From Proales similis (lineage: Eukaryota > Rotifera > Eurotatoria > Ploima > Proalidae), in contig JAGVRJ010000012.1 in the NCBI GenBank assembly GCA_019059635.1, positions 1,426,001 to 1,490,000 of the forward strand: a DNA stretch of 64,000 nucleotides, in the 5' to 3' direction. How positions within the stretch are numbered: the first letter of the stretch is position 1; every line of letters begins with the position of its first letter. Shown in pieces: positions 1 through 64,000 of the stretch. The position numbers and the translations under genes are program-made. The notes beneath the pieces are model-generated. The model was not told the DNA's origin and made no database searches. It saw only the letters and a list, made by a program, of their open reading frames with translations.

Positions 1-927
1 ACCACCGTACTGGTACTTGGCCTTCTTTTCGCTTGGTTTCAATATTTGAAATGAACACATGAGCGTCTCGTCGACGCTCATCATTCCACCGGCATTGTCA
101 AACTCGCCACAATAGTTGGGCGCCGAGAACAGGGTGACCAGCTGACGCTTGGCGAAAAACTCGTAGCCGTCCTCGACGACTTGGTGCGCGCGGCAGATGA
201 GATCCATGTCGTGACGGTTGAGAAATTTGGCGACCACGTCGGCGCCGAACGTGAACGAGACGCCTCGGTCGTTCTCGCCCCAGCCCTGGACGTCCTTGTC
301 CGGGTCTGACCAGAGCAGGTCGCACAATAGGCCGGTGTCGGGCACGTCTGTCGGCCTCATGATGCGTCTGATCTGCTCCATGGACTGCAGGTCGGGCGAC
401 AGGCCGCCATGGCAGCAGAATATCTTCTCGTCGATGATGGCGGCGATCGGCAAACAGTTAAAGCAGTCGGTGAACGTCTTCCAGAGTTTGATGTTGAAGC
501 GGCGCTTGCACTCGTCGTAGAAGCCGTATATGCGATTTATGCTGGCGCACTCGTGGTTGCCTCTCAGAAGGAAGAAGTTCTCCGGATACTTGATCTTGTA
601 GGCGAGCAGCAGGCAGATGGTCTCGAGCGACTGCTTGCCGCGGTCGACATAGTCGCCCAGGAACAGGTAGTTGGCCTCGGGCGGAAAGCCGCCGTACTCG
701 AACAAACGCAGCAGGTCCGTGTACTGGCCGTGGATGTCGCCGCAGATTTTTAGCGGCGCTTCGAGCTCGAGCAATATCGGCTGCGAGAGGAATATCTCAC
801 GCGATCGTAGACAGAGAGCGCGCACTTCGTTCTCGGTCATGTTCACTGGCTTGCCTGGCCTCGAGTGGCGCGACTCGATCAAGCGTGATATCAGGTTGTC
901 TACATTCAAGTCTGCCGAGTCTCCCAT
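1..927 (-). CDS. PPP1CB: Serine/threonine protein phosphatase PP1 catalytic subunit, beta-like (3' end beyond window)
   Basis: Catalytic subunit of protein phosphatase 1, a two-metal Ser/Thr phosphatase that regulatory subunits direct to myosin, glycogen or chromatin. The reading frame is open on the minus strand from the ATG at 927 to the window edge (309 codons; the human protein has about 327), so only a short C-terminal tail is missing. All PPP-family metal and catalytic motifs are visible: GDIHGQ, GDYVDRG, RGNHE and CHGG, followed by [11 protein letters not shown]. The last visible residues, KAKYQYGG, match the beta isoform rather than alpha or gamma. No intron is needed in this stretch. 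The start is the first ATG of the frame and gives [16 protein letters not shown], typical of PP1 N-termini. The identification is very secure and the isoform assignment good. Confidence 0.96.
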
Positions 928-2845
928 TGCCTCTGTGTGAATCCGATGGGCGCTGGATAAACAAACAAATCTAAAGTGGAAAACTGTTCGTATAGTTGTG
1001 TGCACAGGCAAAGCAAATTTGAGGATAGATTATGCAGCGAGCTCGCTTACTTGGCCTGTTCGGCCTTTGCCTCTCTTTTGAGCATAACTAGCAATGGCGG
1101 CTGCTTCACACAGTGTGTGCTGAACACACACACACACATGAATAGACACTTGGCTCTATCTTGAGCCTATTCGCGGCGAGCATCAATCATAAGCGAGACC
1201 TCGGCGAATACAACAAAACTAACGTGTCGAATGTTCTACGCATAAAAGCCTTCCGTTCGACTTTGCCCTCACATGTAGATCGCTTCTTGGCCCTTCTATC
1301 GCCCTGAGCCTTCTCCCAACTATTGTGATGCACTGAAGCGCGCTAATTCACTCCAATTCGGCTGAGAAATTGAAATAAAAGTGAAGAAAGAGCGAATAGA
1401 TCGATGTCTGCTGGTGATGTCTGAAATGACTCATTCGGGCATTTCATCACAATCTTATTGAGCTTCTCCAACTCGGCTCGATTGAATGGAACGGTTAAGA
1501 GCATTTGGGTTTGTTGGGGTCGAGAATCTAAAATCCGCTCAATTCATACAAATGTGTGTGCCAAGTGATTTATGACGCAGCCATGCTTCCAAAATAAGCT
1601 GCTTTGGCCGTAAAATATGAGCAGCAATCGATCAGGTTTCCTGAGCGCCAAGAGGCGAACAGAGAAATGAAGAAGAAAAACTTGGATTGCCGACGCGAGC
1701 GTTCGCGCACAAAGGAATAAGAGTAAAATTGGAGCAAATAGAGAGAGAGAGAGAGAGCAAAGGAAGGAGAAATAAAGAGCAAACAGAGAAAGAGGCGTTG
1801 ATGAAAAAGCAAGGCAATGATGCAACATCTGATAAGTTGAAGCTTAGATTTCACCATGAGAAGGAAAACTAGAACGATCTCTGCGAGAAGAAGAGAGAGA
1901 GAGAGAGCCGACTTGCAAACATGATATCCAACTGATAGTGCGGCACCTTTGCTTCACAAAGGCGAAGCTGGAGCGCTACGAGCAGAGTGGGCCGCCACCG
2001 ATTGAAGGGAATTTCGAAAGGACGACGATCGCGGCAATGGCGAGGACGAGAAGCTCATGTTGCCGCTCTGGCTCAGTTCGTTGTGTGTGTGTGTTGCAGC
2101 TCTTGTTGGGGCCATAATGCACGTTGGCAACCGTATCAGTAATCCGTGTTGTTCATGTTTTGACCAAGTGCGGTGAATAATTTGCACTTATGCGCTCGTC
2201 GTAACCGCAGCGAAATTCAAATTACCAGCCTGCCGACTGCGCTGCTTTTATTTTCGTTTCAAAGTGGCACACGAGGCGCGCGTTTGAAAGCGCGGGTCGC
2301 TAATAGAGGCCGCCAATAGAATAGGCCGCAGAGGCGGTCGGCTCAAATGCATGTACGGCTTCTTTTATCGTTGCCTAGTGTTTCAAAGGTCTACTTTCCT
2401 CCTTAAGAGCTAGCAAAACTAATATTTGCTCTGGAATTCGTCTCTCTCTCTCTCACGCGCTGAAAAGACGCACAGAAAACAGAGCAGACTCTGGGCGACA
2501 CTTTCAATTAATTAGAAATAGGCTCGAACGCTTGCCTGGATGTGTCTCTGTGGACAAGTGATCAGTGCGTTATGAAATCAAGGCGACAAATCTTCATTTA
2601 CGAGTGCGCAAATGTGATTAGGAACGTACTGATGCAAATCGAAAATTGAATTCTCTATTGACACATATGCGGAAATTGAAGTCTGATTGAGAGAGAGAGA
2701 GAGAGACAGACAGACATCGAGACAGAGAGAGAGAGATTGGGACGAGGCCTGATTGATGATTGACGAAGAAGAAGGAAATAGAGAATTAACATGCAGTATC
2801 CATATTATTACTTAATTCAAGTCTGTTAGCGATCGAAACCGATTT
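928..2845. other. Intergenic, GA-rich microsatellites, no gene seen
   Basis: This 1.9 kb stretch lies between the start of the PP1 gene and the 3' end of 5-oxoprolinase. It holds GA/CT simple repeats near 1741-1757, 1890-1907 and 2688-2735 and a short CA run near 1129-1138. The small open frames here have simple-sequence composition and no recognisable protein. It probably contains the PP1 promoter and 5' UTR. Confidence 0.6.
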
Positions 2846-5800
2846 CTAAACTGTTTGCTGACTGACTGCGTAGTGATGTAAGCTGCCAGTCGCGAGTCTG
2901 GCGTTGAAATCAGCCAATCCAGGTGCAGCAAACGAGGCCTCATCGTGATGCTCTTCAAGGCCGTAGCCCCCTCCTCCAGGTGTCTCCAATCTGAACGTGT
3001 CCTAGAATCCAGTATTAGCTCGTCTCCAACTCACGCAATCAACGCGAGACGCAATCTGTGATCAACTCGAGATGTTGTTTACTTACGCCGGGCTCGACCA
3101 GAACGTGCGACTTGCCGCCCAAGTTTATTAGTCGTCCGTCATTGCGAATGAGCGTGTTTCTGCCTCTGGCGCCGTTCTGGCCGCCGTTCATGCCGTACGG
3201 CTCAAACACACGCCGCTCGGTGAGCACACACAAGTTCAAGGCTCTTTTGAAGACGTACTCTCGAACCAGGCCGTCTCCACCACGATAGCGACCGCGGCCT
3301 CCCGAGCCCTGGCGCAGACTGAAACGCTTCAAGATAATCGGATATCGATTTTCCATTATCTCCACATCTTGAGTCATGTTTGCCTCAGCTCATCTAATCG
3401 AAAAGTTGACAAGTTTAGTGCTTACCAGTGATGCGAGTGTTGGTCATGTGTGAGTGAATGCCACTCCTTCCGTGCCAACTGGGCCCGGCTCCTTCAATCG
3501 CATCCGTCAGGACGTGGAGCTCATTTGAACTTGGAACATAAATCACCTGCGCCGCCTCCGACAGTCTCGTAATAGCCGCCCTCGTTGTTTCCGAATGTGA
3601 TGTTGTTCATGCAGCCCTGCGATGCAGCGCACACGCCAAACGTCTTGAATATGAGATCGACCACTCTTTGACTGGTGAGCACATTGCCGCCGACCACGGC
3701 CGCGTCTTCGGACGGCCACAAGATGCTGCCCTCGGGCACAATTACTTTGACCGGCTTGAGACAGCCTTGATTCAGCGGGATGTCGTAGTCAAGCATGCAG
3801 CGTAGGCAGTAGATCAACGCCGACAGAGTGATGGCGCGCGGTGCGTTGCAGTTTCCGTTCACCTGATACGAGCTGCCAGTGAAGTCGAACACGGCCTCGC
3901 CCTGTTTTTCCGTGTCAAGTCACAATGCTGCCTAAACTCTGGCTCTTGGTGAAGAACGCTTACGGTCTGAGAGTCGATTTCAACCTTGAGGTTCAAATTC
4001 GAGCCGTCGTCCATAAACTCTCTCGCCTCGAATGTCGTCTGCTGAATTGGACTTGACACAGCCAGTCGCTTCATTAGTTCTCGCACACTCTGCTCGGCTG
4101 TGTGCTGAATGTAGCCCATGTAAGACAGAACGACAGAAAGGCCGTATTCGGCGATCAATTGACTGATGAGCTCGATGCCCTGACAGAATGTTGGAATGAG
4201 AAGCGCGCTTGCAAATCGCTAAACAGCCACTCACGCGTTTGTTGGCCGCAATTTGAGCTTTCAGATCCGAGATGTTGTCGGACAGATTTCGCGATCCCGA
4301 ACAACCCGGGTATTTGCCTGGCTCCAGAAAAGCGTCCACAATCGCTGCCAGGGTGCATTAGTTGGCTCAAAGTGGAAGAAGAGCCAAAGCAGAGAGAAGA
4401 TACCTTGTTCTTGAAATTGACCATTTTCGACAATTTTCAGCGACTTGAAAAACGCGCCTTCTTCATAGAGCTTGGTCGAGTTGGGCGGCATTGAGCCAGG
4501 CGTTAGTCCGCCAATGTCTGAATGGTGACCTCGATTGGCGACGAAAAACACCGGCCTCTCTGAGCTGCTGTCAAACACCTGGCAGACGATGGTCACATGA
4601 GGCCAATTCAATTGTTGGTTCATCAACAAACCGGCGTGATGACAGTCAGATCAGGCAGATGACTGCCACCGCATGCAGGATGATTGCTGAGGATCACGTC
4701 GCCCGGCTTGAAGGGTCTAGAGGCGTTCGAGTAGTCGATCTGGTACTTGACTGCCTCCTGCATTGCGCCCAAATGCACAGGAATGTGAGGCGCGTTGGCC
4801 ACCAGGCCACCGTCCGAGTCAAACATCGCACAGCTGTAGTCGAGCCTTTCCTTGATATTGGTCGACACCGACGTGCGCTGAAGCACTCTGAACACAAAAT
4901 CTCAATCCGACCGCTTCATCAAATGTTGCCATTCAGCTCACCTGCCCATTTGCTCGGCAATGCTCATGAAACGATGAGAGAATATTGAGAGTTGGGTGGT
5001 GTCCAGACTTGTCACGTCCGAGTGTTTGCTGTGCGATTCAACTTCGATCCACAGATCTCCGGCCGAGTCAAAGGACGCCTCGCAGTCGGGCTCAATCAAT
5101 ATTGTGCTTTTCATTTCAATCAACAGCCAATTGATTTCAAAGTCACTGTCACTTCCACCGACCTGTTTTTTTCGAGCAAAATCGCCGGTCCTCGGATTCG
5201 ATCGTTCAAATGCACGTCTTCGATTCGATACAAGCTGGTCTTCTGAAAGCCGCCTTCGAAGTAAACGTCCTTCACCTTGAAACGAGTTGACTGTCAACTC
5301 GACCATTCAATCAATTTATCGATTACCCACCGAAATAGGCTTCAGCTGGGTGCCAACGGGTCGAGTGAACTTTTCCGCCTTGACCAGTTTATCGTGCGTT
5401 TTGCCCACCGCTCTAATTCGAATGTCCTCGACAAGAATCTGACGATCCAAGTTGAATCCGAACTCGTTTTTGTAACTTTGACCATTCGAGTTTTAAATGG
5501 TGGCCAAATGAGTGGTCAATTTGACTGATTTACGTTTGATTGAATTTCTGCTCGAAATCGGCACAGTTCAGCAAGAGCAAGTTTTGGGAGGAACGCTGCG
5601 GCGAGCACATGATGCAGTTGTCCGTGCCTCGATAGCGAAGATTCAAATATGGAGTCACTTGAATGGCCGCCTCGTTAAATCCTTCCTCCCTTTCCAAGAA
5701 CTCGACCGCCTTCTGCTTGAGTCGAGCCAGACTGCTCAATATGACGAGCTTCAGGTTCTGCTCGTTGAGCTCAAGTCCACAAGGCTCTTGCTCTTCGCAG

Positions 5801-8078
5801 ACCACGTCGGCCATCGACAGGCCATAAGCGGACAGGATCCCTTCAGCCCGCGCGATCAGCAAGTTTTCCGACCAGGTTTTTTTTGGCGGCTTACCCGAGT
5901 ACTTGTTCACATTTATGCGTCGGATTGCCAGTGAACGGGCCAGAGCGCAAGCGTGCTGTCCACCCGCACCGCCAAAGCAGGCCAGAACGTGCTTCTTGGT
6001 GTCGTAGCCTTTGCCCTCGGTTAAATTACGGATGGGCCGACACATGGCCTCGTTGGCCACTCGAATGAAGCCAAGCGCCACTTCTTCCACGCTCATCGGA
6101 GTCAAATTCTTTTCCGCTTGATATTGGTTCACCTAAAACGCATGAATCAGAGTTCTACACAGGCCGGATGATCCAACACACCGACCTGAGTGGTCAACTG
6201 GTCGAATAGACGCCGAGTTGAATCCAAGTCGAGCGCCTCGTTTTGATTTGGGCCGAAAATTTTGGGAAAGAACTCGGCGTCGAGTCTGCCCAGTAACAAG
6301 TTGGCGTCAGTGATCGTCAACGGTCCGCCTTATTGAACCAAAATGAGACAAGATCGAGCAGCTGATATTCAATGAATACCTTTTTTGTAGCAGGCAGGGC
6401 CTGGATTGGACGACGCCTTTGGACAGACGGTGTCAAGAGGCAGGCAAACGTGAACAGTCTTGAGGACGTACCGACTCAGGTCCGACAACGAAGAGGCCGG
6501 CGCGGAAGAAGAGCATGGAACCACCGCCGGCCGCGATTGTGTTTATGTCAATCTGGGGCGCTTGAATCAAGTAGCCGGCAGTGTGAGTCTCAAACACGTG
6601 CTCGTAGGTGCCGTCGTAGCGGGACACGTCAGTGCTTGTTCCTTTTCAAGGTGTCAGTGGGCGATCAGGCCGAGCCACTTTGATCTACCTCCCATATCGA
6701 AGCCAATAACTGGCTGGCGTCCATTTTGCTCATAGCAGGTCACAGCGTAGCCAACAACTCCGCCGGCTGGTCCGCTCATTATGGCTGAACGAACTTGTTT
6801 GAAGCGATAATTGCATTCGGTCTGGCATTCTTACCTCGACTGCCCCTGAAACTGAGCGAAAAAATGAAACCGAGACGAAAATGAAGGGACAAGAGATGGG
6901 GGCTTACTGGTCCATAGAGACAAGACCACCGTCCGACTGCATGAACAAGACGTTTAGATCGGTGTCGAACGACTGCTTGAAGCTGTTTAGGTACAAGTCA
7001 ATCGACGGCGTGAGGTAAGCATCCACACACGCTTTAATGATAATCCAGGTCAATTACGGATCGACTCACACTTTACGCGTCACTCACTCGTGAGGCCACG
7101 AGGCACCGCTCGAACCATCGGACTGGTTTTGTGCGACAGACTGACGTTTGTGAATCCCAAATCTTGCGCCATTCGTCCAATCTGAAGCTCATGCTCATGG
7201 AAGCTGTTTAGTTTTGGGAGAGAGAATCGACTGCCAGAACGAGACCGCTTACATGTAAGAGTGAATGAGCACGACTGCGATGTTGCTGACTCCTCGCTCT
7301 TTCAGCTCTCTCAGACTCCTCTCCACGCTGGTCTTGTCCAGTTCGGTTACAATTTTGACCTGAATTTCAGTCAGATTCGCTTTTATCTGCCCGTCATGCG
7401 AATCGACTGGTTCTAACTGACCCGTTTTCCGTTCGGCAAATCGACCACCAGTCCATTCTCATCACTTTTTTCTGCTTCGTCGACAGGCACCACTCGCTCG
7501 TCGATCTCAATCACTTGGTCGTAGAGCATTTGTGGCATTCGAATCGACTTGATTCCACAAACGTGATTGACTCGGATTAAAATAAAAAGAAAGAGAGAAC
7601 AAATCAAACCAAATCGAACAGATTGGGACGTGACTGGTTGCCAATGTAGAGAAGATCTCGAAAGCCTTTGGTGATCAGCAGTGCGAACTTGTCGCCTTTA
7701 GACTCGAGCAGCGCGTTGGTTGCCACCGTGGTGCCCATTCGTATCCACTCGATAAGAGAAGAGTCGATTTTTCCATCGCGATTCCAGCTCTCTCCCTCCT
7801 TGGATGGCCGAGTCGATCGATTCAAAATAAAATGAGAGCAACAACAACAACAACCCACTTGTTGAAGAATGTCCTTGATCGCTTGGGTGGGCGCGTCTTG
7901 GTAGAACGACCGATTCTCTGACAACAGCTTTCGGGTCAGTACGCGCTCGTCCGGCGTGATGCAGTAAACGTCGGTAAAAGTGCCACCTGTTGTCAGAATA
8001 AATTGGCTCAATAGTCGACACAATGCCGACAAGCAACGGGCTACCTCGATCGATGGCGAATCTGTAGCCTCGTTTCAT
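2846..8078 (-). CDS. OPLAH: 5-oxoprolinase (ATP-hydrolysing), multi-exon
   Basis: Cytosolic enzyme of the gamma-glutamyl (glutathione) cycle that converts 5-oxo-L-proline to L-glutamate with ATP. Exon 1 ends in the codons for AIDRG and splices to GTFTDV, rebuilding the DRGGTFTDV phosphate-binding start of the hydantoinase A N-terminal domain. Later exons give [14 protein letters not shown], then ISTFDMGGTS-region and [10 protein letters not shown] segments of the hydantoinase A domain. The hydantoinase B half follows with [37 protein letters not shown] and PLNQGCL. The last exon gives ETPGGGGYG and ends at 2846-2848. Coverage is collinear with the human protein of about 1,288 residues. Introns are short; one near 7800-7858 is stop-free and would otherwise insert a poly-Cys run. 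I did not resolve every exon boundary in the middle of the gene. Confidence 0.95.
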
Positions 8079-8413
8079 CTTCTCCCGAAATCTATTTGCG
8101 TTGCACGTATCTGGTTTGACATGCGATTATGCTTGCGTTCTTTTCAACTTTGGTTTTTTTTTCTGTATGGCCTCGATTCGAAAAGAATTCGCCGACAAAT
8201 AACAGATTTAAATTCACACTTGACGAGCGTGATAGGAAAGCCAGAGCAGCTTGGACTTGATCATTTTATTGTTGGCAGCCAAAAGGGCAGCAAAGAGAAT
8301 TGATCAAATAAGCAAGAGAAATAGATCAACATTCTGAATGTTGCTCGAGACCAAGCCAGAGTCACGAGAGAGAGAGACGAGCAGGCAATTTTTACAAATT
8401 TTTTCACGCAGGT
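8079..8413. other. Short intergenic spacer between tandem genes
   Basis: 335 bp separate the 5-oxoprolinase start codon from the upstream CTNNBL1 stop codon on the same strand. The stretch must hold the CTNNBL1 3' UTR and the oxoprolinase promoter. An open frame crosses it on the plus strand but has no recognisable content. Confidence 0.5.
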
Positions 8414-10797
8414 CTAGAATTTTTCGATGAGCTCATTCACTCGTTGGCGTTCGTTGGCGATCGACTCTTGCTCGCTTGCTTCACTTGCCTTGCCGTCGCC
8501 CAGATTGTCCAAGTATTCTGTTTTAAAGCAGCCAGTTGAGTACTGAGCGTTCGACAAGAGCTGTTGGCTCACCTTTGATTATTTCGATGAGTCTGCTCTT
8601 GGGCACTTTGCGCAAATTGAGCAATTTGTTCACTCTACTTCGAATCTTGGCCATTTTTAATAAGCCAAGAGTAATGCTCAGGCTGCTTGTTACAGAGGCC
8701 ACTTACCGAGCCAGTTCCGTTCACACTTATGTCGAGCATTGTGTAGACAATCGACTGGAGAGCAAACAGGCCGTTGTCAAGTCGGCGCATGTAAAACTCG
8801 GCCTCGTACTCGTCTTCGTCCTCGAACATCTCCTCGTCCGGCTCGCTGGTCTGCTCGACTTGCTCAAGGTATTTTAAGAAGAGCTCAAACAGCCGGTCAA
8901 TCTTGTCCGGGTGCATTTATAATCAACTTTTTCAATTAAGCCGATCGCTCACCTTTTCATGGTCGTTCTCTAGAAATTTGTTTATCACTCGCTGCTTGTT
9001 GGCTCCCTCGCAGTTCTTGAGCAACGACGCAATGATGGCCACAATGTGCTCTGCGGTCGGAACTAAGAATTGAGTCGAGGCTGCAAGCGAGAAAAAGACG
9101 CAGACCTTCGTTGTCGTAGCCGGATCGCTCCTTCTTCTTGCTCATGGGCTGCATGAACAAAGGAAATAGAATGGCCAGTCCGAGCATTTCCACAAACGCC
9201 TGGCAGGTCTCTTTGCCGTCCAGATTGTTCATTGCGTAGCTGAGCACCTTGAGCGCGCCGTTGCGAGCCGCCTTCCGCTCTCTGAGGATGATGCGCATCA
9301 GCTGCAGTCCTTCCGCTTCGAGGAACTTGCCTCGGTTCGCCGCGTACATGATCGTCGAGCAAAGACAATCGAACAGGTTCTCCATATACTCGATCTCGTC
9401 GGCTGAGCTCGGCTTGTTCTTTTTGTAATGCTGAGCGTCGTCTTGCTGTTCATTTGGTCGCCTCTGGAACTCAGTCGCGTTGACTACTTACCGCAATCTG
9501 CTGAAGCAGCAGCTCGATGCCGTCTGACTCGCCCAAGAGCTTGCGGTTCTCGTCCTCGTCTTGAAGCAGAATTGACAAGATCTCAACGGCGTACAGTTTG
9601 TTTTGGTCAAAGCCTTTGCTCTTGTTGGTCGTTAGAAAGGAGAATACGCGCCCGAACAGAGCCAGATGGCCAAGTTTCGTTTACTTTAAGCCGCTTTAAC
9701 AGCCAACTCATCAGGCCTTGTCGACACGACTCGATCTTGAGCGACGGAATCAGCTCCAGAATGTTTTCGATGATGCCTGCAATTTTCGCTCAAACTTTGT
9801 TTGATTCGACGAGTGTGGCTGACCAACCTAAGGCGTTGTGGACTCCGTCCGCTTCCTCTTTACTACTCTCGTCGAATCTGTCCAAATTGAGCACGAGCTG
9901 GGTGAACAGCTGCTGCTCTTGCTTCAATATTCACTCGAGTAGGATCGACAACTCAAGTGGAAAAGTGACCTCAACTACTACTGACCATCTTCTCCACGAG
10001 CGCGTTTATGTTCTCGATTCCATCGGCGTTGCTCTCACTGTCGGTCAGCTCCTCGATTAGGCCCAGCACGGCAATCACAATGTCTTTGAACGATTGCTCT
10101 AGCAAGAACTAGTCCGATCGCTTGAAAACGCTGCTTACCGATATTCTCGTGATTGAGCAGTCCGAGCAGTTGAGGCACAAAGTTGGAGCTGAACAAGATC
10201 GGATAGAGGTCTGCGCGCGTGCCTAGTTGCATCAGCTCCTGAATCGAGTCGTTCAGCTCGATCTCTGACTGCATGAACCTGTGCAAGAGCAGCGCAGGAG
10301 AAAGAGACCGCTGTAAATAGGCAGCAGCAGTAACCGTGAGCGGGTTGTTATTCAAAAGCTCACTTTTCGGGCGTGTCGGCGAACTTGATTCTCATCTCCT
10401 GATTCTTCTTCATCTTCTTCTCGAACTGATTCAAAAGGCGCTTGAGCGCAGTTTCGGTCAATGCCTCGACCTAGCTAGCCAGAGTGCGTGTTTAATAACT
10501 GAGCCGATTGAGCCTGCCGACCGAGTCGATCAGAACAAGGCGGAGAAGATTAGTGCTCACGTCCGGCTCATTCTCGAGCATTTTCAACACTTGAAGCTTC
10601 TGCTGCTGGTCCATGTCTGCGATCGAGTCGAGTTTGAGTCGTTTTTGCGGCACATTGTTGCCGTTCGATTCGCTGGCGTGTGCTCTCTCGCTCAGCGGAG
10701 TTTCAGGCTTTCCACAATTCCAAGTTTACTTCCAGCCCAGTCGTGCTTCGCCTCTAATTCAGATTACCTCGAATTTCAACAGCTCGTCCACATTCAT
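8414..10797 (-). CDS. CTNNBL1: Beta-catenin-like protein 1 (ARM-like, spliceosome-associated)
   Basis: Nuclear armadillo-like repeat protein associated with the Prp19/CDC5L spliceosomal complex. The start at 10797 gives MNVDELLKFE, matching the family's MDVGELL start, and is followed by an intron. Recognisable blocks in order are a helical N-terminal region with SEIELNDSIQELMQL, a middle ARM region, MENLFDCLCSTIM, FLEAEGLQLMRIILRERK, LGLAILFPLFMQP, EAEFYMRRLDNGLFALQSI and a C-terminus of VNELIEKF followed by TAG at 8414-8416. The family end is GLLENF in human. Introns are short and canonical. The acidic DEDEYE patch before the YMRRLD block is also a family feature. It lies head-to-tail with 5-oxoprolinase and the coiled-coil gene, with spacers of about 335 and 207 bp. 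Confidence 0.93.
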
Positions 10798-11004
10798 TTC
10801 TCGTTCTGTTCGTCTTGGTTGGCCAAATTACGCGTCTACACTCAACACCATCGACCTAGTCGTGTTTAGACACAACGACGAAAACGACAGCGATGAAAAA
10901 TAACTTGTCCGCGTTTGGTCAGCAGTTTATTCAAAGCAGCAGCAGCAGCTAAAAGTCTATTCTGTTTTATTTAAAGCTTCTACAAACGAAAAATTGATCG
11001 TCGT

Positions 11005-12920
11005 TCATCTTTTGATTTCGATGCCGATGTTGTACTCTTGTTCGTCGACCTCGCTTAGCTCCTTGCAAGCTTCGAAATGAAACTTGGCGCTTCCGAACGG
11101 CTTGAGCGAAGGCGACGCCGCCTTTGACCAGGTCACTCTCATCGAGTCGGGCATCCTATTTGGGTGAGTGGGGTGCTCAGCTGCGCTAGAAACGAGCTCA
11201 AGTCTACAAACCTGGTGCCTTTGGTGGCCATCTCTTTGACAAGACGTTCGTTGAGCTCGCGCTCGTTCTTCAAGTACAGGCTGAGTCGCTTTTTCTCTGC
11301 CTCGAGCACCCAAACGCTTTTGTTCAGCGAGTTGACCTCTTTGGCGAGTTGGTCGCATTTCAGCTGCATCAGACGGCTCTGCTTGCCGATCTCGTTGTCG
11401 AAACGAATCTTGGCCGACTCGGCTTCGCTTCGATGCTTCCATCTGAGCTCGTCGTTCTTGCGCTGCTCGCTTCTCAGCTCGCGGCCCATCTGATCTATTT
11501 TGGCCTGCAGCTCACGATGCTTGCCAAACGCCACTTCAAGCTCTTCGATGTGAGCCGTCTTTAGTCGACGTAGCTCACTCTGCAGGCGCTGATTGTCCTG
11601 CTTCAATTGACTCAGTTTGTCGCTGTCTCGTCTGATGTTCGCCTCGAGCTCGTTCAATCTCGATTTCAACTGATCGTTCTCTTCGCCCAGCTGCTTGGCC
11701 CTGCTTTTCAGTGCCTTCTCTTCTCGCTCAGTCTCGCTCGAAGGCCGATGCGTCTCAAGACTGAACTCGCGGAATTTGCCCACAAACTGAATTGTTTCTC
11801 TTTCGCCACTGTCTCGATTCAGCGCTTGTCTTTCCAAGTCCAGTATCTTCCTAATGGCTCGAACTCGGCTCATGTCAACCACTCCTGTCATTCAAGTCAA
11901 CTTAATTACGTTCTCAGCTCTAGATTGGAGTTCTCCGCCCGGTCCAGAGCGCGCTGGAGCCGTTCGTGCTCTCTGCGCAGCTCAAGTTCTCTGTTGCTTC
12001 TTTGATTCTGAATTTGGCAATTTAGAGCAACCAATCGGCTTTTGAGCCTTCCAACTCACTTCGGCTATTTCATTGAGGGCACTGCGACTGAATACTTGCT
12101 TGGGCTGGCTGTTTCCCTTCAGCTATTTGATGCCAGTCAAAATAAAAAAATGAAGCGATCAAAGTTGCTGGACAGATTCTTACTCGCTCGATGCAAAGAG
12201 ATGAGCTTCGTTTGGGCCTCACTCCGTCCTGGCTCGATTCGCTCTGATTTTTCGACTCTGGACAAGTGTTTTGCTCCGTTTGTTGACCTTGAGAAGAATT
12301 CTGGGCGCTGGTCAACACCTGCTCATTCTTGGCCGTCTCATTCGGATTGACTGCAATACCGATTTGGTGACCTTGGTCGTTGTTCTCTTGATTTAGAGCT
12401 TGCTCGCTTGTTTTTCAAAACTCAAGTTCGATCTGAACCAAAACTGGACGCCCTCATCTTACCCTTTGGCTTCGGAGCAATTTTCGATTGCCTGAGCGCC
12501 CGAGTCCGAGTCGCTGCAACTTTGCCTCTCTTCTCGGCGTCTGTTCAACTCGCTCAGATAGCTCTCAAGCTCCTTGATCAATTTTAAAAATGAAACGCAA
12601 GTTTATGATTTCACAACAGAGTGGGCAGTTGCAGCTTGAAACGGGCTTTGATTTGGCGCCGCGTTTACCTCCAGACTTTTGTACAACTTTCTGAACTGAC
12701 ACAGCTTCCTGTCCACCTGGGGCAGTTTGACACACGTCGTTCTGGTCTCGCTTTCCTCACAGGCCACAAAGCGCATTCTCTCAGCGCCTATTTGTTTGCC
12801 TTGACTCAATTGCGCTCTTTGGCCTGCGTCTCGGTTCGAATCGATTCCAAGCACAAACACATGGCCACAAAACTGATTAAAGTCTTTGCTCAGACTAGCG
12901 ACCACGAATCGGGTGTCCAC
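11005..12920 (-). CDS. Coiled-coil protein of unknown function
   Basis: I do not recognise this family. Several exons assemble in frame on the minus strand. A first piece (frame open from 12920; the ATG could instead be near 12777) contains LPQVDRKLCQFRKLYKSLE and splices to ELESYLSELNRRREERQ. A low-complexity polar linker follows, rich in Gln, Asn and Ser. Then comes a heptad-rich segment near 11890-11215, including ENDQLKSRLNELEANI and QDNQRLQSELRRLK, predicted as long parallel coiled coil. The last exon gives MRVTWSKAASPSLKPFG, a short folded or tail region, and ends at TGA 11005-11007. Splice junctions are phase-consistent, which argues for a real gene. The length is roughly 450-500 residues. 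A centrosomal, Golgi or cytoskeletal scaffold is possible, but that rests only on the coiled coil. Confidence 0.62.
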
Positions 12921-14360
12921 AAATAGAATAATAAACTCTCAAGAGTTGTGAGCAATCAAGTTTTCCCTCTCCCTCTCTCTCTTTGGCTCTCTCTCTCTCT
13001 CTCTCTCACTCTGGCCAAATAAAATGGTCGACGAGTCAGATTGTCTCTAATTGCTTAAAGGGCCCAACGCTTATCAAATAAGCCCGTTTCAAGCTGCTTT
13101 TGCGGGCTTTCGCCCACAAGGGCCCTACTGAGCGCGACGCAGCCCGGTAGCAATAGGACTAAAGCCGGCAAAGTGACAATACTCACGAGCTTGAAACGGC
13201 TTGTTAGTCGAAAATCCATGCTTGATTCAATACGCCTTCACGACTGCAACTAGTTTTGTTGAAATTTGCTGAAATTGGCCGCCACCACGAACAATCGCAA
13301 TCAGAGCCGGTTGTTTTTATAAGCGAGCTGAAGGCTTCGGATAAGCAGCACAACGAATGAAGCAACTTTGTTAGGGGACTGATAAACTCTGTAAATTCTG
13401 GCCTGCATCGCTATTTTCTGTTGAGTGCAAACATTCCAGCCTAATTGCCTGGTCTATGCACTACATCCACGACCTTGCCTGCCTGACTCTGCTTTAAAAG
13501 TACTCGGCAAATCAGCATAGTTTCTGGCCAGAGAAGACGAGAGTGAACAAGAGAGGCAGGCGAAGGTTTGGCTCCACTCACTTGACTAATTGGCGCGCGC
13601 GTCCTTATCAAACTGACAACTAAAAGACTCGGGCAGCTTTAATGAAGCATTTTTATTTTTACTTGATGGTGACGACCACCACCATGACGGAGAAGTGAGT
13701 ACAAAAAAAAAAAGAGGCGGCAAAAGTGAGGAGGGTCGAGAGATGTTTCAAAGCAAGAGAGTAGACAAGTTGAAGTCGATTGCTCGGCCGGTCGTTCAGT
13801 GTCACCGAAATAGAAGCCAGATGGGCAACAAAAAAAAATATCAAGATTGAAGTGATTACAACAAGAGAAACGAAAAGTGCCTTGAAAAGAGAAAAGAGAA
13901 GAAGAAAAGAGAAAAGAAACTTCTTTTTGCTCCTTAAAGCGACGAGAGCGCGTTAAGAACTGACTTGTCTGGCGTTTGATTGCACCGGAACGAGTCAAAT
14001 TGCTGTTGCTTTTGTTTTATTTGCTGCAGTAGATAAAGCACGATGGGACTTGAGGCTGTTGTTGGCACGCTCGACTCTCTGCTCTTTGTGGCTCAATTTA
14101 CAAGAAGCGAAGGTGAAAATAAATAGAGAAAGCACAAGATCGGGGCGATTGGGTCGGTGGGTGAGTGGGCAGGTATCGCATGCCTGTGATCGATCGATTG
14201 CTCACATTCGTGGTGTTGGTGGTTTTATAATAAATACAGTACAGGCGGTGGCGGCCACACAAGAGAGCGTCTTGTGTCGACAGTTTGAAATTTTTTTTTC
14301 CATTTTGTTTTGTATGGTTTCGCTGGCCCAGCTGATAGAGCCGGACTGGGCTGAGAGCGA
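12921..14360. other. Intergenic, no gene seen
   Basis: This 1.4 kb holds a CT-rich microsatellite (about 12966-13010), an A-run and a GA-rich tract near 13700-13920, and a 12-bp inverted repeat (ccgtttcaagct near 13085, its complement near 13188). No supported coding region was found. The kinase 3' UTR and the coiled-coil gene promoter must lie here. Confidence 0.5.
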
Positions 14361-15714
14361 CTAGAAGGTCATTCCGAGTCTCTTGAGTGCCAAGAGGGCG
14401 TTGACCGCTTTCTTCACACAATTTGCTCAGCATGTGGGCGCAATGCAATCAGGCAGAGATTGAAATTACCTGCCAACGGCGTCTGATGACAAAGCGGCGC
14501 AGATTCTTGGTGTTTATCACCTTTTCTTCGCACGTTGTTGTCGTCGTTGCCGCTGCTGGCTTGTCGCTCTCGACTGGATTAAGCTTACACAGCCAAGGAT
14601 GCTTGAGACATTCGCTGGCCGACATTCGCTTCCTAAAATCGTTGCTGAATTTGAACCGCTTCAGATCGATTAGAGCGTCGGCACTCACTCTACATCCTTG
14701 CATAGAAGCTTTGATATGAAGTCTTTGGCTTCCTCGCTAATGCCGTCGAACGACTCGTCGTCAAAGTCAAAATCTGCCTTTGTTATGTTGTTGTAAGTCT
14801 CGCCGTCGTCGTCGCCCATAAACGGCGACAAGCCGGACAAGCTGGCGATCGAAACGAATTAGAAAAAGGCGTCTAGCGAACGAGTAATGGCCGGATGAAC
14901 TCACAGGACGTAGCAAATTACTCCCAGACTCCACATGTCAGTGCCGTAGCTGATGCGATCGTAGTTGACAATCTCGGGCGCGACGAACTCGGGCGTGCCG
15001 AACAGCACCTTCAGCGGCTCGTTCGGGTCGAATTTACGCGCCAGACCGAAGTCGATTATTTTTATTCGATGACCGGTCTTGGACAAGCAGAGTATGTTCT
15101 CTGGCTTGAGGTCCAAGTGAAGTATGTTGAGGTTGTGCATGAAGCTGATGCCCTCGCATATCTGCATGGTGTACAGCTCGCACAGGCGTTCGGTGAGAAT
15201 AAAGTTCTCGTCGATTACTCGTTCGAACAGCTCGCCGCCGTTGATCCTGATCGCAAACTCGATGAAACTAATGTCCACATTGAGAGAGAGAGAGAGAGGC
15301 AAAAAGTGAATTACAGCTCGAGTATGAGGCACATTTGCCGTTTGCTTTCATACACGTCGTAGAGTTGAATGAGCCTTGGATGCTGGAGGCTTTTCATTAT
15401 TTCGACTTCGTTCAGAACATCGTGTCGGTCTTGTTCTTTGTTGATGGCCAGAAATTTGGCCGCCAGCAGCCGTCCGCTGCACTTTTCTTTGCATTTTTTC
15501 ACTTCTCCGAATTTGCCTCTGCCCAAGCAAGTGTGAGCGAATGCACAAGTTATGGCGTCGGCAGCTGACACACTTACCGGCCGAGAAATTCGAGCATTTC
15601 GAACTCTTCGGTGACCCATTTGTCCTTTCGCACTTGGATCAGTCTGCGCTCGAAATTCGCCTCGACGTCAGGCTCCAATTGGATTATTCGTTTGCCCATG
15701 GCATCAATACTCAT
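14361..15714 (-). CDS. Myosin light chain kinase-like Ser/Thr kinase
   Basis: Calcium/calmodulin-type kinase of the MLCK/death-associated kinase branch, probably phosphorylating myosin regulatory light chain. The start at 15714 gives MSIDAMGKRIIQLEP. The kinase fold follows over several exons: glycine loop GRGKFGEVKK, catalytic Lys in LAAKFLAI, GGELFERVIDE, the MLCK-type catalytic loop HLDLKPENILC (His-Leu-Asp rather than His-Arg-Asp), IIDFGLARKFD, GTPEFVAPE, GTDMWSLGVICYVL and SGLSPFMGDDD. The tail after the HPWL block carries NTKNLRRFVIRRRWQ and ends in LLALKRLGMTF, the place and composition of an autoinhibitory calmodulin-binding helix. There are no Ig or Fn3 domains and the protein stops just after the regulatory helix. 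It is therefore a minimal kinase compared with smooth-muscle MLCK or twitchin. Confidence 0.9.
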
Positions 15715-18040
15715 TCTACGCCCAGTTCATTCGTTGCACTCGTCTCTTCTGGCGTAACTGTTTTTCCTCTCCAATACAGTCTGGCCTAACTCGCCTTCTC
15801 TGGCCGAACAAATCTAAAGAGATGTGCTAACGTGCCGACCATGAGCTCACTTGAGTCACTCGAACGCGCTGGCTGTGTGCACCGTCGGCGCGACTGCTCG
15901 GCTCAGCTTTTTTTGCAAAGCAAATTGAACTCAGACTGTGGACTCGACTTGTTACTCGTTCAGAAACAAATCGATTATTGAAATGAAAACAAAAGCATGA
16001 ATCGAGTGCGCCGCGCGCTAATTGCGCAGGCACTCGACTTGCACACGATCATTGGAGTCGATCCGACGCTGCACACATAAAGCCATTACACAATGATGCT
16101 CGCCACCATCGCGAGATAAACATCGCAAGAAGAATAAAAGCCAATTGCTGCTGGCCTTGTAAACACCTGAAGTGTGGAGGCGAGGCATGTGCGTAAGAAC
16201 GGCTGCCTAATTGCAATCACCCTTGACCTCCGTCCTATTCCAGTGCGTTCGGCATTTGGTGCCGTGCAACAGGCGTGACTAGAAACTGACGCACATTGAA
16301 AGCGAATAAAAGTGAAAATGAATAATTCGGCCTTGTCGGCTTGTGGATGCGGCTAAATGTCGGCTAAAAGAGGCCTTCTCCTTTTCTTTCAGCTCTGTGG
16401 CCATCCGGTTTCGAGTTCTCTTCGAACCGGAATTTTACAAATGTTTGCCCGACGCGCTTGCATGAATAAATTTAATTTCTATTTAATAAATTCGATTAAC
16501 TTGATTGAATTTACAACTTTAAAGCCCTCTTTCTCTCTCTCTTGAATGAGATGGTTTGATAAGAGGACGAAGCGATGCGATTGGTCGTCGTCTGCAACAG
16601 GCGAACATGACGCGTCAATTAAACTCAGGTGTGGCAAGGCGAGCACCGGACAACCGGGCGACGCAGCTAGTAGGCGTGCCAGCGCTAAATAGTCTTCAAA
16701 TGATGCGTGTGTGTGTGTGCGCGCTTTGCTTGCAAGTGATGAGCTCTGGCATCAGTGTTGAACAGTTTCATTTGAAAAACAAGGAGCAGTCCATAACATA
16801 AATTATGAGATCAATTGCGTCTAGAGCAAAAGAGGTGCGCTCAGTTGCTGTGTGAGAGAGCGGTAGAAAAGCATCAATTTGCAATCGCAACCTAATGTGG
16901 ATGATCGGCCGTCGGCTTCTCTGCGTGTGTTTGTATGTTTGTGTGTGAGTTCGTTAGCCAGCCAGTGTGTCTGTGTGCGTGTGCAGTTGCATAAAGAGAA
17001 GCATTGGCATAAGCAGCATGCAAATAAGACGAATAGGAGCAGCGGGGCCATGCGATGCTCATTCTCAGCCGACATCCGACTTATTAACAAAGTAGACCGA
17101 CTTAGCTCATTAGAGATCATAATCGTTTTGCATGCCGTTACGTAATGGCCAAGGCCAGACTGATCAATGCATCTCTTGTGCCTCTCTCATTCACTCACTC
17201 ACTGATTCTCTCTATCTTGCCTCTGTTGCTCGATGTCTACCCATCGGTTGCGGGCGAAATGAAATAGTAATTTATTTGCGAGCGAACGCCATCATCGCAT
17301 GCCTCCCTCAATAAGCGCATCATCTCAATCATCATCATGCCTCACATTATCCACCATCTGCCGTTTACCTAACCCCTTCGACACGAACGTCTGGCCCGCC
17401 GATTTTAATTTCATGTTTGCATAATTCGCTCTCAAGAAGTTTTCACTTTTCCTCGAACTTTGCCTCAAAATGGCAACGAGCGGCTCCTTCTGGCGCTTTT
17501 CTCTATTTTTACTGCCATTCAACACCATCAGCCAGAGCGAGAGAGAAATAGAAGGAGTAGGAGGAGGCAGAGAGAGAGAGAAAAAGAGAGAGGGTTGCGA
17601 AAATATTGGCCTAAAGAGCATTAGAAAGTTTGAAGTGTGTGGGAGCCCGTCGCTTCTTATCTCATAAGAGCCAACTTAATCAAATAAGGCCAGTCGGCAG
17701 GCAGTCTTTCATCTATTGAGCCATGAACATCAGGCATGATCTAGGGGCCAAGCTGACTCGACGTAAGGCCTCATGTGTACCCGACTGATCTAATCAGCCA
17801 TAGTTCACTTGTTGTAGCTGAAGGAAATGTGCAGTAGAGCATCTGTTCCGCTTCCTAAATTAGCCGCCAACTTTCTGGAAGAGAGAGCACTCCAAGAGTG
17901 CTCAAGTCAAAATCCCAGACTTTACACGTCCCTGTGTATTCAATAGTAGAACAGCAGTAGAACAGGTTCGCTCAGGGCTTTATTTAATCAAAGGAAGGCA
18001 GTGAACTTCTTCTCAAAGAAAGACAGCGAGCTTGCCAAGT
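15715..18040. other. Intergenic, no gene seen
   Basis: This 2.3 kb lies between the kinase start and the TMEM17 stop. It contains GT-rich (about 16702-16721, 16920-16985), CT-rich (about 16530-16543) and GA-rich (about 17535-17592) simple sequence. Open frames are short and compositionally biased, and I see no protein family. It probably contains the kinase promoter and 5' UTR exons. Confidence 0.5.
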
Positions 18041-18951
18041 CTAGTCGAGCTTTTGCGCTCTCGCACTAAGGTTCTGCATTTTAAGCAAGTTGTCCCCGTG
18101 CCTGAGCTGCTCGAGCCAGTCTCCTTCGCCGCTGGCGTCAAACGCCTCATTGTCGTATGCGTTCTCCTCTTCAAATTGTTTGTAGTGAAATCGCGATATT
18201 TGATATCTGGCCAACGAACGAACGGCCATGAAACCGAACACAACCTCCGCATAGACAAATACTAAATGAACGATTTGTAGTGCGAACTGCATCGGAAGCA
18301 GGAATGCAATTTGAAATGTGATGTCTCGCTCTCGGTCATAAATGGGCACCCAGACGATGACGGACAAGAAGAGAGTGAGCGGCGCCTCGACCATCAGCGT
18401 CAAAAGCCAGAAGCCGGTCAGTTCGGGCACCTATGTGAGAAATGAAAGAGAAACTGTTTGAGACGCAAGCGACCGATCTACTCACTCGTTCGCCCAAGTT
18501 GCCCAGAAAGCCGAGGAAAATGCGCAATATCTCAAACAACGTGGTCATTATGAACGCGAACAGGATCAGAATGATCCAAACCTGAATCTCTTCGTTTGAT
18601 CTGTAGACCTTAAATCAGGTCAGAAGGTAAAGGTGCTGGGACCCAAGGTGCTTGAGTACTCACCAGAATCGGGTAGAGCAGGGCTGAGCCGATTATCCAC
18701 ACGATCGAGTAGTAGGCGTTGAGATAGAGGAGAATTTGCAGCGGAAGGCTTGATGCATAGTCGATCACTTGTTCGCTCGAGTCTGAGTCAACTGGAGGGC
18801 TGCTAGACAGAGGCTTCTATCTACCTCTCTTCCTGGTCCGCTCCTCCACGTACATTTGATGAAAGCCGAGCGGTTTAGCCGCCAGTTTTGTCAAGTTGTT
18901 GAGCATACGACCCAAGTCGGTTGTGCCGGTCCTTTTCTTTTCATCTTCCAT
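18041..18951 (-). CDS. TMEM17: Transmembrane protein 17, ciliary transition zone
   Basis: Four-pass membrane protein of the MKS/B9 module at the ciliary transition zone, which gates membrane protein entry into cilia. The start at 18951 gives MEDEKKRTGTTDLGRML. After splicing the order is a TM exon with LPLQILLYLNAYYSIVW, a second with QVWIILILFAFIMTTLFE, then the hallmark GNLGERVPELTGFWLLTL (human: GNLQEKVPELAGFWLLSL), and a last TM helix ending in a cytosolic tail with RYQISRFHYKQFEEE. The C-terminal tail, with GEGDWLEQLRHGDNLLK, is longer than in vertebrates. The stop TAG is at 18041-18043. It is divergent from the C15orf40-like gene, start codons 263 bp apart. Its presence indicates that the animal makes cilia. 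Confidence 0.9.
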
Positions 18952-19214
18952 TTCTGATCATCAGCCAATTCGCTTCAACTGGCTTGTCGAGACTGAACTC
19001 ATCGCAGCCATTAGACAGGCCTGTTCACTTGCGTTGCCATGGCTACTCATGTCCGGACAGAGACCGACTGTCGGACAAAATGCGACATTATTCAAATGGA
19101 CACAAAACACCGACACAAATCTGAAAGTTGGTTGTGTCAATCGGAAATTGCAAGTGCGAATTTTAAATGAAATTTGCTCGATTTCTGTTCACTTTGGGCA
19201 AAAATCGACACACG

Positions 19215-19773
19215 ATGCCCAAAGGCAAAAAAGCCAACTCTTCTGCGAGTAAGAGTAGCTCAACTCGAATCGTTTTCTGATTATTTTTTGAGTTTGACCA
19301 ATAGAAGTCGAAGAAGAAGCGCAGTCGCATGTGCATGGACCTGTGTTTGTCGACAAAAACGGCCGAGTCTGTCTGAGCATTTTGGTGAAGCCCGGAGCGG
19401 CAAGCACCGAACTGACCGGTAACTGGCCTCCACTTGGCCTATAAGCTTAACGCAAGTGAAATAACATTCCAATCGACAACAGACATCTCCGACGACTCAA
19501 TAGGCGTTCGAATAGCCGCTCCGCCGGTGGACGGCGAGGCCAACAAGGAGCTCATTAAATTCGTTTCCAAGCTTCTGGGCGTTAGCAAATCAGACGTCGA
19601 TTTGGACAAAGTAGCGCCGGCATATTTGCCTTTGGCTGGCTCCTCAACTTAATTTCTTCTTTTTTGAACAGGGCGCCAAGAGCAGACAAAAGACACTGGT
19701 GCTTTCAAACTGCCAGCTAAGCGCCGAGCAGATTCTCAGTCTATTCCGACAACAGCAAGCTAATCTCAACTGA
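19215..19773 (+). CDS. UPF0235 / DUF167 protein, C15orf40-like
   Basis: Small conserved protein of the DUF167 (YggU) family, with no established biochemical role. Four exons splice in frame: [11 protein letters not shown]; a second exon with [15 protein letters not shown] and [12 protein letters not shown]; a third giving [18 protein letters not shown] and [12 protein letters not shown]; a fourth starting [11 protein letters not shown] and ending QQANLN with TGA at 19771-19773. The conserved KPGA, AAPPxxGEAN and GxKSR blocks are all present. Introns are about 56-64 bp with canonical ends and matching phases. It shares a divergent promoter with TMEM17. Its stop lies only 51 bp from the convergent URB2 stop. 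Confidence 0.92.
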
Positions 19774-19824
19774 AAGTGACTTTAATTTTCTGAAATTTTT
19801 ATTCCCGTGCGCTTTTATAAAGTT

Positions 19825-22800
19825 CTACACTTTGCCCGTGTATTTGAAGTACTTGTCGTACTCGGCGTAGAGCTTCTTGAACACCTCTTTGGGTCCGATG
19901 GGAAGGACTACGTGCAGCTGAGCGATTGCGTGCAGGTCACACAATGCGATCAAATGATAGACCATGCTCGATAGGATGGGCTTTTAAACGCAGCGCTCAA
20001 TATCGACTTGATATTCTCAACCGTAAAAAAAAAGCGCAAGGGCTCTTACTCGAACTGAAGGATGCACAGGCACCATGTGCGCTCGATGCGTGTACTCGGC
20101 TATCATGTAGGGCGACACTTTGCTAAAGCTGGTCTTGAATGCGGCGAACTGCATCACAATTCTGCGCTCGGTTAGAACAGGGCAACTGCAATTAGGGCAC
20201 AATGAGACCAACCTCTCCAGATCCTGGGCGGCTTTGATCATCAGCTCGACTTTGCTCGAGTCGAGCTGGCTCTGATGACTGCGCGCAGTGGTGTTACCTA
20301 TCAGCTGTTGATCAAGAGTTAAGGAAACTCGTTTTAGTTAAATGGGCTTGTTAAATGAGAAGGCGCCGTTTTGGAAAAAGGATATTGTTCATGAGGCCAC
20401 AGACGATTTCGACCAGTTTGACAAACTTTTTCGAATAGCGAATCAGAATGAGGTTGAGAATTCGACACAGCAGCTCCTGCAGCCGAACGTACTCGTCCAA
20501 CTCGACCGATTCGAATGCGATCGACTCGAATATCTGCAGTGAGATGATCGCAAATTGACTGGGCAGCAGCAAGTACTTTGAGCAGAACATTGCGCACTGG
20601 TGCGACAAGAGTTGACTCAAACTGCGCCAGTCCGAGTTGAGCGCCAGAACAACGCAGACGGGCTGAGTTCGCACCAGAAACTTTTGCACATGAGCGGACA
20701 GCGAGGCGAGCTGCTGTTCATTCAGACGCACATCGCAGCACAAGCTCTTTTCCAATTGACTGATTCTGACCAGCTCGTCTGTGTTGACTGTGCCGCTCTC
20801 AAACGCTTGTCTCAGCCTCTGGTCCAAGTAGGAGAGCAGCTCGTCGAACTGTTCGCTTTCCAGCGAGTGAATCGAATGAAGTAAGTAGCCGAGACTGGGC
20901 TCATTCAGTAGATGAAGGTCGATGAGCTGTTTGCTCAGCTTCACCGATCGGCCTTTCCATTTGTAGGCGATTAGGCTGCGAACGAACTTGAGGTGGTTCT
21001 CGCTCAAATGCGGCCTCTCCTTTGTCGAGTGACTCTCTGCTCGCTGGCTCTCATCTGCTTCGTCTCTCTTTCGCTTCAGAGTGCGCAGACGCTCTTTGTG
21101 CGCTTGCAGGCAATAGTCGAGCAGTTGGCCGTTTTCTGACGCCAGTCTCTCGTTCGACTGCAAAGCGGTGCCGAGTCGAAATTTTTCGCTCTCGTCAAGC
21201 GCGTCCTTGCTCTCGTTTAGCTGGCAGCCAATTGAGAGCAGCTGCTGTTCAAGGTCAACTTTGGCCTCTGGGGCGAGGCGGGCTGCAATCTTGGCCAGGC
21301 GCTCGATGATCGCAATCGCGGCGAATTTGCCACTTTTCTGCTCTTGGCTGAATCCGCTCGCGGCCAGCTTGAGCGCGAACCGAGCCGCTTCAAGTGCATT
21401 CTTGCACAAGCACTGAACGAGCGTCGAAATGATCTTCTCTGCTCTGAGGCTCATCTCCGGATCGAGAGCGACTATTGACTCAATGAGCCATTCACATTTC
21501 GAGTGTTCAATCTCGATTGATCGATCAGCCAAGTTGAGACGTTCGAGCAAGTCGAGCTTTTGCTCTTGATCGCCGTTCATTCGCTCGATCAAGATCAAAC
21601 AGATCAACGTGTACTTGGCACTCAGATAGCTCACTGGCAAGCATTTCAGCATTGAATAAAGAAGCTGGCTCTGCTTCGATGTCAAACACTCGTCTGGTAT
21701 TTGACTCACAAGTTTTTCAACTTTCTTCGGCCTCCAATCGAACAAGTTCAGGCGAGTTTAGGCTCCTCTTGGTATTTGCGTTCACTTACTTGTCACGTGC
21801 GAGCTCCTTTTCCAATTGAGTCAACACCGCCTCTGCTTTACTTTGCCAAACTTGAATCGAGTGCCCGACTGGAGAGTGCAGAGATGCTTACTTGTCTGCT
21901 AGTCGGAGTGCCGAGCAAACGCTCGAGAAAAAGACAGGCAGGAGTGAGGCGTCGTCGAATAAGCGTTCGCGGTTCAAATCGTCTATTTCGAGCTCTTTAC
22001 TCTCCGCCATCAGCGCAAACAGATTCTTGTAGACGCCGGCGGCCAAGTCCAGATTCTGGCTTTTTATGGCCGGCATCAGAACGTGCAAGTTTTTGAGTAT
22101 GAACTCGTTCCAGTGGTTTTTAAGAAACGCGTATTGCTCGCGCGACTTCAAAACGGCGATCAGAATGCAAATGGACAGCCAAGTCAAACAGACGCGGTAT
22201 TTACCTTTGCCAGACGAGGCGAGCTCGGAAGGTCAAAACTGGCACTGAGCAGCAGCTCTAATGGTTGCGACGTGTCTGCGTTCATGGCTGTACGGGCGAA
22301 GAGGTTCACTAGTTCGAGCTTGCACTGTTTGCCTCAAGCATTAGATTGATTGGTTTTGTTAAACCAATGAAAGTTTACCAGCTGATGTAGCAGATTCCAA
22401 TCGGCGTTGTTCGAGTCGAGTTTTCTTATTTGCTGTTGAAGGCGTTTGCCAAGCTCGAAGCGCTCGTCGACAAGTTGAAGATAGGCGACGAGGAGTTCAG
22501 TGCAGGTGTTTGAGTGACCACTGCCGGCCGAGAACGAGTATCTGTAGACGAGCACGTGCAGCATTCCGCACACGGCCAGACACTCGACATAGTCGCTGTG
22601 GCAGTCTGAAGTCAAGAGTTTGAACAAGATGTGCCGACTGGAGGCAAGCAGCTCGTAGGCGGTCAAGCGCTGCTGAGAAGACAGACGCTGATTGCAAACG
22701 TTAACCCGCTCCATGAGTGTCTGAAGCAATTTGCTTAATTGAATGGAGACCGATCTCGACTGGCTGCTCTGCTCCTCAAGTCGGCCGCATAAGTCTCGCC

Positions 22801-24845
22801 ACAGATTGAGACATGTCTGCGCGTCCACACTCGGATCTTGAACACTCTGCCCGAGGCTTTGTTTGTGTTTAATCTTTTTTTAGATGCGAGCACTCAAGTG
22901 AGCAGAGCAGCTATTCACCTCTTGAAAAATGCTTGAGGAAGCTGGATGCTCGGCTGGAGGAGAATCGAGGAGATCAGCTTGTGCACTGCTCTTGACAACT
23001 CGCGATTCGCCATGCTCCTCTCAACGAACGCGCTCAAGAACATTTCTACGCAGCTCTGATCCTGAATCGCATTTCATCTTCAACTCGAAGCTCGTTTCGA
23101 CTCTTTTCGTTCGTCTACTTACATTGAACTTGGACAAAATGGCCGGCAAGTGCTCGTCGAGCAGCTGGTGGTCCAGATTCAGCACGATGACCAGCAACTT
23201 GGCGTGTGGCGCACTTTTAAAAGCTTTCAAAGTGAAAAACGAAAAGCCGCGAGCCGCACAAGTCTCACCTCAGCTCGCCGCCGCCGGCCAATATTTGCTC
23301 GATCAGTTTCTTCAGCCAGTCGATGAACATGTTCTGGTTGGCGCGATCGTCCACTCGATTGAACACCTCGAGCTTGTCGAGGGCGTCGAACATGTCGGCT
23401 AGAGCTTGCGTCTTCAGGTCGCGTCCGGCCTCGCCGCTCTGGCCCAATCTCAAGCTCAGCTCGACTATTGTCTGAAAAGCGTTTATCTTTTGTTTGTAGT
23501 CAACACTTGAGATCGGCGTTTAGAACGAGAAGTTTGCTTTCCAGTGTTGAGTCACTACTCACTTTTGCAGCAGCTCGAACATCTCATGAGTGATGAAGCC
23601 GATTGTCTGCAGCACAGACTTGAGGTCGGTTTCCTTAAATTTTTTCCGGAGCGATGAGATCACTGATTCGCTTTTGACTAGAGCGCTTTTACATTTTGGC
23701 CGGATGCGGCGGCCTCGAGCGTTGTAAATAGTGCAGCCACTTGATAGTTGGAAGAAGATGCCAGCGAGTTGGGCAAGTTTCGAACAAACTCGGAAAAGAG
23801 ATTTGCGTGCGCCCTATTCGCACGAAATGGTTAGACGAGACGAAAGGCGCGGCTACGAGTGTGCTTTACTTTGTAAACAGGGCCGACTTGAGCAGATCCA
23901 GACAGGCTTGTCTGAGCGGAACATGCTCGGAGCAAAGGCAAATGGCGTTTGCCAACGGCACCAGAAGATGCTGGCAGAAGCGGGCAAAGAACTGAACGCG
24001 AACGCCAATTGAAGAGGAAACTCTCGCAAACGGACGCAGATAGAGAGAGGCAGTATACCTTGTTCCGGCCTTGCTCTGCCTTGAGCGAGACCAGAAATTG
24101 ACGCATTACGTTCAGGCAGCGATCTTGATTTGGCCTCGAGCCATCGCACGCCATCCTCAAGTAGTGTCTTTGTATTCTGGCCTTTTTAAAATGTTGTTTT
24201 TCAATGTCAAACAAGCCAATAGACCAGAGCGAGCAGATTCAATTTGCTTACGAACTGATCGAAATTGCGGATGAAGAACGACGATGACGACGAGGCTGAG
24301 CTGCAAATGAGAATTTCGCCCAGCTCCGCCACAGCCGGCAAACACGCACTCGTCTCTTGCTCGATCAAGTCGACGAAACGCTGCAGTCACGAAAGGAGAA
24401 AAGTCGGCGATTTGATTCGATTTTAGATTCGTCTTTCTGATCTGACCTGGGACAACTGTGCGTGTCGATAGATGAATGCAGGCGTTGATTTCAAATATTC
24501 ATTTAGCACGCTGAGCAGGCTGTTGGTTTGCTCAAGTTGAGATTCGCTTTCATCGCTTCGAAACGGGTAAACAACAGAACGACTTGAAAACTGTTGGACA
24601 GCTGCTTGGGCAAAGCAGGATGCATACCGTTTTCGTTTGGCTTGGAGCAAAGTATCTGTGCACCAGCTGGCAATCAATTGCTGCGCATACGAATCGTCCT
24701 TGGACCGGCTGAAAACACTCTGGGCCACTCTGATTCGTTTATTTAGATCAATGCTCTCATCTCTAAGCTGATTGACGTTCGCCGTCTGACTGTTGCGCTC
24801 CTCGTCGCAGTCCTCTTTTTCTGCATTGTTTCCATTATCGTTCAT
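19825..24845 (-). CDS. URB2: Nucleolar ribosome-biogenesis protein URB2 (Npa2) homolog
   Basis: Large helical-repeat protein needed for 60S pre-ribosome assembly in the nucleolus. The N-terminal exon starts at 24845 (MNDNGNNAEKEDCDEERN). A long helical middle is spread over many exons, including a single open stretch of over 400 codons around 20351-21745. Assignment rests on the C-terminus, which reads TERRIVMQFAAFKTSFSKV, SPYMIAEYTHRAHMVPVHP, then LHVVLPIGPKEVFKKLYAEY and DKYFKYTGKV, the signature end of the Urb2/Npa2 C-terminal domain. The stop TAG is at 19825-19827. Spliced length is near 1,400 residues by rough count, close to the human protein of about 1,520. The body diverges strongly, as is usual for this family, so individual exon borders are uncertain. 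Confidence 0.82.
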
Positions 24846-25896
24846 TTATAAGAGCAATTAGCTAATTACTCATTGTGGCAATAGACGATGGCATTTGCTT
24901 GACGGCTGTTTCCAAAGCGATCAAGTTTTAAATTCGACGACAATCGAGACGAATTTCCCTTTATTTTTGTTTTTTTCTTCTTTTTTCTTTTAATTAATTC
25001 TCAGCAGTCGAATGCGTGCGCGATATTCACGCGGCCGCGCGCGCAAATTCAAAACTAAGATGCCGCGCAAGTGAAACGAGCTGCCGATTTTATGTCTTTC
25101 AATCAAATGTGCCCTTCTGCCGCTCAGCTCAGATCGCGTTCAATTGTGCAGTCGGCGACTGATTGATAGACGCTCGGCAAATATTTGCCTGTCAGTCGGG
25201 TAAACATGGGCGAATAAGAAGTAAGCGAGTTAGTGCATCAGCAATCGGCAAGGAAAAAGTCAACGACGAGTAGGAGATGGTTGGGAAAATTCTAATTGAA
25301 CTATAATGGGCTGCAAGTCTCGATTCAATTGAAACGGCTCAAGGACTCGAGCTGACGAGTCGTTTTTCGTGTTTAATTAATCGATTTCGCATCAGAGCAA
25401 GTGAAAGAAAGAAAAAAATTAATCGCCTGATTCGAGCCATCCACCGCTGAACGGCTGCCGAACCCGACGGTTTAATTATTCTCTTTTTTTTTCTATTAAT
25501 CGAGACACTTCTCACCGCTTTGTTCCTGTTAACACCAGCGCGACTTGGCAGCGCCAGTAATCTCCCTTTGGAATAATTTGCAACCTCACTTCCTCACTTT
25601 TATTTTCCTCTCGCTTTTTCTCTTTCACTTCATAATTCTCTCTTTCACTAGCTTTCTCGTCAGGTCATATTCTTTTTTATCGGGCAACACCGGCCTCTGT
25701 AGGCCGTTCTTTTCCTATTTTTCGTCATATCGGATCTGTTAAATGAGATAAAGCTTTTACGTTATGCAATTCCCAATTCTGAAAAAAATTAAAGCAAAAT
25801 TGCTTTTTCACCATTTGAAAGATGAAATAAGAATCGTGTTGTGGCGCCGAAGCAGAAAGGAGACAAAAGAGGAGAGGAAAAAGCGAATTAGAGCGA
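24846..25896. other. Divergent intergenic region (URB2 / 5-HT2-like receptor)
   Basis: About 1 kb between two divergently transcribed genes. It is T-rich in places (about 24958-24995 and 25477-25500) with a GC-rich CGCG patch at 25016-25045. It probably holds both promoters and possibly a non-coding or N-terminal exon of the receptor gene. No complete gene was seen. Confidence 0.45.
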
Positions 25897-27523
25897 ATGA
25901 TGGCCTCGATCTGGCTGATTTGCCTAGCGGCCGGCTTGCCAAGTAAATGCGTCACTTTTCAATTCAAAGTCAATCTCTGTTTGATCGGCTCTCAAGTCAC
26001 CTTTCTCACGCTGGCCGGCAACATTCTCGTGATCTTGGCTGTGATGAGGAATCGATCGCTTCAAACCACAACAAACTACTTTCTGACGTCGCTGGCTCTG
26101 ACCGACTTTCTCGTTGGTCTAATTGTGATGCCGGTCAGCTTGGTAAACGTCGTCTATGGTGAGTGAATCGCAACCGCCTTGATTAGATTCGACCATTTAT
26201 CGACAATTGTAATCAAATGAACGCAAATCAGGCTACTTCCCATTCGGCTACATTTCCTGCAGCATCTGGGTGAGTTGGAGCTTGTAAAATAATTTGCGGC
26301 CATTGACCTTTGGCGCTGTGAAGGTGACGCTCGACATTCTTCTGTGCTCTTGTTCGATCCAGCACATGTGCATGATGTCGCTCGATCGATACATAACCAT
26401 TCAATTTCCGCTCACGTACGGCCGCAACAAGACGCACGAGATGATGAAGTTCAAGATGTTCATTGTCTGGTCGGTGTCGATTGTCATCTGCGGGCCCATA
26501 CTCATTCTGGCCTTGATGAGTCGCGAGAACGTCTACGAGCCGGACGAGAAGCAGTGCGCCGTGTTCAATCGAAGCTTTCGCGTCTACGGCAGCATATTCT
26601 CGTTCTACGTTCCGCTCGTTATAATCATTGTCACTCTGGCGTCCACGCTTAAAACGCTCAACAGACTGATGAGGTCCAAAAGCTCGAACCACTCGAACGG
26701 CAAGTCGGCGAGCAGAGAGTCTGGCAAGACAAGCGCCGGTCGACAGCCGATGACCACAGTCAAGTCTGAAGCCAGTCCGCCCGTTCAGGTCAGCGCGAAC
26801 AAGAGCGAAACTCAAAAGCGGTCGAGCAGTCTCCGGCCCCAATGCGACAATTGCACGTTGAAAAGGTTCAACTCAGAGCCGAGTCTAGAGCGATTTCTCG
26901 ACCTCATCGCCAAACAAAGTGGCGCTAATCAAAAGCCCGTCGATCATTGGGGCCAAGGCGAGCCGACCGAAAACTCGCCTGACACTGGCTACCACCCGGT
27001 CACGTTCAGAGTGAGGAGAGTTGCCAAGATGAAGCTGAGTAGTCAACACGACAAAATGATGAGTCCGAGAGAGGAGAAGCTGCTAGTCAGGGCGATGACC
27101 GCTACCGACAGCTCAGACCTAATAATTGTGCACAGCTCACTGTCCGCCTCGTTCATTCGGCCGGTTTACACGTCGCAAGCGAATAGCGAGCGCAAGGCGC
27201 TTCGCGTCTTGATCATGATTTTGATTGCCTTTGTGGCGCTCTGGTCGCCGTTTTTCCTTGCCAATCTTCTCTCGGTCTATTGCAGCTCAGTTTGCGCCAT
27301 ATCTCCGGACTTGTTTCTGTTCATCACCTGGCTCGGCTATTCCTCGTCAATGGTCAATCCGCTCATCTACACAATGTTCAACAGACGCTTCCGGCGCGCA
27401 TTCTTCAATCTGATTCGATGCCGCAAGGAGAACGTGGAAATCCAACGCCTTTACAACTATTACCGAAGTCAGTACAAGACCGTTGCTGCCAATAGCTGTG
27501 CAGCAGTCGACCACAAAGTCTAA
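25897..27523 (+). CDS. Class A amine GPCR, 5-HT2-like serotonin receptor (5' end uncertain)
   Basis: Seven-TM biogenic amine receptor, most like the 5-HT2 (Gq-coupled) group. TM1-2: GNILVILAVM and NYFLTSLALTDFLVGLIVMP. Splicing joins VVYG-YFPFGYISCSIW-VTLDILLCSC, giving the TM3 cysteine and the amine-binding Asp in VTLD. Then comes MSLDRYITIQFPLTYGRNKT (DRY motif; GRNKT is also seen in invertebrate 5-HT2). ECL2 has the partner Cys (EKQCAVF). A long third loop of about 170 polar residues precedes TM6, FVALWSPFFLANLL. TM7 is WLGYSSSMVNPLIY, then a short tail RRFRRAFFNLIRC. A likely stop-free 57-bp intron (about 25938-25994) would rebuild TM1. The extracellular N-terminus is then almost absent, so a further upstream exon is likely. 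The stop TAA is at 27521-27523. Confidence 0.88.
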
Positions 27524-27608
27524 ATTCGAGGCATAAATCTGTGCTCACTAAAACCAGATAGTATTTATTTTATATTTCGCTCTATCCGAATCTATTTTGC
27601 TTTAAAAA

Positions 27609-27614
27609 AATAAA
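27609..27614 (+). promoter_or_regulatory. Poly(A) signal AATAAA of the receptor gene
   Basis: A canonical AATAAA lies about 86 bp after the receptor stop codon. It overlaps an ATG at 27614, which argues against that ATG being the start of the next gene. Confidence 0.55.
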
Positions 27615-27796
27615 TGAAAAGGTCGGAACGACCAGTCACAGCCACTCTGAGTCTCCTGTCGATATTGAAAGACAATTCGCCAGACGCTTTCTATGCGAAA
27701 ATCAAATTTCAATGCAGACTTGACGCCTTCTCGTCCTACTTCTTCTGTTCAGGCCGTGTTCGGACTATTCAAACGAAATTCTTCCTTTTCAGTTCA

Positions 27797-30428
27797 ATGC
27801 TTGACAGACAGAGTGCGAGAGAGACGAGCAGCGACGAGTCAACAAAGGTTAACTTTGCTTCTCAAATACCATCTCAGTCTGGCGCATACTAATCAGCTCC
27901 GGCGTGTGCTTGTGTGCGCTCTCTTTCTCTGTCTCCTTTTCTGTACTGGCGCTTTTTAGAACTGTCCCGGATGTCACACAGCCGGCTCGGTGGTTGTCCA
28001 GACCAAACTGATTCTCAAATGCAGCTCGTGCTCTAAAATGTTTGTTGTAAGTCGTCTAGAAACAGCCGCCTAGAGCTGAGAAATTCGTTCGGTCTAAATT
28101 AAGCTCATAATTATGAGCGATTAAGGCCGGCAACGACCAAGACGACCACGTCGACGAGGATCAGTCCAAAAAGAACCTGACCATGGAGGAGAGCGACGAG
28201 GGCCGTAGAGAGTACAATTTACGTCGAGCGCATAGACCGATTAGCAGAGAGCCAGAACTGATCGAGCTCACCGACAGTGACGACGAGCAGCGACTGCCCG
28301 CCTCATCTAACCGCGTGCTGGTGCTCGTTGAAAAGCAAGAGCCGAACGAAGAGGAGCAGCTACGAAATGCTTCCGATTGGGGCTTTAGTAGAGAAAAGGA
28401 CTTTGAGTTGTTCAACGACAGAGAGACGGTGTCGAATGGCGACGAGCCCAGTGTTCCATTTGAGCTTCCGGTAAAGTTCGTTCGTGTTGGCGCCCTAAGT
28501 GCCTTGGACGACACACGAGCCACGTTCGAGGCGCACGTGGTGCGAGTGGTCCTCAAGCTGCAAAGTAAGTTCTCACTACTGCCCGAGTTCTGACTATTCA
28601 CGTTTGAACAGCAAGTTCCCTCAAAGCAAACAGTGTGCAGGTTACCATAACTCTGAGCGTTCACGATCTACGTTGCTGTGTGCTGATCATTCACCCGAAA
28701 GCGTTCATGCTGGCCGTAAGACTCAACCAGCGCACAGCCGACGAGTATCACCACGAGCTGAGCAAAATCCGCGCCTACGACGAGAACATGCAGCGGCAGG
28801 AGGGCGACTCCTGTGACCTATTGTTGCTGTTCAACTCAAAAGCGGACGAGACTGTGCCGATCGCCAAGCGCTTGTCGCTCTTCTTCAGACACTACAGAAT
28901 CGTAAGTCTCCTCTCTAGTCTCCAATATCTCGTCGATTCCGTCAGTCCTTATTTCGCTTCGTTCGGCCAGCCGTTCGGAATCCTCAAAAAGCCCAAGGCG
29001 GTTCAGTTCATTCAGAAATACTTTCGCATCAAGTATTACATCGACTCAATCGAGTCAATAAATTCAATGCTGAACGAGTTCGACGCCAGCACAATGTAAC
29101 TGCTCGCCTCTTGTTCAGTTGAGTCTAAAATTTAGCAAATGAAATGAATAGAATTTTAAAATTCCCGGCCAAACTGACCAGCGACCAGGCGAAAAAGGAG
29201 CAGACTGTGATCAGCTACTGCGACTTGCAATGCTTGCGTTCGGGCGAGCTGCTCAACGACACAATAATCAGCTTTTACTTAAAGTGAGCTCCCTTTCCAA
29301 TCTCTTTGCAATCCGTTTGCACTGCTGATGACTGACTGCGGCTCGCTTGCCTTTTATACTTGCAGGTACATTGAGACAACACTGCTGGACGACGAGTTTA
29401 GGGAACGCACCTACTTCTTCAACTCGTTCTTTTATCAGAGTTTGACCCAGCGTCCAGGCGCTCGACGGTCAATCGATCCGGACAGTCGACTCAGGTTCGA
29501 GCCACATTCTGTTCTAAAGACAAAGTCGAGCTCTCAATTCGGTTGCAGTGCGGCTCAGAGACGTCATGCTCGCGTCAAGAATTGGACACGCAATTTGAAC
29601 ATATTCGAAAAGGAGTTTCTAATCATTCCGATTCACAAAAACGTCCACTGGTTCGTTATAATCGTTTGCTATCCGGGCCTGATTGGCGAGCTTGAGTGCT
29701 GCGATGCCCAAGAGACATTGAAGACAAACGGCGAAGAGAATGCCGACTCGGTGGCGACCAAGAGTGCAATGAGCTCGGCTAGCGAAAACGACTCGGCCGA
29801 CGAGGCCGAGCCAGATCAGACCGGCTCGATAAAGCTGAGCAACAGCTCGAACCGAGCGAGGCGGCCGCTTATTCTCATATTCGACTCATTGCCGACCACA
29901 GGCAAGAAGAGAGTGATTGCCACGATCAAAGAGTAAGAGCTCGTTGCATTATCGAGGTTTAGGGCGCCAGTCTGATTGCGCTCAAGGTATCTCATGTGCG
30001 AATATTTGACCAAATACCCAGAGAGCCAGGAGCATATTAAATTCGCCGCCCTCGAGGGCCTTCAAGTCAAAGGGCCTGTGCAGCGCAACCATGTCGACTG
30101 TGGCCTCTACTTGCTTCAGTACGTCGAGAGCTTTTTCACGGTAACCCCAATCTGCCATTTTGGTTCTGTTCTTTGCTCATGGACATCAAAGACCCAGGTG
30201 GAAAGTCTTCAATCGTTCGAACAGGATCTCGAGCACTGGTTCAGTGCCAAACAAATCGAAGCCAAACGCGACCAAATCAAACAGATCGTATTGAAACTAA
30301 GCCAAGAGAACGAGGCTGACACAGAGCAGACCGGCGGCAGCGGCAAAAAACGAACGGCACCCGAACTGGAAGATGGCGCGCTCGCCTCCAAGACCAGCCG
30401 CATTATGGCAGATCTGGACCGAATTTGA
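27797..30428 (+). CDS. SENP6/7-type SUMO-specific protease (Ulp1/C48 family)
   Basis: Cysteine protease that edits SUMO-2/3-type chains in the nucleus. The catalytic domain carries the family signs in order: LLNDTIISFYLK, ERTYFFNSFFYQSLTQR, RHARVKNWTRNLNIFEKEFLI, catalytic His in NVHWF, an acidic Ser-rich insert (about 60 residues, rich in Glu, Asp and Ser), catalytic Asp in LIFDSLP, and catalytic Cys in NHVDCGLYLLQYVESFF. The split domain with an acidic insert is diagnostic of SENP6/SENP7. The N-terminal half is acidic with a PH-like region predicted by position only. Proposed first exons are MLDRQSARETSSDESTK (27797-27847), then 27960-28046 with a CX2C-X15-CX2C zinc-ribbon-like motif, then 28126 onwards, all phase 0. 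The tail has KKRTAPELED, a possible nuclear signal. The stop TGA ends at 30428. Confidence 0.9.
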
Positions 30429-30637
30429 ACCGGTCCATGGACATGTCCTCTGATGAGTGGTCAATCGAGATGGCAACTTTACTGTACAATTGCCATTATC
30501 ATTTTGTGTGTGTTTGTGTGCGACCAGAAAATCCTTCTTTCTATTTCTTTCTCTGGTTTGAACCAGCAAAAACAGCAAAACACGTGTACATAAAACAACA
30601 GCATCAAGTAGAAGATGGTTGCCGAATGAAATTTATC

Positions 30638-30643
30638 AATAAA
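30638..30643 (+). promoter_or_regulatory. Poly(A) signal AATAAA of the SENP6/7-like gene
   Basis: A canonical hexamer in the plus strand about 210 bp after the protease stop codon, in AT-rich sequence. Confidence 0.5.
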
Positions 30644-31045
30644 CAGTAGAGCGGTGAAACAGAACTGATTCTGCTGGCCGCAGGTCTACTTTGACTATTG
30701 CTACGAAAAGAGAAATTGATGTGAAATAGGCCTTTATTAGCTCCCAGAGAGGGCAAAACTAAATTTAAGATTTAAAACTTGAAAATTGGTTGCGGCCATA
30801 TTTCTTGCAGTTTATTTAAATATTAGCGTTATACCTGCGCAAGTCTAAATTAGTGCCTAAATCAAACACCAAAGACACTTCCCTTTGGGCTCGATTTTCA
30901 TTCTGGGCCAAATCTTTTTCGCTCTGGTAGACTTCTCTCATCATTCGATAGGCGGCCGCAAAGGGATTTATCTCACGCAGCAACATTTCAATATCGTTTC
31001 AATACCGAATTGAATTATCTAAATCTGCGATCTGAGCCTAATTAT

Positions 31046-31133
31046 GCAAGAGACGTTACGCTTTATTGCGCTTTATTGCAAGAGACGTTACGCTTTATTG
31101 CGCTTTATTGCAAGAGACGTTACGCTTTATTGT
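31046..31133. repeat. Tandem repeat, 32-bp unit, about 2.7 copies
   Basis: Copies begin at 31046, 31078 and 31110. Each reads gcaagagacgttacgcttta followed by ttgcgctttatt. The first two copies are identical; the third follows the unit to about 31133 and then diverges. Inside the unit the motif cgctttattg occurs twice, so the array is nested. It lies about 360 bp upstream of the start codon of the transporter-pyruvyltransferase gene. Confidence 0.9.
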
Positions 31134-31495
31134 GTTTATGGCGCTTTATTTCGGGCCAATACGGACCCAGGTTCTGGCTTAAACTATGGGGATGCAAAAT
31201 ATAGACTCGAGCCTTATAATATTGCGAGTTTTAGTGAATAGAGAGAAACAGATGATACTCGTCTGTGGTGTTAAAATTTCATGAAATACGGTTGCAGACT
31301 CGTAGTCTTGGCCCTCAATAAAATCTGTTACACAGAAGCGATCTGCACAAATGATTTTACGAAAAACGATTTCGTGGCAAAAACACTTCAGAACGTGCCT
31401 TTCTAGATTTTATAAAGAAAGAGTAAGACCAAGAAGCAGTGACATTTTAGATTCAGAACTGAAAAACAAAACACGCGGAGAGGAATGAAACGAAC

Positions 31496-33601
31496 ATGAG
31501 CTCGAGCCTGCTCAATGTGCGACTGGTGTTCAACGTCGTTTGCTGGTACGCATTCACGGTGGTCAGCGCGCTCTATTCCAAACGCTTTTTCCAAATCACT
31601 CATGACCCTCATCTGCTCACGATCGTGACGTTCGCTTATGGGTTCGCAATTCGGCTTGGCCGCGGCGGGCTGGGCAAGTTGTTGCGCGAGCAGGCTCTCT
31701 TGCGTGTCTTTTGCCTGCTCGCCTTGTTCAACGTGGCCTCCACTCTGCTCACCAACATTTGCATGAACGAGACTTCGGTGGCGCTCACCTACATCGTCAA
31801 GGCGAGCGAGCCCGTATTTGTCATCGTCCTGTCCTACTTCATCCTGGAGCAGAGCTTCACGCTGCCCGTGCTGCTCTCGATCGTGCCTATCTGCGCTGGC
31901 GTTACTCTTACCATTGCCGGCGAGATCCACTTCTCTTCTCTCGGCCTGGTCGCTATTCTGAGCGCCAATCTGGCCACGGCTGCACGCAATGTCTTTTACA
32001 AAGCGGCCGGCGCAGAGACAAAGCTCTCTGCCAATAAGAACGAGCCAAGCAGCCACCTGAGTCCGTTCGGAGCCTACGTGACCATCTGCTTCTTGTCCAT
32101 GCTGTTCTACTTGCCCGGCTTTCTGCTCGGACAAGTGGTCAGACAGAGCTGGCCTCAGGAACAGCTCACAGCCGAGGCGGTCGTGTTTCTTCTCCTCGGC
32201 TCGCTCTGCAACTTCCTCTACAACTTGTTCTCTTTTCGTGTTCTTAATGACCTCGCGCCAATCTCGCACTCGGTGCTCAACATGATGAAGCGAGTGTTCA
32301 CCGTCTTCAGCTCTTTTCTCTACTTTGCCAATCCGGTTTCTAGCACCCAAGTGATCGGCATGTTGATGGCCGACTCGGGCGTCTTCTTGTACTCCTACCT
32401 GAAGGTCAGAGCGCCCAAGCAGTCGATCACCATCGGCGACTCGGTGAAGAAGCTCATCCGCACGACCATCATGGCTGTGATATTGTCCGTTCTGGTCTTC
32501 GCCTGGTTCCAGACAACGGCCCCTCTAGCCTGGACGAGAACCACCCGAGTCACAGAGCTCGTCAATCATGCCAAACGCTTAGAGTGCATATCGGCCGTCC
32601 AGGCCAAAATCATCGAAGCCTACTCAACAGTAATTCCACGCAACAAGTCATGCCATCTGCTTGACATTCCTCTTCATGACAACTATGGCGACACTCTTAT
32701 TTGGTGAGTTTTTCAGTGGCAGTTTTTATTTTTACTTCGCTGGTCACGTTTGGAATTCAGGGCTGGCGAAGAAATTCTGATCAAACAGTTCGCTTCAAAA
32801 GTTGTTTACCGGACGGACGCTTCTACAAGCAATATTGACATTAAAAAAAATGTGAAGCCCGACGGTCTCATTCTGCTGCATGGAGGAGGCAATTTCGGCG
32901 ATCTCTATTTGAGACATCAAATGTTTAGGATTATGGTCGTCGAGAACTTCAACACTTCCGACATCCTTCTCTTCCCACAGACCATCAACTACCAAAACAA
33001 GGCCCAGATTGAGACGGATCGCGCCGCTTTTGAGAAAAACCCTCATCTCTACCTATCGTTCCGGAGCGAAGAATCTTTTCAGTTCGCCGTCAAACACTTT
33101 CCCAACACCAAGGTGCTTCGAGTGCCCGACATGGCATTCATGATCGGCGACGTGCCTTACACACAGCTGGCGCGGGTCGACGTTTTCATTCTCAGACGCA
33201 CGGATAAAGAGTCCAATTTCCCCAAAGAACTATGGCAAAAAGCCTACAAGCATTTCGACGCTGCCAACATTACCTACGAAGAGGCCGACTGGTATGGGAT
33301 TCCGCACAGACAGGCCGCCAACCTCGAAGAGATGTACAGTATTCGACTAGAGCTGGTCACGAGCATTATGACCAGAGGCAAGCTGGTCATCACCGATCGC
33401 CTTCACGCCAGCATCTTTAGTGTGCTGATCGGCAAGCCGCACATCATCATAAACGAAAAGTACAACAAGATCGTAAACACGCGCTCGCTCGCCTTTGCCG
33501 ATATCGAGGCCTGCAGTCCACATCATCTGGGCGAGGCCTATGCACAAGATCCTTTCGAGGCTGTTATAATGGCCCTCGAATGGCTTTATTTGTTGCCTTA
33601 G
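31496..33601 (+). CDS. Fusion: TPT/SLC35E-like carrier plus polysaccharide pyruvyl transferase
   Basis: Two exons (31496-32703, 32761-33601; 57-bp GT-AG intron) give 682 residues. Residues 1-305 form a ten-helix triose-phosphate-translocator-type carrier. The phosphate-binding signatures of plastid translocators are visible: Lys102 in YIVKASEPVF and Lys265-Arg266 in PISHSVLNMMKRVF, followed by GVFLYSYLK. An eleventh helix (about 321-339) follows. Residues about 385-680 are a polysaccharide pyruvyl transferase domain (WcaK/ExoV/Pvg1 type): HDNYGDTLIWAGEE, LLHGGGNFGD (about 443-450), LLFPQTI, VLRVPDMAFMIGD, and ITDRLHASIFS with Arg616 and His618 of the RLH motif. An odd helix count places the transferase in the lumen. 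Inferred role: move phosphoenolpyruvate into the Golgi and transfer its pyruvate to sugars. The intron lies inside the transferase domain, so the fusion is within exon 1 and is not a joining artefact. Confidence 0.88.
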
Positions 33602-33808
33602 CCGTTGTTTTGATGATACAATCCGTTAAAATTGCTCTTTAAAGCATCCCACTGATTAAAGATATTTAAGCTTACAATTGGTCGTCTTTCGATTTTTCGC
33701 TTCTTTGTATTCGATCATTAGACTAGAGAGTAATTCAAGACGGTATGAGGTACGACTTTACTTTATTGAGAAAGAAACAGTTTTTTTTTGGATCCTTGGG
33801 TGAGTGCA

Positions 33809-34484
33809 TTAGACAACGTACAGATCGGTGATTATGAGCACTTTAGGCTTTTCTGCCAAGTAGCTCTTCAGCTCGATCACTTTCACCTGAAGATCGTCAA
33901 AGAATTGAGCCAGACTGGTCCAACAGGCCTCGTCCACTACTCTCAAGCCGAAGGCATGAATCGACTTTTGATTGAATAGACAGAACTGCGAGCTGGGGCC
34001 GTGCAGATTGATCAGATAGCTCATGTAGCCTTCGTAGTTCTTAATCGTTGGATATAGATGGTATCGATCAAGTGATGAAGAGCGCAGCTCCTCGTTCGAG
34101 TCCCTTCCGATGCCGAATTTTCCAAACACGTCCGCGTCCAGACCAGTAAAGTTGAGAGTTGCGGGACACTCGATCACCGTCTTTCCTCTATGAAACATTT
34201 GGATTAGCCTGCGAGTAAAACAAGACCCAATCTCAAGATCACCAACCCGATGCATCCGATCACATTCTTCTCCCTGAAGAAGACACATTCGCTGCGATCC
34301 TTCCAGACTTAAGATGGCCAACGTAAAGCGGTTGTTTAAATAAGCAGCTGCGAGCTGTTTGCTTACCGTCAAGGCTTTTCTGTTGCCATATCTCGTAGGT
34401 CAATCTGCCATCCTCTACGCCTTGGGGAAGAATGAAGGCCAATGATTGGGTTGCAAAGGCAATCAATAAAGCAGTTGTAAGCAT
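33809..34484 (-). CDS. Small secreted protein of unknown family
   Basis: I do not recognise this protein. The start at 34484 gives MLTTALLIAFATQSLAFILP, a clear signal peptide, then a mature region with TYEIWQQKSLD. Phase-consistent splicing joins it to WKDRSECVFFREKNVIGCIG and then to GKTVIECPATLNFTGLDADV, a polar middle, YEGYMSYLINLHGPSS, a Cys-containing segment FCLFNQKSIHAFGLRVVDEAC, and a C-terminus FDDLQVKVIELKSYLAE with VLIITDLYVV. The stop TAA is at 33809-33811. Five cysteines in the mature part could form disulfides. NFT is a possible N-glycosylation site. No transmembrane helix is seen beyond the signal. It lies between the fusion gene (convergent) and the ABC transporter (same strand). 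Donor GTTGGT of the second intron is weak. Confidence 0.7.
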
Positions 34485-34913
34485 TTCGTGCTTGGTTTTG
34501 TAACAACTAATCTGTTGGATGCCCGAAGCGGCGAATGGACGCTTCTATTTGTATCTGCTCTCAAGAGGCGGGGCTCTTCAGATGAACTAAATGACAAGGC
34601 GGTGATCCCTGCTCGTCTATTGGTATTATGTATACATACGAATATTGGACAATCCTCTTTGTACATCTTAAAGGCAGCCTTTAACTGCCAGCCTTTTTGG
34701 ATTGGTGCTTGCATAAAATATTCACCGTAACCTCTTGCCCAGCCTGAACGAACCTTGACATTCACTAAACTCGGCCCTTTTTATTGAAATTTTATTTTTA
34801 TTTTAACCGAGAATTGGAAATTCAGTTGCGGAGTGGTTGGTTGATATTTTGCTTTCTAAAAGGTCGGTGGCGGTATAAAAGACGAAAAATTTCAAACAAA
34901 ACGAATTGCTTGT
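34485..34913. other. Intergenic spacer
   Basis: 429 bp between the secreted-protein start and the ABC transporter stop. A 100-codon open frame on the minus strand (34463-34765) crosses the secreted-protein start, has no recognisable content and is not accepted. AT-rich sequence near 34780-34810 may hold the transporter's poly(A) site. Confidence 0.4.
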
Positions 34914-37900
34914 TTAGGCCTCATTCTGCTGTTGGTTGTTGAGTTTGGCGTAGAAGCCGTTCTGGGCCAACAGCTGCTCATGATTGCCAGCCTCCAGAAC
35001 CTTTCCCTCGTCAATGACAACGATCAAGTCGGCGTTGCGAACCGTCGAAAGGCGATGGGCGATCACTATGCTTGTTCTGCCCTTCTGTGCCCTCTCCAAC
35101 GCTTCTTGCACAATCTTCTCGGACTCGGTGTCAAGCGCCGAGGTCGCCTCGTCCTTTAATTTTGCCATGTTGAACTGAATAGTAATTCAGACGGGCTCTG
35201 CTGAGTTGCTTACCAGGATCAGAATTTTCGGATTGCGAACCAGTGCCCTCGCTTTACACGACTTTTTCTGAGCGAATCTCTTGTCCAAACGATTATTCGA
35301 TTTACTTACCGATCGATATGCGCTGCTTCTGACCGCCAGACAGTTGTGTACCCTTGGCGCCCACGTTTGTTTCGTAGGCCTTTTAGTTGATTAGACAGAC
35401 AGAGAATGGGATCAGTTTTGTCGACTGTCGCAAATGGCTTGACTTACTTGAGGCAGCGAGACTATGAAGTTGTGAATGTTGGCCTGTTTTGCCGCCTCTA
35501 TGATTTCGGACATGGGCACCTGACGCGAATTGTCTCCGTAGGCGATGTTGTCGGCGATCGAGCCGTCGAACAGAATCGGCTCTTGACTCACAATGCCGAT
35601 CTGCGACCTCAGCCAGTGCAGATTCAAGAATTGGACGTTCTCATTGTTGAGTTTTATTTGGCCGCTTTGTGGATCGTAGAAACGTTCGAGGAGCTGCGTG
35701 ACCGTTGACTTGCCACATCCAGAGCTGCCGACCAGGGCCACTGTTTGTCCTTTTTTGATTGTCAGGTCGAGTCCGTTGAGGACCTGCGTCTCGCTACGAT
35801 TCGGATAGGCGAACTTCACTTGGCTGAAGTGAATGTCGCCGTTTTGATCAAGGTCGTCCAGAACGATGCCGTTCGGCGAGTCCCAATTGTCAATGTCAGG
35901 CACTCGGTCGAACAGCTGAAAGAGCTTTGTGATCGCCGCCTGCGCTTTGGCGTAGTCTGGCAGCATGGACGCAGATTGACCTAACGATTGCGGCCGATCA
36001 GAGCTTGTCTTACGAGGCGAGGAAGAGTGTGCCAGTCTTACCCACGGCTTGAGCGCCGAATATGACACAGCTAAAAACGAGCATGATCTTTTCAAAGTCA
36101 ACACCGAACAGCTCTTTCTCAATCAGAACGCCGCCAACGTAGTAAGCGGCCGCGTTCGCATAGAACAGAACCGAGTTGGTAAAGCCCAGTGTGATGCCGT
36201 TTATGTTTGCCGCCTTGACCGCTTCTCTTTTAAAAACAACTTTAGACCAGTTGCTTGGGTACACTCGTCAGGCGCGCTTACTTGTGCGGCTGGTCGATTT
36301 TGTCAAAATATTGCTTCGCAAAGTACTTTTCCTTGTTCAAAAGAGCTACCGTTCTGATGTTGGAGATTGTCTCGCTAGTAAGCTGGTCGCGTTCTCAGAA
36401 TTTGCTGTATTACCAGGCAGTGTTGAAGTTGGCTCACCTTGCTGGCCTGTTCGAGAACCTCTTTGTCTTTGCTGTTGAAGCCAGTCAACAGTTTGGTTTG
36501 AACCACGCCCGAAACGATCATGAACGGAACAAAGGCGATGATGACCAGAGTGATAGGCCAGCTGTAGACGAACGCCAGAATCAAGCCAACGCCCAGATTG
36601 CTCAAGTTCATCAGCATGGTGCCCACTCTGATTCCGGTGGCGCCTTGTACAGCGGCCGCCTCCACTGCCAGACGAGTGGTCAATGCGCCGACGTTGTTGT
36701 CCGGATGATCGAACCAAGCGATGTCCTGTCGAAGCATGGCCTTGAACGCCATTGATCGCACTCTCTTGGTCATGTTCTCGCCTGAAAATGAAAACATGGC
36801 CGACTGAGGGGGGAGGGGAGAGAGATCCGCGGTCAGTTTTGTTGTTGTTCAATTTAAAAGGAGAACGGCGTCTACCTGTAGGAAATTGCTGACGAAGGCC
36901 ATGAGACCGATGCTGGCGAACAGGATGCAAAAGAGAACAACTCCTTCGCGCTGCTCTTCTCGGCTGCATTTCTGAAAGATCGCAATCACTTTGCTGAAGA
37001 TGATTGAGAATGCCGGGTTGGTGGCACCGCTGGCAATGCACGCAATGCAGCCGACGAGAATAAAGTGCCACTCTGGCTTGTTGAGAGCAAACACTCGCTT
37101 CATGTCCGGTCCGGGCTCTTTCTTCTTCTTCTGGCCTTTTATTTCAACCTCGCTCTCGTCTTTTTGGCTCTTTTCGACCAGCGCATTCTTTTCTTCTTTC
37201 TTGGTCTCGTCTTTCGGACATTCAGCTTAGACCCAAAGCAGACAGACACATTCAGCTGGTCAATCTACTCACATTTACGCTTTTTCACTTGGCCTCGGTC
37301 GTCGGCTCCGTTCTGTTGGGTCATCACCAATGTGTAGTAAAGGCCTTCTTTGGACATGAGCTGGTCGTGAGAGCCGAACTCGACAAGCTCGCCCTTGTCA
37401 AACGCGAATATGACGTCCGCATTGCGAACCGTCGACAGACGATGGGCCACGATGATTGTGGTGCGGTTCTCCATCGCATGGTCTAGCGCCGCTTGCACGA
37501 TTCCTTCCGACTCGTTGTCAAGTGCAGAGGTCGCCTCGTCCAGCAGCAGAATCTCCGGATTTCTCACCAGGGCTCTTTGAAATTTCAGCTAAAATCTGAA
37601 CGCCCGAGTAGGGAAGATCGGACTGAATTACCTCGCGATGGCCACGCGCTGCTTTTGTCCACCTGACAGCTGCCCTCCTCGATCGCCGACCAAAGTGTCG
37701 TATTTCTGTTTGCATTTCCAATTTTCGATTTTTCGGATCGATGAGCGAATGATTGAAATTTACATTGGGCAACTTCATGATGAAATCGTGGGCGTTCGCC
37801 AGACGAGCGGCAGAGACAATCTCGTCCATGGAGACGCCTTCACGGCCGTAGCGAATGTTCTCCGCAATTGTGGTGCCGAACAATATCGGCTCTTGATTGA

Positions 37901-39862
37901 CCACGCCGAGTTTTGTTCTGAGCCAGGCCAGATTCAGACTTTTTATGTCCTTGCCGTCTATTTTCACGCAGCCCGACGACGGATCGTAGAAACGCTGAAG
38001 CAACTGAATGCACGTCGATTTGCCTGTGGTCTGTTCGTCAGCATGAGCCGCGCAAAGGTCGAAAAATTCTACATACCACATCCGGAACTGCCCACTAATG
38101 CGACTTTGCTGCCCGCGGCGATTCTCAGACTCAATTTGTTGAGAACTTGCACATCCTTTCTGGCCGGATAGAAGAACGAAACGTCAGAGAATTCGATGTC
38201 TCCTTTCAGTTTTGACGGTCGTTCGCCCTGTTCAGAATCGATGTCGATCTCTGGTTTCTGGTCAAGTTGTCAAACAAATGTTAAAAGCACATGCATGCGA
38301 GAGGCTCATTTACTCGATCAATTATTTTAAAGACTTCGAAGGCAGCGGCACGAGAAGCGGCCAGAGTGCCGAAAAACGGCGCCGCTTGCCCCAGACTGAA
38401 CACGGCCACAATGATGCTGAAGAAGACGAGAATTATTCGGCCCACTGTGTATTCTGCCTTTCCGGTCACCGGGTCTTTTTCGCTCAACACCCAGCCGAAC
38501 CAGAAGCCGAATGCATACGCTACGTTGAAGTTTAATAGACGAAGGAAGGCTGTAGGCAGAGAGAAAGTCACTGACAGCCGAATACGATGAGCCAAGTGAA
38601 GCCAAACATGACGCCAGTGAAGAGGCCCTTCTTGATGCCGAACACTCTGGCCTCCTCCAGCTTGGACTCGTATCTTGCATGGTCCTTCTGGGCTCCGTTG
38701 TAGGCAAACACGGTTCGGATCGAGCTGAAGACTTCTTCGGCCACTGCGCCCGCCCTGGCGTACGATTTCAGCTCGTTTTTGGTGAGCACGCCGATCAGCT
38801 TGAGAATTATGCGCGTTCAGCTCGTTGTGTTTAGAGAGGGGAGCGATCGAGATTAAAAGACCTTGGTAAACACAGCGGCGCATATGAACAAGACCGGCGA
38901 GAGGGCAAGAATAATAAGTGTCAGCTTCCAGCCTCTGATGAATCCAATGGCCACACCAGACACGAACGTGGAAATGAATTGCAGCGCGTTGCCGAACTTG
39001 TCGCCGATGCCGTCCTTGATCTTGTTCACGTCACTGTTTGAATCAACGATAGAGAGAGAGAGAATGAGAAAATGCGGGTCATAGTCAAGTTACTCTGTGA
39101 GGCGGTTGGTGAGCTCGCCGCTCTTGTAGACATCGAACCAGCCGATTTCTTGCTTCACAATCGAAGCGAACAGACTCTTTCGGATGAGTCGCGTCTGTCG
39201 TTCGGACGGCATTTGCCAGAATGCGATTTGAAAATAGCCCGTCACCATGGTGTAGACTCCCAGAACTGTACAGAGAGTGCGAATATTAGCCGGACACTTG
39301 AGTGGAAACTTTGAACCTACTGCAGAGATAAATAGACTGTTCTTGAAGCTTGCCGGTCAGATCGAACTCGGGCAGAGGCGAAGATGTACTGTCACTTGAA
39401 ACGACCACAGCAATCAACAAGTGACTCGGTTAGCTCAGACACGAGCTGAATACTTACAAAGAGAAATTGCTGCATGCAAGCGAGCCATAGTCGGTGAATG
39501 TGTCCACAATGTTGGTGAACAGCAACGCGAACAGAGGAAAGGAGACGCCGGCAGCGATTGAGCCCAGAGTGCCTAGAAGCATCATTGCCCAGTCAGCTCG
39601 GGTGGCAAATCGAAACTAGAATATTGGCTCAGTGAATAGAGCACATGCGATTGCTTTCACTTTTTGCAGCTGTCACTTACCAGATGAACCAGCGGCACGA
39701 GCGGAGTGTCCTCTTTCACTTTTTCCTTCTTCTCTCTAATTTCACTCAGCTGGGCTGGAATTCAGGAGGACCACAAACGCTCATTTACCTTTCTTCTTTC
39801 TTCTCATTTAGATTTATTTCGGCCAGAACCGGCTCGCCGGACGTGTCCAATCCTTGGCTCAT
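34914..39862 (-). CDS. Full-length ABCB (P-glycoprotein/MDR-type) ABC transporter
   Basis: Multidrug or lipid exporter of the plasma or apical membrane, with the layout TMD1-NBD1-TMD2-NBD2. The start at 39862 gives [19 protein letters not shown], then [21 protein letters not shown] (TM1). NBD1 (about 38170-37290) has [11 protein letters not shown] split by an intron, Q-loop [34 protein letters not shown] and [13 protein letters not shown]2 starts [23 protein letters not shown]2 (about 35790-34930) has [46 protein letters not shown] and [10 protein letters not shown]. Both ATP sites look catalytically complete. The protein ends NNQQQNEA with TAA at 34914-34916. Length should be near the usual 1,250-1,300 residues. 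Many short introns interrupt it, and some mid-exon boundaries were read approximately. Confidence 0.93.
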
Positions 39863-41607
39863 ATTAATGGCCTTATTTGTCCTCTGAAAGTGAAAGAACT
39901 AAAATCAAGCAGTTGCAATCTTCTTTTCATTCTGTGAATTTTTTCTCCAATTTGCTTCTATATTAAGCAACTTTGAACAGACATTTTGCTCGATCTATTC
40001 CTCGACGAAACATTTCACTCCAACACACTCACGCACACACACACACACACTCTCTCTGTCTCTCTAACATGGAGCTAGATAAACACACACAAGGTGCCCA
40101 GATAAGAGCAAGCGTCAGCGATTCGGCAGCGAGCTATTGCACAATATTTGCTCAAGCGGTCGCCGACAGACACAAATTGCTTTTTGGCGACATAAACCAG
40201 ATATGGAGTTAGGGCAACTGAGAGGCAGGCGATCACGAGCGAGCTCGTTTTATTGCGAAATACCAACTTTGGAGATTTGAGCCATGTTGGACAGCATTGA
40301 ATGTCGAGCCCTAAAAAGTGATCGTGGGAATTCACATTCCAACACATAATGGTTCAATATCCTTTTATGGAAGTCTTTAATGAATCCTAAAATGGAAAAT
40401 GGTGAATTATGATTTAATTCGTGCTTCTACGTCCCTTTATCTCTCTCACTCTCTCTCTCTCTCTTGGTTTCTCGCCTTGCATGCGCGAGATTGGCAACTT
40501 GGCTTGATTATACTTTTCAATAAATTTTGCGCTCTTTATGCGCTGCGCAGATATGAGCCAGCGTGCACTATGATCATGATGATGATGATGATGATGAACA
40601 GCCGAGCAAGTGCAGTTAACCGCCGACGACTGAATAATCGATTCACTCTCCAAATTAGGGAATTTATTATTATTTTTGAAATTCTCTATTCAATCTCTTC
40701 CCGATTTGAAAAATTCTTCTTCTCTTTTCTACATAAGATGCTATGAACGTATTCTTCTATTTCTAATACGCCATCAAGTCAGAGCGTCAAGGATTAGAGC
40801 AGCTGGATACAGACAGGCAGAAGATTGAAATGAAGAGGAATTAGAGGGACCGAGAGGAAAATTGAAAATAGAATGAGACAGTAAAGCGACGGTGGGTTGG
40901 ATTTGGAGGCTTCATTAGGAGAGATGGGAGACCCAGGGAAGAGAGGGAGAGAGAGAGAGACAGTGATAGAAAGGTGGAGGAAGCTGCTTACGAGTAGAGG
41001 GCTGCTGTGGGCCCAGCAGGATGCAGCAGGCGCATGCAGGGCGCGCGTCGACATTTAAATCTTGATAAAACTGATTGATAAGTACAATGAGTAATAAAAC
41101 GAGGCCGTGAAGGGAGCAGAGAAGAGACAAGTGAGATTAGACAACGAGTGTCTTGTTGTCGGGCGCCCGTTTCGCAGCAAGGAGCCAAACTTGCAATCGA
41201 GATCGTCCATTAAGACCCGACGCCCTAATAAATCAAATTGGTTTATTTTTCCTGTCGATTACAGCGACCTTGCAAGAGGATAAGGCTTGTGCGAATCGAT
41301 TAGACAACGATTAGAGAGGCACCAATAGAACGGATGGACGGATCGATTGGCACCTAATCAAGATGAGATCATGGTGACCACGGCCAGTGAGCTCGTCTCA
41401 GATGCCTCCAACTCGTCGCCGTTTAATAAATAAGCTCGAAGCGCTGCCTTCCAACCGCTAATTGATGATTATCTCTCTGTCCAGTTCTACTTAAAACCGT
41501 CTCGCTGTCTGTTGGCGCTACAAACCATTTTAACAGCCCAGAAACAATACAACCAGAAAGAAAGAAACACTCAAGCCCAACACACACAAACGAACGCGCT
41601 TTGGCAG
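39863..41607. other. Divergent intergenic region with microsatellites
   Basis: This 1.7 kb between the ABCB start and the ETS first exon holds a CA/CT run (about 40028-40066), CT repeats (about 40441-40464), an ATG trinucleotide run (about 40576-40597) and GA runs (about 40940-40960). I see no supported coding region. It must include both promoters. Confidence 0.5.
40576..40597. repeat. (ATG)n trinucleotide microsatellite
   Basis: About seven ATG/GAT units in a row in the intergenic region upstream of the ETS gene. It is read as simple sequence and not as coding. Confidence 0.85.
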
Positions 41608-43710
41608 ATGAAATTCAAGTCTGAAATGTACGCGCTTGTGCCAAACTGCGATCAGCAGCCAATCAAGCAAGAAGCCGCGCGACCGCAATTTAGCGCTCAG
41701 CATCAAACGAATTCAGGTAAGAGTCTCTATTATTGTGGAAATTCAATCGCCGTTTGGCTTGCTTGCGCCTTCTGCCGCTGGTTCCAATGGGCCGGCACGT
41801 AAACATCGATTCGTTTTGCTACATTGATCTGAAGCGGTTCTCCTTTGACGCCGACGTAAACAGGCGCGAGAGCGCACATTTGGATAAACAGATTCGCTGG
41901 CATCAATAATAACAAGTTCTTCAATCATTTTATTATTAATAGAATAAGATACAGAAAAAGAGATACAGCCACCGAGAGAGAGAGAGAAGGGATGAGCGGG
42001 GAATAGAAAAAAAGAGCTGCATTTAGTCATTTGATGTGCGCCTTGGCCAATCTGTAATTTTATATCCGGTGTGTTCATTTGCCGGCATTTTGTTTACTTT
42101 AGGCTCGACCGTGCGAGATCGAAACGAATTGATAAGGGCCGCGCTCTCTCTCTCTCTCGTAGACACGTAAACATAGAAACGTACTCACTGGCGCACACAA
42201 CGCCCAATTAGGTGTAGTAGGTATCTTAACCGAGCGCAACCACGGCCAGTTGCCCAATTAATTCTGAGAATTGACAGCAGCCGCAGCAGATTTACAAACG
42301 CAGGCACATAGAAGAAGAAATTAATTAGTTAAATAGAAATTTGAGCACTTAATAGAGAGCGCCCTGCATCAGTAGCACTCCTCGTCTTCATTTATTTCTT
42401 AATTTTGCGTTCAATTTCGCTTCTACCTCCTTTCATTTGGCAATTTTCTGGTTTCAAATTTTTTCTCCGCAAATTTATTAAACAATGAAATTCCTAGTGC
42501 CGACCGACACCGCGTACGGTTGCAACTCACACCTGGACCAAATGTCGCGCATGAAGCGAGAGCTTGACCGCGAACAGCCGCTGGTTGTGATCAGCTCTCA
42601 GGCATCGGCTGTGGTCGACAAGCACCTAGACGCCAGTGGTGGGCCACCAAAGCGCGGCTCACTTCAACTCTGGCAGTTCTTGTTCAATTTGCTTGCAAAC
42701 AAAGCGGGCAAAGCGTCGCACTCGAACAAGCCAATCATCGAATGGACCCGGCCGTCGTCTGCCGAGTTTAAACTCTTAGACCCTGAAGAGGTAGGCCCTT
42801 CTGTCAGTTGGCTTATGAAGTCAGTTGGCTTATTATCTCAATCTGACTGTCTTAGGTGGCCCGGCTGTGGGGTATTCAGAAAAACCGTCCGACGATGAAC
42901 TACGACAAATTGAGTCGATCACTGCGCTACTACTACGAAAAGGGCATCATGCAGAAGGTGGCTGGCGAGCGCTATGTGTACAGATTCATCAACCATCGTG
43001 AGCTCACTGCCTATTCGCCTGAGTTTGGCGCCATTCTGCAGGCGAACAGAATGCGCAACAGCGACGGCTCGAAGAAAGCGGCCAGGAGCGCAACTCGCTA
43101 TTCGCCATATTCACTCTCATCGTCATTAAAGACAAAGAACGGCCACGAGAACAGCTCTAAATGGCATCATTCTGAGTCCGACGCCACTAGAACGTACCTG
43201 ACCACGCAGCCATCTTATCTAACTCCCTCATTTCATCCCTATTCTATTTTGAGCGAGAAATCGTTAAATCAGAGTTCATTGAGTTACGTGGACAGCTCAG
43301 TCTACGATCACGTTCATTACCCTCTCTATGACGCATCTCTTTCCTACTCTGATTATCAGTCTGGCTCGCAGCATTGTCAGTCGTCATCCTACTACAGTTA
43401 TGGCCAAGACGGTGCAATCAGACAGTGTCTCCAAGACAGCGCCTACTTCGACTCGTTCAGCTCGCCGTCGATCGAGCCTGCTCGTCGCCAGGCAACTCTG
43501 CACTCAACTCCGAGTGCGTCCGGCTACAAAAGCGCCTACAAAACTCATATGAACGGTCAACAGTTTCATCAGACGCAACAGCCACTTGCCCACTCGCCGG
43601 CATCTCTCTCGTCCACGAGCTCCTACCTTTCATCGCTCTCCTCGGCCTATTACTCAAACTTGTCGAGCAGTGCCGAGCACCAGAATGAATCTTTTCCTTC
43701 TTACTTTTAG
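41608..43710 (+). CDS. ETS-domain transcription factor, PEA3 (ETV1/4/5)-like
   Basis: Sequence-specific transcription factor binding GGAA/T sites. Three exons: 41608-41716 ([15 protein letters not shown]...), 42498-42790 and 42856-43710. Exon 1 ends TCA G and exon 2 starts TG CCG, giving a clean [10 protein letters not shown] join across a 781-bp intron. The ETS domain runs from [13 protein letters not shown] through [20 protein letters not shown] and [20 protein letters not shown] to RYVYRF. The [27 protein letters not shown] string is PEA3-group specific. Helix-3 Arg residues in SRSLRYYY that read GGA are intact. A six-residue insertion sits between helix 1 and strand 1. The C-terminal half is Ser/Tyr-rich low complexity. 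The N-terminal acidic transactivation domain of vertebrate PEA3 proteins is absent or unrecognised. TAG ends at 43710. Confidence 0.9.
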
Positions 43711-44100
43711 TCGATTTTACTCTCAAACTCTTCTATTTTCAGCTCGCTCTTTTAGCTTTTTTCTTTTTTAATTCTTTTTTTTTTACTTCGATCTATTCTG
43801 GCCAGTGTCAAATCGAATAAAAGACCAAACTATTCAACCTTGGCTTCATACCCATACCCGGGTATTAACAGCTGGCCCAATTCAATGCGTCCGGTAGACT
43901 GCTGCGTCCAATCAGATGAGTTGGAATTAGGCGTAAAAAAGGGAGCGAACCAATCTCATTCGCTTACGAATGAATTTATTACTGCACTCATTATAGAATG
44001 GTTCTAATTTACAGCTTTTGTTGAATTGTTTGTGTAAGAAAACTCTTCGATGGGTAGATTGGGTTGATCTGACTGTGTCAGGCGAGCTAGACAAGCTGAC
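43711..44100. other. Convergent 3' spacer with ETS poly(A) signal
   Basis: 390 bp between the ETS stop (plus) and the POLD2 stop (minus). AATAAA at 43816-43821, after a T-rich tract, is the likely ETS poly(A) signal. Nothing else was seen. Confidence 0.55.
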
Positions 44101-45468
44101 CTAGAAGCAGACGTGGTGTGACTTGAATGATTTCAAATTTACAAACACCACACTGTGTGTGGAACAGAACCTTGGAACGCTGATCAAGTGTGTGTGTTCT
44201 CCGAGTCGCTCGTGAGCGAACTTGGGCTGGTTGCCGCAAAAGTAAATGTGAGGCAGCTTGTCCAACACGAACGGGTCCGCCCCGTAGAACGGGTAGCAGG
44301 CGAGAGTATCGGGACAAGTCGGTGCCAAGTGTCCGCTGGACAGGTGCAGTTTCATCACCTCAGTCGGCTCGCTGATTTCAGTGTACTTTTGGATATCGGT
44401 CAAGTTCTGGCCGGCGGTGCCCAGCAGGCGCACGCCGTCTAGCTCAAACTCGTACGGGTTAGTCGGCGTGTGCAGACTATATCTGCCAATCGGATGTGTG
44501 TTGCCGCGCTTGGCCTGTGGGAACATGGCATGATGCAGAGGCTGCTGAGGCAGCATTAGGTTGGTCGGGTCAAACTCGCCCGGCATCAGATCTACGTCCA
44601 CTCGACATGTCAATTGACTCAAAAGAGAGTCGAGGTCTTTGATTGCGGACACGCTGCCGGCCATTAGGTTCCTGGTCAAGTACTTGGCCTTTTGGTGCAT
44701 GTCCTTTGACTGGGTGCTGGCCGACAAAGAGTTGCCGGCGATCACCACTCTGACTGTGTTGACTATCATTTCATCAAACTCGTTCATTTGCTTGTTGCCG
44801 CTCGGGTCAATGAAATCGCCGGCCAACAGGTCAATGAACATTTGAATCTTGTACATGCATTCGGCGCTTTGTGAATCGCCCAGCTCGAGTCCTGAGATGA
44901 ACGCGACGAACTTGTCAGGAGTGCGCAACGGCAACGGGACCGACGGCGTGACCTTGTAGCAGATGTCAACGACTTCAAACTCACTCTGCTCGTTCTCATG
45001 ACCAAGCAGGGCGACCACCAGACCCGTACAGAGTCTGCCTTGTTCAACGAGCCGTCCGCACTCGCTCTGGCCTGAGTCGACGAGCAGAATTCGCTGCAGC
45101 TCGTCCTCCAATATGAGCGAATCGCTCAAGTCAGTGAATTTGTCGTTCTGTCCAATCGGCTCTATCTCGTCCAGCGCTTTCTCGTCTTCGGCGATCTCCT
45201 TCAATATGCTCGGCTTGTTCTTCATCTGCTTGAACAGGGTGCCCACAATCACGCACTGCTGGCCTGGATCGAGGTCAACAAGACGCTTAATGGCCACTCG
45301 TCTCTCTCGCCACTTTTCGCTGGCCGCGCTCTCTACTTCCGGACGCATCTTTCGCAATCTCTCTGCGTACAACGGCGCGTACTGGCACTCATAGTTTTTT
45401 TTTCTGACCAGAAAGCGTTCGCCAAGATTTCTGTGTTTGAGTTCGCTTAAATCTCGCACCGAAGTCAT
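44101..45468 (-). CDS. POLD2: DNA polymerase delta subunit 2 (small B-subunit)
   Basis: Regulatory B-subunit of replicative DNA polymerase delta in the nucleus, bridging the catalytic subunit and the POLD3-type subunit. It is a single open frame of 455 codons (human about 469), apparently without introns. An OB-fold segment includes CVIVGTLFKQMKNKPS. The inactive phosphodiesterase domain follows with GLVVALLGHEN, KFVAFISGLELGD, RVVIAGNSLSAS, LMPGEFDPTNLMLPQQPLH and a C-terminal block FVLDKLPHIYFCGNQPKF then LISVPRFCSTHSVVFVNL. These match the family throughout. It starts at 45468 with MTSVRDLSELKHRN and ends HHVCF with TAG at 44101-44103. Loss of introns in an otherwise intron-rich neighbourhood is noteworthy but common for this length. 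Confidence 0.95.
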   Translation of the reverse strand: MTSVRDLSELKHRNLGERFLVRKKNYECQYAPLYAERLRKMRPEVESAASEKWRERRVAIKRLVDLDPGQQCVIVGTLFKQMKNKPSILKEIAEDEKALDEIEPIGQNDKFTDLSDSLILEDELQRILLVDSGQSECGRLVEQGRLCTGLVVALLGHENEQSEFEVVDICYKVTPSVPLPLRTPDKFVAFISGLELGDSQSAECMYKIQMFIDLLAGDFIDPSGNKQMNEFDEMIVNTVRVVIAGNSLSASTQSKDMHQKAKYLTRNLMAGSVSAIKDLDSLLSQLTCRVDVDLMPGEFDPTNLMLPQQPLHHAMFPQAKRGNTHPIGRYSLHTPTNPYEFELDGVRLLGTAGQNLTDIQKYTEISEPTEVMKLHLSSGHLAPTCPDTLACYPFYGADPFVLDKLPHIYFCGNQPKFAHERLGEHTHLISVPRFCSTHSVVFVNLKSFKSHHVCF

Positions 45469-45728
45469 CGTTCAGCTGCTCTCCTTCTTCTCCTCTTTTT
45501 CTTTCGTCCTCTTCTTCCCCTTGATTCTTATTTAGCGCTGCAACCCTCAAAATTTCCGTTCACTTGACGCCTCTGAATCGTGTCTATTCTAACTTGTTAT
45601 TTTCAATGTCAAGTTCATTCACGATTCAAAATTGCACAAATTTGCGTTTATTCAAGACGAATTTGAAAACTGCTAAAGATTCTAATTTTGGCGATTCATG
45701 GCGTACTAAAGAGCGGCCCGTTCGGCGT

Positions 45729-47321
45729 TCAGTCTGAAATGCACTTTTTCTTTTGCTTCGACCTTGTGCACATGTTCGTTTCGAACGCTTTCTCGATCCC
45801 TTCTCTGGGCTCGATCCAATCGAGTAGAGCGATTAGGAGGTAGTCGATCAGAAATATGAACGCCATCATGTAGAATCCGAAATAGCCGCATCTCTCAAAT
45901 CTGAAAATCGCCAAGTCATGAATCGACAGCTGTTGACCGGGACAATTCGTCGCCTACTTGAGAATCTTTTGCTCGAGCGACTCTACCGCCGGCTTGCTGC
46001 TCATCACCAAGTCGTAGACTTTTTCTGTTCGGGCGGCTACCGATCGCCAACTGTACATTTGCTTTACCTCCTCGTGCATTTTGTTGGGGTCCATTCGTCT
46101 GCCAGTTGAGTGCAATTGAATGGCTCTTTCGATCTGAGCGAGCAGATCGGCCACTGTTGGTTTGCCCAGCAGCAGCATCGAGTCGGGCAATATCTCATGG
46201 ATTCCGCCCACGTCTGTGCTGACCACTTGCAGGCTAATTCACACTCCGTTCGGTGATGAATAAATTGGCATCAAGTTAACTTTCAACAGGCATTTACCCA
46301 CAACTTGCCGCTTCGAGAATGGCGATGCAGAACGCCTCGGTCAACGACGTGTTTAAGAATATGTGGCCCTTGGCCAGAGTGGCAGGCACTTGGTCGTTGC
46401 TTATGGAGCCCAAAAGTTTCACTCGTTCGTGGAGTTTGAATTTGTCGCGAATTTCCTCAATTCGGATTCGTTTGGGTCCGTCGCCGGCTAAAGAAACCGT
46501 TCAGAAAGAAGAAGTTTGCGTTTAAAACTGTTCACGAGTTCAAAATTGAGACGAGTCTTATGTTTACCGATGAGGAAATCCACATTTTCATATTTGGCGC
46601 AGATTTGCGGAATTATTCCAACAAGCAGATCAGTGCCTTTGCGATAAACGAGCCGACTGACCACGACGATGACCACTTGAGTGGTCAATGAAGCAGAATG
46701 GTCTTGTTAGGAAAAACAAGGAATATGGCGTGTGTGTGTGTGGATACCTCTATCGGTGGGCGATGCAGTCGAATCGGGTAGAAATGCGAAGCTGTCTACC
46801 GCGTTCGGAATCACCGACACAGTTCGCGGGTCGAGAATGTTGGCTCTGAGGAATGTGTTCTCGCGGCAAGTGTTCGAAACGCAAATGACGTGATCGCAGT
46901 TGGCCATCGAGCACTCGAGCACTTTGTTGGTCAGAATTGAGCTGGCGTCTGCGAATCCGAACAGAGAATGGTCGGTGAACACCGCTTTAATGTCAAGCAG
47001 CTTGGCATGGAACATTGCCTCGTGAGCCAGCGTGGAAAATGCCGAATGGCCGTGCACAATGGTCACTTGTTCACGCAGCAAGATGTGCCTGATGATCGGA
47101 CAAGATACATACATGCAAGGAAAGACGCACTGGTTGTAGAACGGTAGCATCGGCACATAGTAGACCTTGAGGCCGTTCGTCATGTATCTGACGCCCTTGC
47201 GCTTGCCGTAGTAGTGAGTGATCACAATCACTTTGTGGCCTCGTTCCAATAGACATTGTGACAACTGATAAATGTGACATTCCACTCCACCCATGTTTGG
47301 GTAGAAAAAGTCAGAGACCAT
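45729..47321 (-). CDS. PIGA: GPI N-acetylglucosaminyltransferase catalytic subunit (PIG-A)
   Basis: GT4-family glycosyltransferase of the ER cytosolic face. It makes GlcNAc-phosphatidylinositol, the first step of GPI-anchor synthesis, as part of the GPI-GnT complex. The start at 47321 gives [20 protein letters not shown], the family's conserved opening. It continues with [87 protein letters not shown], the EX7E motif in [17 protein letters not shown], and [14 protein letters not shown]-terminal TM helix ([20 protein letters not shown]) precedes a short Lys-rich tail; TGA is at 45729-45731. Vertebrate proteins have about 30 additional N-terminal residues, so an upstream coding exon is possible. 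Confidence 0.95.
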
Positions 47322-47649
47322 GCTGCGCGATCATCGCCAAGTTGAATCTTGTCTTGAGTTTTTTCTGTTAACGCCTACCATACTGAGTGCTTCATCCTCC
47401 CAGATTTTCTCGTTTCGTCCAAAAAAAACTTGACAAGAAAAATTGCCAGAAAAGAGGAAGGGGATCGCCCCAAACTAATCTTCTGTGCTATTGCAAAACA
47501 AACTTGACAATTGTCTCAATCGTGGTTTTATACTCTTTATTTTTTATAGAAACCTTAGAAAATGAATTTTTTACTTAGAGGCATCTGTCTTACTGGTATG
47601 TGTTTAATAGTTTAAAGGGTGTTTGCAACGCCCACATATAACGTCAAAG
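47322..47649. other. Intergenic spacer
   Basis: 328 bp between the PIGA start and the DDHD2 stop on the same strand. It is AT-rich near 47515-47580. No coding content was seen. Confidence 0.4.
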
Positions 47650-50505
47650 TTATTTCGATGATTGGCCCCTTGTGGGAGACTTGTTTACGCTGAATACCGA
47701 GCCAAGCGATTGAGGTAGGCCAAGATATTCAAATGTTCGCTGAAAGTTTAGATTGCCAATGGCAGCGGACTGCACGAGCCAAGAGCCTCTGTTTTGACCT
47801 GTTTCGCCAGTTGACTCTTCGTTTCTAACTAAATCGCTCGGATCAGCAGAGCCTTCGTTGATTTCATAAATCTCCTTGAGCACCAGCAGAACAGTGTCCT
47901 CAGACTCCCTTTTGGCCAATTCGATTAAGATTCGAGCATTTTCGCCTAAAAATTAAATGCTTACCAGTAACATGCATGGGAGGCGATTGCGAACAGATAT
48001 TCATTGAAGCTCTCAATCGGACTCTCCTGAAGAACGTAGTCGATTCGTCGGCCTTTGTTCAATCGACCCATTTCGATATATTCGTTGCTCTGTTCGTCAG
48101 TTTTTGACTCTGGCTGCTCATCAACTGTCATTTCTTGCTCCTGGGCATTGACTGGTTCATCAATCTCGACTTGCATTTTCACTCTTTGCGCTTCCGCTTC
48201 TGTGCCAAGCGTGATCTGTTCGCTTGTGGAACCGGCCAATGGCTTTTTTGTCAGCTGAGTAATCGACGTCCACGCGGACTGGAACTGGTCATACATTCGA
48301 TGCTTGAGGTCTTCGCTCACTCTGGTCAAATTCTCGCGCAGCTCTGAACAGAAACAAATTCGAACGCACTCGATCAACCTAAATTCGAATTCTTTATCTC
48401 TCAGACTTTTACTCACCGATGTGTAAACGCTTTCGGCCTTTGTGGTGAGGGATAACGACGGGCGGGTGAACCTTTGTTAGAATCAACGGCTCGCATCTGT
48501 ATGCGACCGGATCGTACTAGAACGCCGATCAGATTCAGTCAGAGCAGTTTGAATGCAAATTTTGACAAGCTACCGGATGGAAAATGTTGAAAAAGCTGTC
48601 GCAGGTTGGTAGGCGAAAGTCAGGGCCGAGTCTTTCGATGCCTCTGACTGTCAAAAATGCCGGAATGGGTGAGCCGAGTGCAAAGAAATTTGCCACTTTG
48701 AACTCGAGCTGCGGATATTTGATCACCAGCTGACCAGTTCCGGCCAAGCCGAAATTGAAAACCGAGTCATTTGAGCCAGATGCAGCTGCTGCTTCTTGAG
48801 CAGCTATGGCAGCAGGAGCGTTTACTGATCTGCACGTGTCCAAGTTTAATCTTATCTTCTTTTCAACATCAAACTGCTCTCGCTGGAGCAGCTGACGTCG
48901 CAGCTCATTGCCCAAGACTCGGCGCGGACCCATTGGCAAGCCGATTTTGGCCAAATCGTTCTCACTCAGCAAAAAGATGTTTTCCATGTTGATCTTCTCC
49001 TTTTCCAGCAGCGTCTCATATTCGACCAGATCAAGCCTTTTTAAGAGCTGACCGAGAGTCTCGACTCTAGGGCTCGTCTCTTTCTCATCGTCTGTGTGAG
49101 AAGGATCCGCTGGCTCTTGCTCGAACTGATGACTCAACAAGTCAAAGATGATCAACGAGCCCAGCGAGTGGCCAATCAGCGACACTCTGCCACCAAAGTA
49201 AGGATTGCGCTCGAGAAACTTGCGCATGAGTCTGTTGAGCTCGTTGCCCACTTTGCTGATTATTTTCTGACAGTAAATCGGCGACGTGTAGAACAATACG
49301 TCCATGATTGTCGAGTTGGAGTATTGACGCAACTTGGGAATGCTGGGCAAAGTGAGCGGCTTGAGGCGCTGATCTACGCCGCTCTGGTCGCCGTGCAGGT
49401 CAAAGTGCCACGCGATCGGAATGAATTCAACTCGTCCGCTGTGACCGTTAGAGTTCATGTGCGCCTTTAGATTGGCATCGATGAGAAATGCGCTCAAGTC
49501 GCGGAAATCGTCCACTTGATCGCAACTTAGAATTCGTTTCATTCTGATTCTCGTTTAGTCGTTTCTAGCCTACCACACTCTACAATGGGTCGAAACTTGA
49601 GATCACATCCTTCGCCAATGCCGTGCACCACGAAGCACAAATGGTCGATTTGCTCTATTTCGTCCGGCTCAATGCTGTCTGTGACTTGGTGAACGCCTCG
49701 TTTTACCACGCGGGGCCTCCTAGCGTCGCTCTTGTAGTCCATTTCATTTTTTAGCCAAAATTGCATTCAATAAGGCTGAAGCGGATTACATTCAAGTTTC
49801 CAAACTCGTCCAGCATACTCGCTTGAGTGTAGTGCAGAATCACCGATGCCGAATGAAACACAAACGCCTCGTCCTCGCACTCGTCTTGGCCTTCGTCTCC
49901 CGTCTGCTGCTTTTCATGTTTGAAATCAATTCGCTTGTGGTAGTTGTTTGCTCGCACTGCCTTTTCGTATTCAGCCTTGGGCGCAACGCATTCGAGTAAT
50001 TGCGTGAAAGAACCATGCAAAGCGACGCTCACCTCCAGGAACTGACAGTAGTCTTGATCGTAGGGAGTGAAAACGCTCTCACCGCTCTCTTTATAAAACC
50101 AGAGGCAGCGTTTCACCGAGCTCGGTGTCTTGCATTCCCAGTAGATCGGATGCCTGGTCAACTCGACCAAATCGACCTCAAAGCGGCCGCCTTTGGTCTG
50201 CGCCACGAATTTCTCCGACGACTCTTTACGCTTTCTCAACTCGGCTATTTGTTCTCTGAAGAGAATTTTAGATTCGGATTCGAGTCGTTTTTGAAATCGA
50301 CTTACACATTGGAGCAGTAGAGGCGCTCGAGTCGCTCTGAGTCTTTGTTGGAGAACGGCAGCCACTTTTGCTTCTCGACTTCGATAGTCGAGTAGAACCA
50401 GTGGTATTTGGGCGGCGAATATAATGTGCTCGAGTTGGGCTCCGACTGCTCGGCTGAATCGCTTAGACTTTCTAACACTTGGCCGACGAAAAACTGCTCA
50501 TTCAT
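47650..50505 (-). CDS. DDHD2: DDHD-domain intracellular phospholipase/lipase, DDHD2-like
   Basis: Serine lipase (phospholipase A1 or triacylglycerol lipase) of the Golgi/ER and lipid droplets. The start at 50505 gives [16 protein letters not shown]. The domain order fits DDHD2: an N-terminal WWE-type domain ([40 protein letters not shown]), then [13 protein letters not shown], the lipase nucleophile elbow [16 protein letters not shown] (Ser of GHSLG), a SAM domain ([19 protein letters not shown]), and the DDHD domain ([56 protein letters not shown]). The last exon gives [15 protein letters not shown], as in human DDHD2, but continues about 60 residues beyond the human end to TAA at 47650-47652. 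SEC23IP shares much of this order but has a long Sec23-binding N-terminus that is absent here. Confidence 0.93.
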
Positions 50506-50867
50506 TTAGGCTGTAGAGGAGTGTTGGTTGGCAAATGAAAGCCAGAGATGAACAGACAACGAAATTGAACGCATATGCTCGTTTAGGGGGGCGACTGCCA
50601 AGTTATGAGCGAGTTGGGCCTTGCAGGCGCCATCGGATGCATTTATTTCTGTTTCAAATATTCGCTCACAATATCTCAGGCAAATATGCAGCCAAAGCCG
50701 GCAGCCACCTCTCGCTCGCTTGGCCAAATTAACTTTTCAACCACACAAAGTCTATTGCGTACTTGCAACACACATGCTCAAGCCTCCAAACAACTTTTCG
50801 CTTGTTCGCTTACACTTTTCTTCGGTTTCTTAGGACGACCAGAGCAGAATCGGCGAATATCGCAAGG
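50506..50867. other. Divergent promoter region (DDHD2 / PBDC1)
   Basis: 362 bp between two divergent start codons. It should hold both promoters. Open frames here have no recognisable content. Confidence 0.5.
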
Positions 50868-51556
50868 ATGGTGTTTGACACGAACGCAGAAAACTACATA
50901 AACGACGTGAGTTCACCGCCTTGAGAATTGACGCGTTCGTTTGAATAAATTTGACCAACCGCAGCCTCTCATCGAGTATCAATGGGCAGTTAAAGCTTCC
51001 CAGCACGCCGAAGTTCACTTCAATGTAACTAGTCTCAACCATTTGAAGGTCAGGCGAATTCTTAGGCGAAAAATAAACAGATTTTGTGCGCCATCGACGC
51101 CAAGCTCGTCAAGCTCACTCAGCTCGACGATCAAATCTACCAGCACTTTCGCACCGAGTTCGCCGATATGCAAATCGAGCGCCTGTCTGTGGACGAAATG
51201 AAAAGCAGCCAAGGCAAAGAGGTTCGCCTTCTCGCCTCTCACCTTGAACTCGATTTAATGTCCGGTCTGCAAGAAATGGCGTCCGTTCTGTGAAACTTAC
51301 AAACAACTGATCCAGGACTACAACATGGGCACTTTGCTTCGAATAGACTCGAACGAGGACTATTCGGAAGAGAACACCGTCCTTGGTAATTCAACTTGTG
51401 ACGCTTTACTTTCATTCTTTCCTGCTCATTACCTCGACAGTGCCTCGCATTCAATTTTTGGCCGTCGAAATCGCCCGCAACCGAGAGGGCTTCAATTCGG
51501 GCGTAAAGGAGAAATTCGGCAAATCAAAGCAGACAACTGACCAAGCCTCCAATTGA
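50868..51556 (+). CDS. PBDC1: PBDC1 (CXorf26-like) protein
   Basis: Small conserved eukaryotic protein of the polysaccharide-biosynthesis-domain (DUF757) family. Its role is poorly defined and the yeast relative is a cytosolic protein. Exons splice to MVFDTNAENYIND, then PLIEYQWAVKASQHAEVHFN, then LVKLTQLDDQIYQHFRTEF, then KWRPFCETYKQLIQDYNMGT with LLRIDSNEDYSEENTVL, and finally VPRIQFLAVEIARNREGFN. The human counterpart has the same AMQHAEVYY, KLTKVDDQIY, KWRPFC, YGTLLRLD and APRIQFFAIEIARNREG blocks. The C-terminus is short (KSKQTTDQASN), lacking the acidic repeats of mammals. All introns are short and canonical. TGA is at 51554-51556, followed by poly(A) signals at 51573-51578 and 51581-51586. 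Confidence 0.93.
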
Positions 51557-51860
51557 GCACAAAATTCAATTAAATAAACAAATAAAAGCAAAAACGACGA
51601 AAGTGCGAGGGGAAAGGGTTTGAAAGTTGATTATGCCAACAGACCAGGGAGAGGCCGTTTGAATGCATTCAACGGAGTTATAAGACAATTTCGCTGAACA
51701 CGGCCGTCTAATGTCGATGTCAGCATATATTGTTCATTCATATTCATTTCGCGGCTCGGGTGCACTTGCAAGAAATTTACGGCGCAAATTTGCCCAACTA
51801 GAGCGTCGGCCGATTGGGGGGCACGGTTATTCTGTCATATTTGCCCTCTAAAAAGCATTT
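51557..51860. other. Intergenic spacer PBDC1-TSSC4
   Basis: 304 bp with the PBDC1 poly(A) signals at its left end. The rest must contain the TSSC4 promoter. No other feature was seen. Confidence 0.45.
51573..51586 (+). promoter_or_regulatory. Tandem poly(A) signals of PBDC1
   Basis: Two AATAAA hexamers, at 51573-51578 and 51581-51586, 17 and 25 bp after the PBDC1 stop codon. Confidence 0.6.
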
Positions 51861-52460
51861 ATGAAGGACATGTTCAATTTGAGAAGCGAAAACGACACGT
51901 TCAAGCAAAGGACGGCGTCTGTGTTTGATTCGCTCGGCAGCATTGAGCAAGAGCATCGGGAAAAGAGTCGGCCAGAGGCAGCCATCATAAAGCCCGATCC
52001 GATCGACGAATTGACCAGTTCAATAAATGGCAAATCATCAACAGAGGCCAACGAGGCTCAGTTCAAAGTGCCTAGTGCTGGCTGTCGGCCAACAAGAGCT
52101 CGCTTTACTCGCGATCTGCACAAGTGGACCAAATACACTCTGAAGGATGTGAGCGATATAAGCAATCAGAGCAACTATCAGACTGCGATGAAATTTCTCG
52201 ATTCGCTCAGGCCCAAACAAAATGAGACGCAGAGCGAGTCGGCGCCAATTGAGTTTAACAAACCGATTGGAACAAGAAAAAAGCAAATGCTTGATCTATT
52301 GCCCGATGATGACGACGACAACAATGACATTCATGATGTTCAAGGTCATTCAGGCGACGAAAGGCCTAACGAGCAGCAGCAGCCGGTCGAGGCATCTTTT
52401 GGCAAGCGAAAGAGAGCTAAACGGGCCAATATTCGCTCAGCAGCCGATTCGACACTTTAG
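51861..52460 (+). CDS. TSSC4: TSSC4 homolog, U5 snRNP assembly factor
   Basis: Nuclear, largely disordered protein that, in human, chaperones U5 and tri-snRNP assembly. It is a single exon of 199 codons. The N-terminal FNLRSENDTFKQRTASVFDS fits the family's first conserved segment. The diagnostic core is LHKWTKYTLKDVSDISNQSN followed by MKFLDSLRPK, matching the human RWTKYSLEDV-type motif and the following FL helix. An acidic stretch (LPDDDDDNND) and a basic tail (FGKRKRAKRAN, a likely nuclear signal) follow, with TAG ending at 52460. It is shorter than the human protein (about 329 residues). AATAAA lies at 52527-52532. The assignment is from the core motif and overall layout. Confidence 0.8.
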   Translation: MKDMFNLRSENDTFKQRTASVFDSLGSIEQEHREKSRPEAAIIKPDPIDELTSSINGKSSTEANEAQFKVPSAGCRPTRARFTRDLHKWTKYTLKDVSDISNQSNYQTAMKFLDSLRPKQNETQSESAPIEFNKPIGTRKKQMLDLLPDDDDDNNDIHDVQGHSGDERPNEQQQPVEASFGKRKRAKRANIRSAADSTL

Positions 52461-52596
52461 GTTTGCCCGCCGATAGACCGGCATGTGTCTCGTTTGTTTA
52501 TCTTTCTCATTACTCAATCTGTCAATAATAAACATGAATCGATCGATTGCGACCAAGAAACACTCACTGTGTAGTCGAGCTTTTAGATAAATGTGA

Positions 52597-53204
52597 ATGG
52601 AGCACGGAGTGAGACAGCGTCGTGTCCTAATCGACTCACTGAAGAGCTCTGCGACAAGCGAGTCACAAGAGCAGCCAAATGAGCAACAGGCGACAGTCAA
52701 CTCGTGGCGCGTTAAACTCGAAAACGTTTGCTGGCTACTGGCTGCCGTTTCGGCCATTTACGTTTCTGATTTGCCCCGAATCTTGCTTCACGACAGCCGA
52801 ATAGACGGGTAAGCAATCAAGCTCGTTTGGGTTGGCCCATAATCCGCATCGTTTCTAGTCGACTGCTGTGTATTTCAGCCGCCTTCATCGGAGCCAATGC
52901 GGCAATCGCTCTGTTCCTGGTCGTTTGGGTGACGCACATCAGAAAAGTGCATTCAAAGCATTGGAACGAGCTCTATCCAGCTCTAATACCGATCGCCACT
53001 GCCTCCTTCATAGCCGGCTCAATCATGTAAACCAAATTTACAAGAAGCAAAAATCTAGCCCTTCTAACCCTCTCATGTATTCGGGTCGGTTTCAGACTGG
53101 CAGTAGCCATTTGGCCTGTGTACACTTGGCTCACACCTCCTCTCCTCTTCACAGTTTTCATGGGCTTCATTGTTCTTCTCATCAGTCTACCGCCTTGGAT
53201 TTAA
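52597..53204 (+). CDS. TMEM128: Transmembrane protein 128
   Basis: Four-helix ER-type membrane protein of unknown function. Exon 1 (MEHGVRQRRVLIDSL...) ends in WLLAAVSAIYVSDLPRILLH. A 50-bp-class intron joins RLLCISAAFIGANAAIALFL and VVWVTHIRKVHSKHWNELYP. The conserved block ELYPALIPIATASFIAGSI then splices to LAVAIWPVYTWLTPPLLFTV and FMGFIVLLISLPPWI, ending at TAA 53202-53204. The human protein has the same YPALIPITTASFIAA and LLFTQFMG strings. Splice phases agree at both introns. It is in tandem with TSSC4, start 137 bp after the TSSC4 stop. Confidence 0.9.
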
Positions 53205-53852
53205 CTCGAAACCTTCTCACGCGCAGCCACTCCAAGTCGATTAGGACAGGCAACCCCGACTGTATATTAGGCCTGGCCTATCTTTTTTGTTGTTCTTCCC
53301 TGCGGCATCCATTTATCAGCGTGTGAACATCGAATTGTCACATTACTCGTCTCTGCTACTTTACTTTAGCACTTGATGTTCAAGTTGAATATGTTTTCAA
53401 AAGAGATTATCCCATTGATTCAGCACCTACCAATCATCGACTGCCCGGGACTAGATGCCAAACACGGACAGAAATTGATCCGAAGCGAAGTAACTTTTAA
53501 AGCTGGACAAGACTAGAAACGGCCATGGCGATCAAATTCGACAGCGAACCGAACGAGCATGAATGTTTAGATGAAACGTTCAACTCTGATCTCAAGCAGC
53601 CAGCATCGGTCTCGTCTCGCTCTCATCGACCGGGACGCAATGGCAGGCGACATCAAATCTCTTTGAGTTCACTCGTCTCTTTCACGGCGCTTCTCATTCG
53701 ATTCGTTCTGAGCCTTTGAAATTAACAAACAAGAATAAAACAAAAAAGTTCACCAAACAGACAACATCACGTTTCTTTATTTCTTAAAAATGTTTTCTTT
53801 AAGGCAACCAGCGAAGCTAGGTGCGCAATGAGAGCAAGTGTTTTGAATCGAG
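53205..53852. other. Convergent spacer with a doubtful short open frame
   Basis: About 650 bp between convergent TMEM128 and SmG stops. A 64-codon plus-strand frame (53525-53719) starts MAIKFDSEPNEHECLDETF and ends in a hydrophobic stretch. I do not recognise it and cannot say it is coding. An AATAAA at 53733-53738 (plus) could serve either it or TMEM128. Confidence 0.35.
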
Positions 53853-54208
53853 CTAGAGCTTCTCGAGCGCTTCGATCATGACCACGCTGTTGCCGCGTAT
53901 GACAACCATTCCGATGGGGCTCACCTGGTTGCTGCCTTTTACGTGCTCAATAGCTTCGTCGATGACCAAGTTCATGAAGGGGTCGTAGCCACGTAGAGTG
54001 CCGGTCACCAGACGATTGCCGTTCAGTTTCACTTTATTTGTCAAATTTCGAATTAACAGAACAGAAAAGAGGCTAAACTGGCCGACTTACAGCTGCATTT
54101 CTTGTCCATGAACCTATGGCAAGACACAAAGACTTAGATATTTGAAAAAGGTTTCATATGGAACGCAACGGTTTACTTTTTCAGCTCGGGCGGATGGGCT
54201 TTGCTCAT
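53853..54208 (-). CDS. SNRPG: Small nuclear ribonucleoprotein G (SmG)
   Basis: One of the seven Sm proteins forming the heteroheptameric ring on U1, U2, U4 and U5 snRNAs. Three exons splice to about 77 residues: [18 protein letters not shown]; then [20 protein letters not shown] with [10 protein letters not shown] (Sm1) and [20 protein letters not shown] (Sm2). All junction phases agree, and the result is nearly collinear with the human protein (76 residues). The start at 54208 is the conserved [15 protein letters not shown] is at 53853-53855. Confidence 0.96.
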
Positions 54209-54446
54209 TTCGGCTCTTGGTCGGTCTCTGAACTTTTCTAATTGTCGTCTGCTTGCCTGCTGCTCTGCATGAGCTGTTCGAATTAGAAAGCATGCGAAAG
54301 TAGCCAAACCGACAAGCGAGTCGAGCTGGTTTGTCTCATTGTCCGATCAAAACAACCTTGTCCTTCGCATGTGAATATTTTCCTCCCTTCAAGTCAATTC
54401 ACAACCTCAAGTCAATCAATTCGAATGCCGCTTCATTCAATTTTCC

Positions 54447-55022
54447 TCATTTTATTCTCTTGAGAAAGAGAAGAAGCGAAATGCAGAAATGTGTGATCGC
54501 GGATAGAAGACTGTGAGATGCGATTGCGCAAACATTGGGCTTTGTCAAAACAGTGGCCAAGAAGCCGAGCTGAACCAAAAACAGTAGCGAATAGAGCAAC
54601 GAGCCCGATAGACCGACATGAACCGAGTTCAAGCTTGGAAGACTTGACAGAATGAACAGGTTAACGAGTATGAACGAGACTGACAGAATGCTCAATGTGA
54701 GAGTGGTCAACCAAAGGTCTGAGCGGTGATGGTCGACGGAGAAAACATTGAAAAGAAAATGAAAATTGATTGAACAAGAGCAGCCGAAGAGAAAGGCAAG
54801 AAATAGCTCCGAGGCGAACGGGCGCCGAACGGATGCTGCTTGCGGCGAGTGCGTCACAATCTCGCCCCATTGTCTCAGGCTTTCATAATCGTCGCGACCG
54901 ATCTTGAACGCCGGCTCGTCAAGTAGACGAAGCTCAATACTGCTGCTGATCCCATGGTTGCTCCTTGCTTCGCTCTCCTTTCTTACATCCGTTTCAAGCG
55001 ATTCGCCCGTCATGCTGTCCAA
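54447..55022 (-). CDS. Predicted four-pass membrane protein, unknown family
   Basis: I do not recognise this protein. One open frame of 191 codons starts MDSMTGESLETDVRKESEAR. The first 75 or so residues are hydrophilic, with ELRLLDEPAFKIGRDDYESL and RQWGEIVTHSP. Four hydrophobic segments follow: ELFLAFLFGCSCSINFHFLF; LWLTTLTLSILSVSFILVNL; GLSGSLLYSLLFLVQLGFLA; and HSLLSAITHFCISLLLFL, with a short Lys-Arg tail (KRIK). Both ends are probably cytosolic. The KRIK end is compatible with ER retrieval (KxKxx-like only loosely). The frame is uninterrupted and its composition is protein-like, so it is probably real. It lies between SmG and the KChIP-like gene on the same strand. Confidence 0.6.
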   Translation of the reverse strand: MDSMTGESLETDVRKESEARSNHGISSSIELRLLDEPAFKIGRDDYESLRQWGEIVTHSPQAASVRRPFASELFLAFLFGCSCSINFHFLFNVFSVDHHRSDLWLTTLTLSILSVSFILVNLFILSSLPSLNSVHVGLSGSLLYSLLFLVQLGFLATVLTKPNVCAIASHSLLSAITHFCISLLLFLKRIK

Positions 55023-55326
55023 TTGTGCGACCCAATCGCCGTTTGATTTTCAAAACTTTCTCTCTCTCTGGCTCAAACTAGCCAATAAACGATTCAAATT
55101 GCGCGCCCTTTGCGTCCAGATTTACCCGTTGCCGGTCATCATGGATACCTCAGATCACTCGACAGTGTGTTAAAATTGATTTATTCATTTAGAAATTAAT
55201 CTAGAAATTTAATGAAAAATGCTTTCTGTTCAAATCGCTGTGTGCGCTTGCGGTTAAGCCTTGTCACACAGTGACCGTCTCAACGATTGATGGAACCAAG
55301 CGCGAGCTGTCTATTCACTTGGCCGC
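55023..55326. other. Intergenic spacer
   Basis: 304 bp between the membrane-protein start and the KChIP-like stop, same strand. TTTATT hexamers (AATAAA on the minus strand) near 55180-55186 could be the KChIP-like poly(A) signal. Nothing else was seen. Confidence 0.4.
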
Positions 55327-57428
55327 TTAAAGAATGGCGTCCAACGAGCCAATCGAGCTCATTATAGTCTCGTCCTTGATAAACAAAAGTTGGTAATCTG
55401 CTGCTGCGTTTTAAAGATGCCGGCTCGTTCACTTACCGAATAACAAATGCGCATAAAGTCGTCGATGGTGACTGCGCCCTCACTGCGTTGATTCAGTTTC
55501 TAGACAAACGAGAGAAAGTCTCTGCTAGTTTGTGGGACTAAAAGACGAGAGCGGGGCCTTACGTTAAAGACGCTCTCTACGTGTCCTTCTGGGCCGTCTT
55601 CGTCGATAGGCGGGTCCGTGTACTTGCCCATCAGCTCATAGACCGAATTGACCACAAGTGTGAGCTCGTCCTTGGTGATCTTTCCGTCACCGTTCAGGTC
55701 GTACAAATCAAATATCCATCGCAGCTTCTCGTCCAGGCTGCCGCGCAGCAGCACTGAAAGACCCATGAGAAATTCCTGAAGTTGAAAAATTTTTGGCGCT
55801 GAGGTCGACCGCATTCGCAAAATGATTAGAGAGTGCCCACTTCAAAATTGACCGTTCCGTCGCAGTTTTTATCGATGGTGAGAAATACGTAATGAGCGTA
55901 GTTTGTACAGTCTGAAACAGAACGTTGAGCAGAGCGTCAGTTGCGTTCATGGGCCATGCACCTACCTCCTTGGGGGAAAAATTGTGAATAAATCTCTCTG
56001 AACGTTTGCTCGGTAACAACGCCACTCGGACACTCCTGATTGCGTTTGTTGCATCAAAGTAGAAAAGGCGACTTGAGACTAGCCCTACCTGTTTGAAGCC
56101 CCGGTACATGAGTTGGATTTCTTTGCGCGTGAATCTGGTCGCTTTGACGAGCTCCTCGATCGGACGCGGCTTGTAGCGACACACCATCGCCGGATTCTCC
56201 TCAAACACGGTCTCTGTTAAAACGGCATTTAGACAAAAATCTCCAACAAGGCTCAAACACCAAAGTTTGAGCTTCAGTTTGGCTTGGCTATGTTAGACAA
56301 GGACGAAATGGTTGCGGGCGATCAGGCTTTAAAATGATAGAATCAGGGCAAGGTTCAGGATCAGGGCTGTTTGCAAATGCATTCAATTAGTCGATTAGCC
56401 AAGAGCATTTGCCAACTGGATTCTTCTTTCGATTAGTCGCGTGTGGATGCTTTTTAGAGCCAGTGAGTGAGAGTGTGTGAGAGTTTGTTTGTGCATTAAC
56501 TCAAACATTTAGTTCGCTGCGGAGTAAATGGTTCTTTTACTTTTATGAACTGAAGAGGCGCGATGAGTAGTCGCCACACGATTTGTGGCTGTGGCTTGCG
56601 TGTTCATGCTTAACTCGCGCGGCACCAATTTAACTGAAATTCTCGGTCGATTATTTCTTCTGGCCGATTTTACCACCACACTAGGCTGCTAGTGCTTTTA
56701 CTTTCAAACTCGATCGCGCTTGAAGATAAGAAACAAGAAGCTGCTACTGCCGCCGTCGTTTAGAGACTCCTGCCTGGCGCACTAGTCGTCATCACCATCA
56801 TCTCATCGTTGTGAATTAATCGCTCCACTCTTCTATTGACTGACTTAATTGTCACATTCGCAAAATCATCATTATTATCTTGAAATTAGTATTGACTGCT
56901 ATTTCATGACATTCTCGATTTCTGACGACGAGTAATCTCTTTCTCACTCAGCCGCTCGACTCACTCTGTGTGCTCATTGTCTCTCTCTTTCTCTCATTGG
57001 CTCGCTGCTTCAATAGCTCGGCCTCTTTTATTTCTGGCTCATTTAGCTCAGCAATCAGTCTAGCTGAAAGTGAAGCCTTCTTTTCTTGCCTGCCTTGCTT
57101 TGAGTGCGTGTCAGTGCATTTAGGAGGCATTCAGTTAAAAACGAGGAGAATGCCGAGCGGATAAAGGGAAGAATATCGAAAGAAGGAATAATAATTATCG
57201 CTTGACGTTCACAAGCTGGATTGTGTCACGAACACCTAAGTCGGCGTCGTTATTCGTTAAGCTTCAATTTAGAATGAATATTTTCGCCCGCCTGGCTTGC
57301 GGTGCGCGTCTTAGGAAGAGCGCCGACATGAATTGGGACAGAAACTGCGAGCCGAGCTCGACAGCTTCAACAATTCTGATCATGTTTAACTCACCATAAT
57401 ATTGAACGATGTCCTCTTCGTTCTCCAT
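55327..57428 (-). CDS. KChIP/calsenilin-like EF-hand calcium sensor
   Basis: Neuronal calcium sensor-type protein of the Kv channel-interacting (KChIP/DREAM) group, which binds Kv4 N-termini. Exon 1 (57395-57428) gives [11 protein letters not shown] and splices over 1.2 kb to the common exon at 56213 ([20 protein letters not shown]). Then come [20 protein letters not shown] (the KChIP signature), [20 protein letters not shown], and [20 protein letters not shown] with [40 protein letters not shown] (EF-3, canonical) and [13 protein letters not shown] follow, then the last EF region, [20 protein letters not shown]. It ends IGSLDAIL at TAA 55327-55329. EF-2 is canonical here, whereas EF-4 lacks calcium ligands. 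No N-terminal myristoylation Gly is seen in this isoform. Confidence 0.88.
56965..57130 (-). CDS. Candidate alternative first exon of the KChIP-like gene
   Basis: Open from an ATG at 57130 ([20 protein letters not shown]) through a charged helix-like segment ([20 protein letters not shown]) to STQ, where a consensus GTGAGT donor follows the first base of the next codon (last exon base 56965). It lies inside the first intron and leaves phase 1, the same phase as the exon ending at 57395. It could therefore splice directly to the common exon at 56213. Alternative N-terminal exons are typical of KChIP genes. No transcript evidence is available to me. Confidence 0.5.
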
Positions 57429-58082
57429 GCTCTCTGCTCTGCTTCAGGCACTCAATGCATAAACATGCTTCTTTTGGCAGCCGCAAGTTCTAGCCAGTGA
57501 GTGCGTGTGGCGTTCGATTCGGGCTCCACTCAGTTTAATAATAGCTTGAAATATAAATTGCCAACGAATAATTGAAAGGACTAGGAGTCGAAAAGAGGAC
57601 TATTGGGATGATGAATGGATGATGAGGACGGGATAGAGTGAGAAGAAAAGAAGAACTGAAAAGGAGAAGAGGGCTTGCTATAACACACAAGCACACAAGA
57701 GAGGGTGAGACGAATTTAATCGGAAGGGGCCAATCCAAAATGCTAAGTAGACTCATTAAGCCGCATTTCCGTGTGCGTCGCAAATGAGCCGAGGCCGAGT
57801 GAGTTTTCCTTGCCAGCCGCAAGCAGGCAAGCTTCGTCGTGTCATCTCCCTTGCAGGCTATGCCTTCGGCCGGATTTTCAGCGCCTCTTTCTCACTCAAT
57901 TTTTTCCGTTTTTCGCCGCCAGTTCTCTCCCTCTCAGTCCCACACACACGCGCGCACACATTCTCCTTCTACTCGTTCTCTGTGTTTCTCACAAATATTG
58001 CCCGCTTATATCATAAACAAACAAGACGGGCTAAATAAGAAAGAAGAGCAAGCGATCGAAAAAAAAAAGGGCTGAAAGAGCT

Positions 58083-58100
58083 GCCTGGCTGCAGCCAGGC
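58083..58100. repeat. Perfect 18-bp palindrome
   Basis: GCCTGGCTGCAGCCAGGC is identical to its reverse complement. It lies in non-coding DNA upstream of the KChIP-like gene. Confidence 0.9.
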
Positions 58101-58544
58101 ATTTGAGATGATCGCGCAAATCTGAAAGACCTTTTGGCTGAAATTGGAAGCGTGTGAGAGTCGCTGCACGAAGCGGTTGCAAGGCAATTTAATTAGAATT
58201 AAGGAGCAGTAGCAGCCAATCGATGCCATGGCATCTTCGACTACTGCTACGGCGCGGCTCTTCTGGCAGAAATGATGCGGCTGCGGCTCATTCGTCGGCG
58301 CATCGGCTGATTGCAATTTTCGGATTAAAGCGCAAACAAGCAGAGCGAGCGGGCTCACCGATTCACTTACGAGAATAAGAGATTCTCTTATTAAATCGGC
58401 AGGCACCTTCGAATCATGCTCAGATGAATCCGATTAGGTTACCGCCGCTTCAAGACATATGGTGCCTTTAACTGTCAGCGCTGGCTAGCGCCGACTACTT
58501 GCATGCGAGCGAGCAAATCTGATTATCTGATTAAGGCCAAACGC

Positions 58545-58569
58545 GCACACACACACACACACACACACA
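58545..58569. repeat. (CA)n microsatellite
   Basis: About 12 CA units in a row, preceded by CGCG. Confidence 0.9.
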
Positions 58570-60567
58570 AAAGGCAGAAATAGAAGAGAAATCAGACGAT
58601 TATACGCTCTTTTCTGATTGTCTTCATTTTTTTGTCGCACGAGTTGCTTCCCAACGCCTGACTTAACTGCTTCTATCGATATGACGCACATCACCACAAG
58701 CAGCTTATTGATTCGATTCGCGTCAGTGGACAAAGCCAAAAGACCAAAGATGATGAACAAGCGGCAAGGAGTCAATAAAGAGCCGATTTCATCATATTTT
58801 ATGAAACGACGCCCAAGACGAATAATCAGGCCACCTTGCGGCGCAGACGCAGCAGACTCTGTACGAGCAGGCCCCAAGCGCACTGTTCACAGTGTGATGA
58901 GCTAATAGGCCTTGTGGGCATCATGCCGCTTCTGCTCTCCAGCAAACTAGACTAGTTAATGCACAAATCAAAGCTTTTTACTCGTCAGTCAAAGTGAAAA
59001 GGAAATGGCGCCAAATGGCGTCTATTCTGCTTATCAGAAAGCGTTTCTCCGCAAGAAAGTGAAATGAAGATTGCATGACATGTCGACACTTAGACACAAA
59101 CCTGATCCAAACGCTTGCATTCTACTGTGTTCCAGTCGCTGCTGCTGCCCTTCTGGTCTCTGTTTCGAAATTTGACCAAATTCGATTATGAAAATCGGTG
59201 GCAAATAATAAAACAAATTCAACTCGATAAATGTTTAATGAGTCGTTTGAGTTGGATAATGAAGAAAAATCAATCAGTCTTAATATTGAGTGGAAATTTG
59301 AAGCGAACGAATGAGAAAAGCTGACACCACGCTTGTTTAAAAAAGCCTGGTTTGAGCTTGCACTGCATGTGTGACGAAAGTAGTTGACTTTTTGAGAATG
59401 GTTTGTTTGGATGCAACGAATTTCAGGCCAATGTGGAAGCGGGAAATCTACGCAAACTAGATCCGGGACGTGCCGGCCGAATTAAAATATAAAGCACTGA
59501 AAGGAAGCAAAGATGCAATAATGAGGAAGAAGGGACACAAACGAGGCTGCATAAACTGAGACGCAGAAAAGCAGGGCCAAAATAAATCGGCATTAGGCTG
59601 AGTGAGTTGGTAGGGCAAACGTGGAGTAAAGCTAGAAGCTAATCCCATCATATTGACAAAAACTGGCAAATGCTCTTGGCTTCGACTTGAGGCCTGAATT
59701 TGACAATCGCTACGTGATTGAGAGGCAATGATGCAACGCATGGCTCGAGATCGGGCCGCCTAAACATCGACTTGCATTTTACCTGTTTTAGACTGCACTG
59801 TGGCAATAACTCCTGCACCAGCGCCCATGTTGTTTCGGTTGCTACTGTTCGGTCAGCCACTGTGCCCTTGCTCAGGAGCGAACTTTTGCTTGGCGCCTTT
59901 ATGTTCTCTCTTGCCTTTCCTGTCCTCCAAGAACAGTTTTTTTTTATTAGCTTGTGCGCCGCAAGTTGTTCAAAGGCGCCAACTTGGGTTGTGATTACTG
60001 CTGCTTTTGATGTTGTTATTGAAGAGCTCTTCTTCACTTTAAGTGTGATCGCACTGTGAAAGAGCGAGTAAAGTATGTACGGGCCGATCGATAGCTAACT
60101 TTATGATGTCTGATTTAGCTAATTCACTTTAAGATCGAGTAAATAAACGAAGGGTCTTGCTCAAATGTTAAATAGTTGTTGATTGCATCGAAAATATGGT
60201 CGGCTCGCGCGCGCATACAAAATATTTGCCTTCTCTAGCAAAACAGAGCAGAGCAGGTCTGAGTCTGGATATGCACCAAGCACAGAGGCGGAGGTTGAAA
60301 TTCAAGCAAACAGAAGCCACACCAAACAACTATTCTGCTCTTTTGAACTGACATTCGCGTGTTCACGCACACAGACACACACGCGCGCGCTGAGGGTCGG
60401 TGATAGTCATTCGCTTGGGCGCTCAAGTGCCGCCAAGAGCTATTTATGGGAATCCATTCCCCAATGCCCGATCGCCTGATCACCGTTTTTTTTTTATCCA
60501 TTTCGCAAGAGCCAGGCCACGCAGCCAGTCGAATTAATTAAAGTAATGGGCTAAACATTGAAAATAC

Positions 60568-60826
60568 CTTGGGTCTTGTTGAATTGACTAAACGCGTGGA
60601 CCATTCGACGCGAAATTTGCTCACCGATCTGCTTGAGCGAGACGTTGCTGAATATGCTCATAATGGATTGATTAGCTGTTGCCGATGCTTGATCTGGACC
60701 AATTTGGCTGGTTCGTATGCTCTTGTTCTGAATTTGTGATGAACTAGAGCGACTTGACGGACGCCTCAGCCGTCGGCCCGAGCTCATGCTCTGCTTGACG
60801 CCGGTTGCTTGAGACGACGCGATCAT
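60568..60826 (-). CDS. Candidate upstream coding exon, Ser/Arg-rich N-terminus (possible KChIP isoform)
   Basis: Open from an ATG at 60826: MIASSQATGVKQSMSSGRRL, a Ser/Arg-rich stretch, then IMSIFSNVSLKQIGEQISRR and FSQFNKTQ. A GTATTT donor follows the first base of the next codon (last base 60568), so the exon leaves phase 1. It is on the KChIP-like gene's strand, 3.1 kb upstream of its nearest start, and would fit the common exon at 56213. It could equally belong to another, unrecognised gene whose other exons I cannot see. Confidence 0.4.
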
Positions 60827-63746
60827 CTATGCGGAGAGATGAACGAAAAAAAAAGGCTTAAGAACAATTCGAAATCTGCTGCCACAATCTAAAATCGACA
60901 AGTGCACACAAAATTGAAAGCAAATAAATTAAGAACAAGGCACGTAAACAATGTCTTAATTTGCTGCCAAGTCTTGCCGCCAAGGCACGCTCTGTTATCC
61001 GCAACTTAAGCACATTCGGGTGTAGTAAGAGGATCAGGTATAATGCCTCGAACCAAATCGGCTTCCTCACCCCCTTCCAAATATAAATCAAATAGAGCAG
61101 TTGAGGCAAATCGCATTACAGAACTCTCTTGGCTTGTTGCAATTAGGCAGTGCAAAACGTTTTATTAGTCGATCTAATCATATTCATTGCCCTAGCGCCA
61201 CCGCAGTCAAAGTGCTTGTGATTAGCGAAAGAAGCGCTCAGCTTGGTCCCAACCCCCCGGCAGCAAGAAGGCGACAGCTACTCCACACTTATTCTCTCTC
61301 TCTCTCTATCTCTCACAATCTCTGGTATTTTTTCTCTTTTGGTTAATTTGTTTTCTCTCCATTTGCCGGTCTGGATGCTCTGAGCTAATTGATTCATTCT
61401 AAACGGGTGATATGAAACAAATAGACAAAAATGGATAGCGCAATTAAAACGGCACTAAATCAATATATTCTTTTGACCTGTGTATGCTCAACGTGGCTGG
61501 CCCCCATTCTTTCCTCCTCATTCTCTCGTCGGCTTCCTTTTCTCGCTATCCGCTGTGGCTGTCAGCGACTTTGTTCGCATACTCTGCTGCGTGTGCCTAT
61601 ATTCTCTTCACTGTCAGTTAGTAGATAAATTGCATTCGCTTCGCATTGAAAAAAAAAACGCAAAAAGAGGCAGAGATCAGGTTTCCTTGTTTGTATAATC
61701 AAGCGTGAATTAATAGTCCAAATGACTGCGAAATGCAACGCGCTCACTCTGCTTCGGTTAAATGCCGATCGACATCTATTGCTTTCTACTGCTGCTGGAG
61801 AGACTGCGTATGAAAACAGGGAAGAAGGAGAGAAAAAGATCTCGAGAGCCTGTATGCGCGAGATCAGCTCTAATTGCACCATTAGGCTTTCAAGTGAGCA
61901 ACTGGCAAAGACTGTATTGAGAGGGATGACTGTAATCTGAGCGAGCATTCGATATCATTCAAGCTGGTTGTGAGCAATTGGTTTGTTCGAGCCGGCTTGT
62001 CAAAGCCACTTAGACTCCGTTTATACCATCAGCGACAAACCCTTCCGGTCTTGGCAATCGGCTTCCTCCTGTGCCATCTTGCACGAATTGTTACTCTACA
62101 TGTCTGTCTGTTTCTCTCTCTCTCTCTGTCTCTCTCTCTGTTTCTCTCTCTCTCTATAGCATTCGCTGCCTTTGTCGCGTCGCGTTGCAATGTCGCCTTT
62201 GGAAGTTTTGTTTATCATCATCTTCATCATCATTGTGATTATTGAGGCACATTTCATCTATTAGAAAAAATAAACATCATGTCCCGCAGGTTTAGTCTGG
62301 CGTCTTACAGTTACAGATGTTTAATCATTTTCGACAGTTGAACTGCTTTGCCTCATCGGAGCTCTTGTTCTCTTCGGCAGTCTGCCCTAAATCGACAAGC
62401 TTCTGACTCATTTTTTATTTCGGATGCTCCTCTCCCTCTCTGGCCTGCTCTATCTGGTTCCCGTTCCCTTACACTTAGCCAGAAATCCAGAGCAACACAT
62501 CTCATCAATAAAAAGAAATTTGCCAGCGGCAGCCAAGAATCATCTTCGAGTGCCTTGCTTGTTCATTTAATTGCTATGTTATGCTTTCCGCTTGCTCTAG
62601 TTATTCGAACGTGGGCGACACAAGGTTGAAGATAGCGAATTCTGACAACGAACGCCACGACGGCCGCAGGGTGCAACGGAAAAAAATCTTGAGTGCCAAG
62701 AAACTGCGTTTCGAATAATCACTACGAATACACTCTGAGTGTTGAGTTGCTGCTGACAATAATGACGATGATAACCGGCCCTTTTATTTATTCATAGTTT
62801 TATTATCAAGATGCAAACCTCATATTGACAAGTTCGAAGTGGTTCTATTCATTACTACGGCTATTGGAGAAAAGAAAGTACCGAATGACGGCCACTTGGC
62901 TCGTTCATATTCACCTGAATTTAATGCATATTTGTAGCCGAATCGATAAAGATGCCATAATTTGCAAAAGAATAAAAAATCAATCAATCGTCAGTGTTCA
63001 TTTGATTGGCTTCAAACTCAAAAGCGTCTGCTCTCTTTGCTAATTAAGTCGACTCCCAAGTTATTTCAGTCATAAGAAAAACAACACGAGAGCCAGCACG
63101 GACCATACAAATAATTTATTGCCTCGAATGGACTCGCTCACAAGAAAAGTGAATTGAGAAAGATCATTACAAAGAGCGAAGCAAAAAGACAATAAATAGA
63201 AATTTATGCCCCGAGTACGGATGGCACATAAAGTTGTTAGATAATTTCTTTCAGATGAGATAAAGCTTGGCTCAGCTGAGCAAACGCCCCTTGCTTGCCC
63301 CTGACAGTCTACAAGTCGAAGCTACAGAGCAGGGTCAAATTGCGCGAATGTAAAGTTAATTTTGCACACTGGCTGCGTCTGGCTTGGTTGTTCGCCGCCG
63401 GTCCGACCGGATCATAATGGTTGCAATGCTCGGCTCTTATATTTGTAGCGTTGGTGACTCATCATCATCTCAAGCTCAGTCCGAATCGAGGACAGATTTC
63501 TTGGTGCCACAAGCGCCAACACGTTCACCGTATTTACTAGACCGGAGAGTGAAGCGGGCGAGGCGGAAAAGAATAAAGCGCGGTCGGTTATTGATGAGCG
63601 GTTCAGTTTTTAAGTTTAGACAGCCGTGTATGATTGTTGACAAATTCAATTTAGATCGTTGCGCTTCTTGAATCGAAGAAGCTTAGAGAAAGAGTGTACT
63701 AAGACGTCCGAGACAGAGAGACTGAAAAAGGACAAATAAAGAAGCG
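60827..63746. other. Gene-poor intergenic region
   Basis: This 2.9 kb before the CKAP5 start is rich in simple sequence: CT runs at about 61289-61315 and 62108-62157, A-runs near 61648-61660, and (CAT/ATC)n near 62216-62232. Short open frames have no recognisable content. It should include the CKAP5 promoter. Confidence 0.45.
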
Positions 63747-64000
63747 ATGGCGGATGAGAGCGAGTGGAGGCGCGCTCCTACCGAAGAGAAAGTAGAACAC
63801 AAAAACTGGAAGGCACGTCTGGAAGGATACGAAGAATGCTGCAATCTGTTTGCCCGGTGTTCGAGCGAGGATGCCAAAAATCCGACCTACCTGAGCTACT
63901 TGGGACTGCTGAAGAAGTTCGTGGTCGACTCAAACGAAGCGGCCAAGGAGAAAGGCCTGGAAGCAGTGCTGCTCTACGTCGAGAACGTACCGGCAGCGAG
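63747..64000 (+). CDS. CKAP5: XMAP215/CKAP5 (Msps, ch-TOG) microtubule polymerase, N-terminus only
   Basis: Processive microtubule plus-end polymerase at centrosomes, kinetochores and spindle. Only the first 84 codons are inside the window. MADESEWRRAPTEEKVEHKN then WKARLEGYEE matches the human start ([28 protein letters not shown]). It continues into the first TOG (HEAT) domain with YLSYLGLLKKFVVDSNEAAK and EKGLEAVLLYVENV. The Trp after SE at the start and the WKAR helix are the tubulin-contacting first HEAT repeat. The frame stays open to the window end. Confidence 0.95.
   Translation, partial: MADESEWRRAPTEEKVEHKNWKARLEGYEECCNLFARCSSEDAKNPTYLSYLGLLKKFVVDSNEAAKEKGLEAVLLYVENVPAA

Follow-up and report, generated by a model that had tools for sequence, protein, structure and literature searches.

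Does one animal gene encode both a carrier that could bring PEP into the secretory pathway and the enzyme that would place its pyruvyl group on a glycan? The question is raised by a locus of the tiny marine monogonont rotifer Proales similis, contained in the stretch of 64,000 nucleotides analysed here (the window), in which a first-pass annotation had described a carrier and a glycan pyruvyltransferase joined in a single protein.

Structure of the fused gene and its genomic copies

A two-exon gene on the plus strand, its splice predicted from the DNA, encodes 682 amino acids (Table 1). Carrier and transferase are indeed parts of one protein: both Pfam domains score above cut-off, and exon 1 alone leads in frame, with no stop, from the tenth carrier helix by way of helix 11 into the first transferase motif, NYGDTLIW. 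Since the join sits inside exon 1, it is independent of the splice. The layout initially described, two exons around a 57-bp intron, agrees with both sequence and splice reconstruction, and the motifs pointed out at that stage (VKASEP, NMMKRVF, HGGGNFGD and TDRLHA) were each recovered in the translation.

Table 1. Features of the fused carrier-pyruvyltransferase gene, in positions of the window
Feature	Coordinates	Strand	Evidence
Exon 1: carrier domain, putative cytosolic linker, helix 11, stem and first pyruvyltransferase motif; aa 1-403, last codon split	31496..32703	+	open frame, 1208 nt; layout repeated in paralogue C7, in C13 (with one more intron) and in database proteins P0001, P0002 and P0136
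TPT/SLC35-type carrier domain, ten helices, aa 10-300	31523..32395	+	
Lys102 = Galdieria Lys204 (phosphate-pocket Lys; Arabidopsis Lys203)	31799..31801	+	alignment; kept in 5/5 fused carriers reaching it
Lys265-Arg266 = Galdieria Lys362-Arg363 (Arabidopsis Lys359-Arg360)	32288..32293	+	alignment; kept in 8/8 fused carriers
Helix 11, aa 315-341, predicted to take the chain across the membrane	32438..32518	+	AlphaFold helix; hydropathy and K/R flank
PS_pyruv_trans domain, aa 396-635, spanning the intron	32681..33457	+	PF04230 E 2e-23; Pvg1 5ax7 E 8.9e-37
Asp399 = Pvg1 Asp106 (proposed catalytic)	32690..32692	+	alignment; invariant in three paralogues
Intron, 57 bp, GT-AG (GTGAGT...TTCAG), within the Trp403 codon (TG/G)	32704..32760	+	same place in C7 (59 bp) and C13 (54 bp)
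Exon 2: remainder of pyruvyltransferase domain up to stop	32761..33601	+	841 nt including stop
His455 = Pvg1 His168 (acceptor-specificity position)	32915..32917	+	alignment; His in 14/22 rows of wider clade
Arg504 = Pvg1 Arg217 (proposed PEP contact)	33062..33064	+	alignment
Arg616 in TDRLHA = Pvg1 Arg337 (proposed PEP contact)	33398..33400	+	alignment

Profile searches of the P. similis genome gave four loci for PF04230 and six matches for PF03151. Both domains occur together at three loci: the window copy (C12), C7:2081131-2083250 (86% identity to the C12 copy) and C13:767487-769638 (37%). In each of the three copies a predicted intron interrupts this codon in the same phase as at the matching site of the others, and C13 has an extra predicted intron of 64 bp. 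Comparison of C12 with C7 gave dN/dS values of 0.178 for the carrier and 0.214 for the transferase, and both halves are under purifying selection between these two copies. Synonymous divergence is about four times lower in the carrier (0.148) than in the transferase (0.648), and four-fold sites are changed at 19 of 163 positions before residue 307 and at 42 of 126 after it (Fisher p 1e-5). The simplest reading is a gene conversion confined to the carrier part (31496-32413 against C7); codon constraint is an alternative cause of the low synonymous divergence of the carrier.

A chance or frame artefact was ruled out by the domain scores, the three loci and the in-frame join. A contaminant or bacterial insertion was likewise ruled out: the copies have GT-AG introns, and open frames for an Ets domain and for a rhodopsin-type receptor, also present in the window, agree with animal DNA.

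Several other features were observed around these loci. Short tandem direct repeats (31046-31135, by eye), with a unit of about 32 bases near AAGAGACGTTACGCTTTATTGCGCTTTATTGC, lie about 0.4 kb upstream of the start codon. On the minus strand, a 373-aa open frame (31406-32524) runs antisense to the carrier exon; it is probably a by-product of G+C-rich third positions, not a supported gene. Elsewhere in the genome, a 917-aa open frame on the minus strand (C9:748556-751306) contains a family 8 glycosyltransferase domain and a second, divergent PS_pyruv_trans domain. This is a different fusion from the carrier-pyruvyltransferase one, and a reverse-transcriptase-like open frame adjoins it (by eye).

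Carrier, transferase and connecting helix

The N-terminal half matches the Pfam TPT family (PF03151) along the whole domain (profile positions 3-291 of 291) and above the curated cut-off (169.8 bits against 30, E 1.2e-49). An AlphaFold prediction (mean pLDDT 81.1) gives ten carrier helices followed by the helix at 315-341, and the carrier fold is a ten-helix DMT fold like that of the solved phosphate translocator. The ten-helix TPT-type carrier of the first-pass annotation is thus borne out by profile score and predicted helices, as is its eleventh, hydrophobic helix after the carrier. The closest solved structure by sequence is the Galdieria translocator 5y78 (E 1.3e-21; 27% identity in structural alignment). 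It had been envisaged that the carrier might group with nucleotide-sugar carriers; it is nearer, by sequence and by fold, to the one solved phosphate translocator than to solved nucleotide-sugar-type carriers, in a comparison where few carriers are solved and no SLC35E structure is among the matches. A nucleotide-sugar carrier is less likely as first choice on both grounds. With TIGR00817, the model of plastid Tpt phosphate/PEP translocators, the carrier scores 125.2 bits against a curated 317.9, and is therefore not filed in that subfamily. A separate TPT-family locus (C12:1302592-1303496) was found in pieces, apparently divided by introns; it is presumably SLC35E2-like.

To characterize the substrate pocket, we compared the rotifer carrier with translocators of known residues. 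Six pocket residues are described for the Arabidopsis TPT (His184, Lys203, Phe262, Tyr338, Lys359 and Arg360), of which the Phe, reported as a probable barrier to PEP, is replaced by Ser or Ala in PEP-moving homologues (PMC6981301). The alignment used contains 14 rows, 8 fused and 6 unfused. The six positions were transferred by motif onto the Galdieria sequence as 185, 204, 263, 339, 362 and 363, in what we take to be the residue numbering of that translocator. Fused carriers retain Lys204 (all five that reach it, the count omitting P0003, which begins after that position) as well as Tyr339, Lys362 and Arg363 (8/8 each). Phe263 is absent from all eight (T, T, C, T, T, S, S, M). At position 185 the carriers reaching it read T, T, I, N and I, and the nearby Thr188 is retained in 4/5. 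Among unfused rows, position 263 is Phe in Galdieria and in the fungal P0010, and small in three algal-type carriers (P0008 S, P0009 A, P0137 A), a point against the explanation favoured below. The plant-type P0005 (405.4 bits with TIGR00817), which we take to be a PEP translocator, has Asn at both varying positions (185 and 263).

The pocket Lys and Arg had been put forward as a sign of PEP transport. The residues are present and aligned with those of the translocator; they are general to the carrier family, and so are not PEP-specific alone. An intact phosphate pocket with no bulky Phe at the PEP-excluding position is a necessary feature of a PEP translocator, not a sufficient one, and suggests that the carrier may move PEP.

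Helix 11 is hydrophobic in all eight fused rows, and Lys and Arg are more numerous before it than after it in seven. The exception, C13, has 4 before and 5 after, which counts against the explanation favoured below. In the C12 carrier, loops predicted inside contain 7 Lys or Arg of 61 residues and those outside 3 of 49, a modest contrast obtained with helix limits set by hand. SLC35-type carriers have both termini in the cytosol, and one added helix should therefore end in the lumen. Hydropathy and charge thus point to a lumenal transferase domain.

The C-terminal part matches PF04230 with 84.2 bits (cut-off 25.3), and its closest solved structure by sequence is fission yeast Pvg1 (5ax7); profile score and similarity place it among PF04230/Pvg1-type proteins. 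In Pvg1, Asp106, Arg217 and Arg337 are proposed to be catalytic and His168 is tied to acceptor choice (PMC4872226). These residues were mapped through an alignment with the 5ax7 sequence, using a derived chain offset of 53 that fits all four. Loss of catalytic residues on this alignment had been named in advance as a point that would tell against the enzyme; the equivalents of all three are kept (D399, R504, R616) and, together with His455, are invariant across the three P. similis paralogues. In the 22-row clade described below, the equivalents of Arg217, Arg337 and His339 are kept in every row. That of Asp106 is kept in the four rows covering its column; 15 rows stop short of it, and the count omits P0018, P0028 and P0030 (L, L, N), in which the column reads apparent intron sequence. 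The His168 position is occupied by 14 H, the others being G, S, Y, N and E, and 8 of the 22 rows, the C7 copy included, lack the HGGGNFGD His. The Pvg1-type transferase first proposed is supported by the PF04230 match, by Pvg1 as best solved relative and by the proposed catalytic residues, which suggest that the C-terminal domain could carry out pyruvyl transfer.

Relatives and origin of the fusion

The fusion had been described for this animal, and a search for the same domain order elsewhere had been proposed. We scored 7994 candidate proteins with the fused alignment (14 reported at E <= 1e-5) and 7996 with the carrier half (8 reported). The same order was found in P0001, P0002, P0003 and P0136, all from other sources, and the fusion is not peculiar to P. 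similis. P0001 and P0002 consist of carrier exons whose ends lie at NYGDTLIW/NYGDSLIW or a few residues beyond it; P0136, added with P0135 by the carrier search, likewise stops at NYGDTLIW. P0003 (647 aa) has both domains, without the first part of the carrier, and no break at the intron site. No bdelloid or other named fusion was among the 14 and 8 proteins reported from the 7994 and 7996 scored, an absence that carries little weight. The fused exon is thus present in several species, probably rotifers.

A search with the transferase gave 1292 proteins at E <= 1e-10, of which the best 120 were listed. The best relative among the matches listed is P0015 of Brachionus plicatilis, annotated as exopolysaccharide biosynthesis (364 aa; 48% identity over 95% of the transferase query). 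P0015, the sole named rotifer protein among these matches, is annotated without a carrier or clear membrane helix, which counts against the favoured explanation; either its gene model is cut short or the enzyme is genuinely separate.

The transferase tree was built from 72 rows: 65 of the 120 listed matches, P0006 and P0007 (both reported by the search with the fused alignment), the three P. similis domains, P0003 and Pvg1. The P. similis domains form with P0015 and 18 others a clade of 22 rows (100/100). Eleven of these 18 were read: in five, the sequence begins at the shared intron site or is preceded there by apparent intron, and the other six begin further downstream. From their place in this clade, the 18 would appear to be rotifer proteins. 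The seven rows bearing bacterial names all fall, together with Pvg1, in a part of 41 rows (99/91). A phylogeny of each half had been suggested from the start. In the carrier tree (17 rows) the fused carriers are together (100/99); in the transferase tree, the transferase half of P0003 groups with the carrier-less P0021 (100/92), which has one N-terminal hydrophobic stretch, and not with the P. similis clade. The carrier tree was not used for dating, P0003 and C13 being long branches and references few. Because the P0003 transferase groups with a carrier-less protein, the fusion may have two origins or may have undergone loss; P0003 could be either a second independent fusion or an older fusion with losses. 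In the predicted model of P0003, ten-residue blocks are mostly above 90 in the transferase and from 40 to 67 in the carrier; as the carrier part is poorly predicted, the model is silent on the geometry between the halves.

P0034 (483 aa, on a contig of 3711 bases) is a pyruvyltransferase with several hydrophobic stretches near its N-terminus; these end in LYAYLKSKS, which resembles the end of a carrier. P0034 pairs with P0029 beside the 22-row clade. It was rejected as a further carrier fusion, profile comparison with the carrier giving no match (probability 0.4%, E 0.16, 9 columns).

Proposed mechanism, its rivals and known systems

The explanation that we favour, at a probability of roughly 0.65, is a fused Golgi PEP antiporter and lumenal galactose pyruvyltransferase. 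The product would be a single membrane protein residing in the secretory pathway, most likely in the Golgi. Its N-terminal half, a phosphate-translocator-type antiporter, would bring PEP from the cytosol into the lumen. Helix 11 would cross the membrane and hold the Pvg1-type pyruvyltransferase in the lumen beside the carrier, where it would transfer pyruvyl from PEP to a sugar, a terminal galactose being the likeliest acceptor. The carrier half would then export the released phosphate as it takes in another PEP, in a system feeding itself and clearing its by-product. PEP-dependent pyruvylation frees phosphate, the usual counter-substrate of this type of carrier; from this and from the anatomy of the protein we infer a closed cycle in which PEP enters, its pyruvyl group is added to a glycan and phosphate leaves. 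Obligatory antiport has been described for the algal translocator (PMC6508934).

A possible pointer to the acceptor comes from the C7 copy. A 481-aa open frame with a galactosyltransferase domain (C7:2078132-2079574; PF01762, E 2.8e-40) lies about 1.6 kb upstream of the fusion, on the same strand. Of the 22 PF01762 matches in the genome, C13 has none and C12 a single one, which is distant from the window copy. If the 14,641 predicted proteins of P. similis (PMC11954553) were placed at random, the chance of a galactosyltransferase in six neighbour slots would be about 0.9%, a post hoc figure for matches that include clusters. This neighbour, noticed after the fact, is present at only one of the three fused copies, which counts against the favoured explanation; it is a lead to the acceptor, not proof.

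Four other explanations were weighed. The carrier might move another phosphorylated metabolite, such as triose phosphate or an orphan SLC35E substrate, its helices being a mere anchor and PEP coming from another carrier. The pocket Lys and Arg, family-wide and shared by the Galdieria translocator, and the score under the TIGR00817 cut-off would fit this; against it stand the Lys, Tyr and Lys-Arg pocket, intact where covered, the absence of the PEP-excluding Phe from all eight fused carriers, the purifying selection on the carrier domain (dN/dS 0.178), and the fact that one helix suffices for a plain anchor, as Pvg1 and apparently P0021, P0025, P0029 and P0042 illustrate. We consider it unlikely. 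It is less probable still that the transferase has another donor or acceptor, or is inactive, its product then not being pyruvylated galactose. PF04230 holds many uncharacterised proteins, the His168 position is variable and the HGGGNFGD His is lost in the rows mentioned above, C7 among them, but the D106, R217, R337 and H339 equivalents are kept, His168 is kept in the three P. similis copies, and Pvg1 is both the best solved relative and the best fold match of the P0003 fusion.

A reversed membrane orientation would leave the transferase domain in the cytosol. The charges around helix 11 in C13 and the modest contrast between loops agree with it, whereas the hydrophobicity of helix 11 in every fused row, the Lys and Arg excess before it in 7/8 and the cytosolic termini of the carrier, from which one more helix leads into the lumen, make it highly improbable. 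That the fusion is a reading artefact, from two adjoining genes or an assembly error, has a practically negligible chance: the B. plicatilis homologue annotated without a carrier is a point in its favour, against a join inside exon 1 with no stop, an order repeated at three loci and in proteins from other sources, and P0003, in which one predicted protein from a single contig contains both domains.

Pyruvylated glycans are known chemically in animals, from sea hare glycolipids and sponge polysaccharides, and the available text of two reviews assigns no animal gene to glycan pyruvylation, in agreement with the earlier remark that this modification is scarcely described in animals (PMC6801904, PMC6994554). 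Searches of open-licence papers returned none on a rotifer pyruvyltransferase, a pyruvyltransferase-triose-phosphate transporter fusion, an animal pyruvyltransferase with a phosphate translocator or a transporter-glycosyltransferase fusion, and a search for rotifer N-glycans gave, by title, none on rotifer glycans. Each half comes from a known family; as far as searched, the combination and the animal setting are new. Chances appear evenly balanced that this is an animal protein joining import, transfer and by-product export and, so far as reviews and searches show, the first animal gene of glycan pyruvylation, belonging to a small rotifer family, with at least one further joining of the two halves in another lineage.

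The fusion is a direct candidate gene for animal glycan pyruvylation, in a small animal sequenced by other groups, and might offer a genetic route to a glycan modification for which chemical evidence comes from only a few animals. Supply and use of PEP would be physically linked, phosphate release closing the antiport cycle. The fusion also hints at a TPT-type carrier working for a pyruvyltransferase, and this would help to assign substrates to orphan SLC35E-type carriers.

Among known systems, the plastid phosphate translocators (Galdieria 5y78, plant-type P0005) share with the rotifer carrier the ten-helix DMT fold and the Lys, Tyr and Lys-Arg pocket, whereas the rotifer carrier is fused to an enzyme, occurs in an animal and scores far under the plastid subfamily cut-off. 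Animal SLC35-type carriers (SLC35B1 and others) belong to the same DMT superfamily. The Brachionus P0015 is in the same clade as the P. similis transferase half but is annotated without a carrier. Pvg1 (PDB 5ax7), a membrane-anchored Golgi enzyme using PEP, has the same domain and proposed catalytic residues as the rotifer transferase half and is reported to rely on Pet1p and Pet2p for Golgi PEP (PMC4872226, PMC6801904). The first-pass annotation had named Pet1 as the separate SLC35-like carrier of this system; separate transport holds, with two transporters reported instead of one. Pet1 and Pet2 have the role proposed for the rotifer carrier half but are separate proteins, likened to it by role, not by sequence. 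Where Pvg1 has an N-terminal anchor and the separate Pet1p and Pet2p, the rotifer protein has a whole carrier and one helix in place of the anchor.
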